A stretch of DNA of 53,390 bases, taken from Cyanobium sp. CZS48M (lineage in GTDB: Bacteria > Cyanobacteriota > Cyanobacteriia > PCC-6307 > Cyanobiaceae). The stretch covers positions 1-53,390 of the forward strand of contig JAUCZK010000018.1 in assembly GCA_030373145.1 (NCBI GenBank). The letters are read 5' to 3'. Numbering within the stretch: the stretch's first letter is position 1; each line of letters starts with the position of its first letter. The translations under genes and the position numbers were made by a program. This document shows, piece after piece, positions 1-53,390 of the stretch. The notes below the pieces were generated by a model. That model was not told the DNA's origin. It saw only the letters and a list, made by a program, of their open reading frames with translations, and ran no database searches.

Positions 1-102
1 AGATGTGCGGAGCCCTTAAGGTTTGCTCCGGGTTGGGGCGATCTGGTGGCCGCTGGTGGAGCCATGGGCCCAGCAGGCCACTGGGAGCGCCGGTCAGAAG
101 GT

Positions 103-189
103 GTCGCCTTCGCGACATTTCTGCGGGAATTCGTACCAACGGACACTGAGTCCACTTAAGGTTTTCTTCAGCTCCTTCGCGAAGGCGAC
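103..189. repeat. Inverted repeat in the left intergenic region
   Basis: A perfect 13-base inverted repeat has arms at 103-115 and 177-189 with about 60 bases between them. The right arm overlaps a 12-base palindrome, CCTTCGCGAAGG, at 174-185. The same region has a direct repeat, CTTAAGGTTT, at 15-24 and 155-164. I see no gene in 1-192. The arms end just before the start codon at 193, so a role in expression of the next gene is possible but is inference only. Confidence 0.55.
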
Positions 190-192
190 CCC

Positions 193-330
193 ATGGTTCT
201 GATCTGTTGGGATCTGGCCGGTAACCGCTCCACAGAAACCCTGCCCGTGAACCTGGTGCGCCAGCGCCGTCTTCAGCTGGAGAGTCTTGGCGCCGTCATC
301 TACTGGAGCGAGAGGCTGGTCAACGCCTGA
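193..330 (+). CDS. Small conserved-looking protein, 45 residues
   Basis: An open frame from ATG 193 to TGA 328-330 encodes 45 residues beginning MVLICWDLAGNRS and ending VIYWSERLVNA. Its codon use is GC-rich in the third position, like neighbouring genes. It has a hydrophobic start, a central basic stretch (VRQRRLQLE) and no signal peptide or known motif. I do not recognise a named family, but the composition looks like a real soluble small protein and not like random frame noise. It lies 45 bases before the lipoprotein gene on the same strand, so the two may be co-transcribed. The start is the only ATG in the frame and follows the inverted repeat directly. Function unknown. Confidence 0.5.
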   Translation: MVLICWDLAGNRSTETLPVNLVRQRRLQLESLGAVIYWSERLVNA

Positions 331-375
331 GGCTGTTGCTAAGTGTTCGAAGCACCCATTCGATCCGCCGCGGCG

Positions 376-705
376 ATGCCCTTGCGTTCACGCGCCCCAA
401 GACCCCTACTCGCCGGCGGCCTGACCCTGCTGGCTCTCGGTCTGGCTGGCTGTCCCAGTACTCCTCCCAAAGAGAGCCAACGGCTGGATCAACTCGAGCA
501 GCGGCTCCAGCAGGTGGAGCAGCGCCTGGCCAGCCCGGCACGGCCCGACCCCGCTGACCCCTCCGGAAAGCCGCCGGCCGGGGTGGTCAAGTCGCTGACC
601 TTCCGCATGGACAGCCAGGACGACCGCCTGCGGATCTACTGGGCCGATGGCAGCTCCACAGATCTCCCCTGCACCAAGGAGCAGGGCACTTGGGCCTGTG
701 GCTGA
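376..705 (+). CDS. Small putative lipoprotein with N-terminal coiled coil
   Basis: This 109-residue protein starts with a basic N-terminus (MPLRSRAPRP), a hydrophobic segment and a lipobox LAGC, with the lipidated cysteine near residue 26, so it should be exported and anchored in a membrane. A short heptad-like stretch follows (RLDQLEQRLQQVEQRLA), then a Pro-rich linker and a C-terminal domain with two cysteines (LPCTKEQGTWACG) that could form a disulfide. ATG 376 was preferred to the in-frame GTG at 343 because it puts the basic region at the very N-terminus. The next gene, also exported, starts 52 bases downstream. Family unknown; the export signal is seen directly, any function is not. Confidence 0.75.
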   Translation: MPLRSRAPRPLLAGGLTLLALGLAGCPSTPPKESQRLDQLEQRLQQVEQRLASPARPDPADPSGKPPAGVVKSLTFRMDSQDDRLRIYWADGSSTDLPCTKEQGTWACG

Positions 706-757
706 TCTGGACTCGGCCCTCCCCTGACCCGGGCCGGGCCGTTTCATCCTGAGCGTC

Positions 758-1192
758 ATGCGCCCACTCCTCGCCCTCACGGCCTGCCTGGCACTGCTGG
801 CAGCCAAGCCAGCTCTGGCCCAGGACAGCTACGAGCTCTTCCCCTTCACCCGCCAGCGGGCCACCAACGTGGCCCGCATGTATGCCGAGCGGCTCAACGG
901 TGGCCTGACCACCTACCGGCCGGATGCCTGCATGTACAACCGTGGCGGCAGCGACTGCCTGATCAAGGGCGATGCCAAGGGCTACATCTTCCGCTTCCTG
1001 GGGGGACCTCCGGGCTGGCAGATCCTCGGTCTGGCCCCCACGGCCGAAAGCGAGATCGAAGTGTCTGCCGATGGCCGCACCGTGGTGAGGGTCATCTACA
1101 ACGGGGTCCCCAGGCCCGTCGATCAGACCCCCCAGCCCGATCCCCAGGCGGCACCTGGCCCTGAGCCTGAACCAATCGTCCCGGGCCCCTGA
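758..1192 (+). CDS. Secreted protein of unknown function
   Basis: This 144-residue protein has a classic signal peptide (MRPLLALTACLALLAAKPALA, likely cut after ALA). The mature part begins QDSYELFPFTRQRATNVARMYAE and contains a cysteine pair (DACMYNRGGSDCL), followed by a Gly/Pro loop and a proline-rich tail (PQPDPQAAPGPEPEP). The organisation resembles short periplasmic proteins conserved in picocyanobacteria, but I cannot name a family. It follows the lipoprotein gene at 376-705 on the same strand and is convergent with the aspartoacylase-like gene, whose stop lies 32 bases away. Export is well supported; role unknown. Confidence 0.75.
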   Translation: MRPLLALTACLALLAAKPALAQDSYELFPFTRQRATNVARMYAERLNGGLTTYRPDACMYNRGGSDCLIKGDAKGYIFRFLGGPPGWQILGLAPTAESEIEVSADGRTVVRVIYNGVPRPVDQTPQPDPQAAPGPEPEPIVPGP

Positions 1193-1224
1193 GAGCAAAC
1201 GCATCAGCCAGGTGCAGGGCTGAG

Positions 1225-2142
1225 CTAGTGGGCGAGTTGCTTCAGTTCTCTCGCCCAGGAGGGCTCGCAGGCCCAGCGTTCACGGCGGGTGAGGCTGAGG
1301 GCGATGCCCTTTTCGCCATAGGCCGCCTCGTTGATGAACACCGGCCAGAGCGGCTCGGGATCGCTGGGCTCGTAGCAGAGGGTTTCACCGCCCGCTGTGA
1401 GGAAGAGCGGATCGCCGGGGCGGAGCAGCTGCCAGTCGCGGTGCTGACGCTGGGGATGCAGGCAGGCCGCCGGTCGGCCATCGGCGTGGCGCGGTAGATC
1501 GAGGCTCCGCTGGTGGCGGTGAACGCTGAGGCCCTGGGGCAGGACCAGATCACCCCGCCGGGCTGAGGCCAGCACCGCCAGGGCGGCCTCCAGGGCCCGC
1601 TGGGTCTGGTGGCAGATGGTGGCATTGACCACCCCCTGAGGCACCGGACCCACCTCGATCACCAGGCCGCAGGGCCAGCGCTCCAGCAGAAACCCCTGCT
1701 GGCTGGCGTCGGCCTCATGCAAATAGATCGGCAGACCCAGCAGCGCCTGAATGCCCGCCGCCAGGGCCAGATCCGCGGGTCGCCGCCCGTACACCACCAG
1801 GGAGTTGCCCATCGCCGCGGTGGTGCTGTGCAGATCGAGCACCAGGGCGCAGGGCTGCGATCCGGCCGGCCCGTGCAGGGCCAGCAGCTCCCGGGCCCGC
1901 TGCACCTCCCGATCCCCCTGGCCGGGCCCCTCCAGCAGGACGCTGGTGAAAGAACGGTTCAAGTCGCGATCGAGGTAGCGCCGACCTGCCGCAAGGGCGC
2001 CTGGATTACCGATCACCAGGCGCAGCGGCAGGCCGGCGGCGTCGAGGGCCTCGGGATGGGCCAGCCAGTGCTCCATCAGCCAGGGGGCGTTGCGCTCATT
2101 GCCGTGGGTGCCGGCCACCACCAGAACCTCTGCCGCGCCCAT
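1225..2142 (-). CDS. Probable aspartoacylase (AspA/AstE family, M14-like zinc amidohydrolase)
   Basis: The protein carries the family's zinc-binding signature GTHGNE close to the N-terminus, the DLNRSF substrate-binding motif, a third zinc-ligand histidine in LVLDLHST and the catalytic glutamate region VIEVGPVPQG. Family members remove acetate or another acyl group from N-acyl-aspartate, and cyanobacteria carry one of about this size (about 300 residues). I chose ATG 2142 (MGAAEVLVVAGTHG), which gives 305 residues; an upstream in-frame ATG at 2235 would add 31 low-complexity residues and overlap the divergent GST gene. The true substrate in cyanobacteria is not established. Confidence 0.88.
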   Translation of the reverse strand: MGAAEVLVVAGTHGNERNAPWLMEHWLAHPEALDAAGLPLRLVIGNPGALAAGRRYLDRDLNRSFTSVLLEGPGQGDREVQRARELLALHGPAGSQPCALVLDLHSTTAAMGNSLVVYGRRPADLALAAGIQALLGLPIYLHEADASQQGFLLERWPCGLVIEVGPVPQGVVNATICHQTQRALEAALAVLASARRGDLVLPQGLSVHRHQRSLDLPRHADGRPAACLHPQRQHRDWQLLRPGDPLFLTAGGETLCYEPSDPEPLWPVFINEAAYGEKGIALSLTRRERWACEPSWARELKQLAH

Positions 2143-2233
2143 CGCCACGCCTTCTGCGGATCGGATCTGCGGCCAGCCTGGCGCAGCGTCAGGCCGCTGC
2201 GGGCCAGAGTTGTGACCCGCGCCGGAGACTGCC

Positions 2234-3205
2234 ATGGCCGTTCCACCCCTGCTGGTCGCCAGCGTGCGCGCCGCCTGGCGCTGCCAGTGGCAGCAGTTGA
2301 TGAAGGGTCTGGGTCCAGCGGACGCCGCCGGCCACTACCGGCGGCCTGAGAGCGCCTTCGCCACCACCCCGGAGCTGCCGGCCAGCGCGGCCACCAGAGG
2401 TGTCCATGGGCTGATCGTGGGGCGCAGCTGCCCCTGGGCCCATCGAGCCTGGTTGGTGTGGAGCCTGCGCCAGCTCGCTGGCAGCCTGGAGCTGGTGGTG
2501 GTGGAGCCCGATCCCAAGGCGGGCCGCTGGCGCTTCGATACTCCCTACGAGGGGGCCAGCGCCCTGGTGGAGCTCTACCGGCGCAGTGGCGGCGATCCAA
2601 AGGCCCGGGCCACCGTGCCCGCCCTCTACGACCGCCCCGGCCGCCGGATCCTGGTGAACGAGAGCGCCCGGGTGATCGAGCTGCTCAACCGCTGGCCCGC
2701 ACCAGAGGGGGCTCCGGATCTGCTGCCCGAGGGTCAGCTGGAGGCGATCAGCCACTGGCGGCAGCGGTTTCAGAGCACTGTCAACGATGGGGTCTACCGC
2801 TGTGGGTTCGCCCGCAACCAGGCCGCCTACGACCACGCCGAAGCCGAACTGTTCGCCAGCCTCGAGGCGGCGGAGGCCGCCCTGCAGCAGCAGGGGCCGT
2901 GGCTGTGCGGCGAGCGGCTCAGCCTGGCGGATGTGGTCCTCTTCCCCACCCTGATCCGCCTGGAGCTGGTCTATGCGCCCCTGTTCGGCTGCAGCCGGCG
3001 CCCGCTCTGGAGTTTCCCGGCCCTGATGGCCTGGCGCGCCCGGCTCCATGCCCTCCCCGGGGTGGCGGCCACCTGCTTTCCAGACTCCTGGCGGCGCGAC
3101 TACTTCGGAGCCCTGTTTCCCCTGCACCCCTCGGGCATCGTTCCGGCGGGGGCGGATCTGGCCACACTGGTGGCAGGCCCTGCTCCAGTGCGACCCCAGC
3201 CATGA
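2234..3205 (+). CDS. Xi-class glutathione S-transferase (glutathionyl-hydroquinone reductase-like)
   Basis: The 323-residue protein has the SCPWAHR active-site motif at residues 65-71, with Cys66 as the thiol nucleophile typical of Xi-class/ECM4 (YqjG, PcpF) enzymes. A thioredoxin-like N-domain is followed by an all-helical GST C-domain (LCGERLSLADVVLFPTLIRLE, then FPALMAWRARLHALPGV). Such enzymes reduce glutathionyl-hydroquinones to hydroquinones using glutathione and may protect quinone pools. It is the first gene of a tight rightward run: its stop overlaps the ATG of the next gene at 3202 (ATGA). Class assignment rests on the CPWA motif; the natural substrate is unknown. Confidence 0.88.
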   Translation: MAVPPLLVASVRAAWRCQWQQLMKGLGPADAAGHYRRPESAFATTPELPASAATRGVHGLIVGRSCPWAHRAWLVWSLRQLAGSLELVVVEPDPKAGRWRFDTPYEGASALVELYRRSGGDPKARATVPALYDRPGRRILVNESARVIELLNRWPAPEGAPDLLPEGQLEAISHWRQRFQSTVNDGVYRCGFARNQAAYDHAEAELFASLEAAEAALQQQGPWLCGERLSLADVVLFPTLIRLELVYAPLFGCSRRPLWSFPALMAWRARLHALPGVAATCFPDSWRRDYFGALFPLHPSGIVPAGADLATLVAGPAPVRPQP

Positions 3206-3864
3206 CCGATCGATCACAACCCGAGGGCAGCGCCAGCGATCCGGTGTTCGAGGGGGTCTACGGACCGTTCACGATCACGGACCGGGATCGCCGTGAGGTG
3301 CTCGGTTACCGCCTGGCCCTGCTGGGGGTGGCCCTGGCCCAGGCGGGCCTGCTGCTGCAGTGGGCCAACTGGGGCAGCCAGGGGCTCTGGCCCTGGCTGG
3401 TGCTGATGGCGGTGGGCCTGGGACTCGCCCTGCGCTGGATTCACATCTACCTGCGCCCGCTGCACCGGGCCCTGCAGTTGTTCTGGCTGCTGGGCTGTGC
3501 CGGCGGGTTGGCTCTGGCGCTGCTGGTGGGCCAGGGCGCCATGCTCGACACCCTGGCAGCCGACTCCCGCTGGATCTGGGCGGTGGGACCCTTCTTCGCC
3601 GCCCTGGCGGGGGTGGGCTTCAAGGAATTCTTCTGCTTCCAGCGGCCCGAAGCCGTGGGGGTGACGCTGCTGCTGCCGGTGGCGCTGCTGGGCCGCCTGG
3701 TGGGTCTGCTCGATGGGCGCACCACCTTCACCCTGCTGGCCATCGAAGCGGCGCTGCTGCTGGTGCTGACCCTGCGTAAATTCCCGATGCAGGCCGCCGC
3801 CGATGTGGGCGATAAAAGTGTCTTTGCTTACCTGGAGAGCCAGAGGCCTCCCTCGCAAGCGTGA
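3202..3864 (+). CDS. DUF2301-type integral membrane protein
   Basis: This 220-residue protein has a short polar N-terminus ending in a Tyr/Gly motif (FEGVYGPFTITDRDR), then six or so hydrophobic segments, with a conserved-looking loop containing FKEFFCFQRPEA between segments. That pattern fits the uncharacterised cyanobacterial DUF2301 (COG5413) membrane proteins. It overlaps the GST gene upstream by four bases (ATGA) and the ABC-F gene downstream by four bases (GTGA), so the three are probably translated from one message. No catalytic motif is visible and no function is known. Confidence 0.82.
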   Translation: MTDRSQPEGSASDPVFEGVYGPFTITDRDRREVLGYRLALLGVALAQAGLLLQWANWGSQGLWPWLVLMAVGLGLALRWIHIYLRPLHRALQLFWLLGCAGGLALALLVGQGAMLDTLAADSRWIWAVGPFFAALAGVGFKEFFCFQRPEAVGVTLLLPVALLGRLVGLLDGRTTFTLLAIEAALLLVLTLRKFPMQAAADVGDKSVFAYLESQRPPSQA

Positions 3865-5813
3865 CCCTGATCAGCCTGGTGGGCGTCAGCAAGGACTTCG
3901 GCCTTCGCACCCTCTTTGAAGACCTCGACCTGCACCTGCAGGAGCGCGACCGCCTGGGGCTGATCGGCCCCAATGGCGCCGGAAAATCCACCCTGCTGCG
4001 CCTGCTGGCGGGCCTGGAGCCCCCCGGCGAAGGGGAGCGGCGCTGCTCCGGGCGGCTGAAGGTGGTGATGGTGGCCCAGGAGCCGGAACTCGACCCCGAG
4101 CGCACCGTGCTGGAGCAGGTGTTCGAGGACAGCGGCGAGAAGATGGCGCTGCTGCGCCGCTTCACCGAAGTGAGCCAGGACCTGGCCGACGACCCCAGCG
4201 ACCAGGCCCTGCTTGGGGAGCTCAGCGACCTGCAGGAACGCATGGACCAGGCCAACGCCTGGGGCCTGGAGCAGCAGTGCCATGAGGTGCTGGAGCGTCT
4301 GGGCATCAGCGATGTGCACCGGAGGGTGGGCGACCTCTCCGGCGGCTTCCGCAAGCGGCTGGCCCTGGCCGCAGCCCTGGTGGCCGAGCCGGATGTGCTC
4401 CTGCTCGATGAACCCACCAACCACCTCGACGCCCTCTGCATCGAATGGCTGCAGGGGCAGCTGGAGCGCTTCCCCGGCGCCCTGGTGCTGATCACCCACG
4501 ACCGCTACGTGCTCGACCGGGTGGCCCGGCGCATCGTTGAGGTGGACCGGGGCGTGGCCCGCAACTACCCCGGCAACTACGCCACCTACCTGCAGACCAA
4601 GGCCGACGAGGAGGCGATCGAAGCCGCCAGCGCCGCAAAATTCAAGGGCGCCCTGCGGCGGGAACTGGAGTGGCTGCGCCGTGGTCCCCAGGCCCGCAGC
4701 ACCAAGCAGAAGGCACGGATCCAGCGGATCGAGGCCATGCAGGAGGCCCCGAAACGCCAGAGCAAGGGGCAGCTCAGCCTGGCCACCGCCCACCGCCGCC
4801 TGGGCAAAAAAGCGATCACTGCCGAGCATCTCAGTGTCTGGGCCGAACCGAGCGCCGGTCCCGCCGCCGCTGGTGGGGCCTCAGCGTCCGGGCCGGCCCT
4901 GCTGCGCGATTTCAGCTACGACTTCAGCCCCGAGGACCGGGTGGGAATCATCGGCCCCAACGGTTCGGGGAAATCCACCCTGCTCGATCTGATCGCCGGC
5001 CGCCGCCAGCCCCAGCAGGGGAGCCTGGAGCTGGGCAGCACGGTGCGGCTGGCCTACTTCGATCAACAGGCCGAGGGGCTCACCAGCGGCCGGGGAATGG
5101 AGCGCAAGCTTCTCGATTACGTGCAGGAGGAGGCCAGTCGCATCCAGGTGGATGGGGCGTCGGTCAGTGCCTCCCAGCTGCTGGAGCGGTTCCTGTTCCC
5201 CCCCGCCCAGCAGCACAGCCCGATCGGTCGCCTCTCCGGCGGCGAACGCCGGCGGCTCTACCTCTGCCGGCTGCTGATCAGCGCCCCCAACGTGCTGCTG
5301 CTGGATGAGCCCACCAACGACCTCGATGTCCACACCCTCACGGTGCTCGAAGACTTCCTCGAGGATTTCCGCGGCTGCGTGGTGGTGGTCTCCCACGACC
5401 GCTACTTTCTCGATCGCACCGTCGACCGGCTGTTCTGCTTTGAAGACGGAGAGCTCAAACGTCATGAGGGCAACTACAGCGCCTACCTGGAGCGGGTGGC
5501 CGCTGCTCCAGCTCCAGCGGCCACTTCAGTGGCTGCGGCCTCTTCAACAACAGTTCAGGTGCCCGTAGTGCAACCCCCGGCGACCCCAGCGCCCAAGCGG
5601 CGCAGCTTCAAGCAAAACCGGGAACTGGAGAAGCTGGAGCAGTCACTGCCGGAGTGGGAGGCCCTGCGGGCGCAGCTGGAGCGGGAGCTGGCCAGCGGTG
5701 GCGGCGGCGATTACGCCCGACTCGAAACCCTCACCCACGACCTGGCGGCCCTGCTGGAGCGCATCGAGCATGGGGAGGAGCGCTGGCTGGAACTCAGTGA
5801 ACTGGGCACTTGA
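3861..5813 (+). CDS. ABC-F family ATPase (Uup/EttA type)
   Basis: A 650-residue soluble protein with two ABC modules and no membrane segments. Walker A motifs are GPNGAGKST (residues 36-44) and GPNGSGKST (about 365-373); signatures are [12 protein letters not shown] and [12 protein letters not shown]; Walker B motifs are [12 protein letters not shown] and [12 protein letters not shown]. The linker between modules is basic and helical, as in ABC-F proteins, and a C-terminal coiled-coil domain ([11 protein letters not shown] onwards) points to the Uup/Cterm subgroup. ABC-F proteins act on ribosomes or, for Uup, in DNA or ribosome maintenance. The start is GTG 3861, overlapping the previous stop. 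The exact subgroup is inferred from the C-terminal domain. Confidence 0.93.
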
Positions 5814-5902
5814 TCAGCTCCAGATCACATTGGCCCCTGACCCTGGGAGCCCCCCCGTATGGTGGAGCCGATAAGCCCCGGTAGCCGAAGGCCGGCCTTC
5901 CT

Positions 5903-6121
5903 ATGACTTCCATCAACGAGCACATCCGCAAGGATCAGATCGAGATCGAAACGGCCAAGGCCGTGGGCAATGAGGCGAAGGTGCGCCACCTCGAAGAGGA
6001 GCTCAAGTCGCTCGAGGAGTACAAATCGCACCACCCCGAAGACGATCACGATCCCAATTCTCTTGAGGTCTATTGCGATCTCAACCCCGAGGCTCCCGAA
6101 TGCCGGGTCTACGACGACTGA
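5903..6121 (+). CDS. cp12: CP12-type Calvin-cycle regulatory protein (short variant)
   Basis: The 72-residue acidic protein ends in the CP12 C-terminal module YCDLNPEAPECRVYDD, with Cys58 and Cys67 as the redox pair known in CP12 to bind glyceraldehyde-3-phosphate dehydrogenase. The upstream helix (EAKVRHLEEELKSLEEYK) stands where canonical CP12 has its AWDAVEELQAE core, and the N-terminal cysteine pair is absent. CP12 joins PRK and GAPDH into an inactive complex under oxidising (dark) conditions; whether this shorter form still binds PRK is uncertain. It lies 89 bases after the ABC-F gene and is followed by a strong terminator. Confidence 0.85.
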   Translation: MTSINEHIRKDQIEIETAKAVGNEAKVRHLEEELKSLEEYKSHHPEDDHDPNSLEVYCDLNPEAPECRVYDD

Positions 6122-6177
6122 GACGACTCAACAGATCCGTCCAACGGTTGGCCTGAACCCAGCCCTGACGTCACGTT

Positions 6178-6199
6178 CCCCCCTCATCGGGGGGTTTTT
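6178..6199 (+). terminator. Rho-independent terminator after the CP12 gene
   Basis: Six C (6178-6183), a 5-base loop TCATC and six G (6189-6194) form a perfect GC stem followed by five T (6195-6199). It ends the rightward run that includes the CP12 gene. Confidence 0.9.
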
Positions 6200-6294
6200 A
6201 TTGGGTCTCTCAACCTGGACATTGGGGATCTGAACCTGGCCGACTGGACGAAAGAACCCAGAAGGACCTGGCTCCCGCGCCTGGCTGCTTGCCC

Positions 6295-7326
<1,032 letters not shown>

Positions 7327-7354
7327 CTAGGATCGGCCGGTCAGAGGGCTGATC

Positions 7355-8626
7355 TTGGCTGAGGTGCGCTTCCAGAAGGTCAGCAAGACCTTCCCAGCCC
7401 GGCGGGGGGGTGCGCCGGTGGAGGTGCTGCGGCAGCTGGATCTGACCGTGCACGACGGCGAATTCCTGGTGCTGGTGGGGCCTTCGGGCTGTGGCAAGAG
7501 CACCCTGCTGCGCATCCTGGCGGGCCTCGAAACCCCCAGCAGCGGCGAGATCCGGGTGGGGGAGCGCGCCGTGAGCGGCCTGCGGCCGGCCCAGCGCGAT
7601 GTGGCGATGGTGTTCCAGAGCTACGCCCTCTACCCCCACCTGAGCGTGGCCGACAACATCGGTTTCGGGCTGCGGCGCAGCCGTAGCAGAAGCACCCTCC
7701 AGCAGCTGCAGGACGGACTGCACCGCTTCACGCGGCGGCTGCCCCCCGGGCTGCGGGTCGCTTCGGAGCGGGAGCGGCGGATCGAGCAGCGCATCCAGGC
7801 GGTGGCCGAGCAACTGGAGCTCACCCCCCTGCTCGATCGCCTGCCCAAGGAGCTCTCCGGCGGCCAAAAGCAACGGGTGGCCCTGGGCCGGGCCATCGCC
7901 CGTGAGCCGAAGGTGTTCCTGATGGATGAACCGCTCAGCAACCTCGACGCCAAGCTGCGCACCGGCACCCGGGCCCAGATCGTGGCGCTGCAGCGGCAGC
8001 TGGGCATCACCACGCTCTACGTCACCCACGACCAGGTGGAGGCGATGACCATGGGGCACCGCATCGCCGTCCTCAACCAGGGACGCCTGCAGCAGCTGGG
8101 GACGCCGATGGAGCTCTACGAGCACCCCGCCAACCTGTTCGTGGCCCAGTTCATCGGCAGTCCGCCCATGAACCTGCTGCCGGTGGAGCAGGCCGGAGCC
8201 GATCAGGTTCAGCTGGCCGGTCGTCGCTTTCTGGTGGAGGGGGAGATGGCCCAGGCCCTTGAAGCCCGCGCCGCCGCCGCCGGGGGGAGTGCTGTTGGCC
8301 GTGGCAGCCTCACGGCCGGGCTGAGGGCGGAGCACTTCAAGCTGGCGCCCGCCACCAACCGCAACCTGACGGCGGAGATCACCCACCTCGAGGCCCTTGG
8401 CAACGAAGTGCTGATCAGTTGCCGCCTGATCGAGGGCAGCCAGCTGATCCAGGTGCGCACCGACCCGGGCCAGCGCCTGGAGGCCGGTCAGACGATTCAC
8501 CTGGAGATCGATCCCAGGGGGTGGCGCTTTTTTGAGGCCAACGGCGATGCCCTGGCCAGGCCCGAGCCCAGTGGCGCCAGGGGGCACCAGGAGGAAATAG
8601 AGGTGGTGCTGCCGGACCTGAGCTGA
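7355..8626 (+). CDS. Sugar-type ABC transporter ATP-binding protein (MalK/UgpC/GgtA-like)
   Basis: The 423-residue protein has Walker A GPSGCGKST (residues 42-50), Q-loop VFQSYALYPHLSV, signature LSGGQKQRVALGRA, Walker B VFLMDEPLSNLD and a C-terminal TOBE/OB regulatory region (FIGSPPMNLLPVEQ onwards). This is the CUT1/MalK class; in cyanobacteria the shared ATPase GgtA energises uptake of glucosylglycerol and sugars. An Arg/Ser-rich insertion of about 30 residues (RRSRSRSTLQQLQDG onwards) sits between the Q-loop and the signature, longer than in E. coli MalK. No permease or binding-protein gene is adjacent. The start is TTG 7355; GTG 7364 is an alternative. Confidence 0.9.
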   Translation: MAEVRFQKVSKTFPARRGGAPVEVLRQLDLTVHDGEFLVLVGPSGCGKSTLLRILAGLETPSSGEIRVGERAVSGLRPAQRDVAMVFQSYALYPHLSVADNIGFGLRRSRSRSTLQQLQDGLHRFTRRLPPGLRVASERERRIEQRIQAVAEQLELTPLLDRLPKELSGGQKQRVALGRAIAREPKVFLMDEPLSNLDAKLRTGTRAQIVALQRQLGITTLYVTHDQVEAMTMGHRIAVLNQGRLQQLGTPMELYEHPANLFVAQFIGSPPMNLLPVEQAGADQVQLAGRRFLVEGEMAQALEARAAAAGGSAVGRGSLTAGLRAEHFKLAPATNRNLTAEITHLEALGNEVLISCRLIEGSQLIQVRTDPGQRLEAGQTIHLEIDPRGWRFFEANGDALARPEPSGARGHQEEIEVVLPDLS

Positions 8627-8647
8627 CGCCCTGCCCTTGGCTGCAGC

Positions 8648-11065
8648 TCATTTCGGCCAGATCACGCTGCAACCCTGGCCGCCGTCGCCGCGCTCGGCAT
8701 CACTGACACGCTCCACCCAGGGCACGCTGGCCAGCCACTGGCGCAGTCCGCGCTTGAGCTTGCCGGTACCGATGCCGTGGATCACCCAGAGGGGTCCATT
8801 GGCGTTGCGCAGCTGCTCCTCCACGGCGGCTTCCGCCTCATGCACCCGCATCCCACGCACATCGACGGTGTTGCGCTCGCTGCGCACCTGGGGGCCTGAC
8901 CCCCCCAGGTGTCGCCCGCTGGCGCGCACCTCGACCACGGGCTGAGCCGCTTCAGGCGGAACGGGCTTCTCCCCCTGCAGGCTCTCGATGCCGGAGAGCT
9001 CCACCTGCAGCCGCAGCACACCACAGCGCACGCTCAGTTCACGGCCGTCGGCGCTGATGTCCAGCACCTGGGCCGCCTTGCCCAGGGAGAGCAGGCGAAT
9101 GCGCTCCCCCACCACCGGCCGCCAGCCGCTGGGGGCCCGGCGCTGGGGCTGGGGCGAGTGCTCCACCTGAAGCTGCCTGAGGCGCACACCGGCCTGGCGG
9201 GCCCGCTCCCCGTCACCGCCGCCCTGGCGCAGGCGCCGGATGATGCGGCGCACCTCCTGCTGCCCGTCGCGGATCGAGTGCTCCAGGGCCTGGCGCCGCT
9301 GCTCCTGCAGTTCCACCGACTGCTCCTGCTGCTGCTGCCAGCGCTGCAGCAGTTCCTCATGCAGCAGTTCGGTGCGCGCCAGCAGGGCCGCCGCCTCCTC
9401 GGCCGCCTCCTGCTGACGGCGGCGCTGATCTTCGAGACCGCGGATCACCTGGTTCAGTTCCCCTTCGCCCCGGGGCGCCAGCAGACCGTTGGCCTTGGCG
9501 ATCACCCCAGGATCCAGCCCCAGGCGGCTGGCGATCGCCAGGGCATTGCTGCGGCCGGGGATGCCCCACTGCAGGTGGTAGGTGGGGGAGAGGCTGTCGC
9601 TGTCGAAGGCCACCGAGGCGTTCTCGAAGCGGCTGTCGGCGTACTTGAGCGCCTTGATCTCACCGAAGTGGGTGGTGGCGATGGTGAGCCGGGCCCGCTC
9701 CGCCAGATGGCGCAGCAGGGCGATGGCCAGAGCCGTGCCCTCCGTGGGATCGGTGCCGGCGCCCACCTCATCGAGCAGCACCAGGCTGGCGCCTGCTGCC
9801 GGGGGGGCCTCGAGGGCTTCAAGGATGCGGGCAATGCGGCGCACATGGCCGCTGAAGGTGGAGAGGTTCTGCTGCAACGACTGCTCATCACCGATGTCGG
9901 CCAGCACCAGGGAGCACCAGGGCAGGCGGGGGGTGCCGGAGCAGGGCAGGAACAGCCCGGCCCGGGCCATCAGGGCCGCCAGACCCACGCTCTTGAGGGT
10001 CACGGTCTTGCCGCCGGTGTTGGGACCGGTGATCGCCACCACCCGCAACTCCGCCCCCACCGACACCGTGACGGGCACCACCGGGGCCTCGCCGCCGCGG
10101 CGCTCCTGCCAGAGCAGAAGCGGATGGCGCAGGTCCCGCAGCAGCAGCGGCGCCTGGGGGTCGGCGGAGAGCTCCGGCCGCACGGCCCCCAGCCACTGGC
10201 CATAGCGGGCCCTGGCCAGGGCCCCGTCGAGGGCCACCAGCACCCGATGCAGCTCCTCCAGGGCTGGCGCCTCCTCGGCCACCAGGGCACTGAGGCCGGC
10301 AAGCACCTTCCACTCCTCCTGGCGCTCCCGCCCCTCCAGCTCGCGGATCTGGTTGCCGAGGCTGATCACAGCCTTGGGCTCGATGAACACGGTGCTGCCC
10401 GAGGCGGAGCTGTCGTGCACCAGGCCCGGCAGCTGGGAAGCGGCCGTCACCTTCACCGCCAGCACCGGGCGGCCGTTGCGCTCGGCGACGACACTGTCCT
10501 GCAGCAGGCCCCCCTGGCGGCGCATCAACTCCTGGAGGCGATCGCGGCGCTGCTGGCGCTGCCCGGCCAGCTGCTGGCGCACCCCCGCCAGCTCCGGGCT
10601 GGCCCGGTCCGCCACCCGGCCGCCCTCCTCCAGGCAGAAGCGCAGGCGCTGCTCCAGCTCCGGCAGGGTGCGCAGCTCGGCCATCAGCTGGCTGCAGACG
10701 GGGCGCAGCTCCGGGGCCTCGATCTGCCGTCGCAGGCGGCGGGCCACCGCCTGGGTGGAGGCCACCGCCAGCAGGTCCTCGCCGCCGGCGGTACCCCCCT
10801 TGGCGCAGTGGCGCAGGGTGCCAGTGAGATCGGCGGCCCCCTGGAAACTGAGCCCGCCCTCGATCAGGCCATCGAGGCCCAGCAGCTCGCTGGTTTCCGC
10901 CAGCAGGCGCAGGCTCTCGGCACGATCGGCGGCCAGGGGCAGGACTCGGCAGTGGGCCGTGCCGGCAGTGGTGCTGGCGAAGCTGGCCAGGTGCTCACCG
11001 AGCCGCTGCCACTCGAGCAGCTCCAGGGCTTCGGCGGCGATCGCCGTCAGGGCGGGGGGGCTCAA
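8648..11065 (-). CDS. mutS2: Endonuclease MutS2
   Basis: An 805-residue protein with the MutS core and ATPase (Walker A GPNTGGKT, Walker B LVLLDEVGAGTDPTEG, HFGEIK) but no mismatch-recognition domain, a long Gln/Glu-rich coiled-coil region, a KOW-like segment (GERIRLLSLGKAAQVL) and a C-terminal Smr nuclease domain (VDVRGMRVHEAE, HGIGTGKLKRGL). MutS2 restrains homologous recombination or acts on stalled ribosomes. The start is TTG at 11065, overlapping the stop of the upstream VOC gene (TTGA), so the pair is probably translationally coupled. The 3' end is only 21 bases from the convergent ABC gene. Confidence 0.96.
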   Translation of the reverse strand: MSPPALTAIAAEALELLEWQRLGEHLASFASTTAGTAHCRVLPLAADRAESLRLLAETSELLGLDGLIEGGLSFQGAADLTGTLRHCAKGGTAGGEDLLAVASTQAVARRLRRQIEAPELRPVCSQLMAELRTLPELEQRLRFCLEEGGRVADRASPELAGVRQQLAGQRQQRRDRLQELMRRQGGLLQDSVVAERNGRPVLAVKVTAASQLPGLVHDSSASGSTVFIEPKAVISLGNQIRELEGRERQEEWKVLAGLSALVAEEAPALEELHRVLVALDGALARARYGQWLGAVRPELSADPQAPLLLRDLRHPLLLWQERRGGEAPVVPVTVSVGAELRVVAITGPNTGGKTVTLKSVGLAALMARAGLFLPCSGTPRLPWCSLVLADIGDEQSLQQNLSTFSGHVRRIARILEALEAPPAAGASLVLLDEVGAGTDPTEGTALAIALLRHLAERARLTIATTHFGEIKALKYADSRFENASVAFDSDSLSPTYHLQWGIPGRSNALAIASRLGLDPGVIAKANGLLAPRGEGELNQVIRGLEDQRRRQQEAAEEAAALLARTELLHEELLQRWQQQQEQSVELQEQRRQALEHSIRDGQQEVRRIIRRLRQGGGDGERARQAGVRLRQLQVEHSPQPQRRAPSGWRPVVGERIRLLSLGKAAQVLDISADGRELSVRCGVLRLQVELSGIESLQGEKPVPPEAAQPVVEVRASGRHLGGSGPQVRSERNTVDVRGMRVHEAEAAVEEQLRNANGPLWVIHGIGTGKLKRGLRQWLASVPWVERVSDAERGDGGQGCSVIWPK

Positions 11066-11496
11066 ACCGGCTCCAGCCCTCCAGCGGCCCGGGCTCGGGC
11101 CTGGAGCGGAATCACCGCCGCTCCGGTGTTGGAGGCGATGCCGGTGGGGGGCTCGTAGAGCATCTCCAGCCAGTTGCCCTCGGGATCCTGCAGGTAAAAG
11201 GAAGCGGTGCCGTCGCGGTGGTCATGGACGGGCCCGACCCGGTGGCCGCTGGCCTCCAGCTGGGCATGGACCCGATCCAAACCGGCCCGGTCCTCGAAGT
11301 GAAAGGCGAAGTGGGGGCCCGCCTGGCGGTAGCTGGGGGCCAGCAGGGCGATGCCATCGCCGGAGTCGGGCGACTGGAGGTAGGTCCAATCGTCGGCCTC
11401 CCAGGTGACCCTCAGACCGAGGGCCTCGTAGAAGGCCTTGGCCCGGTCCATGTCCTGAACTCGCACGGCCACATGGCCCAGTCGCTGCACGGCCAT
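11062..11496 (-). CDS. VOC-family (glyoxalase/dioxygenase-like) protein
   Basis: A 144-residue protein with one vicinal-oxygen-chelate fold: it begins RLGHVAVRVQDMDRAKAFYEALG and ends with the DPEGNWLEMLYEP module, in which the glutamate is a typical metal ligand; histidines are present in GHVAV and FAFHFED. It could be a glyoxalase I-like lyase or an isomerase; the substrate cannot be inferred. Four-base overlap with mutS2 downstream. The C-terminal tail after TGIASNTG is extra to the fold. Confidence 0.85.
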   Translation of the reverse strand: MAVQRLGHVAVRVQDMDRAKAFYEALGLRVTWEADDWTYLQSPDSGDGIALLAPSYRQAGPHFAFHFEDRAGLDRVHAQLEASGHRVGPVHDHRDGTASFYLQDPEGNWLEMLYEPPTGIASNTGAAVIPLQARARAAGGLEPV

Positions 11497-11578
11497 CGCC
11501 GTTCCCTGTCGTTGGCGCCATTGTGATCGGCGGGAGGGCCCAGGTGCCGGCGCCCCGGCATCAGCCGCCGCGCCGGGA

Positions 11579-12580
11579 TCAGCCCTCCCGCAGCCAGCGG
11601 GCGGCCTCGCAGGCGTGGTAGGTGAGGATCAGATCGGCCCCGGCCCGCTTGAAGCAGAGCAGGGTTTCCAGCACCACCGCCCGCTCATCGATCCAGCCCC
11701 GCTCGGCGGCCGCCTTGACCATGGAGTATTCACCACTGACGTTGTAGGCGGCGATCGGCAGTTCGGTTTCGCCGCGCAGGCGGTGAATGATGTCGAGGTA
11801 GGCCAGACCGGGCTTGACCATCAGGATGTCGGCACCTTCCTGCTCATCCAGCAGGGCTTCGGTGAGCGCCTCGCGGCCATTGGCCGGATCCATCTGATAG
11901 GTGCTCTTGTCCTTGGGGATGGGCTTGCTGGAGTCGGTGCGTGGGGCGGAATCGAGGGCCTCACGGAAGGGGCCGTAGTAGGCGGAGGCGTACTTGGCGG
12001 TGTAGCTGATGATCCCCACATGCTCGAATCCCTCCTCATCGAGGGCTTCGCGGATGGCGCCCACGCGGCCATCCATCATGTCGCTGGGGCCGATCAGATC
12101 AGCGCCGGCCCTGGCCTGGGCCACGGCCTGTCGGCAGAGGATCGCCACGGTCTCGTCGTTGAGCACCTCCCCATCGGCGCTGACGATGCCGTCATGGCCA
12201 TCGCAGGAATAGGGATCAAGAGCCACATCGGTCATGATCGCCATACCGGGATGGTCCTGCTTGAGCCGCCGGATCGCCCGTGGGATCAGGCCGCCTTCGT
12301 TGAAGCACTCAGCGCCGTCTTCGGTCTTGAGGCCGTCGGCCACCTTCGGGAAGAGCACCACGCAGCGGATGCCGAGATCCCAGGCGCGACCCACCTCATC
12401 CACCAGCCCTTCGAGGCTCCAGCGGAAGGCCCCGGGCATGGCGCCGATCGGCTCATTGCTGGCCCCTTCATGAACGAACAACGGCAGGATGAAATCCGCC
12501 GGGCTCAGCTGAAACTCGCGCACCATGGCCCGCAGCGCCGGAGTGCGGCGAAGGCGCCGTGGACGGTAGGACAGCTCCAT
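11579..12580 (-). CDS. hemB: Delta-aminolevulinic acid dehydratase (porphobilinogen synthase)
   Basis: A 333-residue HemB, the usual length. It joins two 5-aminolevulinate molecules into porphobilinogen for chlorophyll, haem and bilin synthesis in the cytosol. Seen in the sequence: N-terminal RRLRRTPALRAMVRE, FPLFVH-like LPLFVHEG, the metal/Asp-rich stretch MTDVALDPYSCDGHDG, and the active-site lysines in YTAKYASAYYGPF and DILMVKPGLAYLDI (Schiff-base Lys). The 170-base region upstream separates it from the dnaJ-like gene on the same strand. Confidence 0.97.
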   Translation of the reverse strand: MELSYRPRRLRRTPALRAMVREFQLSPADFILPLFVHEGASNEPIGAMPGAFRWSLEGLVDEVGRAWDLGIRCVVLFPKVADGLKTEDGAECFNEGGLIPRAIRRLKQDHPGMAIMTDVALDPYSCDGHDGIVSADGEVLNDETVAILCRQAVAQARAGADLIGPSDMMDGRVGAIREALDEEGFEHVGIISYTAKYASAYYGPFREALDSAPRTDSSKPIPKDKSTYQMDPANGREALTEALLDEQEGADILMVKPGLAYLDIIHRLRGETELPIAAYNVSGEYSMVKAAAERGWIDERAVVLETLLCFKRAGADLILTYHACEAARWLREG

Positions 12581-12757
12581 GCAATCGAATCACCTCAAAC
12601 CATCCTAGAGCCCAGGCTTCCGCCTCTCTTTCGCCATCGCATTCCCCAGCCAATCCTCTGGCAGCAACCATCAACAGCCGCCACTGATTGATCAGCGAAA
12701 GAGCATCCCCATGGGATCAGCCTGAATCCTTCCTTTCAGGACTGTTGCGCTGGTGAT

Positions 12758-13750
12758 TCAGAGCTGGGCGGCTCGCATCCACTCTCGGCGAGGATCACTG
12801 CTGCGGGCCTCGCGCAACTGCTCCAATAACTGGCGTTCGCCGTCGCTGAAGCGCTCCGGCAGCTTGAGCGTGAGGCTGAGCAGCAGATCACCACGGCCCT
12901 CCTTGATCGGCCAGCCCTTGCCCTTGAGGCGCAGGCTGCGGCCCAGGGCCACCCCCGGCGGCACCTGCACGGTGGCTTCGCCATCGGGGGTGGCCACCCT
13001 CACCTCACCGCCCAGGGCCAGCTCATCGAGGCTGAGGGGCAGGTCAGCACTGAGCTGTTCGCCATCCAGGCGCCAAATCGGGTGGTCCTGGAGTTGAAGG
13101 TTGAGGTAGAGATCGCCGCGACGGCCGGTGCCGGGCTGCAGGTTGCCCTTGCCCTTGAGCCGCAGGCGGCTGCCACTGCGCACCCCCGCAGGAATGCGCA
13201 CCTGCACCCGCTCCTCGTTGACGGCCAGGGTGCGTTCGCAGCCGCGGAAGGCTTCGGCGAAGCTGACGCTGATGGTGGCTTCCGCATCCAGGTTGAGGGC
13301 GCCACTGCGACCGGCCCCAGCCGGCCCGCCGAAACCACCAGCGAAGCCTGCGGGAAAGCCGCCGGAGAATCCGAACCCGCCAGGGCCCGCTCCGAAGCCG
13401 GAACCGGCCTGGTTCCCGCTGAAGCGACCGAGCAGGTCGTTGATGAATTCGTCGAAGTTGCCGTAGTTGCCGAAATCCACATCGAAGCCGGGGGCTGCGC
13501 CTGAGCCCCCTCCGGCCTGGCTCCAGTACTGGCCGAACTGTTCATAGCGCCGGCGCTTGTCGGGATCGGAGAGCACCTCATAGGCCTCACTGATCTCCTT
13601 GAATTTGGCCTCGGCCGTGGAATCGCCTGGATTCACATCCGGGTGGTACTGGCGAGCCAGCCTGCGAAACGAGCGCTTGACGGCCTCGGCATCGGCGCTG
13701 CGCTCGACGCCCAGCACCTTGAAGTAGTCGCGGTAGCCGTTGGCACTCAT
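12758..13750 (-). CDS. DnaJ/CbpA-type co-chaperone
   Basis: This 330-residue protein starts with a J domain (DYFKVLGVERSADAEAVKRS; HPD motif in YHPDVNPGDS), has a Gly/Phe-rich linker (FGAGPGGFGFSGGFPAGF) and two C-terminal beta domains ending in LPLSLDELALGGEVRV and LRLKGKGWPIKEGRGDLL. The CxxCxGxG zinc-finger region is absent, so it is a type II (CbpA/DnaJ2-like) J-protein that would stimulate a DnaK ATPase. ATG 13750 was preferred because the frame upstream of it is low in coding character. It sits between hemB and a divergent thioredoxin-like gene. Confidence 0.93.
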   Translation of the reverse strand: MSANGYRDYFKVLGVERSADAEAVKRSFRRLARQYHPDVNPGDSTAEAKFKEISEAYEVLSDPDKRRRYEQFGQYWSQAGGGSGAAPGFDVDFGNYGNFDEFINDLLGRFSGNQAGSGFGAGPGGFGFSGGFPAGFAGGFGGPAGAGRSGALNLDAEATISVSFAEAFRGCERTLAVNEERVQVRIPAGVRSGSRLRLKGKGNLQPGTGRRGDLYLNLQLQDHPIWRLDGEQLSADLPLSLDELALGGEVRVATPDGEATVQVPPGVALGRSLRLKGKGWPIKEGRGDLLLSLTLKLPERFSDGERQLLEQLREARSSDPRREWMRAAQL

Positions 13751-13886
13751 CGAAGCAAGCTCATCGGATCGCGAGGCGACGCAACAGAGCACCAGTGTCC
13801 CAGCCCAGGGCTGGAACGGGTGGCCACGGAAAGGGCGGAAGCCCGAACGCAGCCCTAGCCTCAGAGCCTCTGAGTCTGCGACTTCC

Positions 13887-14369
13887 ATGCCTGATGCGAC
13901 CCGCGGCCGCCAGTTGCCCACCCGGCTGTTGTCCCTGGCGCTGATGGGCCTGAGCCTGGTGCTGGTGGGGGCTGCCGGCAGCAGCCGCAACGAGGCCCTC
14001 GCCCGTGGCGGCAGTCCAGCGGCCAGCACCAGCGGCAGCCTCGGGGAAGCGGTGAGCCCCTCCACAGCGGAGCAGAAGGCACTGGTGGACCATCTGCGCA
14101 GCCGCGGAGCGATCTTCTACGGCGCCTGGTGGTGCCCCCACTGCTTCCACCAGAAAAACCTGTTCGGCACCGAAGCGGGCCGGCGCCTCCCCTACGTGGA
14201 ATGCGACAAGGACCAGGCCGGGCGGGAACGCTGCCAGAAGGCCAAGATCCGGGCGTTCCCCACCTGGGATCTCGATGGTGAGCGCCGTGAGGGCCTGTTG
14301 ACGATCGAGGAACTGGCGATCTGGAGTGGCTTCAAAACAAAAGCTGCCGCTGGCAGCAGCAGCCGCTGA
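13887..14369 (+). CDS. Exported thioredoxin-like protein with CPHC motif
   Basis: The 160-residue protein begins with a basic/hydrophobic export or anchor segment (LLSLALMGLSLVLVGAAG), a Ser/Gly linker, then a small thioredoxin-like domain with YGAWWCPHC (Cys83, Cys86) and a second pair of cysteines (VECDKD, RERCQKAK). The motif and spacing match the thioredoxin domain that in many cyanobacteria is fused to VKOR; here it stands alone. It probably forms disulfides in periplasmic or lumenal proteins. ATG 13887 gives a plausible signal. It is divergent from the dnaJ-like gene. Confidence 0.85.
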   Translation: MPDATRGRQLPTRLLSLALMGLSLVLVGAAGSSRNEALARGGSPAASTSGSLGEAVSPSTAEQKALVDHLRSRGAIFYGAWWCPHCFHQKNLFGTEAGRRLPYVECDKDQAGRERCQKAKIRAFPTWDLDGERREGLLTIEELAIWSGFKTKAAAGSSSR

Positions 14370-14374
14370 AGCGA

Positions 14375-14815
14375 TCACTCCAGGCCGTAGCCGTAGGGAG
14401 CTGTGGTGTCCCGCAGCAGTTGGGCCAGCTCCTGGATCACGGCCTGAACGATCTCGGGGTGATCGGCCATGAGGGCCTTGAGAGTGGCCTGCTCGATGCG
14501 GTAGAGGGTGGTGGGATCGATCGCGCTGACTGAGGCCGAGCGAGGTTCGGGATCAAGGGCCGCCAGCTCCCCCACGATTTCGCCCTCGTTGAGTTCCACC
14601 ACGGTCTGATCACCGATGTGGATGCGCACGCGGCCGGAGACGATCACATACATGGAGGTGCCGAGATCCCCCTTGGCAAACAGCTGCTCACCGGCAGCCA
14701 GATGCACGTCCTCCACGGTCTCGGCCAGCTCAAGCAGCACCGTATCGGGCGTGGCGGCGAAGATGCCGACGGATTGAAGCCTCAGCAGCTTGTCGCGTGC
14801 GGCCGATCTGGTCAT
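14375..14815 (-). CDS. Single-domain cyclic-nucleotide-binding protein
   Basis: A 146-residue protein made almost entirely of one cNMP-binding fold: AAGEQLFAKGDLGTSMYVIV, RVRIHI, then the phosphate-binding cassette GEIVGELAALDPEPRSASV, where the Gly-Glu and Arg that contact the cyclic phosphate are present. There is no DNA-binding helix-turn-helix or kinase domain, so it is not a CRP regulator; it may act as a partner of another protein. It is convergent with the thioredoxin-like gene (5 bases apart). Confidence 0.87.
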   Translation of the reverse strand: MTRSAARDKLLRLQSVGIFAATPDTVLLELAETVEDVHLAAGEQLFAKGDLGTSMYVIVSGRVRIHIGDQTVVELNEGEIVGELAALDPEPRSASVSAIDPTTLYRIEQATLKALMADHPEIVQAVIQELAQLLRDTTAPYGYGLE

Positions 14816-14896
14816 GGGGTTGGGGGAATGGCGACCTGAAGGCGGTTCAGGCCCTGGTGCGAAAGCGACGACGCGCTCCTGCCGCCAAGTATGTGG

Positions 14897-15076
14897 TCAA
14901 AGGGGCGGTTCAGCGAAGGCATGGCGGATGGTGATCAACAACCGCTCATGGCCTTCGCTCTCTTCCAGCCCCTTCCAGAACCACTGGGTTTCTGGATTGC
15001 ACTGCTCCACCTGCTCCCTGAGGTCCGCCGGCAAGGCAGACCAATCGGGAAGGTGGGGCAGCTCGGGGCGGCTCAT
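14897..15076 (-). CDS. Small soluble protein, 59 residues
   Basis: Reading leftward from ATG 15074-15076 to TGA 14897-14899 gives 59 residues starting MSRPELPHLPDWSALPADLR and containing CNPETQWFWKGLEES and HERLLITIRHAF. Composition (charged, Trp-rich, few low-complexity runs) and GC-rich third positions support coding. No export signal or known motif. It lies 14 bases downstream of the small secreted protein gene on the same strand and could belong to that unit. Family not recognised. Confidence 0.6.
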   Translation of the reverse strand: MSRPELPHLPDWSALPADLREQVEQCNPETQWFWKGLEESEGHERLLITIRHAFAEPPL

Positions 15077-15090
15077 GGCGGGCCGTGGGT

Positions 15091-15297
15091 TCAGCAGTCG
15101 TAGACGCCAACGGCACAGCGACGCACGGTGCGCCGACCCACTCCAGCCACGCTGACGGGGGTGAGCGGACGACCCACTCGGGCTTGGGCCGGCGGGACCA
15201 AGGCATTCAGGAGTTGGCCTGGCACGGTCTGCAGCGGGCCTGAGCCAGCCAGGGCGAGGGCGGCAAGCAGAGCAGCCGTCTTGTGGGTGGTGGTCAT
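15091..15297 (-). CDS. Small secreted protein partnered with DUF2092 protein
   Basis: 68 residues: a signal peptide (KTAALLAALALAGSG onward to PPAQA) followed by a short mature peptide, GRPLTPVSVAGVGRRTVRRC, then AVGVYDC with two cysteines. Basic short proteins with a PVSVAG/RRT core are found next to DUF2092 genes; here the ATG overlaps the stop of the DUF2092 gene by four bases (15294-15297). This implies coupled translation and a shared role outside the cytoplasm. Function unknown. Confidence 0.72.
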   Translation of the reverse strand: MTTTHKTAALLAALALAGSGPLQTVPGQLLNALVPPAQARVGRPLTPVSVAGVGRRTVRRCAVGVYDC

Positions 15298-16136
15298 GGA
15301 GTTCCCCTTTGAACGAAGTTACTGGGCAGTTCGCCCATGGACTTGATGGTCTTCAACTCATCCTTGCTGATGGCCCTGGCCCCCGGGGGTGGCACAAAAG
15401 CGAAGGACTGGCCGACGGCCGCGGATCCCGTTTTGAAGTTACTGAGTTGAACGCTGTACTGAGGCGAGCCAGGTACAGTCTTGGAGGTGATCACGTAGCG
15501 GCAGGGATAGGGACTCTTTCCCTGGGCGATCCAGATCTGGAAATCGACATCCTTTTTACGGAACGCCAGGTGATCGCACTCGACACCACCCACAACGCCG
15601 CTGCCGAGATCCTTGACATCCGTGACCCCCTCGGTGAGTTCGGCATAGGCCCCTGGCAACAATAAATCAGCAGCCGGGAGCGGCCTGCGGTACTTGTCCT
15701 TGAGCTCATCCACCAGGGTTGCGATCGTGCCCTTGAACGGAACCTGCATGTAGACGTTGGCCTGCTTGCCCAGCAGGGTGAAGGTGGAGCCATCGAAGAC
15801 CGTTTCGACGTCGGCGAAACCGGTGGATCGGGTGGCACGGATGCGACCGGGGCGCGCCAGCGACACCGTTCCGGAACTGGCCAGCGTGAGCCGTTGCTGT
15901 TCCGCGGTCACGACATCCAGATCGGCGTCGTAACGGAATGACATGGCCTGTTGAGCGCCCATGTAGGTGGTCATTCCCTTGAGCAGCGCCAGGGCTTCCG
16001 CCTCAGCCGCCCCCGCGCCAGGGGCCCCAACCACCCCTGCCGCGACGGCAACAAAGCCTGCACAGACCCCAGCAAAAAGGCCACGGGCAACTCCTGTATT
16101 TATGAATAAATCCGTCATTCCTGTTGACACCATCAC
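15294..16136 (-). CDS. DUF2092-type periplasmic protein
   Basis: A 280-residue protein with an N-terminal hydrophobic signal (LFAGVCAGFVAVAAGVVGAPG, probable cut after GAGA) and a mature domain whose features fit DUF2092 predicted periplasmic proteins: RYDADLDVVTAEQQRLTLAS, a LARPGRIRATRSTGFADVE segment, HLAFRKKDVDFQIWIAQGK and a C-terminal PYPCRYVITSKTVPGSPQYS. The fold resembles outer-membrane-lipoprotein carriers (LolA/LppX-like), but that link is inference. MTDLF at 16118 is an alternative start. First gene of a two-gene unit with the small secreted protein. Confidence 0.82.
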   Translation of the reverse strand: MMVSTGMTDLFINTGVARGLFAGVCAGFVAVAAGVVGAPGAGAAEAEALALLKGMTTYMGAQQAMSFRYDADLDVVTAEQQRLTLASSGTVSLARPGRIRATRSTGFADVETVFDGSTFTLLGKQANVYMQVPFKGTIATLVDELKDKYRRPLPAADLLLPGAYAELTEGVTDVKDLGSGVVGGVECDHLAFRKKDVDFQIWIAQGKSPYPCRYVITSKTVPGSPQYSVQLSNFKTGSAAVGQSFAFVPPPGARAISKDELKTIKSMGELPSNFVQRGTP

Positions 16137-16353
16137 TCAGTTACACCCAATAGAATTACGGCCTTGGCGTCAGCGGGATACCGCCCAAAGATCCGCAAAC
16201 GGAACCTCCCCAGCTTAGGGCTTAGCCGAAGTGTGGCAACCATTGCGGAGGGACGCTGCTGGCATTGGGGTGGCTATGCATGGGATGTGAGGTCTTGGGA
16301 CGGGCGGTGATACCCCAGCCCTGGCGACCTCACACCCCCTTGTCAGCTGAACA

Positions 16354-16378
16354 ACCTAGTGGGACTATACAACTAGGT
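16354..16378. repeat. Short inverted repeat downstream of the AT-rich membrane-protein gene
   Basis: ACCTAGT (16354-16360) and ACTAGGT (16372-16378) form a perfect 7-base inverted repeat with an 11-base loop, 27 bases past the stop of the membrane-protein gene. It has no T-run, so it is only a weak terminator candidate; it could also mark an island edge. The rest of 16137-16405 shows no gene. Confidence 0.35.
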
Positions 16379-16405
16379 GATGAAGGGGCTGCCCGGATCC
16401 GCAAA

Positions 16406-17563
16406 TCATGAGAGCGGATTGAGAGGAAGAGCATCGTCCGGAACAATCCCGAAGGGGCCTGCAACGCACCCCAAAACCAATAGTGCTAACAAAGGACCTT
16501 GCCCCCGCAAGCCCATAACAGCCACCGAATCGAATACAAGCAAGCCCAGTACTGAAACAGCAGAAAGGGTAAGAGCCAAAGAAAGATAACGAATGTAGTC
16601 AAGTGCGATAAGATTAAGAAAAAGTCCGAAAAATGGTGCTACCAAGAGCAAGCCAGCTCTAACAGGATCACTGGAAAAACGAATAAGTCGGAAAAGGATA
16701 AGACACCATGCAAACACATAAATAAATACGATCGGATTATTGCCAAACCAATTAAAGCGTAAGCCGAGTGAATAGCTTATGTTATCTTTTACTAAATCAC
16801 TCGTCAATACAATAGAAAAGGGATCTCCCAGCCCTGGCGCCATGGCCGACAAGCGATCAGCCAGCACCTCGCTCCCCTCCTCAAAGGCTCCAAAGTACTG
16901 GACAGCAAACGTAAATAGTGCCATGAGGAAGGCGTATGAGAGAGAGCCCCGTAAACCGTTATTCCGGTCTATCCGCTCTAGAACAACGACATATAATGGA
17001 ACGAGAAAAAAGATCGACCCCTCGTAGATAAGAAGCGATACTAAGCTCAGGAACAACACTCCAAGCCATTTCAATCGAAAGGCAAATTGCTTTGAGAGCA
17101 CAAGTAGCATTGCGGCAATGCAACATGAAAGCCAGAATATGTCCGTGCGACCAGCGTCGTAAGCAAAGTGCAGAAAGATAGCTGGCGAAAGAGTGAAGAC
17201 AAGTGCAAGCAACCAGCGCACTCTTAAAGTTAAACTGGCAAGAGAGACTAAGGACTTAGAGAAGAGACTCCAAAAAAGAATCGCAAAGACCGCCAGTCCT
17301 GCAGTGAAAGCGAGGAGCGCAAATAGCCTCACGTCTAAGGCACTATTCATATTTAATGGCGTTAGAAGTGTGCCGATAAAAGCGCGCCTAATGAAGCCAA
17401 ATCTATAGTAGTTTATATAGTAGTAAGATGGAATCCAGCTAGACACTCTAGAGAGGTCAAGGAAGCGCGGTAGCACCAAAAGCATCGCCAGACCAAGCGA
17501 CATTCCTCCACACAAATTCGGAATGTTACGAAGTGCAAAGCAGGGTTTATCCATAAACGTCAA
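16406..17563 (-). CDS. Multi-pass membrane protein of foreign composition (possible glycan polymerase or glycosyltransferase)
   Basis: A 385-residue protein with about ten hydrophobic segments, short charged loops and motifs such as INYYRFGFIRRAFIGTLL near the N-terminus, HFAYDAGRTDIFWLSCC, LLIYEGSIFFLVPLYVV and FLNLIALDYIRYLSL. The overall look (YRFGFIRR loop, DxGRTD, EG..F) resembles uncharacterised polysaccharide-associated membrane proteins, but no family can be named with confidence. By eye, base composition is far richer in A/T than all neighbours (many ATA, AAA, TTA codons), a strong sign of horizontal transfer. No partner genes are adjacent. Start ATG 17563; ATG 17554 is equally possible. 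Confidence 0.75.
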   Translation of the reverse strand: MTFMDKPCFALRNIPNLCGGMSLGLAMLLVLPRFLDLSRVSSWIPSYYYINYYRFGFIRRAFIGTLLTPLNMNSALDVRLFALLAFTAGLAVFAILFWSLFSKSLVSLASLTLRVRWLLALVFTLSPAIFLHFAYDAGRTDIFWLSCCIAAMLLVLSKQFAFRLKWLGVLFLSLVSLLIYEGSIFFLVPLYVVVLERIDRNNGLRGSLSYAFLMALFTFAVQYFGAFEEGSEVLADRLSAMAPGLGDPFSIVLTSDLVKDNISYSLGLRFNWFGNNPIVFIYVFAWCLILFRLIRFSSDPVRAGLLLVAPFFGLFLNLIALDYIRYLSLALTLSAVSVLGLLVFDSVAVMGLRGQGPLLALLVLGCVAGPFGIVPDDALPLNPLS

Positions 17564-17754
17564 GATGTAAAAAAACTTAAGCTTTCTTGCCGAGTGACAT
17601 TAACCCATCTGATCGGGGTAGGGAGACCCGGGAAAAACGCGCCCTCTCACGCCAGACTCAGCCGCGCTGATGGTGGCGGTGGTCTGCTCGGGTGCTGAAC
17701 CCGCATAAACCAGTGTTGACCACGGCGGCGATGCCGCTGCTGGGGATGCAGGGT

Positions 17755-17960
17755 TCAAGGCCGTGCAAAGGAATCGGCGGGACCTATCAGGGAAGTTCTC
17801 CGCTCGGGGTGCTGAGCTGCTTCCCGCAGCTGCCAGTGTTCGTCCTGCTCCAGCAGAACCGCACCCACCAGTCGGGTGATTGCGTCGTCGTTGGGGAAGA
17901 CGCCCACCACGCGGGGGCGCCGTTTCACTCTGCAGATGATCTGGCTTGTGGCCGAAGCTG
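17755..17960 (-). pseudogene. Remnant of an IS256/Mutator-family transposase (C-terminal end)
   Basis: The leftward frame contains KRRPRVVGVFPNDDAITRLV followed by GAVLLEQDEHWQ, which matches the conserved C-terminal end of IS256 (Mutator-type) transposases (KRRTxVVGIFPN..AI.RLVGALLLEQ). The DDE catalytic domain and everything upstream are missing, and the tail after EHWQ diverges, so this is a decayed fragment. The segment 17605-17640, with GGGTAGGGAGACCCGGG, could be the old element end. It lies between the AT-rich gene and ssrA. Confidence 0.75.
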
Positions 17961-18039
17961 ATCGGCAGGTGATGGATGCGCTGTTGTAATCAGTGCAAAA
18001 AATGAGCGGGGCAGGTAGGGCCAAGAACCCTGTCCCTGC

Positions 18040-18065
18040 AATGAAATAGGGGCCTTCCAGCCCCC
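18040..18065 (-). terminator. Terminator-like hairpin at the 3' end of the ssrA transcript
   Basis: On the minus strand GGGGC (18064-18060), a 6-base loop and GCCCC (18053-18049) are followed by TATTTCATT. The stem is short and the T-run interrupted, so this is a weak terminator, or the processed 3' end of the tmRNA coding piece. Confidence 0.45.
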
Positions 18066-18340
18066 GTGAGTCATTTGGGTGATAAGGCTGACTTACCCCA
18101 TCTCCCTAAGGAGTCAGGCGGCCACAGGGGCGGGCTGACGGGAGAAAGCAACGATGTTGTTCGCTGTTACGGATTTGCTCTTACCGAGCAGGCTTCAGTC
18201 ACCCTCCTCTTACCCCGTCGAAACCATTGCAGCCCCCCGATGAACCCGCCAGAGCGGGGAATGGAGCTGAGCGGAATCGAACCGCTGTCCGAAGCACTGG
18301 TGTGAGTCACCTAGTCCGCCCAAGGACGGACCCCTTGATC
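18046..18340 (-). ncRNA. ssrA: Circularly permuted (two-piece) tmRNA precursor
   Basis: Read leftward, the acceptor piece comes first: a hairpin, then GCTTCGGAC, a T arm AGCGG-TTCGATT-CCGCT (18286-18270) and the acceptor strand CAGCTCCA ending at 18262 without encoded CCA. After a spacer of about 25 bases the coding piece starts at 18236 with GGGGCTGCAATGGTTTCGAC; its first seven bases pair with CAGCTCC (one G-U). The tag frame runs from GCG 18164 to TGA 18116-18114 and encodes ANNIVAFSRQPAPVAA. This order, with the 3' acceptor before the 5' coding part, is the permuted form known from alpha-cyanobacteria, in which processing gives two RNAs. It rescues stalled ribosomes with SmpB. The outer ends are approximate; a CATGAT hexamer at 18343-18338 could be its -10 box. 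Confidence 0.92.
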
Positions 18341-18418
18341 ATGGCACCTCGGGCCGGGAACAGCCGTGGCCCGGCAGGGTGGGCATGACCGAACACCATC
18401 CCCCCCCTCACCGGACCC

Positions 18419-19594
18419 ATGCCCGCTCCGTTCACCTGCATCGCCGTGCTGCCGCCGGGGCTTGAGGAGCTGGGTGCCACCGAACTGGCCGAACTCGGGG
18501 CTGAGGCGGTGCAGCCCCTGCGGCGGGCGGTGGCGTTCCGCTGCGATCTCGCCTGCTTCTACCGGCTGCACCTGCGGGCCCTGCTGCCCTTCCGCATCCT
18601 GCGGCAGCTGGGCCGTTTCCCCTGCGATGGCCCACAGGATCTCTATGCCGGTGTCCAGGCAGCCGCCGACTGGGACCACTGGCTGCCCCCCCACCGCAGT
18701 TTCCGGGTGGAGGTGAGCGGCACGGCCCCCGGGCTGACCCACAGCCACTTCACCGCCCTGCAGGTGAAGAACGCCCTGGTGGATCAGCAGCGGCAGCGCT
18801 GGGGGGAGCGTTCCTCGATCGACCTCGACGCCCCCGACCTCTGCCTCCACCTGCACCTGGGCCGGGCCAGTGGCGGCGCCCGCGGCCAGCGCGCCGGCAA
18901 CGAGGCCGTGCTCAGCCTGGATGGCTCGAGCGGCAGCCTGCACCGGCGCGGCTGGCGGGCGGCCATGGGTCTGGCGCCGCTGAAGGAGAACCTGGCGGCC
19001 GGCCTGATCCGTGCCACCGGCTGGGATGGGCACGTGCCCCTGGCCGACCCCCTCTGCGGCTCCGGCACCCTGTTGATCGAGGCGGCCTGCGCTGAGCTGG
19101 GACGCACCCCTGCTCGGACCCTGGCCCTGCAGCGCTGGGCCGATTTCAATGCGGAGCTGTGGAAGCGGGAATCGGCGGCAGCCGCCGGCCTGGCCCGCCA
19201 GGAGCTGGCGGACGGCAGCCCCCTGTCGCCGATCGTTGGCATGGAGCGGGATCCGGCGGTGCTGGAGCAGGCCCAGGCGAACGCGACGGCCGCCGGTGTG
19301 GCCCCGTGGCTGGAGTTGCAGAGCGGCGACTGCCGCGACTTCGTGCCGCCCCAGACTCCGGGAGTGATCGTCTGCAATCCGCCCTATGGCGAGCGCCTCG
19401 GCGCCGGCGAAGACCTGGAGCAGCTCTATGCCGATCTCGGCGCCATGGTCAAGCAGCGTTGCTCCGGCTGGACCCTCTGGCTGTTGAGCGGCAACCCTGA
19501 ACTGACGGGCGCCCTGCGGATGAAAGCCAGCCGGCGCCTCCCAGTGAGCAATGGCGGCATAGACTGCAGATGGCTGCGTTATGAGATCCGCTGA
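18419..19594 (+). CDS. THUMP-domain RNA guanine-N2 methyltransferase (RlmL N-domain/YpsC type)
   Basis: A 391-residue protein with an N-terminal ferredoxin-like/THUMP region (CIAVLPPGLEELGATELAEL; FRVEVSGTAPGLTHSHF) and a class I SAM-dependent methyltransferase domain with ADPLCGSGTLLIEAA (SAM binding) and the catalytic NPPYGERLG. This fits the COG0116 family that methylates a guanine of 23S rRNA (m2G2445-type). It lacks the second methyltransferase domain of E. coli RlmL, as usual for cyanobacteria. Transcribed divergently from ssrA. Confidence 0.92.
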   Translation: MPAPFTCIAVLPPGLEELGATELAELGAEAVQPLRRAVAFRCDLACFYRLHLRALLPFRILRQLGRFPCDGPQDLYAGVQAAADWDHWLPPHRSFRVEVSGTAPGLTHSHFTALQVKNALVDQQRQRWGERSSIDLDAPDLCLHLHLGRASGGARGQRAGNEAVLSLDGSSGSLHRRGWRAAMGLAPLKENLAAGLIRATGWDGHVPLADPLCGSGTLLIEAACAELGRTPARTLALQRWADFNAELWKRESAAAAGLARQELADGSPLSPIVGMERDPAVLEQAQANATAAGVAPWLELQSGDCRDFVPPQTPGVIVCNPPYGERLGAGEDLEQLYADLGAMVKQRCSGWTLWLLSGNPELTGALRMKASRRLPVSNGGIDCRWLRYEIR

Positions 19595-19665
19595 AATCCG
19601 GTGGCCAGCTTTCATCCCCTCGCAATCGCCCCTGAGGTGATGCGATCCGATCATCCCTAGAGGGG

Positions 19666-19989
19666 ATGACCATTCATGCTGTCAGTGTCAGCGGCCGTAA
19701 GAACACCCCAGCTGAGGCCCTGCGCCAGTCCAAGCAGGACATGGCCGTGATGTTCAACCGGGATCATCCCGACGCAGCGCTGATCGGCCTAGGGCGGATC
19801 AATGGGATCGGCTGGCTGCAGGAGCTGTTCGAGGAGGTCCTCATCCCAGCCGTCGTGGCTGATGAGGTGCTCTCAGAGGGCCTGGCCTGCTTCAGGGCCG
19901 CCGCCACGGCGGACTGCAGCCATGAGGCTGTCGTCATTAGCGGCAAGCAGCCCAACGACCTGCCGGAGTTCCGCAGGATCAACAGCTGA
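19666..19989 (+). pseudogene. Hybrid reading frame: antitoxin N-terminus joined to PIN-toxin (DUF3368/VapC-like) pieces
   Basis: The 107-residue frame has two unrelated-looking parts. Residues 1-42 (MTIHAVSVSGRKNTPAEALR, then QSKQDMAVMFNRDHPDAALI) resemble a Phd/YefM-type antitoxin N-terminus. From about residue 43, RINGIGWLQELFEEVLIPAV with VADEV resembles the start of a DUF3368 PIN-like toxin, and the end (AVVISGKQPNDLPEFRRINS) looks like a VapC C-terminus. This suggests a toxin-antitoxin pair collapsed by deletion, probably at the similar stretches IGLG/xVLA. The PIN acidic residues cannot all be placed, so it is unlikely to be an active toxin. It could alternatively be one intact gene of an unknown family. 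Confidence 0.5.
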
Positions 19990-20095
19990 GCTGATCATGG
20001 TTGCTCTGACGTGAGGGCGAGGTAAGGAACGACCCGATTGCAAGCAGACTCCTTACCTGGCAGCAATCGGCCTCGAGACTGCCTCTCCATGGCCT

Positions 20096-20869
20096 TCAAT
20101 CCTCCGCTTCGGCGTTCAACTCCGGTTCCGGCAACGGGGTGGTGATCGCGCAGTACAGCTCCACCAGCCCCTGCACCAACGCCTCCGGCACGGGGATCGG
20201 CCCCAGGCGCTCCAGCACCCGGGCGGGTGGATCTGGCGGCAGGGGATCGGGGATCACCAGGCGCTCACCGGGCCGGGCCACCAGCCCCTGGGGCCACCAT
20301 GGGGGCAGCCCCTCTTCAGGCCCAGCGGCCGCCCCGGCCTTCACAGTCGGCCGCAGCCGTTGCATCAGCGCCTCCCGCTCCCGCCCGCGCCAGGCCAGAA
20401 GTTGCCAGGGGTCATCATCGAGCCGCTGGGCGAACACGTGCAGGCTGGCGGCGATGTGCTTACAGGGCACCTCCCAGTCGGGGCAGCTGCACTCGGCCTC
20501 AAGGTCACTCCAGCGCGCGGGGAACAGATCCACCCCCGCCTGGTGGAAGCCTGTTTCGAGATCCTCGGGCACCTCGCCGGCCAGCAGCTTCGCCGCCCAG
20601 CCCAGCCGCTGACGGAACACCGCCTCGATCGCCGCCCACTCTTCGTCTTCAGGCAGCTCCGTTTCCACCATGACCTTGTAGGGGGTGCGCCGAGAACCCT
20701 GCACCCGGGCCGCCAGCCTCCCTGGCCCCACCTCCAGGCTCAGCACCTGGCCACTTCTGGCGTAGCGCCGGCCCCGCTCCATCCGGCCGCCCAGCCCGTA
20801 GCCCTCGAGCACGTCGATGAACCGCTGCGACCACCAGCGCCGGGCCGGGGGCTTTTGGCGCGGGCTCAT
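20096..20869 (-). CDS. SWIM zinc-finger protein
   Basis: A 257-residue protein whose central motif CSCPDWEVPCKHIAA (Cys127, Cys129, Cys136, His138) is a SWIM zinc finger (CxCxnCxH). The rest is helical, with Trp/Pro-rich segments (LPPWWPQGL) and no enzymatic motif. SWIM proteins are often encoded with SNF2-family ATPases and are thought to guide them to nucleic acid or partners. Here ATG 20869 overlaps the stop of the SNF2 gene by four bases, so the two are almost certainly made together. The first 130 residues are conserved-looking, the tail is Pro/Glu-rich. Confidence 0.9.
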   Translation of the reverse strand: MSPRQKPPARRWWSQRFIDVLEGYGLGGRMERGRRYARSGQVLSLEVGPGRLAARVQGSRRTPYKVMVETELPEDEEWAAIEAVFRQRLGWAAKLLAGEVPEDLETGFHQAGVDLFPARWSDLEAECSCPDWEVPCKHIAASLHVFAQRLDDDPWQLLAWRGREREALMQRLRPTVKAGAAAGPEEGLPPWWPQGLVARPGERLVIPDPLPPDPPARVLERLGPIPVPEALVQGLVELYCAITTPLPEPELNAEAED

Positions 20870-23529
20870 GGCGTGAGCCCCTCGCGGCGCAGGCTGATCA
20901 CCTCCCGCAGTTCGTCGGTGGAGAGCTCGGTGAGCCACTGCTCTCCCGTGCCCACCACCCGCTCGGCGAGGTCGCGCTTGCTCTGGATCATGACGTCGAT
21001 GCGTTCCTCGATCGTGCCGCTGCACACCAGCTTGTGCACATGCACGGTGCGCCGCTGGCCGATGCGGTGGGCCCTGTCGGTGGCCTGATCCTCCACGGCC
21101 GGATTCCACCAGCGATCGAAATGAATCACATGGGCGGCAGCGGTGAGGTTGAGGCCGGTGCCACCCGCCTTGAGCGAGAGCAGGAAGATCGGCGGCCCAT
21201 CGGCCTCGGCGAAGCGCTGCACCATGGTGTCCCGCGCCCGTCGGGTCAGCCCGCCATGCAGCCACAGCGGTTCGCCGCCGTAACGACCCTGCAGATGGGC
21301 CCGCAGCCGCTCCCCCCAGGCCGCGAACTGGCTGAAGATCAGCACCTTCTCGCCGGCGTCGAGGATGGCATCGAGCAGCTCCTCGACGCGATCGAGCTTG
21401 CCGGAGCGACGCGGCAGGGCCGAGCCGTCGTCGAGGTAGTGGGCCGGGTGGTTACACACCTGCTTGAGCCGGGTGAGACCGGCCAGCACCAGGCCGCGCC
21501 GTTCGATGCCGTCGCTGCTCTCGGCGGCCGCCAGCAGCTCCTCCACCACCGCCTGATACAGGCTGGCCTGCTCGGCACTGAGGGTGCAGGGTTCGCTCTG
21601 CTCGATCTTGCCTGGCAGGTCGGGCAGGATGCCGCGGTCGCTCTTGAGGCGGCGCAGCAGGAAGGGGGCCGTGAGCCGCTGCAGCCGGGCGGCCACCTCC
21701 GGATCTTTGTCCCTCTCGATCGGGAGGGCGAACTGGTCACGGAACTGCCGCAGGCTGCCGAGCAGGCCCGGATTGAGCAGCTGCATCAGGGCCCACAGCT
21801 CGCTGAGCCGGTTCTCCACTGGTGTGCCGGTGAGGGCGATGCGGCGTTCCCCCCGCAGCGCCGCCGCTGCCTTGCTCTGGGCCGTATGGGGATTCTTGAG
21901 CTGCTGGGCCTCATCGAACACCAGCCGTCCGAAGGCCATCTCCGCCAGCAGGGGCAGATCCCGGCTCACCATGCCGTAGGTGGTGAGCAGGACCGGAGCC
22001 GGCCGGTCCTTGCCGCCTTCGCCCGCCAGCTGACGGGCGAAGGCGGCGGCACTGCCGCGGAAGCGGCCAGGGCCGTGGTGGATCAGCACAGGCAGCTGGG
22101 GCGCAAAGCGCTGCAGTTCCCGGCTCCAGTTGCCCAGCAGCGACACCGGCGCCACCACCAGCGTGGGGGCCTCGAGCGGATCGGCCAGCAGGGTGGCGAT
22201 CAGCTGAGCCGTCTTGCCGAGACCCATGTCATCGGCCAGGCAGGCACCCAGACCCAGCCGGCCCAGGAACACCAGCCAGCCCAGGCCCCGTTCCTGGTAA
22301 GGCCGTAACTCCCCCTCGAAGTCGGCCGGCGTGGGGATCGGTATGGCACGGCTGTGGAGCTCACCGCCGAGCAGCTCGCCGAGGGGCCCGCTGGCCTCCA
22401 CCCCCACCAAGGCCAGATCATTCGGCAGGTCGAGGCGGTCGAGGCCGAGGCCGGCGTGCAGCAACGCTGTGCCGCTGGCCTCCCCCTGGAGGCCGGCGTG
22501 GCGCAGCAAGGAAGCGATCGCGTCAGGCTCGATCAGGGTCCATTCGCCCCGCAAGCGCACCAGGCTGCGCTTGGCCGCGGCGGCCCGTTGCAGGCTGGCC
22601 AGCTCGGCCGTGCTGAGAGGCCGATCGCCCAGCACCGCCTGCCACTGGAACGAAACCAGGGCATGGAGATTCAGGCCGGCCCCCTCGCCAGCGGGGGTCT
22701 TGGTGGCCGAGCGCCGATTGGTGTTGGCGCGCAGACCCAGGCGGTGGCCATGACGCCACCAGCTGGGCAGGAGCAGGCCGAAGCCCGCCTCATCAAGCAC
22801 ACTCGCGCGCTGCCGCAGCAGGGCCAGCAGGGCCCCTTCCTCCACGTCCAAGCTGGCGGGCGCCTGCTGCTCGAGCAGGCCAGCCAGTTCAGGGGCCAGG
22901 CGGGTGAGCAGGCCCAGCTGGGCCAGCACCGCATCGAAACGATCCACCGGGAAGGGACTCTCGCCGTCCCAGAACTCCGCCAGGGGCACCATCAGGCTGG
23001 GGTCGGTCGCTGAGCGCAGCAGCAGCTCGAGCGTCCAGCGACGGACGCGGGGGCTGCTGGGTTCGTGCAGCCGCAGGCACAGCTGCAGCGCGCCGCCGCC
23101 ACCGCCCCCCTCCCGCACCCACTGGTGCAGCCCAGTGACGAAGGCGGCCTCAGCGGCGAGATCGGCCGTGGCGGCGAGATGGGGATCGGAGCCCACCAGG
23201 GCCACCAGCCAGGACTGGGGCAGGGCCGCGGGGCCGGGGCGACGACGGCGGGCAGCGGGCTGCGGCGGGACGGCAAAGCCGTCGAGGCGGCGACGCACGA
23301 GACGGTCCACGGCATCGGTCAGGGATTCCGCCAGCTGTTGCTGCTCCTCCAGGCTGTCACCCGTCAGATGGGCCGCCAGCAGCTCGCGGTCGCCGGCGGC
23401 GGGCAGCGGCCACCACTGGGCCCGCAGGCGTCCATCGGGATCCACCACCAGGCCCGGCACCACCCTGCCGCTGTCGACGAAGTAGGTGGCCAGCTGCCGG
23501 CAGGCCGGCGAGGCAGGACAGGAGAGCAT
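20866..23529 (-). CDS. SNF2-family DNA-dependent ATPase (helicase-like)
   Basis: An 887-residue protein with a roughly 400-residue N-terminal region of the SNF2-associated kind (bacterial DUF3670-like), then the SNF2 motor: motif I ADDMGLGKTAQLIATLL, Ia VVAPVSLLGNWSREL, motif II VFDEAQQLKN (DEAQ), motif III ALTGTPVENRLSELW, and the C-terminal half with LIFSQFAAWGERL, LSLKAGGTGLNLTAA and ATDRAHRIGQRRTVHVHKL. Such proteins move along DNA or remodel protein-DNA or RNA polymerase complexes. It is coupled to the SWIM protein downstream. ATG 23529 starts MLSCPASPACRQLATYF. Confidence 0.94.
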   Translation of the reverse strand: MLSCPASPACRQLATYFVDSGRVVPGLVVDPDGRLRAQWWPLPAAGDRELLAAHLTGDSLEEQQQLAESLTDAVDRLVRRRLDGFAVPPQPAARRRRPGPAALPQSWLVALVGSDPHLAATADLAAEAAFVTGLHQWVREGGGGGGALQLCLRLHEPSSPRVRRWTLELLLRSATDPSLMVPLAEFWDGESPFPVDRFDAVLAQLGLLTRLAPELAGLLEQQAPASLDVEEGALLALLRQRASVLDEAGFGLLLPSWWRHGHRLGLRANTNRRSATKTPAGEGAGLNLHALVSFQWQAVLGDRPLSTAELASLQRAAAAKRSLVRLRGEWTLIEPDAIASLLRHAGLQGEASGTALLHAGLGLDRLDLPNDLALVGVEASGPLGELLGGELHSRAIPIPTPADFEGELRPYQERGLGWLVFLGRLGLGACLADDMGLGKTAQLIATLLADPLEAPTLVVAPVSLLGNWSRELQRFAPQLPVLIHHGPGRFRGSAAAFARQLAGEGGKDRPAPVLLTTYGMVSRDLPLLAEMAFGRLVFDEAQQLKNPHTAQSKAAAALRGERRIALTGTPVENRLSELWALMQLLNPGLLGSLRQFRDQFALPIERDKDPEVAARLQRLTAPFLLRRLKSDRGILPDLPGKIEQSEPCTLSAEQASLYQAVVEELLAAAESSDGIERRGLVLAGLTRLKQVCNHPAHYLDDGSALPRRSGKLDRVEELLDAILDAGEKVLIFSQFAAWGERLRAHLQGRYGGEPLWLHGGLTRRARDTMVQRFAEADGPPIFLLSLKAGGTGLNLTAAAHVIHFDRWWNPAVEDQATDRAHRIGQRRTVHVHKLVCSGTIEERIDVMIQSKRDLAERVVGTGEQWLTELSTDELREVISLRREGLTP

Positions 23530-23540
23530 GGGTCGGCTCG

Positions 23541-23951
23541 ATGGGCGATCACCATGACCCTGACCCTAGGGGCGATGGCCTCCCCTGGAACCCCGTGGTT
23601 CAGCCGGCTCCCGCCGCTCAGCCAGGGGCTGGTGACGCCTGGTCCACTGGTAGGCCCCGCTGGTGGCGGGCGCTGGCTGAGGGGCACCAGCTCGGGAACC
23701 ATCTCTGGATGGATTCGCGCTCGGCCCTGCTGCTGCACTGGCTGCGTCCTGGCGGCGGCTGGTTCCAGCGCTGGTTCATCCTCGCCAACGCCCACCCCGG
23801 TGGAATCCTGGTGCTGCACGACACTCCGGAGGTCATCATGCAGACCCCCGCCACCCTGAGGGAGGTGGTGCCGGAGTTGAAGCGGCAGGGGTATCGGTTC
23901 GTGGACCTCGACCCGCTCAGCGGCCCAGCAGGGCCCGGGTCGTCTTGCTGA
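23541..23951 (+). pseudogene. Decayed polysaccharide deacetylase (NodB-type)
   Basis: One frame retains separated blocks of a NodB-family deacetylase: ALAEGHQLGNHLWMDSRSA (the His-x3-His-like metal region), LRPGGGWFQRW (normally the RPxxGxxxP motif) and ILANAHPGGILVLHDTPEVI followed by LREVVPELKRQGYRFVDLD. The first catalytic motif (TFDDGP) is absent, and the regions between the blocks are much shorter than in intact enzymes, so N-terminal and internal deletions have occurred. An exported peptidoglycan or polysaccharide deacetylase is the likely ancestor. The 3' end overlaps the convergent holin-like gene by 35 bases. Confidence 0.65.
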
Positions 23952-24330
23952 GGCCTGCGGTGGTCTGGGGCAGATAGGGCCCCTTCATCAGCTGGCCGCC
24001 GATGCGCAGGAACAGGCCTGCCAGCACAAGATCGCCGGCCACCACAGCCAGCACGGCCTTGATCCAGCCCCAGCCAAGGCCCATGTGCAGCCACAGCACC
24101 AAGGCCAGCTGGCCGAGCACGGTGGCCAGCATCAGGAACGTGAGACCCCCACCCAACAGCAACCCACCGCTGATCAGCCGTCGCTTCTCATGGTCCACCT
24201 CCTGCAGGGCGATGCGCACGTGCAGGTCCATGACCGACGTCACCAGGGCCGTGACGCGACCCGCCGCCACCCGGCCTGCACCAGAGCCGCCGGCACGCCG
24301 ACCCCGGCGCTCATCGTCGGCCGAACTCAT
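23917..24330 (-). CDS. Holin-X/DUF1469-type membrane protein
   Basis: A 137-residue protein with a charged N-terminus, an amphipathic stretch (VMDLHVRIALQEVDHEKRRL) and two adjacent membrane segments (GLLLGGGLTFLMLATVLGQL; WIKAVLAVVAGDLVLAGLFL), the layout of the phage_holin_3_6/DUF1469 (YqjE-like) family. These are chromosomal genes, not true phage lysis genes. It overlaps the DUF883-like gene by four bases (ATGA at 24327-24330), as yqjE sits with yqjD/elaB relatives in other bacteria. Possible role at the membrane with the partner; not known. Confidence 0.8.
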   Translation of the reverse strand: MSSADDERRGRRAGGSGAGRVAAGRVTALVTSVMDLHVRIALQEVDHEKRRLISGGLLLGGGLTFLMLATVLGQLALVLWLHMGLGWGWIKAVLAVVAGDLVLAGLFLRIGGQLMKGPYLPQTTAGLSKTTRALLGR

Positions 24331-24743
24331 GAGGAGCGCCGGCCCGGAGCCAGCAGCAGTCCGGCGATCAGGCCCACCGCCGCCGCCACGCCCACCGCCA
24401 GCAGCGGACGATCCCGCACGGGCTTCTCGATGCGGGGCCTCAGGCTGGTGTTGAGTTCATCGAGCAGATGCTCCAGCTGCTCCTCCAGCGGACCGATGCG
24501 GTCCACCAAGTCGCGGGTGCGATCGCCCGCCACATGGACCAGATCGAGCAGTTGCTCCTGCACACCACTGGCGGTGCGGCCGGTCTGCTGGGCGATCAGT
24601 GACACCACCTCATCCAGGCTGCCGCGGGTGGCCTCCAGGGTTTCGCGGGCCACCTGGGGCCATTCCCTCTGGATCGTGGGCAGCAGGGCGTCGAAGCGCT
24701 CGCGGAAGCGATCGCGACTGAGGGTGGGGGTTTCGGGTTCCAT
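24327..24743 (-). CDS. DUF883/YqjD-like membrane-anchored helical protein
   Basis: A 138-residue protein: soluble amphipathic helices (RDRFRERFDALLPTIQREW, VHVAGDRTRDLVDRIG, LEEQLEHLLDELNTSLRP) ending in one C-terminal membrane segment (RPLLAVGVAAAVGLIAGLLL) with a short LAPGRRSS tail. This matches the C-tail-anchored DUF883/ElaB-YqjD group, members of which bind ribosomes in E. coli. ATG 24743 was chosen over the upstream ATG 24776, which would run into the smc promoter region. First gene of a two-gene unit with the holin-X-like protein. Confidence 0.75.
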   Translation of the reverse strand: MEPETPTLSRDRFRERFDALLPTIQREWPQVARETLEATRGSLDEVVSLIAQQTGRTASGVQEQLLDLVHVAGDRTRDLVDRIGPLEEQLEHLLDELNTSLRPRIEKPVRDRPLLAVGVAAAVGLIAGLLLAPGRRSS

Positions 24744-24846
24744 GACGTGACGTTCCTCGTGATCTATGGCTCCCACGATAGGTAGGGGCTTGAGATCGTC
24801 AGCAGGTCCGCTAGGTTCTGGGTGCTCAGCACCGCACGCGGGCCGG

Positions 24847-27800
24847 TTGGTTTACATCAATCAGGTCGAACTCGCTCAGTTCAAGTCGTTCGGTGGAGCG
24901 ATGGCGATCCGTCTGGAGCCATCCTTCACCGTGATCACCGGCCCAAACGGCTCGGGCAAGAGCAACATTCTTGATGCGGTGCTCTTCTGCCTGGGCCTGG
25001 CCAACAGTCGTGGCATGCGCGCCGAGCGGCTGCCCGATCTGATCAACAGCGCCACGGTGCGCCAGGGCAAAGCCGCCGAAACGGTGGTGAGTGTGCGCTT
25101 CGATCTCAGCGACTGGGAGCCCGATCCGGCCGAGGCCGGCCTCGAGCCTCCGGAGGAGGGGCCCTGGATCCAGACGGGACAGAAGGACTGGACTGTGAGC
25201 CGGCGGCTGCGGCTGGCCCCCGGCGGCACCTACAGCAGCACCTACAGCGCCGATGGGGTTCCCTGCAACCTGCAGCAACTGCAGAGTCAGCTGCGGCGCC
25301 TGCGGGTGGACCCGGAAGGCAGCAACGTGGTCATGCAGGGGGACGTGACCCGGATCGTCTCGATGGGCGCCCGTGACCGCCGCGGCCTGATCGATGAACT
25401 GGCCGGAGTCGCCCTGTTCGATTCCCGCATCGACCAGACCCGCGCCAAGCTCGATGAGGTGCAGGAGCGCCAGGAACGCTGCCGGATCGTGGAACAGGAG
25501 CTGCTGGGGGCACGCCAGCGGCTGGAGCGCGACTGCGCCAAGGCCCGCACCTACCAGGACCTGCGCCAGCGTCAGCAGCTGGGCCGCCTGCAGGAGCAGG
25601 TGCTCGCCCACGAACAGGCCGGCAGCCAGCTGGGGACCCTGCGCCGGCGCCAGCAGGCCCTGGAGGTCCAGGAGCAGAGCGACCGCACGACCCTCGCCTC
25701 CGCCGAATCAGCCCTGGAGCAGGCCAGCGCCGCACTGGCCCTGCTGCAAGCGGAGGTCAAGGCCCTCGGGGAGGACAGCCTGCTGGTGGTGCAGGCGGAA
25801 CTGGCCGGCCTCGAGACCAGCGCCCGCGAGCTCAAGCGCCAGGCGGAGCGGCAGCAGCAGCAGGCGGAAGCCCTGCAGGGCCAGCGCCAGCAGTTGCAGA
25901 GCCAGCACGCCGAGCTGCAACGCCAGCGCCAGGAGCTCAGCGCCGATGAGCGGCACGCCGGCGCCCTGGCGGCGGCGGAGCAGGCCTGCCTCAGCGCCGA
26001 GGGGGCGGTGGAACTCTCCCGCCGGCGGCTGGGGGAGGTGGCGGGCCGCTCCGGCACCTGGCTGGAGGAGCAGAAGCGCCGCAGCCAGCGCCGGCAGGAG
26101 CTGCAGCAGGCGGTGGCCCCCCTGCTGGCGGAACAGCAGCAGCTCAGCGAGAGGCTGCGCCAGGCCGAGGAGCGCCTGCTGGAACTGGAGGCGGAGCTGG
26201 CCAGTGGCGGCAGCGCCGACCAGGAGCAGCAGGGGCGCCTGCAGGAACTGCTGGCCGAAGGCGAGGCCGTGCAGACCCTGGTGGAGCAGCAACAGCGCCA
26301 GGCCCAGGAGCTGGCCGAAGCCCTGGCCCTGCAGCAACGCACCCGCAGCCGCCTGGAGCAGGAGCAGACCCAGCTGGAGCGAGAGATCGCCCGGATCGAA
26401 AGCCGCCGCGACACCCTCCAGGAGAGCCGCGGCACCGGTGCCCTGCGCCTGCTGCTGGAATCAGGCCTGGGCGGACTGCACGGCCCCGTGGCTCAGCTCG
26501 CCGAAGTGGAGGAGCGCTTCCGGGTGGCCCTGGAGGTGGCCGCCGGCGGCCGCCTGGCCCAGGTGGTGGTCGACGACGACCGCATCGCCTCCCAGGCGAT
26601 CGAGCTGCTCAAGAGCCGCCGCGCCGGTCGCCTGACCTTCCTGCCGCTCAACAAGATCCGCGGCGGGGGCAGTGGTGGGGGCAGCAGCGCCGCCCTGGAG
26701 CGGGGTGGCGGGGCAGGCCGCTCCAACTCTGGCGGGCTGGTGGGCCGCGCCGTCGACCTGCTGCGCTTCGAGCCCGTCTACACCGAGGTGTTCCGCCATG
26801 TCTTCGGCGACACCCTGGTGTTCGAAGACCTGGCCAGCGCCCGCCGTGAGCTGGGTCGCTGCCGGGCCGTCACCCTGGAGGGCGAACTGCTGGAGCGCAG
26901 TGGCGCCATGACCGGCGGCAGCCTGCAGCAGCGCTCCGGCCAGCTCGGTTTCGGGCGGGCCGGGGAACAGGACGAGGCGGAGCCCCAGCGGCGCCGGCTG
27001 CTGGAGCTGGGGGAGAGCCTGGTGGTCTGCCGTCGCCGCGAAGCCGACCTGGGCCGCCAGCTGGAGCAGCTGCGCCCGGCGCTGCAGGAGGGCCAGCAAC
27101 GCCGGGCCGGCCTGACGGCGGAGCGGGCGGCGGCGGAGCGGGCCCTGGGGCCCCAGCTGCAACGGCTGGAGCAACTCCAGCAACGGCTCAGCCACACTCA
27201 GGCTGGCCTAAAGAGCGGCCGCCAGCGCAGCCAGCAGCTGGAGCGCGAGCTGGCCCCGCGGCTGCAGGAGCTGTCCGGACTGGAGCTGGCCGAGGCCGAG
27301 GCCCAGGCGTCGGGTGACAGTGCCCGCTGGCAGGGCCTGCAGCAGGATCTGGAGGCGGCCGATCAGCGGCTGGCCGCGGCCCGTCAGCAGCGGGACAGCC
27401 TGCTGCTGGCCCAGCGGGAGCGCAGCTTGAGCCTCACCCGCCTGGGGGATCAGCTCGAAGCGCTCGCCCTGGAGGAGACGCGGCTGCAGCAGGCCGTGGT
27501 CAGCCTGGCCGAGGAGCACCGCCAGCGGCGGGAGCAGGAGCGCCTGGGCGAGGAGCGGCGCCATGAACTGGAAGGGCAGCAGCAGCAGTTGCAGGAACGC
27601 TTCGGTGAGCGCCGCCGCAGCCGCGATGCCGCCGAAGCCCAGGTGACCCAGCAAAGGCAGGCCCTGCAGCAACGCCAGTGGGAGCTGCAGCGGCTGGGGG
27701 AGGAGCGCCTGGCGCTCAGCGAACAGGAGCGGGCCCTGGCCCTGCGCCTGGAGGCGATGGAGCGGGCCCTGCCCGATCCTCTGCCGGAGATCCCCGAGGA

Positions 27801-28461
27801 GCTGCGCTCAGCGGGCCTGGAGGCCCTGCAGCAGGAGTTGCAGCGGCTGCAGCAGCGCATGGAGGCCCTGGAGCCGGTGAACATGCTGGCCCTGGAGGAG
27901 CTGGAGCAGCTGGAGCAGCGCCTGGCCGAGCTGGCCGGCCGGCTGGAGGTGCTCTCCAGCGAGCGGGAGGAGCTGCTGCTGCGCATCGAAACCGTGGCCA
28001 CCCTGCGCCAGGAGGCGTTCCTGGAGGCCTTCCACGCCGTGGATGGCCACTTCCGCACGATCTTCGCCGGGCTCTCCGAAGGCGAGGGGCACCTGCAGCT
28101 GGAAAACGAGGCCCAGCCCCTCGAAGGCGGGCTCACCCTGGTGGCCCACCCCAAGGGCAAGACCGTGCGCCGACTGGCCTCGATGTCGGGTGGGGAGAAA
28201 TCACTGACGGCCCTGAGCTTCCTGTTCGCCCTGCAGCGCTTCCGCCCCTCCCCCTTCTATGCCCTCGATGAGGTCGACAGCTTCCTCGATGGGGTGAATG
28301 TGGAGCGGCTGGCTGCCCTGATCGCCAGCCAGGCCCACCAGGCCCAGTTCCTGGTGGTCAGCCACCGCCGGCCGATGATCGCCGCCGCCACCCGCACGGT
28401 GGGGGTGACCCAGGCCCGCGGCGCCCACACCCAGGTGGTCGGGATGCCCAGCGCCGCCTGA
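24847..28461 (+). CDS. smc: Chromosome segregation protein SMC
   Basis: A 1204-residue SMC: head Walker [18 protein letters not shown], long Gln/Glu/Leu-rich coiled coil, hinge (GLGGLHGPVAQLAEVEERF to SGAMTGGSL), returning coiled coil, then C-terminal signature SMSGGEKSLTALSFLFAL and Walker B PFYALDEVDSFLDG. SMC with ScpA/ScpB organises and resolves the chromosome. I chose TTG 24847 (product MVYINQVELAQFKSFGG) because family members start this way; ATG 24766 would add 27 odd residues. A Gly/Ser-rich insertion lies in the hinge at about residues 605-631. Confidence 0.97.
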   Translation: MVYINQVELAQFKSFGGAMAIRLEPSFTVITGPNGSGKSNILDAVLFCLGLANSRGMRAERLPDLINSATVRQGKAAETVVSVRFDLSDWEPDPAEAGLEPPEEGPWIQTGQKDWTVSRRLRLAPGGTYSSTYSADGVPCNLQQLQSQLRRLRVDPEGSNVVMQGDVTRIVSMGARDRRGLIDELAGVALFDSRIDQTRAKLDEVQERQERCRIVEQELLGARQRLERDCAKARTYQDLRQRQQLGRLQEQVLAHEQAGSQLGTLRRRQQALEVQEQSDRTTLASAESALEQASAALALLQAEVKALGEDSLLVVQAELAGLETSARELKRQAERQQQQAEALQGQRQQLQSQHAELQRQRQELSADERHAGALAAAEQACLSAEGAVELSRRRLGEVAGRSGTWLEEQKRRSQRRQELQQAVAPLLAEQQQLSERLRQAEERLLELEAELASGGSADQEQQGRLQELLAEGEAVQTLVEQQQRQAQELAEALALQQRTRSRLEQEQTQLEREIARIESRRDTLQESRGTGALRLLLESGLGGLHGPVAQLAEVEERFRVALEVAAGGRLAQVVVDDDRIASQAIELLKSRRAGRLTFLPLNKIRGGGSGGGSSAALERGGGAGRSNSGGLVGRAVDLLRFEPVYTEVFRHVFGDTLVFEDLASARRELGRCRAVTLEGELLERSGAMTGGSLQQRSGQLGFGRAGEQDEAEPQRRRLLELGESLVVCRRREADLGRQLEQLRPALQEGQQRRAGLTAERAAAERALGPQLQRLEQLQQRLSHTQAGLKSGRQRSQQLERELAPRLQELSGLELAEAEAQASGDSARWQGLQQDLEAADQRLAAARQQRDSLLLAQRERSLSLTRLGDQLEALALEETRLQQAVVSLAEEHRQRREQERLGEERRHELEGQQQQLQERFGERRRSRDAAEAQVTQQRQALQQRQWELQRLGEERLALSEQERALALRLEAMERALPDPLPEIPEELRSAGLEALQQELQRLQQRMEALEPVNMLALEELEQLEQRLAELAGRLEVLSSEREELLLRIETVATLRQEAFLEAFHAVDGHFRTIFAGLSEGEGHLQLENEAQPLEGGLTLVAHPKGKTVRRLASMSGGEKSLTALSFLFALQRFRPSPFYALDEVDSFLDGVNVERLAALIASQAHQAQFLVVSHRRPMIAAATRTVGVTQARGAHTQVVGMPSAA

Positions 28462-28526
28462 ACCGGTGCGGTGGGTCACAATGATCCGACCGTCCACCTT
28501 GCCGACACCCGCCCGGGATCTGGCCT

Positions 28527-29540
28527 TTGACCTCTTCCTTCCCTCCCTCCGCCGACCCTTCCGGCGCCGCCCCGAGCGACAGGCTCTGGCTGCGCTCCGA
28601 GCTGATGGGAACCCAGGTGATCACTCGCGACACCGGCCGCCGGCTGGGGGTGGTGGGCGAAGTGGTGGTCGACATCGACCGCCGCGAAGTGGTGGCGCTC
28701 GGCCTGCGCGACAACCCCCTCACCCGCTTCCTGCCGGGCCTGCCCCGCTGGATGCCGCTCGACCGGATCCGCCAGGTGGGCGATGTGGTGCTGGTGGATT
28801 CCGCCGATTCCCTGGCGGAGGGGTTCAACCCCGAGCGCTACAGCAAGGTGATCAACTGTCAGGTGATCAGCGAATCGGGCGAACAGCTGGGTCGGGTGCT
28901 GGGCTTCAGCTTCGACATCGAAACCGGCGAGCTCACCACCCTGGTGCTGGGGGCCCTCGGTGTGCCCCTGCTGGGCGAAGGGGTGCTGAGCACCTGGGAA
29001 CTGAGCGTCGAGGAGATCGTCAGCAGCGGCCCCGATCGGATCATCGTCTACGAGGGTGCTGAGGAAAAACTCAAGCAACTGGGCAGCGGCCTGCTCGAGA
29101 AACTGGGCATCGGCGGCCCCAGCTGGGAGCAGGAGGAGCGGGATCGCTTCCGCCAGACCATGGTGCCGGTGGAGAACCAGCTGGCCTCCGGCCAGCCCAG
29201 CGTCCAGGAGCAGCGCCGGATCCAGCCCGCCTCCAGCCGGGCCGTGCAGGTGGAGGAGCAGGAGGAACTGGAGTACGTGGAGCTGGAGCGCCGCCGGCAG
29301 GAACCCCTGCGTCAGCGCCGCTACCTCGACGAGGACGAGTTCGACGACGATCCCCGCCGCCGCAACCCCCTGCCGCAGCAGCCACGCCAGGCACCGCTGC
29401 GCTCCAGCGACGACCAGCGCCAGCCCCTTGATGTGGAGCCCGAGCCCTACAGGGAGCGGCGGCAGCCCGAACCGGAGGTGCTGGACGAACCGCCGGCGCG
29501 CCCCCGCACAAATGAGGAGCGCTTCTCCGATCCCTGGTGA
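28527..29540 (+). CDS. PRC-barrel domain protein with disordered charged tail
   Basis: A 337-residue protein with two PRC-barrel modules (about residues 20-95: LRSELMGTQVITRDTGRRLG; about 105-185: VINCQVISESGEQLGRVLGF), followed by a short helix (EEKLKQLGSGLLEKLGIGG) and a long acidic/Arg/Gln/Pro-rich disordered tail. PRC-barrels occur in photosynthetic reaction-centre subunit H, RimM and division or ribosome proteins. It lies 65 bases after smc on the same strand, suggesting co-transcription. The role in cyanobacteria is unknown. Confidence 0.87.
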   Translation: MTSSFPPSADPSGAAPSDRLWLRSELMGTQVITRDTGRRLGVVGEVVVDIDRREVVALGLRDNPLTRFLPGLPRWMPLDRIRQVGDVVLVDSADSLAEGFNPERYSKVINCQVISESGEQLGRVLGFSFDIETGELTTLVLGALGVPLLGEGVLSTWELSVEEIVSSGPDRIIVYEGAEEKLKQLGSGLLEKLGIGGPSWEQEERDRFRQTMVPVENQLASGQPSVQEQRRIQPASSRAVQVEEQEELEYVELERRRQEPLRQRRYLDEDEFDDDPRRRNPLPQQPRQAPLRSSDDQRQPLDVEPEPYRERRQPEPEVLDEPPARPRTNEERFSDPW

Positions 29541-29564
29541 ACCGGCGGATCAGCCGGTGTGGCC

Positions 29565-29996
29565 TCACTCCACCGGCTTGAAATCAAGGGAGGCGGAGTT
29601 GACGCAGTAGCGCAGGCCCGTGGGGCCGGGGCCGTCGTGGAAGAGGTGGCCCAGGTGTGCCTCGCAGGTGGCACAGCGGATCTCCGTGCGCACCATGCCG
29701 TGGCTGCGGTCCTCAATGGTGGTGATCGCCGCGGGGTCCAGTCCGTCCCAGAAGCTGGGCCAGCCGGTGCCGGAATCGAACTTGGCGCTGGAGCCGAACA
29801 GGGGCGACCCACAGCAGATGCAGTCGTAGCGGCCCTCCTGCTTGGTGTTCCAGTAGGTGCCGGTGAAGGCCCGCTCGGTGCCGCCACCACGGGCCACCTG
29901 GTATTGCTCGGGCGTCAGCCGCTCGCGCCAGTCGGCATCAGAGGGGACTGGCGTAGCGCCGGCGGTGTCGGAGCTGGCCATGGGGTAAGGAAGCAT
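29565..29996 (-). CDS. msrB: Peptide methionine-R-sulfoxide reductase
   Basis: A 143-residue MsrB with zinc cysteines in DCICCGSPLF and RCATCEAHLGHLF, the substrate region FDSGTGWPSFW and the catalytic cysteine in LRYCVNSASL. It reduces methionine-R-sulfoxide in oxidised proteins. Start ATG 29996; ATG 29981 (MASSDT) is an equally good alternative. The 3' end is convergent with the PRC-barrel gene. Confidence 0.96.
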   Translation of the reverse strand: MLPYPMASSDTAGATPVPSDADWRERLTPEQYQVARGGGTERAFTGTYWNTKQEGRYDCICCGSPLFGSSAKFDSGTGWPSFWDGLDPAAITTIEDRSHGMVRTEIRCATCEAHLGHLFHDGPGPTGLRYCVNSASLDFKPVE

Positions 29997-30010
29997 CTGC
30001 TGCCCTCAAT

Positions 30011-31294
30011 TTAGGCAGCGGGCAGAAGCTCCTGCACCATCGCCGCCAGGGCCGCCACGGCCCCGGGCTGACCGCGCAGGCTGCGCAGGTCGTCGCGCTG
30101 GCCCCGCAGCCGCTCGGGATGGGCCAGCCACTCGTTGGCCTCGGCGGCGATCTCCGCCGGCGTGATCGCCCCCACCCGCTCGGGCACCACGGCGCGGCCC
30201 GCCGAGATATTCGGCCAGGCCAGAAACCCCCGCTGGCGCATGCGCCAGGCCGTCAGCGCCAGCCCCAGCAACCAACGCAGCAGCGGCAGGCGCGCCAGCA
30301 GACCGAGCCAGCCGTCCCAGGCCTGCATCACCTGCAGATGCTGGGTGGGCACCAGCACGATCATCGGCACCCCGAGGGCCCCGAGTTCCGCGGTGTTGGC
30401 CCCCACGGTGGTGAGCGCCAGGGCGCACTGGCTGAGGGGACCGTGGGCCGGGTGCTGCTCAAACAGCAGGATGGGCGTGCCGGCGCCGCTGATCAGCCAG
30501 CGCTGGCCAGTGCCCGGCTCAGGCTCCAGCAGCCGCGGCGGCTGAGCGCCGTAGTGGCGCTGAATCGGGTTGCCACGGCCTCCGTAGGCCAGCAGCTCGG
30601 CCACGCTGGTGGTGGGCGCCACCGGCAACAGGAAGCGGCAGCCGGGCCGCAGGCGGGCGAGGCGATCGGCGGTGTCGAGCAGGAAGGGAACGCCCACCTG
30701 CAACTTGGCCCGTTTCGAGCCAGGCAGCAGGGCCACCCATTCCCCCTCGGGCAGGGGAGCCACGGCCCGCGCCTCCTCGGAGAGATCAGCCATCAGATCC
30801 CCCACCACGGTGCAGCGCTGGCGCCAGCGGGCCGGCAAGCGGGTGGCGGCCTGGGGGCCCATGGCGGCGATGCGGTCGTTCCAGCGCGGCCAGCGGGCCA
30901 CCCACTCGGCGTAGGTGAGGTGGCGATAACCGAGGCGTGCCGAGAGCAGCACGGTCCAGAACTGATCACCCCCCAGGAACACCACCACCCCCTGGGCCGG
31001 CCAGGGACCATGACGCCCGGGCCGCAGCAGCAGATCCCAGAAGCGGCGGGCGGGCACGATGCGGGAGAAGAGGCCGAGGTCGCGGGCCACCCGCGCTTCG
31101 CTGCCGGTGGCGTTGGGGCAGGGCACCAGCACCAGCTCCAGGGAGCTGGCCGCCCCCGGCACAACGGGTTGAAGCTCCAACTGCCGGTGCAGGCGCTGGG
31201 CCAGGGGCCGCACCCACGTGGTGAGTTCACCGGGACCGTTGCACACCAGCACGATCGCTGCGGTGGGCGTGCGGCTCAGCGGCGGCTCTCTCAA
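30011..31294 (-). CDS. Lipid-A-disaccharide-synthase-like glycosyltransferase family protein
   Basis: A 427-residue GT-B-like protein: VLVCNGPGELTTWVRPLAQ near the start, the substrate-loop GDLMADLSEEA, VALLPGSKRAKLQVGVPFLL at the domain junction and ALTTVGANTAELGALGVPMI with LVPTQHLQVMQAWDG in the C-domain. This fits the cyanobacterial family related to LpxB but distinct from true LpxB; the acceptor is unknown. The frame's start is TTG 31294; an internal GTG at VLVCNGPGE is a strong alternative, since relatives start there. It lies 18 bases after the tRNA-Leu gene on the same strand. Confidence 0.82.
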   Translation of the reverse strand: MREPPLSRTPTAAIVLVCNGPGELTTWVRPLAQRLHRQLELQPVVPGAASSLELVLVPCPNATGSEARVARDLGLFSRIVPARRFWDLLLRPGRHGPWPAQGVVVFLGGDQFWTVLLSARLGYRHLTYAEWVARWPRWNDRIAAMGPQAATRLPARWRQRCTVVGDLMADLSEEARAVAPLPEGEWVALLPGSKRAKLQVGVPFLLDTADRLARLRPGCRFLLPVAPTTSVAELLAYGGRGNPIQRHYGAQPPRLLEPEPGTGQRWLISGAGTPILLFEQHPAHGPLSQCALALTTVGANTAELGALGVPMIVLVPTQHLQVMQAWDGWLGLLARLPLLRWLLGLALTAWRMRQRGFLAWPNISAGRAVVPERVGAITPAEIAAEANEWLAHPERLRGQRDDLRSLRGQPGAVAALAAMVQELLPAA

Positions 31295-31311
31295 ATTGTG
31301 GGGAAGAGAAA

Positions 31312-31393
31312 TGCGGATGGCGAGACTTGAACTCGCAAGGCCGAAGCCACACGCCCCTCAAACGTGCGTGTCTACCAATTCCACCACATCCGC
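31312..31393 (-). tRNA. tRNA-Leu (anticodon GAG)
   Basis: The minus strand gives GCGGATG...CATCCGC plus discriminator A at 31312, D-arm GGTAGACAC, anticodon stem CACGT/GCGTG with loop TTGAGGG (anticodon GAG at 31359-31357), a long variable arm as in leucine tRNAs and T-loop GTTCAAGTC. 82 bases; CCA is not encoded. It reads CUC and CUU codons. Confidence 0.95.
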
Positions 31394-31519
31394 GTGGCCG
31401 TCAGGAGTCTGGACTCCCTTCGGATCGTCAATATACCCATCACCCGTCCCGGCCCCGGCGCGACTGGGGCGTCAAGGGTCAGCACTGATACAGTCCGCTG
31501 CGGCCTGGACCCACCACGG

Positions 31520-32884
31520 ATGCCCATCGGCAAGCTGCTGATCGCCAACCGTGGCGAAATCTCCCTCCGCATCCTGCGCAGCTGCCGCGAACTGGGCATC
31601 AGCACGGTGGCGGTCTACAGCACGGTCGATCGCAACGCCCTGCACGTGCAGCTGGCCGATGAGGCGGTCTGCGTGGGCGAAGCCCCCAGCAGCAAGAGCT
31701 ACCTCAATATTCCCAACATCATTGCCGCGGCGATCTCCCGCGGCGCCGATGCGATCCATCCCGGCTATGGCTTCCTGGCCGAGAACGATCGCTTCGCCGA
31801 GATCTGCGCCGCCCACGGCCTCACCTTTGTCGGTCCATCCCCCGAGGCGATCCGGGCGATGGGGGACAAATCCACCGCCAAGACCACCATGCAGCGGGTG
31901 GGGGTTCCCACCATCCCCGGCAGTGAGGGTCTGCTGGAGGACGCCCGGGAAGCCTCCGTGCTGGCGGAGCGCATGGGCTTCCCCGTGATGATCAAGGCCA
32001 CCGCCGGCGGGGGCGGGCGGGGCATGCGTCTGGTGCAGGAGCCGGAGCAGCTCGAAGGGCTGTTCAAGGCCGCCCAGGGCGAGGCGGAGGCGGCGTTCGG
32101 CAACCCCGGCCTCTACATGGAGAAGTTCATCGACCGGCCCCGCCACGTCGAGGTGCAGATCCTGGCCGACCGCCACGGCAACGTGGTTCACCTCGGTGAG
32201 CGCGACTGCTCGATCCAGCGGCGCCACCAGAAGCTGCTGGAGGAAGCCCCCAGCCCGGCCCTGGATCCGGAGCTGCGTCGGCGCATGGGCGAAGCGGCGA
32301 TTGCGGCGGCCCGCAGCATCACCTATGAGGGGGCCGGCACCGTCGAGTTCCTGGTCGATCGCAGCGGCAACTTCTATTTCATGGAGATGAACACCCGCAT
32401 CCAGGTGGAACATCCCGTCACCGAGATGGTCACCGGTTTTGATCTGATCGCCGAGCAGCTGCGCATCGCCGGCGGCGAGCCCCTGAGCATGCGCCAGGAG
32501 GACGTCCAGCTGCGCGGCCATGCGATCGAATGCCGCATCAACGCCGAAGACCCCCAGCAGAATTTCCGACCGGCCCCGGGCCGGATCACCGGCTGGTTGC
32601 CCCCGGGGGGGCCAGGCGTGCGGGTCGACAGCCACGTGTACACGGGCTACGAGATCCCTCCCTTCTACGACTCGCTGATCGGCAAACTGATTGTCTGGGG
32701 ACTCGATCGCGATGCAGCCATCAAGCGCATGCACCGGGCCCTGAGCGAATGTGCGATCACGGGTATCCCCACCACGATCGAATTCCACCTGGCCCTGCTG
32801 GATCGGCCCGAGTTCCAACGCGGCGATGTGCACACCAAGTTCGTGGAGCAGGACATGCTTCCGCCAGCCGAACCCCGGACCTGA
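31520..32884 (+). CDS. accC: Biotin carboxylase subunit of acetyl-CoA carboxylase
   Basis: A 454-residue AccC, the usual length. N-domain [23 protein letters not shown]-grasp glycine loop [34 protein letters not shown], the conserved [16 protein letters not shown] with catalytic residues, and the C-domain ([21 protein letters not shown]). It carboxylates biotin on AccB for fatty-acid synthesis. ATG 31520 was chosen because the frame before it is the tRNA and its flank. Confidence 0.97.
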
Positions 32885-32923
32885 TTCAACCTTGAAGCGA
32901 CGGGCTCTCGCCTGAGACCTCCC

Positions 32924-33250
32924 TCAGGCCAGCGACTGGCTCTGGCGCATCACCTGGGTGAGCAGCCCCTGCTGACCCACCACCAGCTCCCGCAGCAGGC
33001 TGATCAACCCCACCCAGATCACAGGGGTCACATCGACACCGCCGATGCTGGGGATCAGCCGCCGGCTGACACGCAGCAGCCCCTCGGTGGGCCAGCCGAT
33101 CAGCCGCATCGCGCCGCGGTTGAGATCCACCTGCGGATACCAGGTGAGCACGATGCGGAACAGGAACAGCAGGGTCCAGGCCGCCAGGGCCAGGGCCAGC
33201 ACGGCGTGCAGCAGCGGCAGGGCAGAGGCCAGCACGGGAATGGCCGTCAC
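32924..33250 (-). CDS. YggT/YlmG family membrane protein
   Basis: A 108-residue protein with two membrane segments ([37 protein letters not shown]) flanking the family signature [28 protein letters not shown], close to the YGGT pattern. In cyanobacteria and chloroplasts, YlmG proteins affect nucleoid and thylakoid distribution. Divergent from psbX, with 77 bases between them. Confidence 0.9.
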
Positions 33251-33327
33251 AAAACGGTAAGCAGTGGTGCTCCCATCGTAGGAAGTGGGCGGTGCTGCCT
33301 AAGATCTCAGCCGGTCCTCATGGCGCC

Positions 33328-33450
33328 ATGACCCCCTCCCTGTCCAACTTCCTCAGCAGCCTCGTCTACGGGGCGATGATCGTGGTGATTCCCATCAGCA
33401 TCGCCCTGGTGCTGATCAGCCAGAACGACCAGGTGGACCGCAAGCTCTGA
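33328..33450 (+). CDS. psbX: Photosystem II protein PsbX
   Basis: 40 residues: [20 protein letters not shown] with [20 protein letters not shown], a single membrane helix with the MTPSLxxFLxSLVxGA start typical of PsbX, a small PSII core subunit near the QB/plastoquinone exchange site. ATG 33328 was chosen over 33320, which hits a stop after three codons. It lies 93 bases before ycf66 on the same strand. Confidence 0.95.
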
Positions 33451-33543
33451 GCCGCCCCTGGTTCTGCCGTTCCAGGTCCCTAAAGTGGGAACAGCCGTTC
33501 ACCTCTGGCGGACGGAACAAGTCGTTCGCCTGAGGTTTCAGAC

Positions 33544-34506
33544 GTGGTCAATGCCAGCCTGAACTGGGCCAGCATCGTCGGCATCGTGTTGGCCGTCGGT
33601 GGTGCGTTCCTCTATTTCATGAGGAGCTTCAAGCCAGCCCTCGCCCGCGACTACGACGTGTTCTTCGCGGCCATCGGTCTGCTCTGCGGCGGAATTCTGT
33701 TTTTCCAGGGCTGGCGGCTGGATCCGATCCTCCAGTTCGGCCAGTTTTTGCTGGCGGGCACCACCGTCTTCTTCGCCTACGAAAGCGTGCGCCTGCGGGG
33801 CGTCACCACCGAGCAGGCGCGGCGCTCCTCCTACTTCGACGACGACGAACCCCTGCCGGCCAGGCCGAGGGTGGGCGGTCGTGCCGGCTGGGATGACGAT
33901 GTGGAGCGCTTCGAGGAACCCCAGCCCCTGCGGCGGCGGATCCGCTCCCCCCTCAGCGAAGACACCGACGAGGATCCCAGCTTTTACCGGCCCCGCCGGG
34001 AGACAGCACGCACAGCCATTCCCGAGCGGGCCGCCAGCCGCCGCAGCAGCGCCGAGGACAGCTGGGACGCCCCCCCGTCCAGCTCCCGCGGGGAACCCGA
34101 GTCGTACGGCTCCCGCAGCGCCGCCAGTACCAGCCCAGCGCCCTCGGCCAGTTCCGCCTCCAGTACCGCGGGCTCGGGGCCGGCCTTCGGCTCCCGCAGA
34201 CGGGAGCGCGACAGCGGGGTCGAGCCGCGCCGCGGCAGCCGTCCGGTGCCCAGCGGCGACAGCATGCCCCGCTCCAGCCGTCGGCCAGGCCCTGCCGGCT
34301 CTTCTGATCCGGCGTCCAGCCCGGCCCCGGGCATCCCCCAGGGCACCCCGATTCGCAGACGCCCCGCCGCTGCCAGCAACAGTCCTGCCGCTGCCGACCC
34401 CATCGCTGGCCCCGGCACCCCCGTGAGCGACGCCGACTACACCCCCCTGCGGCCCACCCCTTCCAGCAGCCGGCCCCGGGATAACAGCTCCCGTTTCGAC
34501 AGCTGA
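33544..34506 (+). CDS. ycf66: Ycf66 family protein with long disordered tail
   Basis: A 320-residue protein. The first 95 residues match Ycf66, with three membrane segments (WASIVGIVLAVGGAFLYF; YDVFFAAIGLLCGGILFFQG; FGQFLLAGTTVFFAYESVRL). The rest is a Ser/Pro/Arg-rich low-complexity tail with acidic islands, typical of cyanobacterial Ycf66 tails. The start is GTG 33544. Function unknown; kept in chloroplasts of early algae and land plants. Confidence 0.92.
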   Translation: MVNASLNWASIVGIVLAVGGAFLYFMRSFKPALARDYDVFFAAIGLLCGGILFFQGWRLDPILQFGQFLLAGTTVFFAYESVRLRGVTTEQARRSSYFDDDEPLPARPRVGGRAGWDDDVERFEEPQPLRRRIRSPLSEDTDEDPSFYRPRRETARTAIPERAASRRSSAEDSWDAPPSSSRGEPESYGSRSAASTSPAPSASSASSTAGSGPAFGSRRRERDSGVEPRRGSRPVPSGDSMPRSSRRPGPAGSSDPASSPAPGIPQGTPIRRRPAAASNSPAAADPIAGPGTPVSDADYTPLRPTPSSSRPRDNSSRFDS

Positions 34507-34538
34507 TCACCCCCCCGAAGGCCGCCGTCCTGGCGGCA

Positions 34539-35069
34539 ATGGCCGCGGCCCTGGCGGTTGGTCTGGGGGCTTGCTCCCTGCCCTGGGCCCGCCGTTCCCG
34601 TCCGGCTCCGTCTGCAGGCTGGGAGGCCAACCTCAGCCGCCAGGATCCAGCCCTCAGCGGTGATGGGCGTCTGCTGGCCAGCGTGATCGAACGCCAGGGT
34701 CGCTCCACCGTGCTGCTGCAGGAGCGCAGCAGTGGACGGGTGCTGCCCCTGCGCCACCTCAGCCGCTGGCAACCCCACAGTTCCCCATCGCTGAGCTGGA
34801 GGGGGCGCTACCTGGCCGTGATCGTGCAGCGCGGCGATCGACGCCTGGCGGTGATCGAAGATCGCCTCACCAACCGGCTGCTGCCGTTGCCCTTGCCGGG
34901 CGGACGCGAACCGGTGCGGCTGAGCCTGGCACCCGATGGCCAGCGCCTGGCCCTGCAACTGGTGGCCTCGGGCCGCTGGCGGGTGGAGGTGTTCGATCTG
35001 GCGGGGGCGCTGGAGCTGGATCCACCCGCCGGGGAGCTGCTGCGCACACCAGCTGCAGCCACGCCATGA
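34539..35069 (+). CDS. TolB-like beta-propeller lipoprotein (short), copy 1
   Basis: A 176-residue protein with a lipobox GLGAC, then RQDPALSGDGRLLASVIERQ, LSWRGRYLAVIVQRG and LSLAPDGQRLALQLVASGRW, repeats like the S-DG blades of TolB propellers, but only enough for part of a propeller. From ATG 34539 the Cys is residue 12, very short for a signal; a CTG at 34503, overlapping the ycf66 stop, would give MITPPKAAVLAAM before it and a normal lipoprotein signal. ATGA overlap with copy 2. Confidence 0.75.
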   Translation: MAAALAVGLGACSLPWARRSRPAPSAGWEANLSRQDPALSGDGRLLASVIERQGRSTVLLQERSSGRVLPLRHLSRWQPHSSPSLSWRGRYLAVIVQRGDRRLAVIEDRLTNRLLPLPLPGGREPVRLSLAPDGQRLALQLVASGRWRVEVFDLAGALELDPPAGELLRTPAAATP

Positions 35070-35572
35070 CACTCCAAGGGTCTCAACATCCAGGTGCTGC
35101 CCGGCTGGGGGTGGCACTGCTGGCCACCGGCTTGCTCAGCGCTTGCGTGGCCACACCCCTGCGGCCCCTGCCAACGATCAACCAGCGACTGGAGCAGAAC
35201 GGCAGCAACCGCGATCCGTCCCTGAGCGGCCGCTGGCTGGCCCTGATCAGCGGACGCGATGGACGGGAGCGGGTGGAGCTGATCGACCTGGAGCTGAACC
35301 GGCCCGTGCCCCTGCCGGGGCTGAACCGGCCCGATGCCCAGCCCCTGAACGTCAGTGTCGATGCTGCCGGGGAGCGGATGGCCCTGATCCGCCAGCGCGA
35401 TGGCCGCACGGAGCTGGCGCTCTACAGCCGCAGCAGGCAGAGCCTGCAGCCGCTGCCCCTGGATCCGCCCGGGGTGCCACGGCAGCTGCAACTCGACGCC
35501 AACGGCCGTGTGCTGGCGGTGCAAGTCAGCCGCGGCGGCCTCTGGCAGGTGGACCTGATCGAGCTGCCCTGA
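35066..35572 (+). CDS. TolB-like beta-propeller lipoprotein (short), copy 2
   Basis: A 168-residue protein with signal LGVALLATGLLSAC (lipobox LSAC), then NRDPSLSGRWLALISGRDGR, VDAAGERMALIRQRDGR and LDANGRVLAVQVSRGGLWQV, a tandem paralogue of copy 1 with the same order of repeats. Probably anchored in a membrane facing the periplasm, where the two may form a joint blade set. Translationally coupled to copy 1; 5 bases from the convergent hli gene. Confidence 0.8.
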   Translation: MTLQGSQHPGAARLGVALLATGLLSACVATPLRPLPTINQRLEQNGSNRDPSLSGRWLALISGRDGRERVELIDLELNRPVPLPGLNRPDAQPLNVSVDAAGERMALIRQRDGRTELALYSRSRQSLQPLPLDPPGVPRQLQLDANGRVLAVQVSRGGLWQVDLIELP

Positions 35573-35576
35573 GGCT

Positions 35577-35777
35577 TCAGGGCACCAGGCCCGCCCAGTG
35601 CAGGAAGGTATCGCCGCTGAGGGCCTCGATCAGCAGCACGGCGGCAAAGCCAAGCATGGCGAAGCGACCGTTCACCCGCTCCGCGTAGCCGCTCCAGCCG
35701 AACGCCGGCACGTCGGAGGTGGTGGCACTGGTGGCGGGAATGGCCTCAGAGTCGCTGGCAGGAGCTGGGGATGACAT
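35577..35777 (-). CDS. High-light-inducible protein (HLIP/Scp)
   Basis: 66 residues with a disordered N-terminus and one chlorophyll-binding helix ERVNGRFAMLGFAAVLLIEA, with the ExxNGRxAMxG motif of HLIPs (Glu, Asn and Arg for chlorophyll). Located in thylakoid membranes; binds chlorophyll and carotenoid during PSII assembly and light stress. Its ATG shares one base with the stop of the ABC transporter upstream (TGATG), so translation is coupled. Confidence 0.95.
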   Translation of the reverse strand: MSSPAPASDSEAIPATSATTSDVPAFGWSGYAERVNGRFAMLGFAAVLLIEALSGDTFLHWAGLVP

Positions 35778-37789
35778 CAGGGCTCACGGTTGCGGCCAAA
35801 GTCATAGCCGGCGGCGGGCAGAAGCCGCCAGCCACCCTGGCCATCGAGCTCCAGCACCGTGTCGTGGTAGGCCGTGAGGGTGGGCCGGTGGCCAACGCTC
35901 ACGAAGGCCATCTCCCGCTCCACCAGCAGTTCGTAGAGCGCCTTCTCCGTGGCCACGTCGAGGGCGCTGGTGGCCTCGTCGAGCACCACGAACCGGGGCG
36001 AGTTGAGCAGCAGTCGGGCGAAGGCCAGGCGCTGCTGCTCTCCGAGAGACAGCAGGCGGGGCCAGTCCTGCTTGATGTCCAGATCGGGATAGCGGTGCAC
36101 CAGTTCGGGCAGGCGCACCTCCTCAAGCACATGGCGCAGCTGCTCGTCGCTGAAACGAGCGGGGGGCTGGGGGTAGCAGAGCTGCTCGCGCAGGCTGCCC
36201 AGCAGCATGTAGGGCTTCTGGGGAATGAACAGCAGGTCGCTTTCGGGAGGGCGCTGCACCCGGCCGGTCTCCGTGTCCCAGAGGCCGCTGATCAGGCGCA
36301 GCAGGGAGGTTTTGCCGCAACCGGAGGGACCTACAACCAGCAGGCGCTGGTCAGCGGCGACGCTGAGGCTGAGGTTGTGGATCAGGCGGCGCGTGCTGCG
36401 CGGCGGCACCAGATCGACGTTCTCAAGCAGGATCGCTGAGCCGCTGTCGGCTGGCGGCGGCGCAGCGCCCAGCAGGTTGGCTTGACCGCCGAGGAGCAAG
36501 CCGCTGATCTTCTCAATCCGGGTCTGGAAGCCCTCGAGGCGGCTGATCGAGGCGGAGAAGGAGGCCAGTCCCTGGATGTTATTGACGATGAAGCTCACCG
36601 AGAAGAACACCTGGGAAAAAGCAATGCCTGCCTGTCCGAATACACCGAAATCCTTCTGCTTGGCGAAGTAGAGCGGCGCGAGCACCAACCAGGGCAGGAA
36701 ACGCGAGAAATAGTCGTAGGAGCGCTGGATCACCGTGATCAATGCGCTCCAGACGATCAGTCGATTGAAGTTGAAGATTGCTGCGCCAAGGCGACGCTCT
36801 GCCTCCCGCCGTTCCACTTCCTCACCTTTGTAGAAAGCAATGGCCTCAGCATTGTCCCGGATGTGGACAAGGCCGTAGCGGAAGTCGGCCTCGAGCTTGA
36901 GCTGCTGCTTGTTGAGGAAGACTAGGCGTCCCGCCGTAAACACGATCACACTGGTGCCGATCACCGAGTAGGCCAGCAGCACCAACGCCAGTTGACCGCT
37001 GATCGACCAGAGCACAATAATGAAACTCACGAATGTGAGCAGAGCCTCGAACACATCGACCGTGAAGTTGAGGCTCTGGGCGGTGAAGCTGTCGGCATCC
37101 TGGGAGATGCGTTGGTCGGGGTTGTCGATCTCCTCCTGGCTTTCTTCGTTGGGATTGAGAACGTAGTAGGCGCGGTTCTCCATGTAGCGACCGATCAGCC
37201 GGCCCGTTAACCACTGGCGCCAGAGCAGGCCCAGCTTGGGCACCAGATAACTCCGGAGCCCACGGATCGGCAGGGCGAAGACGAGGCAGCCGGCATAGAT
37301 GGCGACGATCTTCCAGAACTCTTCCTGCTTGTAGGCCACAAGGGCGTTGTCGATATTGCGGGCCACGAAGCTGATGCCCACATTGATGCCGTTGAGCACC
37401 AGGATCAGCTGCACGATCAGGGCCAGCAGCAGCCACGGCACCCAGCGCCCTTGCCGCAGACGCTGGCGCATCAGGGCGAAGGCCAGCAGGCCAGCGAGGA
37501 AGGCCCCCATCACCCCCTTGCCCCAGGCGCCCGCCCAGATTCCCGCCACCCACTCGGGTACCCCCGGCAGGAAGCGGCTCTGCATCTCGGGGATCAGGGC
37601 ACCGCTGAGGGCCACCGCTCCGGTGAGCAGCAACAGGGTGGTGCCCACCACCACCGCCACCATGGCCAGCATCAGCAGCAGGAACTGCCCGCCCGTGCTG
37701 GCGCCGCCCCCATCGAGGGGCAGGAAGTAGGGCTGGGCCAGGCGCTGCAGCTTGGCCACCTGCTCGCGAAGGGCCTTGAGGGGACTCAT
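35777..37789 (-). CDS. ABC transporter, fused permease/ATPase (ABCD/SbmA-BacA-like)
   Basis: A 670-residue half-transporter: six or so membrane segments in the ABC_membrane_2 type domain (GKGVMGAFLAGLLAFALMR; WPWLLLALIVQLILVLNGI-like; NPNEESQEEIDNPDQRISQD), with the DNPDQRI motif typical of ABCD/YddA proteins, and an ATPase with Walker A VGPSGCGKTSLL, signature LSLGEQQRLAFARL and Walker B FVVLDEATSALD. The substrate may be a fatty acyl or a peptide; unknown. Coupled to the hli gene. Confidence 0.9.
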   Translation of the reverse strand: MSPLKALREQVAKLQRLAQPYFLPLDGGGASTGGQFLLLMLAMVAVVVGTTLLLLTGAVALSGALIPEMQSRFLPGVPEWVAGIWAGAWGKGVMGAFLAGLLAFALMRQRLRQGRWVPWLLLALIVQLILVLNGINVGISFVARNIDNALVAYKQEEFWKIVAIYAGCLVFALPIRGLRSYLVPKLGLLWRQWLTGRLIGRYMENRAYYVLNPNEESQEEIDNPDQRISQDADSFTAQSLNFTVDVFEALLTFVSFIIVLWSISGQLALVLLAYSVIGTSVIVFTAGRLVFLNKQQLKLEADFRYGLVHIRDNAEAIAFYKGEEVERREAERRLGAAIFNFNRLIVWSALITVIQRSYDYFSRFLPWLVLAPLYFAKQKDFGVFGQAGIAFSQVFFSVSFIVNNIQGLASFSASISRLEGFQTRIEKISGLLLGGQANLLGAAPPPADSGSAILLENVDLVPPRSTRRLIHNLSLSVAADQRLLVVGPSGCGKTSLLRLISGLWDTETGRVQRPPESDLLFIPQKPYMLLGSLREQLCYPQPPARFSDEQLRHVLEEVRLPELVHRYPDLDIKQDWPRLLSLGEQQRLAFARLLLNSPRFVVLDEATSALDVATEKALYELLVEREMAFVSVGHRPTLTAYHDTVLELDGQGGWRLLPAAGYDFGRNREP

Positions 37790-37829
37790 GAACGGTTGCG
37801 GGTCGGCCCATTGTCGCCGCTGGCGGGCG

Positions 37830-38174
37830 TCAGCCGGGGGGCCAGAGCAGGGGGCGGCCGCCGATCACATGCACATGCAGGTGAAAGACCGTCTGGCCCG
37901 CCTCTGCGCCGTTGTTGATCACCGTGCGCCAGCCCACCAGGCCCTCCTGCTTGGCCACCTGGGCCGCCACCAGCAGCAGATGCCCCAGCAGGGCCTGGTG
38001 GCGGGGCTCGGCGTCACTGAGGTCCACCAGGGGCTCGCGCGGAATCACCAGCACATGCACCGGCGCCTGGGGCTGAATATCGCGGAAGGCCAGGCAGAGG
38101 TCGTCGGCATGGACCTGATCGCAGGGGATCTCACCCCGCAGGATGCGCGCGAAGATCGTGTCGCTCTCGGCCAT
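37830..38174 (-). CDS. HIT-family nucleotide hydrolase
   Basis: A 114-residue protein with DTIFARILRGEIP at the N-terminus and the histidine triad HLHVHVIGGR near the C-terminus, with PVHVLVIPREPLVDL. HINT-type purine phosphoramidase. ATG 38174 was chosen (MAESDTIFARIL) because relatives start this way. It is divergent from the ComM-like gene, with 79 bases between them. Confidence 0.95.
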   Translation of the reverse strand: MAESDTIFARILRGEIPCDQVHADDLCLAFRDIQPQAPVHVLVIPREPLVDLSDAEPRHQALLGHLLLVAAQVAKQEGLVGWRTVINNGAEAGQTVFHLHVHVIGGRPLLWPPG

Positions 38175-38253
38175 GGCGCCTCCGCCGGAACCCGGCAACG
38201 GATGGGGGTGGGACAGGCGGGGCACTGACTGGGTGTTCGATGCCCGAGCGCCG

Positions 38254-39813
38254 ATGTTGGCACGCTGCAGCAGCGCTTCCCTGCAGGGCCTGGAGGCCAG
38301 GGAGGTGGCGGTGGAGGTGGACATCGCCCCCGGTCTGCCCGGGCTTCAGATCGTCGGTCTGGCGGAGGCGGCGGTGCGTGAGGCCCGCGAGCGAGTGCGC
38401 GCAGCCCTGCGCAACAGCGGCTTCCGCGTGCCCCTCACCCGGGTGATCGTGAGCCTGGCCCCAGCGGATCTGCGCAAGGAGGGACCGGCCTTTGATCTGC
38501 CGATCGCTCTGGGGCTGCTGCTGGCCTCGGGCCAGCTGGCACCCGAGCGCATGGCGGGAATCTGGAGCGCCGCCGAGCTGGGCCTCGACGGCAGCCTGCG
38601 GCCGGTGCGAGGGGTGATGGCCCTGGCCCTCGCCGCCAGGCTCGGTGGGGCCAGGGCCCTGGTGGTGCCCCAGGCCAATGCCGGCGAGGCGGCGCTGGTG
38701 TCGGGGCTGGCGGTGTGGCCGGCGGCGGATCTGGCACAGCTGATGGGCTGGCTGGCGGATCCCCTCAGCGTTCCCGCCCCGGCACCTGCCCTGGCGCGGC
38801 CGGGGCCAGCCCAGCCCGATCTGGCCGAGGTGATCGGTCAGGCCCATGGCCGCCGGGCCCTGGAGATCGCCGCGGCCGGCGGTCACCACCTGCTGCTGGT
38901 GGGCCCACCGGGCAGCGGCAAGACCATGCTGGCCCGGCGCCTGGCGGGTCTGCTGCCGCCCCTGCCCCGCCAGGAAGCCCTGGAGCTCACCCAGCTCTAT
39001 TCCGTGGCCGGACTGCTAAGCGACGGTGGTGCCCTGATCGGCTCAAGGCCCTTCCGGGCGCCCCACCACAGCTGCACGGCCACGGCCCTGGTGGGCGGTG
39101 GCGCCACCCCAAGGCCAGGGGAGCTGTCGCTGGCCCACCACGGCGTGCTCTTCCTCGATGAGCTGGCGGAGTTTCGCCGTGAGGTGCTGGAGCAGCTGCG
39201 CCAACCCCTGGAAGAGGGTGAGGTGTGGATCAGCCGCTCCCGCCAGCAGAGCCGCTTCCCCTGCCGGGCAGCCCTGGTGGCCGCCACGAACCCCTGTCCC
39301 TGCGGCTGGTTCGGCGATCCTGAGCGCGCCTGCGGTTGCGGCGAAGCGCTGCAGCGACGCTACTGGTCACGGCTCTCGGGTCCCCTGCTGGATCGCCTCG
39401 ATCTGCAGGTGGTGATGGGTCGGCTGGAGCCCGGCGCCCTGGCGCGCAGCTACGGCCTGAGGGCAGGGCCAGACACCGGAGCGCAGGAGCCGTCCGAGAG
39501 CTCAGCCGTGGTGGCGGCGCGAGTGCTGAAGGCACGGCAGCGGATGGCGCAGCGCAATCCAGGGGGCAGACCCAATGGCCAATTGCCGGGCTCAAGCCTC
39601 AGAAGCCTGGTGGAGCTCGAAACCGGATCGCTGCAGCTGTGGCAGCAGGCGATCAGCCAACGAAGCCTGAGTGCTAGAGCCGGGGAACGGCTGCTGCGGG
39701 TGGCCCTCACCCTGGCGGATCTGGAGGGAACCAAGGCCGTGGGCGCTCAGCAACTGGCCGAAGCCCTGACCTATCGGTCGTTCGACCAGATCGGCAGAGA
39801 GCATCAAAACTGA
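38254..39813 (+). CDS. ComM/YifB family Mg-chelatase-like AAA ATPase
   Basis: A 519-residue protein: N-domain of the ChlI-like class (VEVDIAPGLPGLQIVGLAE), AAA motor with Walker A GPPGSGKTMLARRLAG, FRAPHHSCTATALVGGG, Walker B GVLFLDELAEFRREVLE, ATNPCPCGWFGD and the C-terminal domain. ComM promotes branch migration in natural transformation; picocyanobacteria carry it, though competence here cannot be judged. ATG 38254 is preferred to 38143 because family members start near ARCSSASLQG. Confidence 0.93.
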   Translation: MLARCSSASLQGLEAREVAVEVDIAPGLPGLQIVGLAEAAVREARERVRAALRNSGFRVPLTRVIVSLAPADLRKEGPAFDLPIALGLLLASGQLAPERMAGIWSAAELGLDGSLRPVRGVMALALAARLGGARALVVPQANAGEAALVSGLAVWPAADLAQLMGWLADPLSVPAPAPALARPGPAQPDLAEVIGQAHGRRALEIAAAGGHHLLLVGPPGSGKTMLARRLAGLLPPLPRQEALELTQLYSVAGLLSDGGALIGSRPFRAPHHSCTATALVGGGATPRPGELSLAHHGVLFLDELAEFRREVLEQLRQPLEEGEVWISRSRQQSRFPCRAALVAATNPCPCGWFGDPERACGCGEALQRRYWSRLSGPLLDRLDLQVVMGRLEPGALARSYGLRAGPDTGAQEPSESSAVVAARVLKARQRMAQRNPGGRPNGQLPGSSLRSLVELETGSLQLWQQAISQRSLSARAGERLLRVALTLADLEGTKAVGAQQLAEALTYRSFDQIGREHQN

Positions 39814-39899
39814 TCGAAATGGATCAGGGCACGTTAAGCACTTGCCCAGAGCCAGCTCAGCTCGAGCTCAGCCCCAACTTCAGCGACCGCTGCAGACGA

Positions 39900-40070
39900 T
39901 CAGCGGCGGCGGCGGCGCTGCTGGGCCTTGCGCTTGTACTTCTCGGTGGGCGTCTCGTGGTGACGCAGGCGCTTGAGGTCTGCGAAGATGCCGGCCTTGG
40001 ACACCTGCCGCTTGAAGCGGCGCAGGGCCGATTCGATGCCTTCGTTTTCGCCGACGGTGACCTGGGTCAT
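39900..40070 (-). CDS. rpsU: Ribosomal protein S21
   Basis: 56 residues, [20 protein letters not shown] then [20 protein letters not shown] and [16 protein letters not shown], a complete S21 with the family start and basic tail. It joins the 30S subunit near the anti-Shine-Dalgarno region of 16S rRNA. It lies on the minus strand between ComM (convergent) and the DUF3747 gene upstream. Confidence 0.97.
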
Positions 40071-40128
40071 GAACCACGCAGTGGGGCTAGGTGAACGTCA
40101 ATGTAGCAATCGGCTCAGCGGGCCCTGA

Positions 40129-40884
40129 TCAAGGCCTGACCTTGCCGGCGGGTAGCGCGGGCGGGGGAACCAGGGCCGCAGGGGCCACCTCTGCAGGGAC
40201 CACCGCTGCAGGGACCACGGCTGCAGGCAACGGGCTGGAGGGGATGGGGGCTGTGGTGGCTGGGCTGATGCCTGGCAGGGCCGCTTCCGGTTGAGCGGTC
40301 TCCTGGCCCGGCCAGGTGTCCCGGTAGATGTAGACGTGGCCGAGGGTGCGTTTGCCGAATTGACGGCGCATCAGCCTCCAGCCAGGTTCGGGCACGAACA
40401 TCAGAAAGCCATCGCTGTGGCCCTGGGTGCGGGCCACCACCATCTCCGGGCCTCCCTGGTTGCGCCCCGGCGCCGCCAGCAGGATGTTGTCGCTGCCCTG
40501 GCGCACCACGCTCAGCCGGTAGACGGTTCCCAGATCGCTGCCGCCCACCCGCAGGGAATAGCCGTTGCCATCCATGTAGCGCGAGCAGATCCCGGTGAAA
40601 TCAAAGCTGCCCAGCAGGGGCTCCACCCGGGCGGGGGAGGCTCCGCTGGTGGAGAAACAGGGGCGGCGATCGCTCACCTGCTCGTAGATGTTCAGCTGGG
40701 CCCGCAGGCCATCACCGATCGGTGCGGCCACCAGCACGAACTTCGACTGATCCATCTCAGCGGCACTGAACAGGGCCCCCTGGGCCCTGACGGGTCCGGC
40801 CACCGCCAGGCCCAGCAGCACCGGCAGCGTCGGCAGCAGCACGCTGATCGAGCGCAGGAGGAGAGGCAGGGGCGCGACGCGCAT
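40129..40884 (-). CDS. DUF3747-type secreted protein with repeat tail
   Basis: A 251-residue protein with a signal peptide (SVLLPTLPVLLGLAVAGPVRA, cut before QGALFS), a DUF3747 domain (SAAEMDQSKFVLVAAPIGDG; QLNIYEQVSDRRPCF; GSDNILLAAPGRNQGGPEMV; GHVYIYRDTWPG) with three cysteines, and a tail of AAVVP-type repeats encoded by a 15-base tandem repeat at about 40191-40218. Probably exported; function unknown. Confidence 0.85.
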   Translation of the reverse strand: MRVAPLPLLLRSISVLLPTLPVLLGLAVAGPVRAQGALFSAAEMDQSKFVLVAAPIGDGLRAQLNIYEQVSDRRPCFSTSGASPARVEPLLGSFDFTGICSRYMDGNGYSLRVGGSDLGTVYRLSVVRQGSDNILLAAPGRNQGGPEMVVARTQGHSDGFLMFVPEPGWRLMRRQFGKRTLGHVYIYRDTWPGQETAQPEAALPGISPATTAPIPSSPLPAAVVPAAVVPAEVAPAALVPPPALPAGKVRP

Positions 40885-40943
40885 CGGATGACGGGGCGAG
40901 GTGGCCCGATCGTAGAAGTGCGATCCAGGGGCGCCAGGGGCGT

Positions 40944-41141
40944 TCAGCTGGCTTTGTTGAGACGAATTGCGACCAGCAGGCTGATCACCGTTCCCGGCAG
41001 ACAGGCCGCCAGGATCAGCCGGGTGGTGAGCACGCCCAGGTCAGGTTCGCCGTAGGAGAGCTCGAAGAGCGATCCGGTGGCGGCAATGCCCAGCAGGCAG
41101 GCCAGCCCGAGAAAGACCCCGGCGAGGGGTTGCATCGGCAT
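40944..41141 (-). CDS. Small two-helix membrane protein
   Basis: 65 residues with two membrane segments (PLAGVFLGLACLLGIAATGSL; LILAACLPGTVISLLVAIRL) joined by a short FELSYGEPDLGVLTTR loop. Family not named; the FELSxGxPDxG loop looks conserved. It is 6 bases downstream of def on the same strand, so probably co-transcribed. Confidence 0.72.
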   Translation of the reverse strand: MPMQPLAGVFLGLACLLGIAATGSLFELSYGEPDLGVLTTRLILAACLPGTVISLLVAIRLNKAS

Positions 41142-41147
41142 GGGGAC

Positions 41148-41753
41148 TCAGCGCTGGGAGTAGACATCATCACGGCGGAAGCCGTGATCCTTGAGCTCCT
41201 CGTTGAGGCTGAGCTCATCGCCGACCAGATCAACGAACAGCACCCCCTTGAGGTGGTCCATCTCGTGCAGGATGCAGCGGGCCAGCAGGCCATCGGCCTT
41301 GAGGCGGCGCGGGCGACCCTGCTCATCGCGGTAGCTCACCTCCGCCTCACTCGGGCGCACCACGGAGAGGTACACGCCGGGAATGCTCAGGCAGCCCTCC
41401 TCGTAGGTGTTGAGCGCGGCGCTGGTGCCGTTGAGTTCCGGGTTCACGAGCACCATCGGTGGTGTGGCCGAATTTTCGGGATCGAGATCGATCACCAGCA
41501 GCTGTTTGTGCACGCCCACTTGGGGTGCCGCCAGGCCGATGCCGTGGGCGCTGTACATGCTGCGCAGCATGTCGCGGGCCAGCTCGCGCACCGAGTCGTC
41601 CACCTTGCTGATGCGCTTGGCGGGTTGGCGCAGCACCTGATCCCCCAGCGTGTGGATCGTGAGCGGCGGAGACTCCAGCACCTCCTTGGGCACCTGGACC
41701 GTGCGGCTGGTCTGCTCCGCCTGGCGGGCCATCTTGGCGAAGCTGCTGGCCAA
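41148..41753 (-). CDS. def: Peptide deformylase
   Basis: A 201-residue Def with motif I GIGLAAPQVG, motif II EEGCLSIPG (Cys metal ligand) and motif III ILHEMDHLKG (two His ligands, catalytic Glu). Removes N-formyl from new proteins. Start TTG 41753 (product MASSFAKMARQAEQ), as cyanobacterial relatives start; ATG 41732 is possible. Divergent from the S9 peptidase gene, with 40 bases between them. Confidence 0.96.
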   Translation of the reverse strand: MASSFAKMARQAEQTSRTVQVPKEVLESPPLTIHTLGDQVLRQPAKRISKVDDSVRELARDMLRSMYSAHGIGLAAPQVGVHKQLLVIDLDPENSATPPMVLVNPELNGTSAALNTYEEGCLSIPGVYLSVVRPSEAEVSYRDEQGRPRRLKADGLLARCILHEMDHLKGVLFVDLVGDELSLNEELKDHGFRRDDVYSQR

Positions 41754-41793
41754 AGCGTCACCTGAAACGATGAAGAGATTGTAGGAGCCGCTG

Positions 41794-43776
41794 GTGGAGC
41801 ACGGTTCAGCTCGGGGTACAAGCCGGGGTTCAGACGGGGATTCAGCCGCCAGGGGCCGGGCCCAGCTGGCGGCGGCGGCGGCAGTGGGGCACACGGCCCG
41901 GATCAAGGAACCGCAGCTGCACCGTGGCCGGCTGTTCTGGCTGGAGCAACGCCCCGCCGAGCAGGGGCGGACCACCTTGATGCTGAGGCCCTCGCCCACA
42001 GCCGACGCCATCGAGCTCACCCCCGGCGCATGGAACCTGCGCAGCCGCGTCCATGGCTACGGCGGCGGCGTGGTGGCGGTGGAGCGGGGAGCCACCAGAC
42101 CCGACGGCGGGGAGCGGGTGGTGGTGGTGAACGATGGCGATCGCTGCCTCTGGCGGCTGGAGACCGACCAGCCCGGGGGGGCGCCCATCCGGCTCACCGA
42201 GCCAGGGGAGCGGGCCTTCGCCGACGGGCTGATCGATGGACGGCGGCAACGCTGGATCGGGGTGATGGAGGCCGGCGGTGTTGATCAGCTGGTGGCCGTG
42301 CCGCTGGAGGGGGGCGAGCCGCTGCTGCTGCGCCGGGCCCTCGATTTCTGTGGCTATGCCGCCCTCAGCCCCGATGGCGCCCAGCTGGCCTGGGTGGAGT
42401 GGCAGCAGCCGCACATGCCCTGGGACCGCAGCCAGCTCTGGCTGGCGGACGTGGAGCCCGAAGGCAACCTGGGCCCGGCGCGACTGATCGCCGGCTCCGG
42501 CGCCGCGGGGCAGCCGGCGGCCTGCTCGGTCTTCCAGCCCCTGTGGCTGGCCGCCGGTGACCTGGTGGTGGCCAACGACCGCCACGGCTGGTGGAACCTG
42601 GAACGACTGCGGACCACTGGCCCGGGGCCATGGCAGCCCCTGCTGCCGATGGAGGCGGAGTTCGCCATGCCGCAATGGGTGTATGGGATGCGCACCACCG
42701 CCTGGGACGGTCACCAGCTGGTGGCGGCCGCCTGCGCCCAAGGCCGCTGGCAGCTGGGCCGCGTGCTGCTTGGCACCGATAGCCCAGCTGGCGAGGCCGA
42801 GCAGGCTCTGGCGAGCTGGCAGCCGATGGACTGCCCCTTCGATGATCTCGAGGGGCTCTGGGCCGAGGACGGCCAGCTGGTGGCCGTGGCCGCCAGCGGC
42901 AGCACCGAAGCGGGTCTGCTCAGCCTCGATCTGGCCAGCGGCCGCTGGCGACACCAGCTGGCCACTGGCCTGCAGGCCACTCCGGCCCAGCAAGCAGCCA
43001 GCGGCCGCCCGGCTGAGGCGCTCTGGTTCGAGGGCCACGGCGGCCGACCCACCCACGCCTGGTACTACCCGCCGCAGGATGGGGGCAGCCCCGCAGCGCC
43101 GCTGCTGGTGAAGGGCCACAGCGGCCCCACGGCCATGGCCCGCACCGGCCTCAACCCCGCGATCCAGTTCTGGACCAGCCGCGGCTGGGGCGTGGTGGAT
43201 GTGAACTACGGCGGCTCCACGGGCTTCGGGCGGGCCTACCGCGAACGGCTCGACGGGCTCTGGGGTGTGGTGGATGTGGCCGACTGCGCCGCGGCGGCCC
43301 GCGCCCTGGTGGCGGCAGGCCGCGCCGACCCCGAGCGGATCGCGATCGAGGGGGGCAGCGCCGGTGGGTTCACCGTGCTGGCCGCCCTCTGCTTCAGCGA
43401 CACCTTCCGTGTGGGTGCCTGCCGCTACGCCGTGGCCGACCTCAGCGGCCTGGCCAGAGGCAGCCACCGCTTCGAGGCCCACTACCACGAAGGGCTGGTG
43501 GGTCCGTGGCCGCGGGAGCGTGCCACCTACGAAGCCCGCTCGCCCCTGCTCCATGCCGATCAGATCCGCGCTCCGGTGATCTTTTTTCAGGGTCTGCTGG
43601 ATCAGGTGGTGCCCCCGGAGCAGACAGAGCGGATCGTGGCGGCACTCGCCGCCAACCGGATTCCGGTGGAGCTGCATCGTTTTGCCGCTGAGGGGCATGG
43701 ATTCCGCAGCGGCGCCGTGCAGATTGAGGTGTTGGAGTCCACGGAAGCGTTCTTCCGTAAGCACCTGGCCCTTTGA
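41794..43776 (+). CDS. S9-family prolyl-oligopeptidase-like serine peptidase
   Basis: A 660-residue protein: N-terminal beta-propeller (repeats such as YAALSPDGAQLAWVEW) and a C-terminal alpha/beta-hydrolase with the nucleophile in AIEGGSAGGFTVLAAL, catalytic Asp in FFQGLLDQVVPPEQ and His in AAEGHGFRSGAVQ. Probably a cytosolic dipeptidyl/acylaminoacyl-type peptidase. Start GTG 41794. Its stop shares one base with the ATG of gltS. Confidence 0.92.
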   Translation: MEHGSARGTSRGSDGDSAARGRAQLAAAAAVGHTARIKEPQLHRGRLFWLEQRPAEQGRTTLMLRPSPTADAIELTPGAWNLRSRVHGYGGGVVAVERGATRPDGGERVVVVNDGDRCLWRLETDQPGGAPIRLTEPGERAFADGLIDGRRQRWIGVMEAGGVDQLVAVPLEGGEPLLLRRALDFCGYAALSPDGAQLAWVEWQQPHMPWDRSQLWLADVEPEGNLGPARLIAGSGAAGQPAACSVFQPLWLAAGDLVVANDRHGWWNLERLRTTGPGPWQPLLPMEAEFAMPQWVYGMRTTAWDGHQLVAAACAQGRWQLGRVLLGTDSPAGEAEQALASWQPMDCPFDDLEGLWAEDGQLVAVAASGSTEAGLLSLDLASGRWRHQLATGLQATPAQQAASGRPAEALWFEGHGGRPTHAWYYPPQDGGSPAAPLLVKGHSGPTAMARTGLNPAIQFWTSRGWGVVDVNYGGSTGFGRAYRERLDGLWGVVDVADCAAAARALVAAGRADPERIAIEGGSAGGFTVLAALCFSDTFRVGACRYAVADLSGLARGSHRFEAHYHEGLVGPWPRERATYEARSPLLHADQIRAPVIFFQGLLDQVVPPEQTERIVAALAANRIPVELHRFAAEGHGFRSGAVQIEVLESTEAFFRKHLAL

Positions 43777-45203
43777 TGCCCTTCATTCCCGTCAGCGTCA
43801 GGATTCTGGTGGAGGCCGTCGAGACACCGGCCGTGGCGCTGGTGGCCCTGGGCCTGGTGCTGGTGGTGGGCCGCAGCCTCGGCGATGTGCTCGGTCTGCG
43901 CCACTGGGGCATTCCCGAAGCCCTGCTGGCCGGGGTGCTGGGCCTGCTGGTGGCGCCGGCGGGGCTGCTGCCCCTGCTCAGCCAGCCAGTGATCGACATC
44001 TGGGAGCAACTGCCGATGGTGCTGCTCACCCTGGTGTTCGCCACGTTGCTGCTGGCCAAACCCCTGCCCAAGCTGGCCGGGCTGTGGCGGCCTCTCTCGG
44101 CGCAGGTGCTGCTGGCCCTCACTCTGGCCTTCGGCCAGTACATGGTGGGTGGCCTGGTGGTGCTGCTGTTGCTGCAACCCCTGCTGGGGGTCCATCCGCT
44201 GATGGCCTGCCTGATCGAGGTGGCCTACGAGGGCGGCCATGGGTCGGCCGCCGCCATGGGCGCCAGCTACTCCAGCCTGGGTTTTGAGGGCGGCGAGGCC
44301 CTGGGGCTGGCCATGGCCACCGTGGGCCTGCTGATCTCCACGGTGGTGGGGGGCCTGGTGGTGGTGCTGGCCCGCAGCCGGGGCTGGCTGATGGGGGGCT
44401 CCACGGTCGCGTCGGGGGTGGCGAATCCTCCGGAGCCGGTGGAAGGTGCCACGCCAGAACAGGCGGAAGTGCTGGCCGCCCAGTCCGAGCCGCCGCTCCC
44501 CCCACCGCCGGAGCTGAGATTTCCGGCCCTGGCCCTGAACCTGGCCCTGACGGGAATCGCCGTGGCCATCGGCGTGGTGGCCCTGGCCGGCCTGCGTCTG
44601 GTGGCCGACCGGGTGGGCGGTGGGCTGGCGATGGTGGTCGATGTGTTTCCGGTCTTCCCCCTGGCCCTGGTGGGGTCGCTGCTGGTGCGCTGGCTGCTGG
44701 AGCGATCCGGCAAGGACCACTGGGTCTCGACCCGGGTGCAGAACCGCCTGGGCACGGTGTCGGCCGATCTGCTGATCACGGCGGCGACGGCCTGCCTAGA
44801 TCTGACCCTGCTGGCCCACGACTGGAAATCGCTGACGGCCTTGGCCGTGGCAGGGCTGGCCTGGAATCTGGGGGTCGTGCTGCTGCTGGGTCCGCGCATC
44901 CTGCCCTCGGCCTGGTTCGAGCGGGGGATCCTCGAGTTTGGCCAGGCCACCGGCGTGGCGGCCAGCGGCCTGCTGCTGCTGCGCATGGCTGATCCCCTCG
45001 ATCGCAGCGAGGCCCTGCAGCCGTTCTCGATCAAACAACTGCTGCTGCAACCGTTCGTGGCCGGCGGGGTGATCACGGTGGTGGCGCCGCTGGCGGTGAG
45101 CAGCTGGGGCCTGCCCGCCTGGACCGGGCTCTGCCTGGCGCTGGTGCTGGTCTGGGGTGGGCTGGGGCTGGCCCTGATGGCCAGCTCGCGATCGGCCGCC
45201 TGA
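43776..45203 (+). CDS. gltS: GltS-type sodium:glutamate symporter
   Basis: A 475-residue protein with about ten membrane segments in two halves and a polar central loop (about residues 205-250). The first half has FEGGEALG and IEVAYEGGHGSAAAMG, typical of the GltS family signature (GGHGTA). Takes up glutamate with Na+. ATG 43776; TTG 43773 could also serve. Probably co-translated with the S9 peptidase gene; whether peptide and amino-acid use are linked is inference. Confidence 0.9.
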   Translation: MPFIPVSVRILVEAVETPAVALVALGLVLVVGRSLGDVLGLRHWGIPEALLAGVLGLLVAPAGLLPLLSQPVIDIWEQLPMVLLTLVFATLLLAKPLPKLAGLWRPLSAQVLLALTLAFGQYMVGGLVVLLLLQPLLGVHPLMACLIEVAYEGGHGSAAAMGASYSSLGFEGGEALGLAMATVGLLISTVVGGLVVVLARSRGWLMGGSTVASGVANPPEPVEGATPEQAEVLAAQSEPPLPPPPELRFPALALNLALTGIAVAIGVVALAGLRLVADRVGGGLAMVVDVFPVFPLALVGSLLVRWLLERSGKDHWVSTRVQNRLGTVSADLLITAATACLDLTLLAHDWKSLTALAVAGLAWNLGVVLLLGPRILPSAWFERGILEFGQATGVAASGLLLLRMADPLDRSEALQPFSIKQLLLQPFVAGGVITVVAPLAVSSWGLPAWTGLCLALVLVWGGLGLALMASSRSAA

Positions 45204-45208
45204 GGCCT

Positions 45209-47290
45209 TCAGCGCACCATCGCTGCCACATTGCCCCCATCCACGGTGAGCACCGCGCCGGTGGTGCGCTCCAGCAGAGCCAGGGCCACGAAGGCCTCGG
45301 CCACATCACTGGCCCTCACCTCTTCCCCCAGCAGGTTGCCGGCCATGTAGGCCTCCTCGCTGACTCCCCGGGCGGCGGAGCGCTTCTGGATCATGCCCTG
45401 ATCAAGCAGGCCGGAGCGGATGCGATCGGCATTGATGGCGTTGGCGCGAACCCCTTCGCCGCCGCCCTCGAGGGCGTATTGACGCATCAGGGCCAGCAGG
45501 GCCGCCTTGGCGATGCCGTAGGCGCCGAAACCGGGACCGGGGTTGAGCGCCTGCTTGCTGACGTTGAACAGCAGCTGACCACCCATGCCCTGGGCGCGGA
45601 ACAGGGCCATCGCCGCCTGGGCGACGCTCTGGTGGGCGAAGAAGTTGAGCTCGAAGCTGGCGCGCAGGTCGGCATCGCAGAGCTCGGCGATGTCACCGCT
45701 CCAGGCGGCGCCGGCATTGCTGACGACGATGTCGAGACCACCGAAGTGGGCCACCACCGCCGAGAGGGCCTGACGCACCGCCTGGGGATCGGTGAGATCG
45801 CAGGCCAGACCCAGGGCGCGGCGGCCGCAGCTGGCGGCCACCGCCAGGGCCGGCTCCACCAGACGATCGAGCACCGCCACATCGGCGCCGCGTTGGGCGA
45901 AGGCGCGGGCGGTGGCCGCGCCGATGGCGCCGGCCCCGCCGGTCACCAGCACCACCTGGCGGGCCAGGGGCAGCTCCCTGGCCTTGCCGAGCTTGGCCTG
46001 CTCCAGGCTCCAGTACTCCATGTCGAAGGTGTCGTCCTCGCCGACAGGTTGGAAGCGGCCCAGGGCCTCCGCCGCCAGCAGGGTGCGGGCCCAGGCCTCG
46101 GCGATGTCGGCGGTGACAGCGGCCTCCTGGGCGGAGCGGCCGAGGCCCACCAGCCCGAGGCCCGGCAGTGCCAGCACCCGCGGCAGCGGATCCAGCGGTG
46201 TGCGACCGCCGCCCACCCGAGCGTTCTGGCGTGCCACATAGGCCTTGTAGGCGCCAGTGAACCCCTCCAGCGCCGTAGCGGCGGCCGCCGACCAGCTGGC
46301 CAGATCAGTGGAGGCGGGCGGCAGCACCAGGGGCTGGGCCTTGGTGCGGATCACGTGGTCGGGGGTGGCCACACCACGGCTGGCCCAGGCGGCCAGGCGC
46401 TGATCATTGACCACCGCCAGGGCTGGCTCTGAGGTGCGCAGATCGAGCAACCAGCGGCGGGGGGCCGCTTCGGCCTCGGCGGCCCGGCTGAGCAGGCCGC
46501 GCAGCACCGGCAGCACAGCCGACGCGGGGAAGGGGGGCTCCGGCAGGGGCCGTGGCTGGCTGCGGGCGCTCACCCGGGCCAGGCGCTGTTCGGCTGCGCC
46601 CACCAGGGCCAGCATCCGCCCGTAGCTCTGCTCGGCCGTGGAGCCGAAGGAGAAGAGCCCGTGCTGCAGCAGCACCATGCCTTCGAGCTCCACGCCGGCG
46701 GCCCGGGCCCGCTGCTCGGCCGCCTCATAGGCCTCAGCCGCCGCCAGGGCCAGGGCGAAGCCGGGCATCACATAGGGAACGAGGGCGACGCGATCGCCAT
46801 AGACCTCGCGGCAGAGCGCTGCGGCATCGGGCTGATCGGCCAGGGCCAGCAGAGCGATCGAGTGGGTGTGATCGACGAATTTGTGGGGCAGAAAGGCGTG
46901 GAGGAGGGCCTCCACCGACGGGTTGGGGGCGGCGGGGTCGATCAGGTTGCGGCGCTGGGCGGCCACCATGTCCTCATCGCTGAGGTGCTCCAGCACCCGC
47001 AGGGCCTGCAGGGGCTCCAGGCGCACGGCCGGGTGGCCCGGAGGTTCGATCGTGGCCAGGTCCCAGCCGCTGCCCTTGACGCACAGCACCGGGATGGTCT
47101 CCCCCAGCAGGCCCGTGACCGTGGTTTTCACCGAGGTGTTGCCACCGCCATGCAGCACCAGATCAGGGTCGGCGCCCAGCAGGCGAGCGCTGTAGGTGCG
47201 CAGAGCCAGGTCTGCGCTGATGCCTTCGGCGCCGTAGCGGGCCACGGCGGCCTCGGCTTCGGCCTGCGACCAGCGGTTCTGACTCGGCAT
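45209..47290 (-). CDS. Bifunctional class II aldolase / short-chain alcohol dehydrogenase
   Basis: A 693-residue fusion. The N-part is a class II aldolase (LVLHGGGNTSVKTTV, VDHTHSIALLAL zinc histidines, VLLQHGLFSFG); the C-part is an SDR dehydrogenase (VLVTGGAGAIGAATARAF, DIVVSNAGAAW, catalytic Tyr-Lys in AYGIAKAALLAL). This is the RhaD/YuxG-like architecture: a ketose-1-phosphate is cleaved to DHAP and an aldehyde, which the SDR may reduce or oxidise. With mtnA 1.2 kb away on the same strand, 5-deoxyribulose-1-phosphate is a candidate substrate; rhamnulose or fuculose phosphate is an alternative. Confidence 0.88.
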   Translation of the reverse strand: MPSQNRWSQAEAEAAVARYGAEGISADLALRTYSARLLGADPDLVLHGGGNTSVKTTVTGLLGETIPVLCVKGSGWDLATIEPPGHPAVRLEPLQALRVLEHLSDEDMVAAQRRNLIDPAAPNPSVEALLHAFLPHKFVDHTHSIALLALADQPDAAALCREVYGDRVALVPYVMPGFALALAAAEAYEAAEQRARAAGVELEGMVLLQHGLFSFGSTAEQSYGRMLALVGAAEQRLARVSARSQPRPLPEPPFPASAVLPVLRGLLSRAAEAEAAPRRWLLDLRTSEPALAVVNDQRLAAWASRGVATPDHVIRTKAQPLVLPPASTDLASWSAAAATALEGFTGAYKAYVARQNARVGGGRTPLDPLPRVLALPGLGLVGLGRSAQEAAVTADIAEAWARTLLAAEALGRFQPVGEDDTFDMEYWSLEQAKLGKARELPLARQVVLVTGGAGAIGAATARAFAQRGADVAVLDRLVEPALAVAASCGRRALGLACDLTDPQAVRQALSAVVAHFGGLDIVVSNAGAAWSGDIAELCDADLRASFELNFFAHQSVAQAAMALFRAQGMGGQLLFNVSKQALNPGPGFGAYGIAKAALLALMRQYALEGGGEGVRANAINADRIRSGLLDQGMIQKRSAARGVSEEAYMAGNLLGEEVRASDVAEAFVALALLERTTGAVLTVDGGNVAAMVR

Positions 47291-47391
47291 CCGGCGGAGT
47301 GGCGGCGAATGGCCAGGAGGCTAGGGAAGGGCGCAGCAGCCGGACCCGTGCCAGCATCAAGGCCATTGAGCCGGCGCCAGCCGCCACGGCC

Positions 47392-48516
47392 ATGGGGCGA
47401 TCCAGCAGGTCGAGGCCAGCACTGCTGGGGCGCCGCACCCGCCGGCGGCCCCAGACGCGCACGGTCGGTGGCGGTGCCAAGACAGGCCTGGCCCCGGGCA
47501 CGATGGTGTTCGTGGGCGAGCGCAAGTGCGAACGCCCCCGGGTCGACATCATTGACTACAACTCCGAGCAGCTGAGCGAAGTCCAGGACGTTGAAGTGAA
47601 CCAGTGTTTCGAGCAGGCCCTCTCGGACACCAGCGTGACCTGGATCAACGTGAACGGTGTCCATGACGTGGGGCTGATCGAAACCCTCGGTGAGCATTTC
47701 GGCCTGCACCCGATGACACTGGAGGATCTAGTGAACACCACCCAGCGCCCCAAGGTAGAGGAATTCCCCTACTACCTCTTCATTGTGATGAAGATGATGG
47801 AGTTCAACAGCACCAGCCACGCCATCGACGTCGAGAACGTGAGCCTGATCCTGGGCAAGAACGTGGTGCTCTCCTTCCTGGAAGACGATGGGGACGTGTT
47901 CGACTCCCTGCGCGAACGCCTCAGGAAAGACAAGGGCCGGATCCGGCATATGAAGGCCGACTACCTGGCCTATTCCCTGATGGATACGGTGGTGGATCAC
48001 TACTTCTTGGCGATCGAGCAGATCGGGGATCGCATCGAAGCGATTGACGACAAGATCCTGGACGATCCACGGCAGAGCGACATCCAGGACATCCATTACC
48101 TCAAACGCGACGTTCTCAGCCTGCGCAAGGCGGCCTGGCCCTGCCGGGAAGTGATCAATGCCATCGAGAAGGGGGAGTCGGGTGTGCTCATGGCCAGCAA
48201 CAAAGTGTACTGGCGCGATCTCTACGACCACTCCATCCAGGTGATCGACATGGTGGAGACCTATCGCGACATCCTCGGCGGTATGCACGACACCTATCTC
48301 TCAAGCCTCAGCAACCGCATGAATGAGGTGATGAAAACGCTTACGATCATCTCATCGATCTTCATCCCGCTCACGTTCATCGCCGGGGTGTACGGCATGA
48401 ACTTCGTGAACATGCCGGAGCTGCGCTGGCCCCTCGGCTACCACGGAGTTCTGATCGTGATGTTAACGATCGGAGTGTGCCTGGTGATCTTTTTCCGTCG
48501 CAAGCGATGGCTCTGA
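47392..48516 (+). CDS. corA: Magnesium/cobalt transporter CorA
   Basis: A 374-residue CorA: cytosolic funnel domain (TWINVNGVHDVGLIETLGEH; HPMTLEDLVNTTQRPKVEEF) and two C-terminal helices with the YGMNF pore motif (IPLTFIAGVYGMNFVNMPEL). ATG 47392 was chosen to avoid the window before it, which is rich in Arg/Ala from an unrelated composition; the frame is open to 47299. The last 54 bases overlap the 3' end of mtnA on the other strand. Confidence 0.93.
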   Translation: MGRSSRSRPALLGRRTRRRPQTRTVGGGAKTGLAPGTMVFVGERKCERPRVDIIDYNSEQLSEVQDVEVNQCFEQALSDTSVTWINVNGVHDVGLIETLGEHFGLHPMTLEDLVNTTQRPKVEEFPYYLFIVMKMMEFNSTSHAIDVENVSLILGKNVVLSFLEDDGDVFDSLRERLRKDKGRIRHMKADYLAYSLMDTVVDHYFLAIEQIGDRIEAIDDKILDDPRQSDIQDIHYLKRDVLSLRKAAWPCREVINAIEKGESGVLMASNKVYWRDLYDHSIQVIDMVETYRDILGGMHDTYLSSLSNRMNEVMKTLTIISSIFIPLTFIAGVYGMNFVNMPELRWPLGYHGVLIVMLTIGVCLVIFFRRKRWL

Positions 48517-49641
48517 GCGGCTGGCCTCCCCCTCCAGCCCGTAGAGACCCCGCAGGCCCGCTTCACTGGCGGGCGCCACGCCCCGCTCGGTGATCAGGGC
48601 CGTCACCAGCCGCGCCGGGGTGACATCAAAGGCGGGATTGAAGCCGGCGCTGCCCCGGGGCGGCAGCTGCACCGTCACCAGCTCTCCGGCGGCGGCACCA
48701 GCCAAAGCCAGGCCCTGGATCTGGGTCACCTCGCCTGGGGAGCGGGCCTCGATCGGGATCTCGGCCACGCCGTCGGCGAGGGTCCAATCGATCGTGGAGG
48801 CGGGCAGGGCCACGTAGAAGGGCACGCCGTTGTCGTGGGCGGCGAGGGCCTTGAGGTAGGTGCCGATCTTGTTGCAGACATCCCCCGTGCGGGTGGTGCG
48901 GTCCGTGCCGACGATCACCGCATCGACGCGGCCGTGCTGCATCAGGTGGCCGCCGGCGTTGTCGACGATCACGGTGTGGGGCACCCCCTCGCGGCCGAGC
49001 TCGAAGGCGGTGAGGCTGGCGCCCTGGTTGCGAGGGCGCGTTTCATCCACCCAGACATGGATGGCCAGACCGGCGCGGTGGGCCTTGTAGATCGGCGCCA
49101 GGGCGGTGCCCCAGTCGACGGTGGCCAGCCAGCCGGCATTGCAGTGGGTGAGCACATTCAGGGGCTCGTGCTGTCGCTCAGGAGGCCGCTCGGCCGCCAG
49201 CCGCTGGAAGAGCGCCAGGCCGTGATCGCCGATCGCTGAGCACATGGCCACGTCGTCTTCGGCGATGGCGGCGGCGGCGGCAGCGGCGGCGGTGGCCCGC
49301 TCGGAGGGCGGCAGCGGCAGCACCCGATCACGCACCCGCTCCAGCGCCCAGCGCAGGTTGATGGCGGTGGGGCGGGTGGCGTTGAGCTGCTCAAAGGCGG
49401 CGGCCAGCGAGGCGTCGCCTGGATCCACCTGCAGGGCCAACATCAGGCCGTAGGCGCCCGTGACACCGATCAGGGGTGCGCCGCGCACCACCATCGTGGC
49501 GATCGCTTCGGCGGCCTGATCGAGGGTGGTGAGCGAGCGGGTGGCGAAGCGGTGGGGCAGAAGGGTCTGATCGATCACCCCCACCGAGCGACCGCCCTCC
49601 TCCAGCCAGATCGTGCGCCAGGCCCTGCCGTCGATGTTCAT
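48463..49641 (-). CDS. mtnA: S-methyl-5-thioribose-1-phosphate isomerase
   Basis: A 392-residue MtnA: RGAPLIGVTGAYGLMLAL, THCNAGWLATVDWGTALAP (catalytic Cys region), VDAVIVGTDRTTRTGDVCNK (catalytic Asp region) and ALPASTIDWTLADG. It converts methylthioribose-1-phosphate to the ribulose form in methionine salvage and also accepts 5-deoxyribose-1-phosphate. No mtnB, mtnC or mtnD is in the window. A charged tail follows VTALITERG. ATG 49641; 3' overlap with corA. Confidence 0.94.
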   Translation of the reverse strand: MNIDGRAWRTIWLEEGGRSVGVIDQTLLPHRFATRSLTTLDQAAEAIATMVVRGAPLIGVTGAYGLMLALQVDPGDASLAAAFEQLNATRPTAINLRWALERVRDRVLPLPPSERATAAAAAAAAIAEDDVAMCSAIGDHGLALFQRLAAERPPERQHEPLNVLTHCNAGWLATVDWGTALAPIYKAHRAGLAIHVWVDETRPRNQGASLTAFELGREGVPHTVIVDNAGGHLMQHGRVDAVIVGTDRTTRTGDVCNKIGTYLKALAAHDNGVPFYVALPASTIDWTLADGVAEIPIEARSPGEVTQIQGLALAGAAAGELVTVQLPPRGSAGFNPAFDVTPARLVTALITERGVAPASEAGLRGLYGLEGEASRSEPSLATEKDHQAHSDR

Positions 49642-49711
49642 TGGTGCCGCCCACGCCCAGAAACCGGTTCATGCTGACAAACTGCCCATCAGCTTCCCGG
49701 CGAGACGCGTG

Positions 49712-50083
49712 ATGCCGATCAACCCCGTCACCTGGTTCGAGCTCAACGTGAGTGATATCGAGCGGGCCAAAGCCTTCTACGGCGCTGTGTTCCAGGTGGA
49801 GTTCCAGGATCTCTCCAATCCGGAGATGGACTACTGGTGCTTTCCGATGGACGACCAGCAGATGGGCGCCGGCGGCGCACTGATGCGCATGGCCGGCTGT
49901 GAACCCGGCAAGGGCGGCACGATGGTGTACTTCAGCTGCGACGACTGCGCCGTGGAAGAAAGCCGCGTGCTGCCGGCCGGCGGGCGGGTGTGTCGCCCGA
50001 AGATGGCCATCGGTGAATTCGGCTTCATCTCGGTGGTGCTCGACACGGAGGGCAATTCGATCGGGCTCCATTCCCTGCGCTGA
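49712..50083 (+). CDS. VOC-family protein (second copy type)
   Basis: A 123-residue protein beginning INPVTWFELNVSDIERAKAF with YFSCDDCAVEESRVLPAGG and ending FGFISVVLDTEGNSIGLHS, the VOC fold found in small glyoxalase/bleomycin-resistance-like proteins. ATG 49712 fits the start of relatives. It is unlike the VOC protein at 11062-11496 in sequence. Substrate unknown. Confidence 0.88.
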   Translation: MPINPVTWFELNVSDIERAKAFYGAVFQVEFQDLSNPEMDYWCFPMDDQQMGAGGALMRMAGCEPGKGGTMVYFSCDDCAVEESRVLPAGGRVCRPKMAIGEFGFISVVLDTEGNSIGLHSLR

Positions 50084-50099
50084 GCCCATGCCCTGAGCG

Positions 50100-52067
50100 T
50101 CAGAGAACGGTGGCCGGATCCCAGTCTTCGGGGCCGATCACGAAGAGCAGATCACCTGCCAGCACGCTGGTGTGGCCGTGGGGATGATCCAGGGGCTCCC
50201 CGTTGCGGGTGATCGCCAGCACCGTGACGTTGTGATCGGCGCGCAGACCGCAGCTGGCGATGGTGTGACCCACCAGGGGCGAATGGGGTGTGAGGCGCAG
50301 CGAGTGGGTGGTGAGGTGGGGCACCGCCACGCGCAGGTCGCTCACGGCGGTGGCCTGTGGGGAGAGGCCGCGGGCCATCTGACGCCAGTCGCCGCGTACC
50401 TCACCGATCAGGCGTTGGATGTCGTCGCGGGGCACGAGCATGCGCGCCAGCACGCGGGAGAACACCTCGATCGACACCTCCAGTTCATCGGCAATCACCT
50501 CATCGGCCCCAAGGGCCAGCAGGGTTTCCACCTCACGCAGGTAGCGGCTGCGCACAAGCAGGAAGGCATCGGGCGCAAAGCGCCGCGCCAGCTCCACGAT
50601 GCGCCGGGCAGCGGCGGGATCATCGATCACCACCACGATGGCGCGGGCCTGATCGGCATGCACCAGGCGCAGGATCGGCTCCTGGCTGGCATCGCCGTAG
50701 TGAATCGGTTCACCGGCGCTGAAGGCATCGCGCACGATCGCGGCATTCACATCCAACACGGCATAGGGAAGACCGCAACGCCGGGCCGTGCGGGCCAGGT
50801 TGGAGCCGGTGACACCAAATCCGACGATCAGGATGTGGCCGCTGAGGACTTCGCTGCTGCCGGTGGTGTTGGGCACCAGGCCGTGGCGCTCGAGCCGCCG
50901 CAGGGGCGTTGTGGCCAGCCAGGCTGAAAGGTGTGGACCACTGGCCACCAGCGCCGGGGTGAGCATCATGCTGAGCACGGCCACATCGAGCACGGTCTGG
51001 AAGATGTCGGGCCCGAGCAGGCCGTTGCTCACGCCCGCTTTGGTGGCCACCAGGGAGAATTCACCTACCTGGGCCAGGGCAAGACCGGTGAGCAGCGAGC
51101 CGCGCAGGGGCAGACCCACCATCAGGGCCGACCAAGTGGCCACCAGCGGCTTGATCAGCACCACCGCCAGGGTGAGCAGCAGCAGCGCCAGCGGATTGGC
51201 GAGCATGAACTGGATGTCGAGCAGCATGCCGATCGACACGAAGAACAGGCTCATCAACACATCACGGAAGGGCAGCATCACCGCCACCGCCTGATGGGAA
51301 TACTCCGACTCCGAGAGGATGAAACCGGCCAGAAAGGCCCCCAGCGCCAGTGACAGTCCCAGCGACTGGGTCATCACCGCGATACCGACGCAAAGGCTGA
51401 ACACACCGAGCAGAAAGGCTTCCGAACTGCGGGTGCGGGTGATGCGCTCCAGCAACCAGGGCACGATCCAGCGCCAGGCCAGATAGGCCACCAGCGCCAC
51501 CAGGGCAATCCGGGCCAACAGGGCCGCGATCGCCCCAACCCCCGATGCAGCCCCCACCCCCGCCAGCAGGGGGGCCATCAGCATCACCGGGACCACACCC
51601 ACGTCCTGATAGATGAGGATCGCCAGGGTGGTGCGCCCGTGGGGGGTTTCCAGCTCGGCGCGCTCCTGCAGCATGCGCAGCACGATCGCGGTGCTGGAGA
51701 GCGCCACCACAAAGCCCACATACACTCCCTGGCCGAGGGAGAGGCCCAGCCCCATGCAGATCGCCCCTATCAGGGCGGCGGTACCGAAGAACTGCAGCGA
51801 GCCACCGATCAAAAAGTGACGGCGCAGGCGCGCCACATCCGCCAGGGAGATCTCCAGCCCGATCACGAACAGCAGCAGCACGACGCCGATCTCGGCCAGC
51901 AGCTCGATTTCGTGGACGTTGTGCACCAGCCGAAACAGATCCGGACCCGCCAGCACACCCGCCAACAGCAGGCCGATCGAACTGGGAATACTGAAACGGT
52001 GACAGACCACCACCGCCACGGCCGACATCGTGAAGATCACGACAATGTCGAGCAGGAGGGAGGTCAT
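50100..52067 (-). CDS. CPA2-family cation:proton antiporter with TrkA domains (KefB/KefC-like)
   Basis: A 655-residue protein: about 12 membrane segments in the Na+/H+ exchanger fold (GLLLAGVLAGPDLFRLVHNV; FVIGLEISLADVARLRRH; IYQDVGVVPVMLM), then a TrkA-N nucleotide-binding domain (ILIVGFGVTGSNLARTARRC; VVVIDDPAAARRIVELARRF) and a TrkA-C domain (MRVAVPHL..., GHTIASCGLRADHNVTVLAI). Probably a K+ efflux/H+ antiporter gated by NAD(H). Convergent with the VOC gene, 16 bases away. Confidence 0.93.
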   Translation of the reverse strand: MTSLLLDIVVIFTMSAVAVVVCHRFSIPSSIGLLLAGVLAGPDLFRLVHNVHEIELLAEIGVVLLLFVIGLEISLADVARLRRHFLIGGSLQFFGTAALIGAICMGLGLSLGQGVYVGFVVALSSTAIVLRMLQERAELETPHGRTTLAILIYQDVGVVPVMLMAPLLAGVGAASGVGAIAALLARIALVALVAYLAWRWIVPWLLERITRTRSSEAFLLGVFSLCVGIAVMTQSLGLSLALGAFLAGFILSESEYSHQAVAVMLPFRDVLMSLFFVSIGMLLDIQFMLANPLALLLLTLAVVLIKPLVATWSALMVGLPLRGSLLTGLALAQVGEFSLVATKAGVSNGLLGPDIFQTVLDVAVLSMMLTPALVASGPHLSAWLATTPLRRLERHGLVPNTTGSSEVLSGHILIVGFGVTGSNLARTARRCGLPYAVLDVNAAIVRDAFSAGEPIHYGDASQEPILRLVHADQARAIVVVIDDPAAARRIVELARRFAPDAFLLVRSRYLREVETLLALGADEVIADELEVSIEVFSRVLARMLVPRDDIQRLIGEVRGDWRQMARGLSPQATAVSDLRVAVPHLTTHSLRLTPHSPLVGHTIASCGLRADHNVTVLAITRNGEPLDHPHGHTSVLAGDLLFVIGPEDWDPATVL

Positions 52068-52270
52068 GGCCGAGCCCCCAGCCGCTGCCAGCGGCGTCCA
52101 TCACAGCTGTGGAAACTGCCGCCAGCCTGGTGGCCGCCGCCGCCGCCCAAGGCCAGGACAGGGAGGAGCCTGAATGCAGCCATGGGCGAAGCCCGGGCGA
52201 GGCTTGAGGTTACTGGGGATCAGGTGGGAGCCCTGCGGACTTGCCGGGTCACGTCGTCTGGATGGAAGGG

Positions 52271-52538
52271 TCAGGCAGCGCCTGGCCTCTGCTGGAACAA
52301 GAGTGCACAACCCATGGCCATAAGCCCACTGTTTCGGACCGCACTGCCGATCGTTTGAAGGATTTCGGGTGAGGGAATGAGCGCCAGCAGCAGGTTCGTT
52401 GAGCCAGAGCTGGGCTGTCGAGAAACCGCCGTGGCTCCACTCCAGGACGTCCGTGATCACGTGCAGCGCAGGGGCGACAAGAGCGGCGATGCCCACCGCA
52501 ATGGCCAACTGGGACCGGGGAGATTCACGATGATTCAT
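52271..52538 (-). pseudogene. Frameshifted small membrane protein
   Basis: From ATG 52538 the frame reads MNHRESPRSQLAIAVGIAAL, then VAPALHVITDVLEWSHGGFS and TAQLWLN. It then becomes polar and Pro/Arg-rich. One base later (an extra G near 52397) the next frame continues NLLLALIPSPEILQTIGSAV, RNSGLMAMGCALLFQQRPGAA and stops at 52271. A single insertion thus appears to split a protein of about 89 residues with two or three membrane segments. Family unknown; the TDVLEW..GGFS core looks like that of small cyanobacterial membrane proteins. Confidence 0.6.
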
Positions 52539-52550
52539 CGGCGCAAAGAA

Positions 52551-52976
52551 TCAGGCCACATGGTCCTGGCTTGAGAAGGCCAGATGCTTGGAAAGGCGAA
52601 GTCTTGGCATGACAGCGAAGACGAGCAACATGGCTATGTAGACCGAGCCTGAGACTTTATCTCTACTGCTGATGAACTGAGCGATGGACCGCTCCTGAAT
52701 GATCATTGCGAGGGTCAACTCAGCTGCAATAGCAAGGACCAAGGCCAGACCGCCAGCGATCAGCGATCGGCGCGGCGAGCAGATTTCAGGAAAGCGGTGA
52801 AGGATGTGCCCGGCTGCCAAGTAGATGACCACAGCCATGATCGGCATCTCGGCAAGTTCCGCCCATCGTTCACCGATGCGGGGGACCAGGAAGGGGACCC
52901 TGAGCAGGCCGAGCAGGAAACCGACACCCAGAACGATGGCGCAATAGGTGAGGCCGGCTTGGATTGCCTTTGACAT
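52551..52976 (-). CDS. Uncharacterised membrane protein, about four segments
   Basis: A 141-residue protein with segments GLTYCAIVLGVGFLLGLLRV, AEMPIMAVVIYLAAGHIL, SLIAGGLALVLAIAAELTLA and SGSVYIAMLLVFAVMPRL, and charged loops (RIGERWAEL, IQERSIAQFISSRDK). No known domain. It is upstream of the frameshifted gene on the same strand (12 bases apart), so the two may once have formed a unit. ATG 52976; the frame is open to 53036. Base composition is slightly richer in A/T than the core genes. Confidence 0.7.
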   Translation of the reverse strand: MSKAIQAGLTYCAIVLGVGFLLGLLRVPFLVPRIGERWAELAEMPIMAVVIYLAAGHILHRFPEICSPRRSLIAGGLALVLAIAAELTLAMIIQERSIAQFISSRDKVSGSVYIAMLLVFAVMPRLRLSKHLAFSSQDHVA

Positions 52977-53390
52977 GGTGGCGAATGGCAAGGATGATGA
53001 TTTTGACGCCAAACAGCACTGCTGCGATCTCGGCATTCAGCCGGGCACTGAAGCTCAACGTGCCAATCAACGAGCGCCTCGGCAAGACGGGCGGCGTCCA
53101 TCTCCTCTCGGTAACGTAGAAATTCGCAATGTTCGTATGGTTGGGACAAGTTCCCATCCTGCCTCCGCCTTCTGGATGGATGCTCCCTGCAGCCTGGACA
53201 ACGAGATGACTCAAGACATCCTAGAGAGCTGAGGCAGGCCCGATCTTCTGTTCTACCCAATGCTGGCGATGAATGGCAGGCAGAGATTGTAAAGCGGAAG
53301 CAGAGGATCGGTGGTGGCCTGACCACTCAGGGGGCATGTTGGACTAAGCCGCTGCGCGGCAGATTCAAAGCCAGCATAGCCAGAGCCATG
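52977..53390. other. Right-end region without a supported gene
   Basis: About 410 bases with less GC bias than the core. Frames in both directions are short and disagree in composition; a leftward open frame runs from the window edge at 53390 to a stop near 53253, but too little is inside the window to name it. I see no tRNA, terminator or repeat here. Confidence 0.4.

Follow-up and report, generated by a model that had tools for sequence, protein, structure and literature searches.

The frame of 107 amino acids at positions 19666-19989 of the window, by which we mean the whole stretch of 53,390 nucleotides analyzed here from Cyanobium sp. CZS48M, is very probably the remnant of a decayed chromosomal Phd/UPF0175-DUF3368 toxin-antitoxin (TA) module that was eroded, together with a piece of an IS1595-family insertion sequence (IS), by successive deletions, and it is probably a pseudogene. 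Judged by what its parts match, the frame is a real chimera, and one of three pieces rather than two. The features involved are the following.

18419-19594, + strand: gene for an RlmL-like rRNA methyltransferase, left flank and anchor of the site (PF01170, PF02926, PF22020)
19652-19668, no strand: imperfect inverted repeat CATCCC-N5-GGGATG, 5' of the antitoxin start, of the type found before intact antitoxin genes
19666-19779, + strand: residues 1-38, the Phd-like N-terminus from an antitoxin of the Phd/UPF0175 type (DNA identity to G001:C25; Pfam matches of the intact relative)
19781-19792, + strand: join 1, TGATCGGCCTAG, in LIGL codons common to antitoxin and toxin, codon-phased in both parents
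19783-19872, + strand: N-terminal piece of a DUF3368 toxin (DNA identity to G001:C25; Pfam match of the intact relative)
19868-19872, + strand: join 2, TGCTC, a 270-bp deletion found in the window only (comparison with RedBA-s)
19868-19984, + strand: internal fragment of a transposase of the IS1595 family, truncated on either side (frame matches, PF12762, NF033547)
20096-20869, - strand: gene for a SWIM zinc-finger protein, right flank and anchor of the site (PF04434)

Make-up of the frame

The frame runs on the + strand from ATG to TGA. Residues 1-38 correspond to the Phd-like N-terminus of the antitoxin, residues ~39-69 to the N-terminal part of a DUF3368 (PIN-type) toxin and residues ~68-106 to an internal part of an IS1595 transposase. 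That it is open is in itself uninformative, since in this window, with a G+C content of 68%, 221 of 1817 stop-to-stop stretches reach at least 117 codons, the length of the open stretch that holds the frame. As a query against its own genome and 59 relatives, the 107-residue sequence found matches in 11 of the 60 genomes (its own among them) at E ≤0.1, and these were split over three kinds of gene: short frames, matched by residues 1-60 at most and commonly by 3-53 or 3-44; frames directly behind these, matched by residues 37 onward; and long frames in many copies, matched by residues 64-106. No family spanning the whole frame was found in Pfam, NCBIfam or PHROGs, and no unbroken full-length counterpart outside the window in the 59 relatives, 387 other genomes of the class, plasmids or phages. 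A true conserved small gene family over all 107 residues, the one finding that the sequence-only reading had named as fatal to its proposal, is therefore barely conceivable, each third of the frame aligning to a different gene. That proposal, of an antitoxin-like start running into a PIN-toxin-like piece, stands in that both parts are present and are joined at a shared LIGL stretch; a make-up of antitoxin and toxin only is, however, ruled out by the match of residues 64-106 to IS1595 frames, the last ~39 residues being transposase.

The region 19645-19790 is identical at 120 of 146 bases to the antitoxin region of G001:C25, whose intact antitoxin matches PF03683 (UPF0175) at 2e-12 and PF02604 (PhdYeFM) at 8.3e-7, the latter barely short of the cut-off. 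The UPF0175 match of this intact relative covers residues 51-106, past the part retained in the window, and the 107-residue frame itself hits nothing in Pfam. The frame's ATG lies at 19666, the customary antitoxin start codon at 19672-19674 being ATT here. This lost start codon was considered as proof of gene death and rejected, as in G026, too, the gene encodes Ile at this place and has an in-frame ATG two codons before it. In its antitoxin piece the window departs at positions 11, 14, 27, 29, and 30 from residues that are identical in all 16 intact proteins; A27, M29, and F30 are common to the window and Synechococcus sp. RedBA-s (G006), whereas R11 and T14, replacing Leu and Asn within the conserved SGLKNNP stretch, occur in the window only. 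The inverted repeat at 19652-19668 overlaps the ATG and is retained in both the window and RedBA-s; with CATCCC-N4-GGGATG standing directly 5' of the antitoxin gene in nine of the 16 intact loci, it is presumably a relic of the antitoxin operator.

In the toxin piece, 76 of the 90 bases at 19783-19872 are identical to the intact G001:C25 toxin, which matches PF11848 (DUF3368) at 2.1e-8. Among solved structures, at E up to 1, the toxin matched a PPR protein (5iww, 0.039) and VapC15 (4chg, 0.084) and no other. In alignment A1, made of ten of the 16 toxin frames behind intact antitoxins plus a distant toxin of the window's own genome, D8, E40, and D78 do not vary and position 100 hardly does (numbering of L075, which itself has Glu at 100). 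We take D8, E40, D78, and D100 to be the PIN catalytic residues. The frame keeps the equivalent of E40 only, within ADEVL; the piece begins 3' of the toxin's first conserved Asp, and join 1 sits past D8, which thus falls outside it.

Residues 64/65-106 match open frames of 337 and 327 codons in the window's own genome and of up to 339 codons in relatives. Two of the relatives' long frames were scanned for PF12762 (DDE_Tnp_IS1595) and both contain it; one of these was also scanned for NF033547, which it contains too. Among 72,556 plasmid records a single one was matched, by residues 68-107, and it carries an annotated IS1595 transposase; phages gave no match to the 107-residue frame. The RedBA-s version of this piece is identical at 172 of 228 bases to an IS copy in G031, with homology ending at GATCAACA. 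In the window the piece amounts to ~39 codons, the DDE domain is incomplete and homology ends on both sides.

Intact relatives, the shared site and the joins

The sequence-only reading held that intact two-gene relatives with the same antitoxin and toxin halves would prove the fusion, and such relatives exist. The antitoxin is matched at 1e-6 in 27 of 201 genomes of the family (its own included), and of the 21 loci examined, 16 have a complete antitoxin followed by a toxin frame. The antitoxin gene overlaps the toxin gene in the intact relatives, for example in G001:C25, whereas the window has antitoxin N-terminus, toxin and transposase pieces in one fused frame. The toxin frame is seemingly unaltered in 14 of the 16 loci, the exceptions being L088, with a shortened toxin (139 residues vs. 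163-173), and L079, with a locally altered one. The remaining five loci comprise L090, which is cut by a contig end and was omitted from A2, and the relics L091 (on contig C2 of the window's own genome), L103, L104, and L099 (RedBA-s). The antitoxin and toxin pieces share ancestry with the UPF0175/DUF3368 type II TA module.

The module occurs in other states as well. The window's own genome has a second, separately decayed TA copy at G000:C2:160639-160984 (L002, L091, L107), in which the antitoxin has an internal deletion and the toxin is a stump of 22 residues, as well as a distant, intact-looking Phd/UPF0175-DUF3368 pair at G000:C20:78666-79558 (L005, L006, L105; 36 and 44% identity). In a different genus, a frameshifted copy at G112:C1:263353-263705 (L103) shares its genome with the complete antitoxin copy L079. 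At L088 (G170:C428) a whole antitoxin stands beside a toxin frame kept open despite its internal deletion.

Of the window and nine relatives read, only the window, RedBA-s and G001 have the SWIM gene directly past the rlmL region; in G002 it lies 2.3 kb off, and six other relatives have none within the ~3-kb stretch read. RedBA-s carries a longer relic at this site, between its rlmL-like and SWIM genes, with the antitoxin::toxin join seen in the window, a frameshift caused by a 4-bp duplication, a toxin without its middle and a longer IS1595 piece; the window's 270-bp deletion is absent from it. In its toxin ~190 bp are missing between GGGnTGG copies, as placed by the coordinates of two alignments. 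At the same site, G001:C9 holds an antitoxin remnant alone. Upstream of the antitoxin start, the window has two TCATCCC copies 39 bp apart (19612-19657), and the 39 bp between them are gone from RedBA-s.

Deletion by short homology, as the sequence-only reading had suggested for the join, is supported by the LIGL codon repeat at join 1 and by TGCTC at join 2. In each of the 15 pairs measured (out of the 16, L088 with its shortened toxin being excluded), 251 bp separate the antitoxin copy of the LIGL stretch from the toxin copy. Although this distance is not divisible by three, the two copies are in the same codon phase, so that a deletion between them alone yields an in-frame fusion. At the join-1 site the 15 intact pairs show exact runs of 2-7 bases; the run reaches 12 bp for the G001:C9 relic antitoxin against the G002 toxin, which is a cross-genome pairing and not the site's parental pair. 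At join 2 the exact run is 5 bp, and the TGCTC copies lie codon-phased in GAG-GTG-CTC and GAG-CTG-CTC (Glu-x-Leu). With random breakpoints in intact antitoxin-toxin pairs, runs of at least 5 arose in 1.0% of draws and of at least 12 in 0.002%; this control stays within antitoxin-toxin pairs, whereas join 2 links toxin to transposase. The frame stayed open because the repeats at both joins are codon-phased alike on either side. The LIGL join was also considered as a recurrent hotspot and rejected: it is present in L099 but absent from L091, L103, and L104.

The comparisons thus show three losses. Against intact pairs, some 250 bp are gone between the LIGL-coding repeats of both genes, which fuses the antitoxin N-terminus to the toxin; the relic of RedBA-s is without the toxin's middle (~190 bp, between GGGnTGG repeats) and continues into a truncated IS1595 piece; and from the window another 270 bp, bounded by TGCTC repeats, are absent. 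Slippage or short-homology deletion is the probable mechanism, and the older steps probably took place in this order.

Selection and possible roles

Between the window and RedBA-s the frame differs by six synonymous and nine non-synonymous substitutions over 316 of the 321 bases of its coding sequence (the five next to the 4-bp indel were omitted), and the neighboring rlmL by 24 and eight in 1173 bases. The split differs between the two (Fisher p = 0.027), while no difference from the neutral expectation was detected for the frame (p = 0.14), a weak test with only 15 differences, in which the synonymous share of 6/15 is nominally over the neutral 24%. These few differences carry no sign of purifying selection. 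What remains is most likely a pseudogene with no function of its own; against this stand the open frame, its ATG and the presumed operator, with which translation may still occur.

Several roles can nonetheless be imagined for such a frame. The codon-phased LIGL repeat might mechanically favor an in-frame antitoxin::toxin fusion during decay, the product temporarily keeping a DNA-binding role, which we regard as very unlikely. Phd-type N-termini bind operators, and with the inverted repeat kept in the window and in RedBA-s, the Phd-like part might still bind the CATCCC/GGGATG repeat and repress its own or related promoters. Such a remaining repressor is, however, highly improbable given the two window-only changes in SGLKNNP, a site with no intact toxin left to regulate and the loss in RedBA-s of the 39 bp directly upstream. 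The sequence-only reading had suggested that the frame, if expressed, would be an antitoxin domain tethered to a broken nuclease and might act as an anti-addiction decoy, in which case the chimera would be made and its antitoxin part would neutralize related toxins of invading plasmids. Although the N-terminal part of the antitoxin and an open frame are both present, and passages of PMC2654758 document the idea that chromosomal antitoxins can serve in anti-addiction, this proposal is not supported and we consider it extremely improbable: the C-terminal UPF0175 half is missing, five residues that never vary among the 16 intact antitoxins are substituted, the same-site relative in RedBA-s is frameshifted, no unbroken full-length counterpart was found in the 59 relatives or the 387 other genomes of the class, and purifying selection is not seen in the few differences available. 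At E ≤0.1 the window's own genome has, beyond the chimera, only two toxin-like places, the 44%-identical toxin on C20 and the 22-residue stump on C2. What speaks for a decoy or a repressor comes down to the open frame and the repeat retained at the presumed operator.

Comparison with known systems

Passages of Makarova et al. (PMC6929052) describe a COG2886 (UPF0175)-PIN composite with a DUF3368 toxin, state that in Geobacillus the PIN partner is a DUF3368 protein and term a DUF3368/COG2405 protein PIN-like, and in a portion of PMC2701414 UPF0175 (COG2886)-PIN pairs are described mainly from archaea and cyanobacteria. The intact relatives are like these COG2886 (UPF0175)-PIN (COG2405/DUF3368) type II modules, so far as those passages depict them, with a UPF0175 antitoxin gene overlapping a DUF3368 gene, whereas the window has fragments only, and the UPF0175 part of the intact relatives also bears a Phd-like N-terminus. 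The C-terminal third of the frame matches the DDE domain of IS1595-family transposases, but with only ~39 codons, cut on both sides, it is not a mobile element.

The frame is an instance of the known, ordinary decay of chromosomal TA modules, with a well-resolved history. It adds no new function; its value is as a worked example of how successive deletions wear down a TA module along with part of an IS, and as a caution that known domains joined in an open frame in high-GC DNA need not mean a gene. The decay of chromosomal TA systems, insertion sequences included, and the anti-addiction model are both reviewed in sections of PMC2654758. The decaying ccdO157 and the hok-sok copies hit by insertion sequences that appear there are likewise TA systems wrecked by mutation, rearrangement or IS; the present case differs in family and host, and in that the wreck leaves one open three-part frame.
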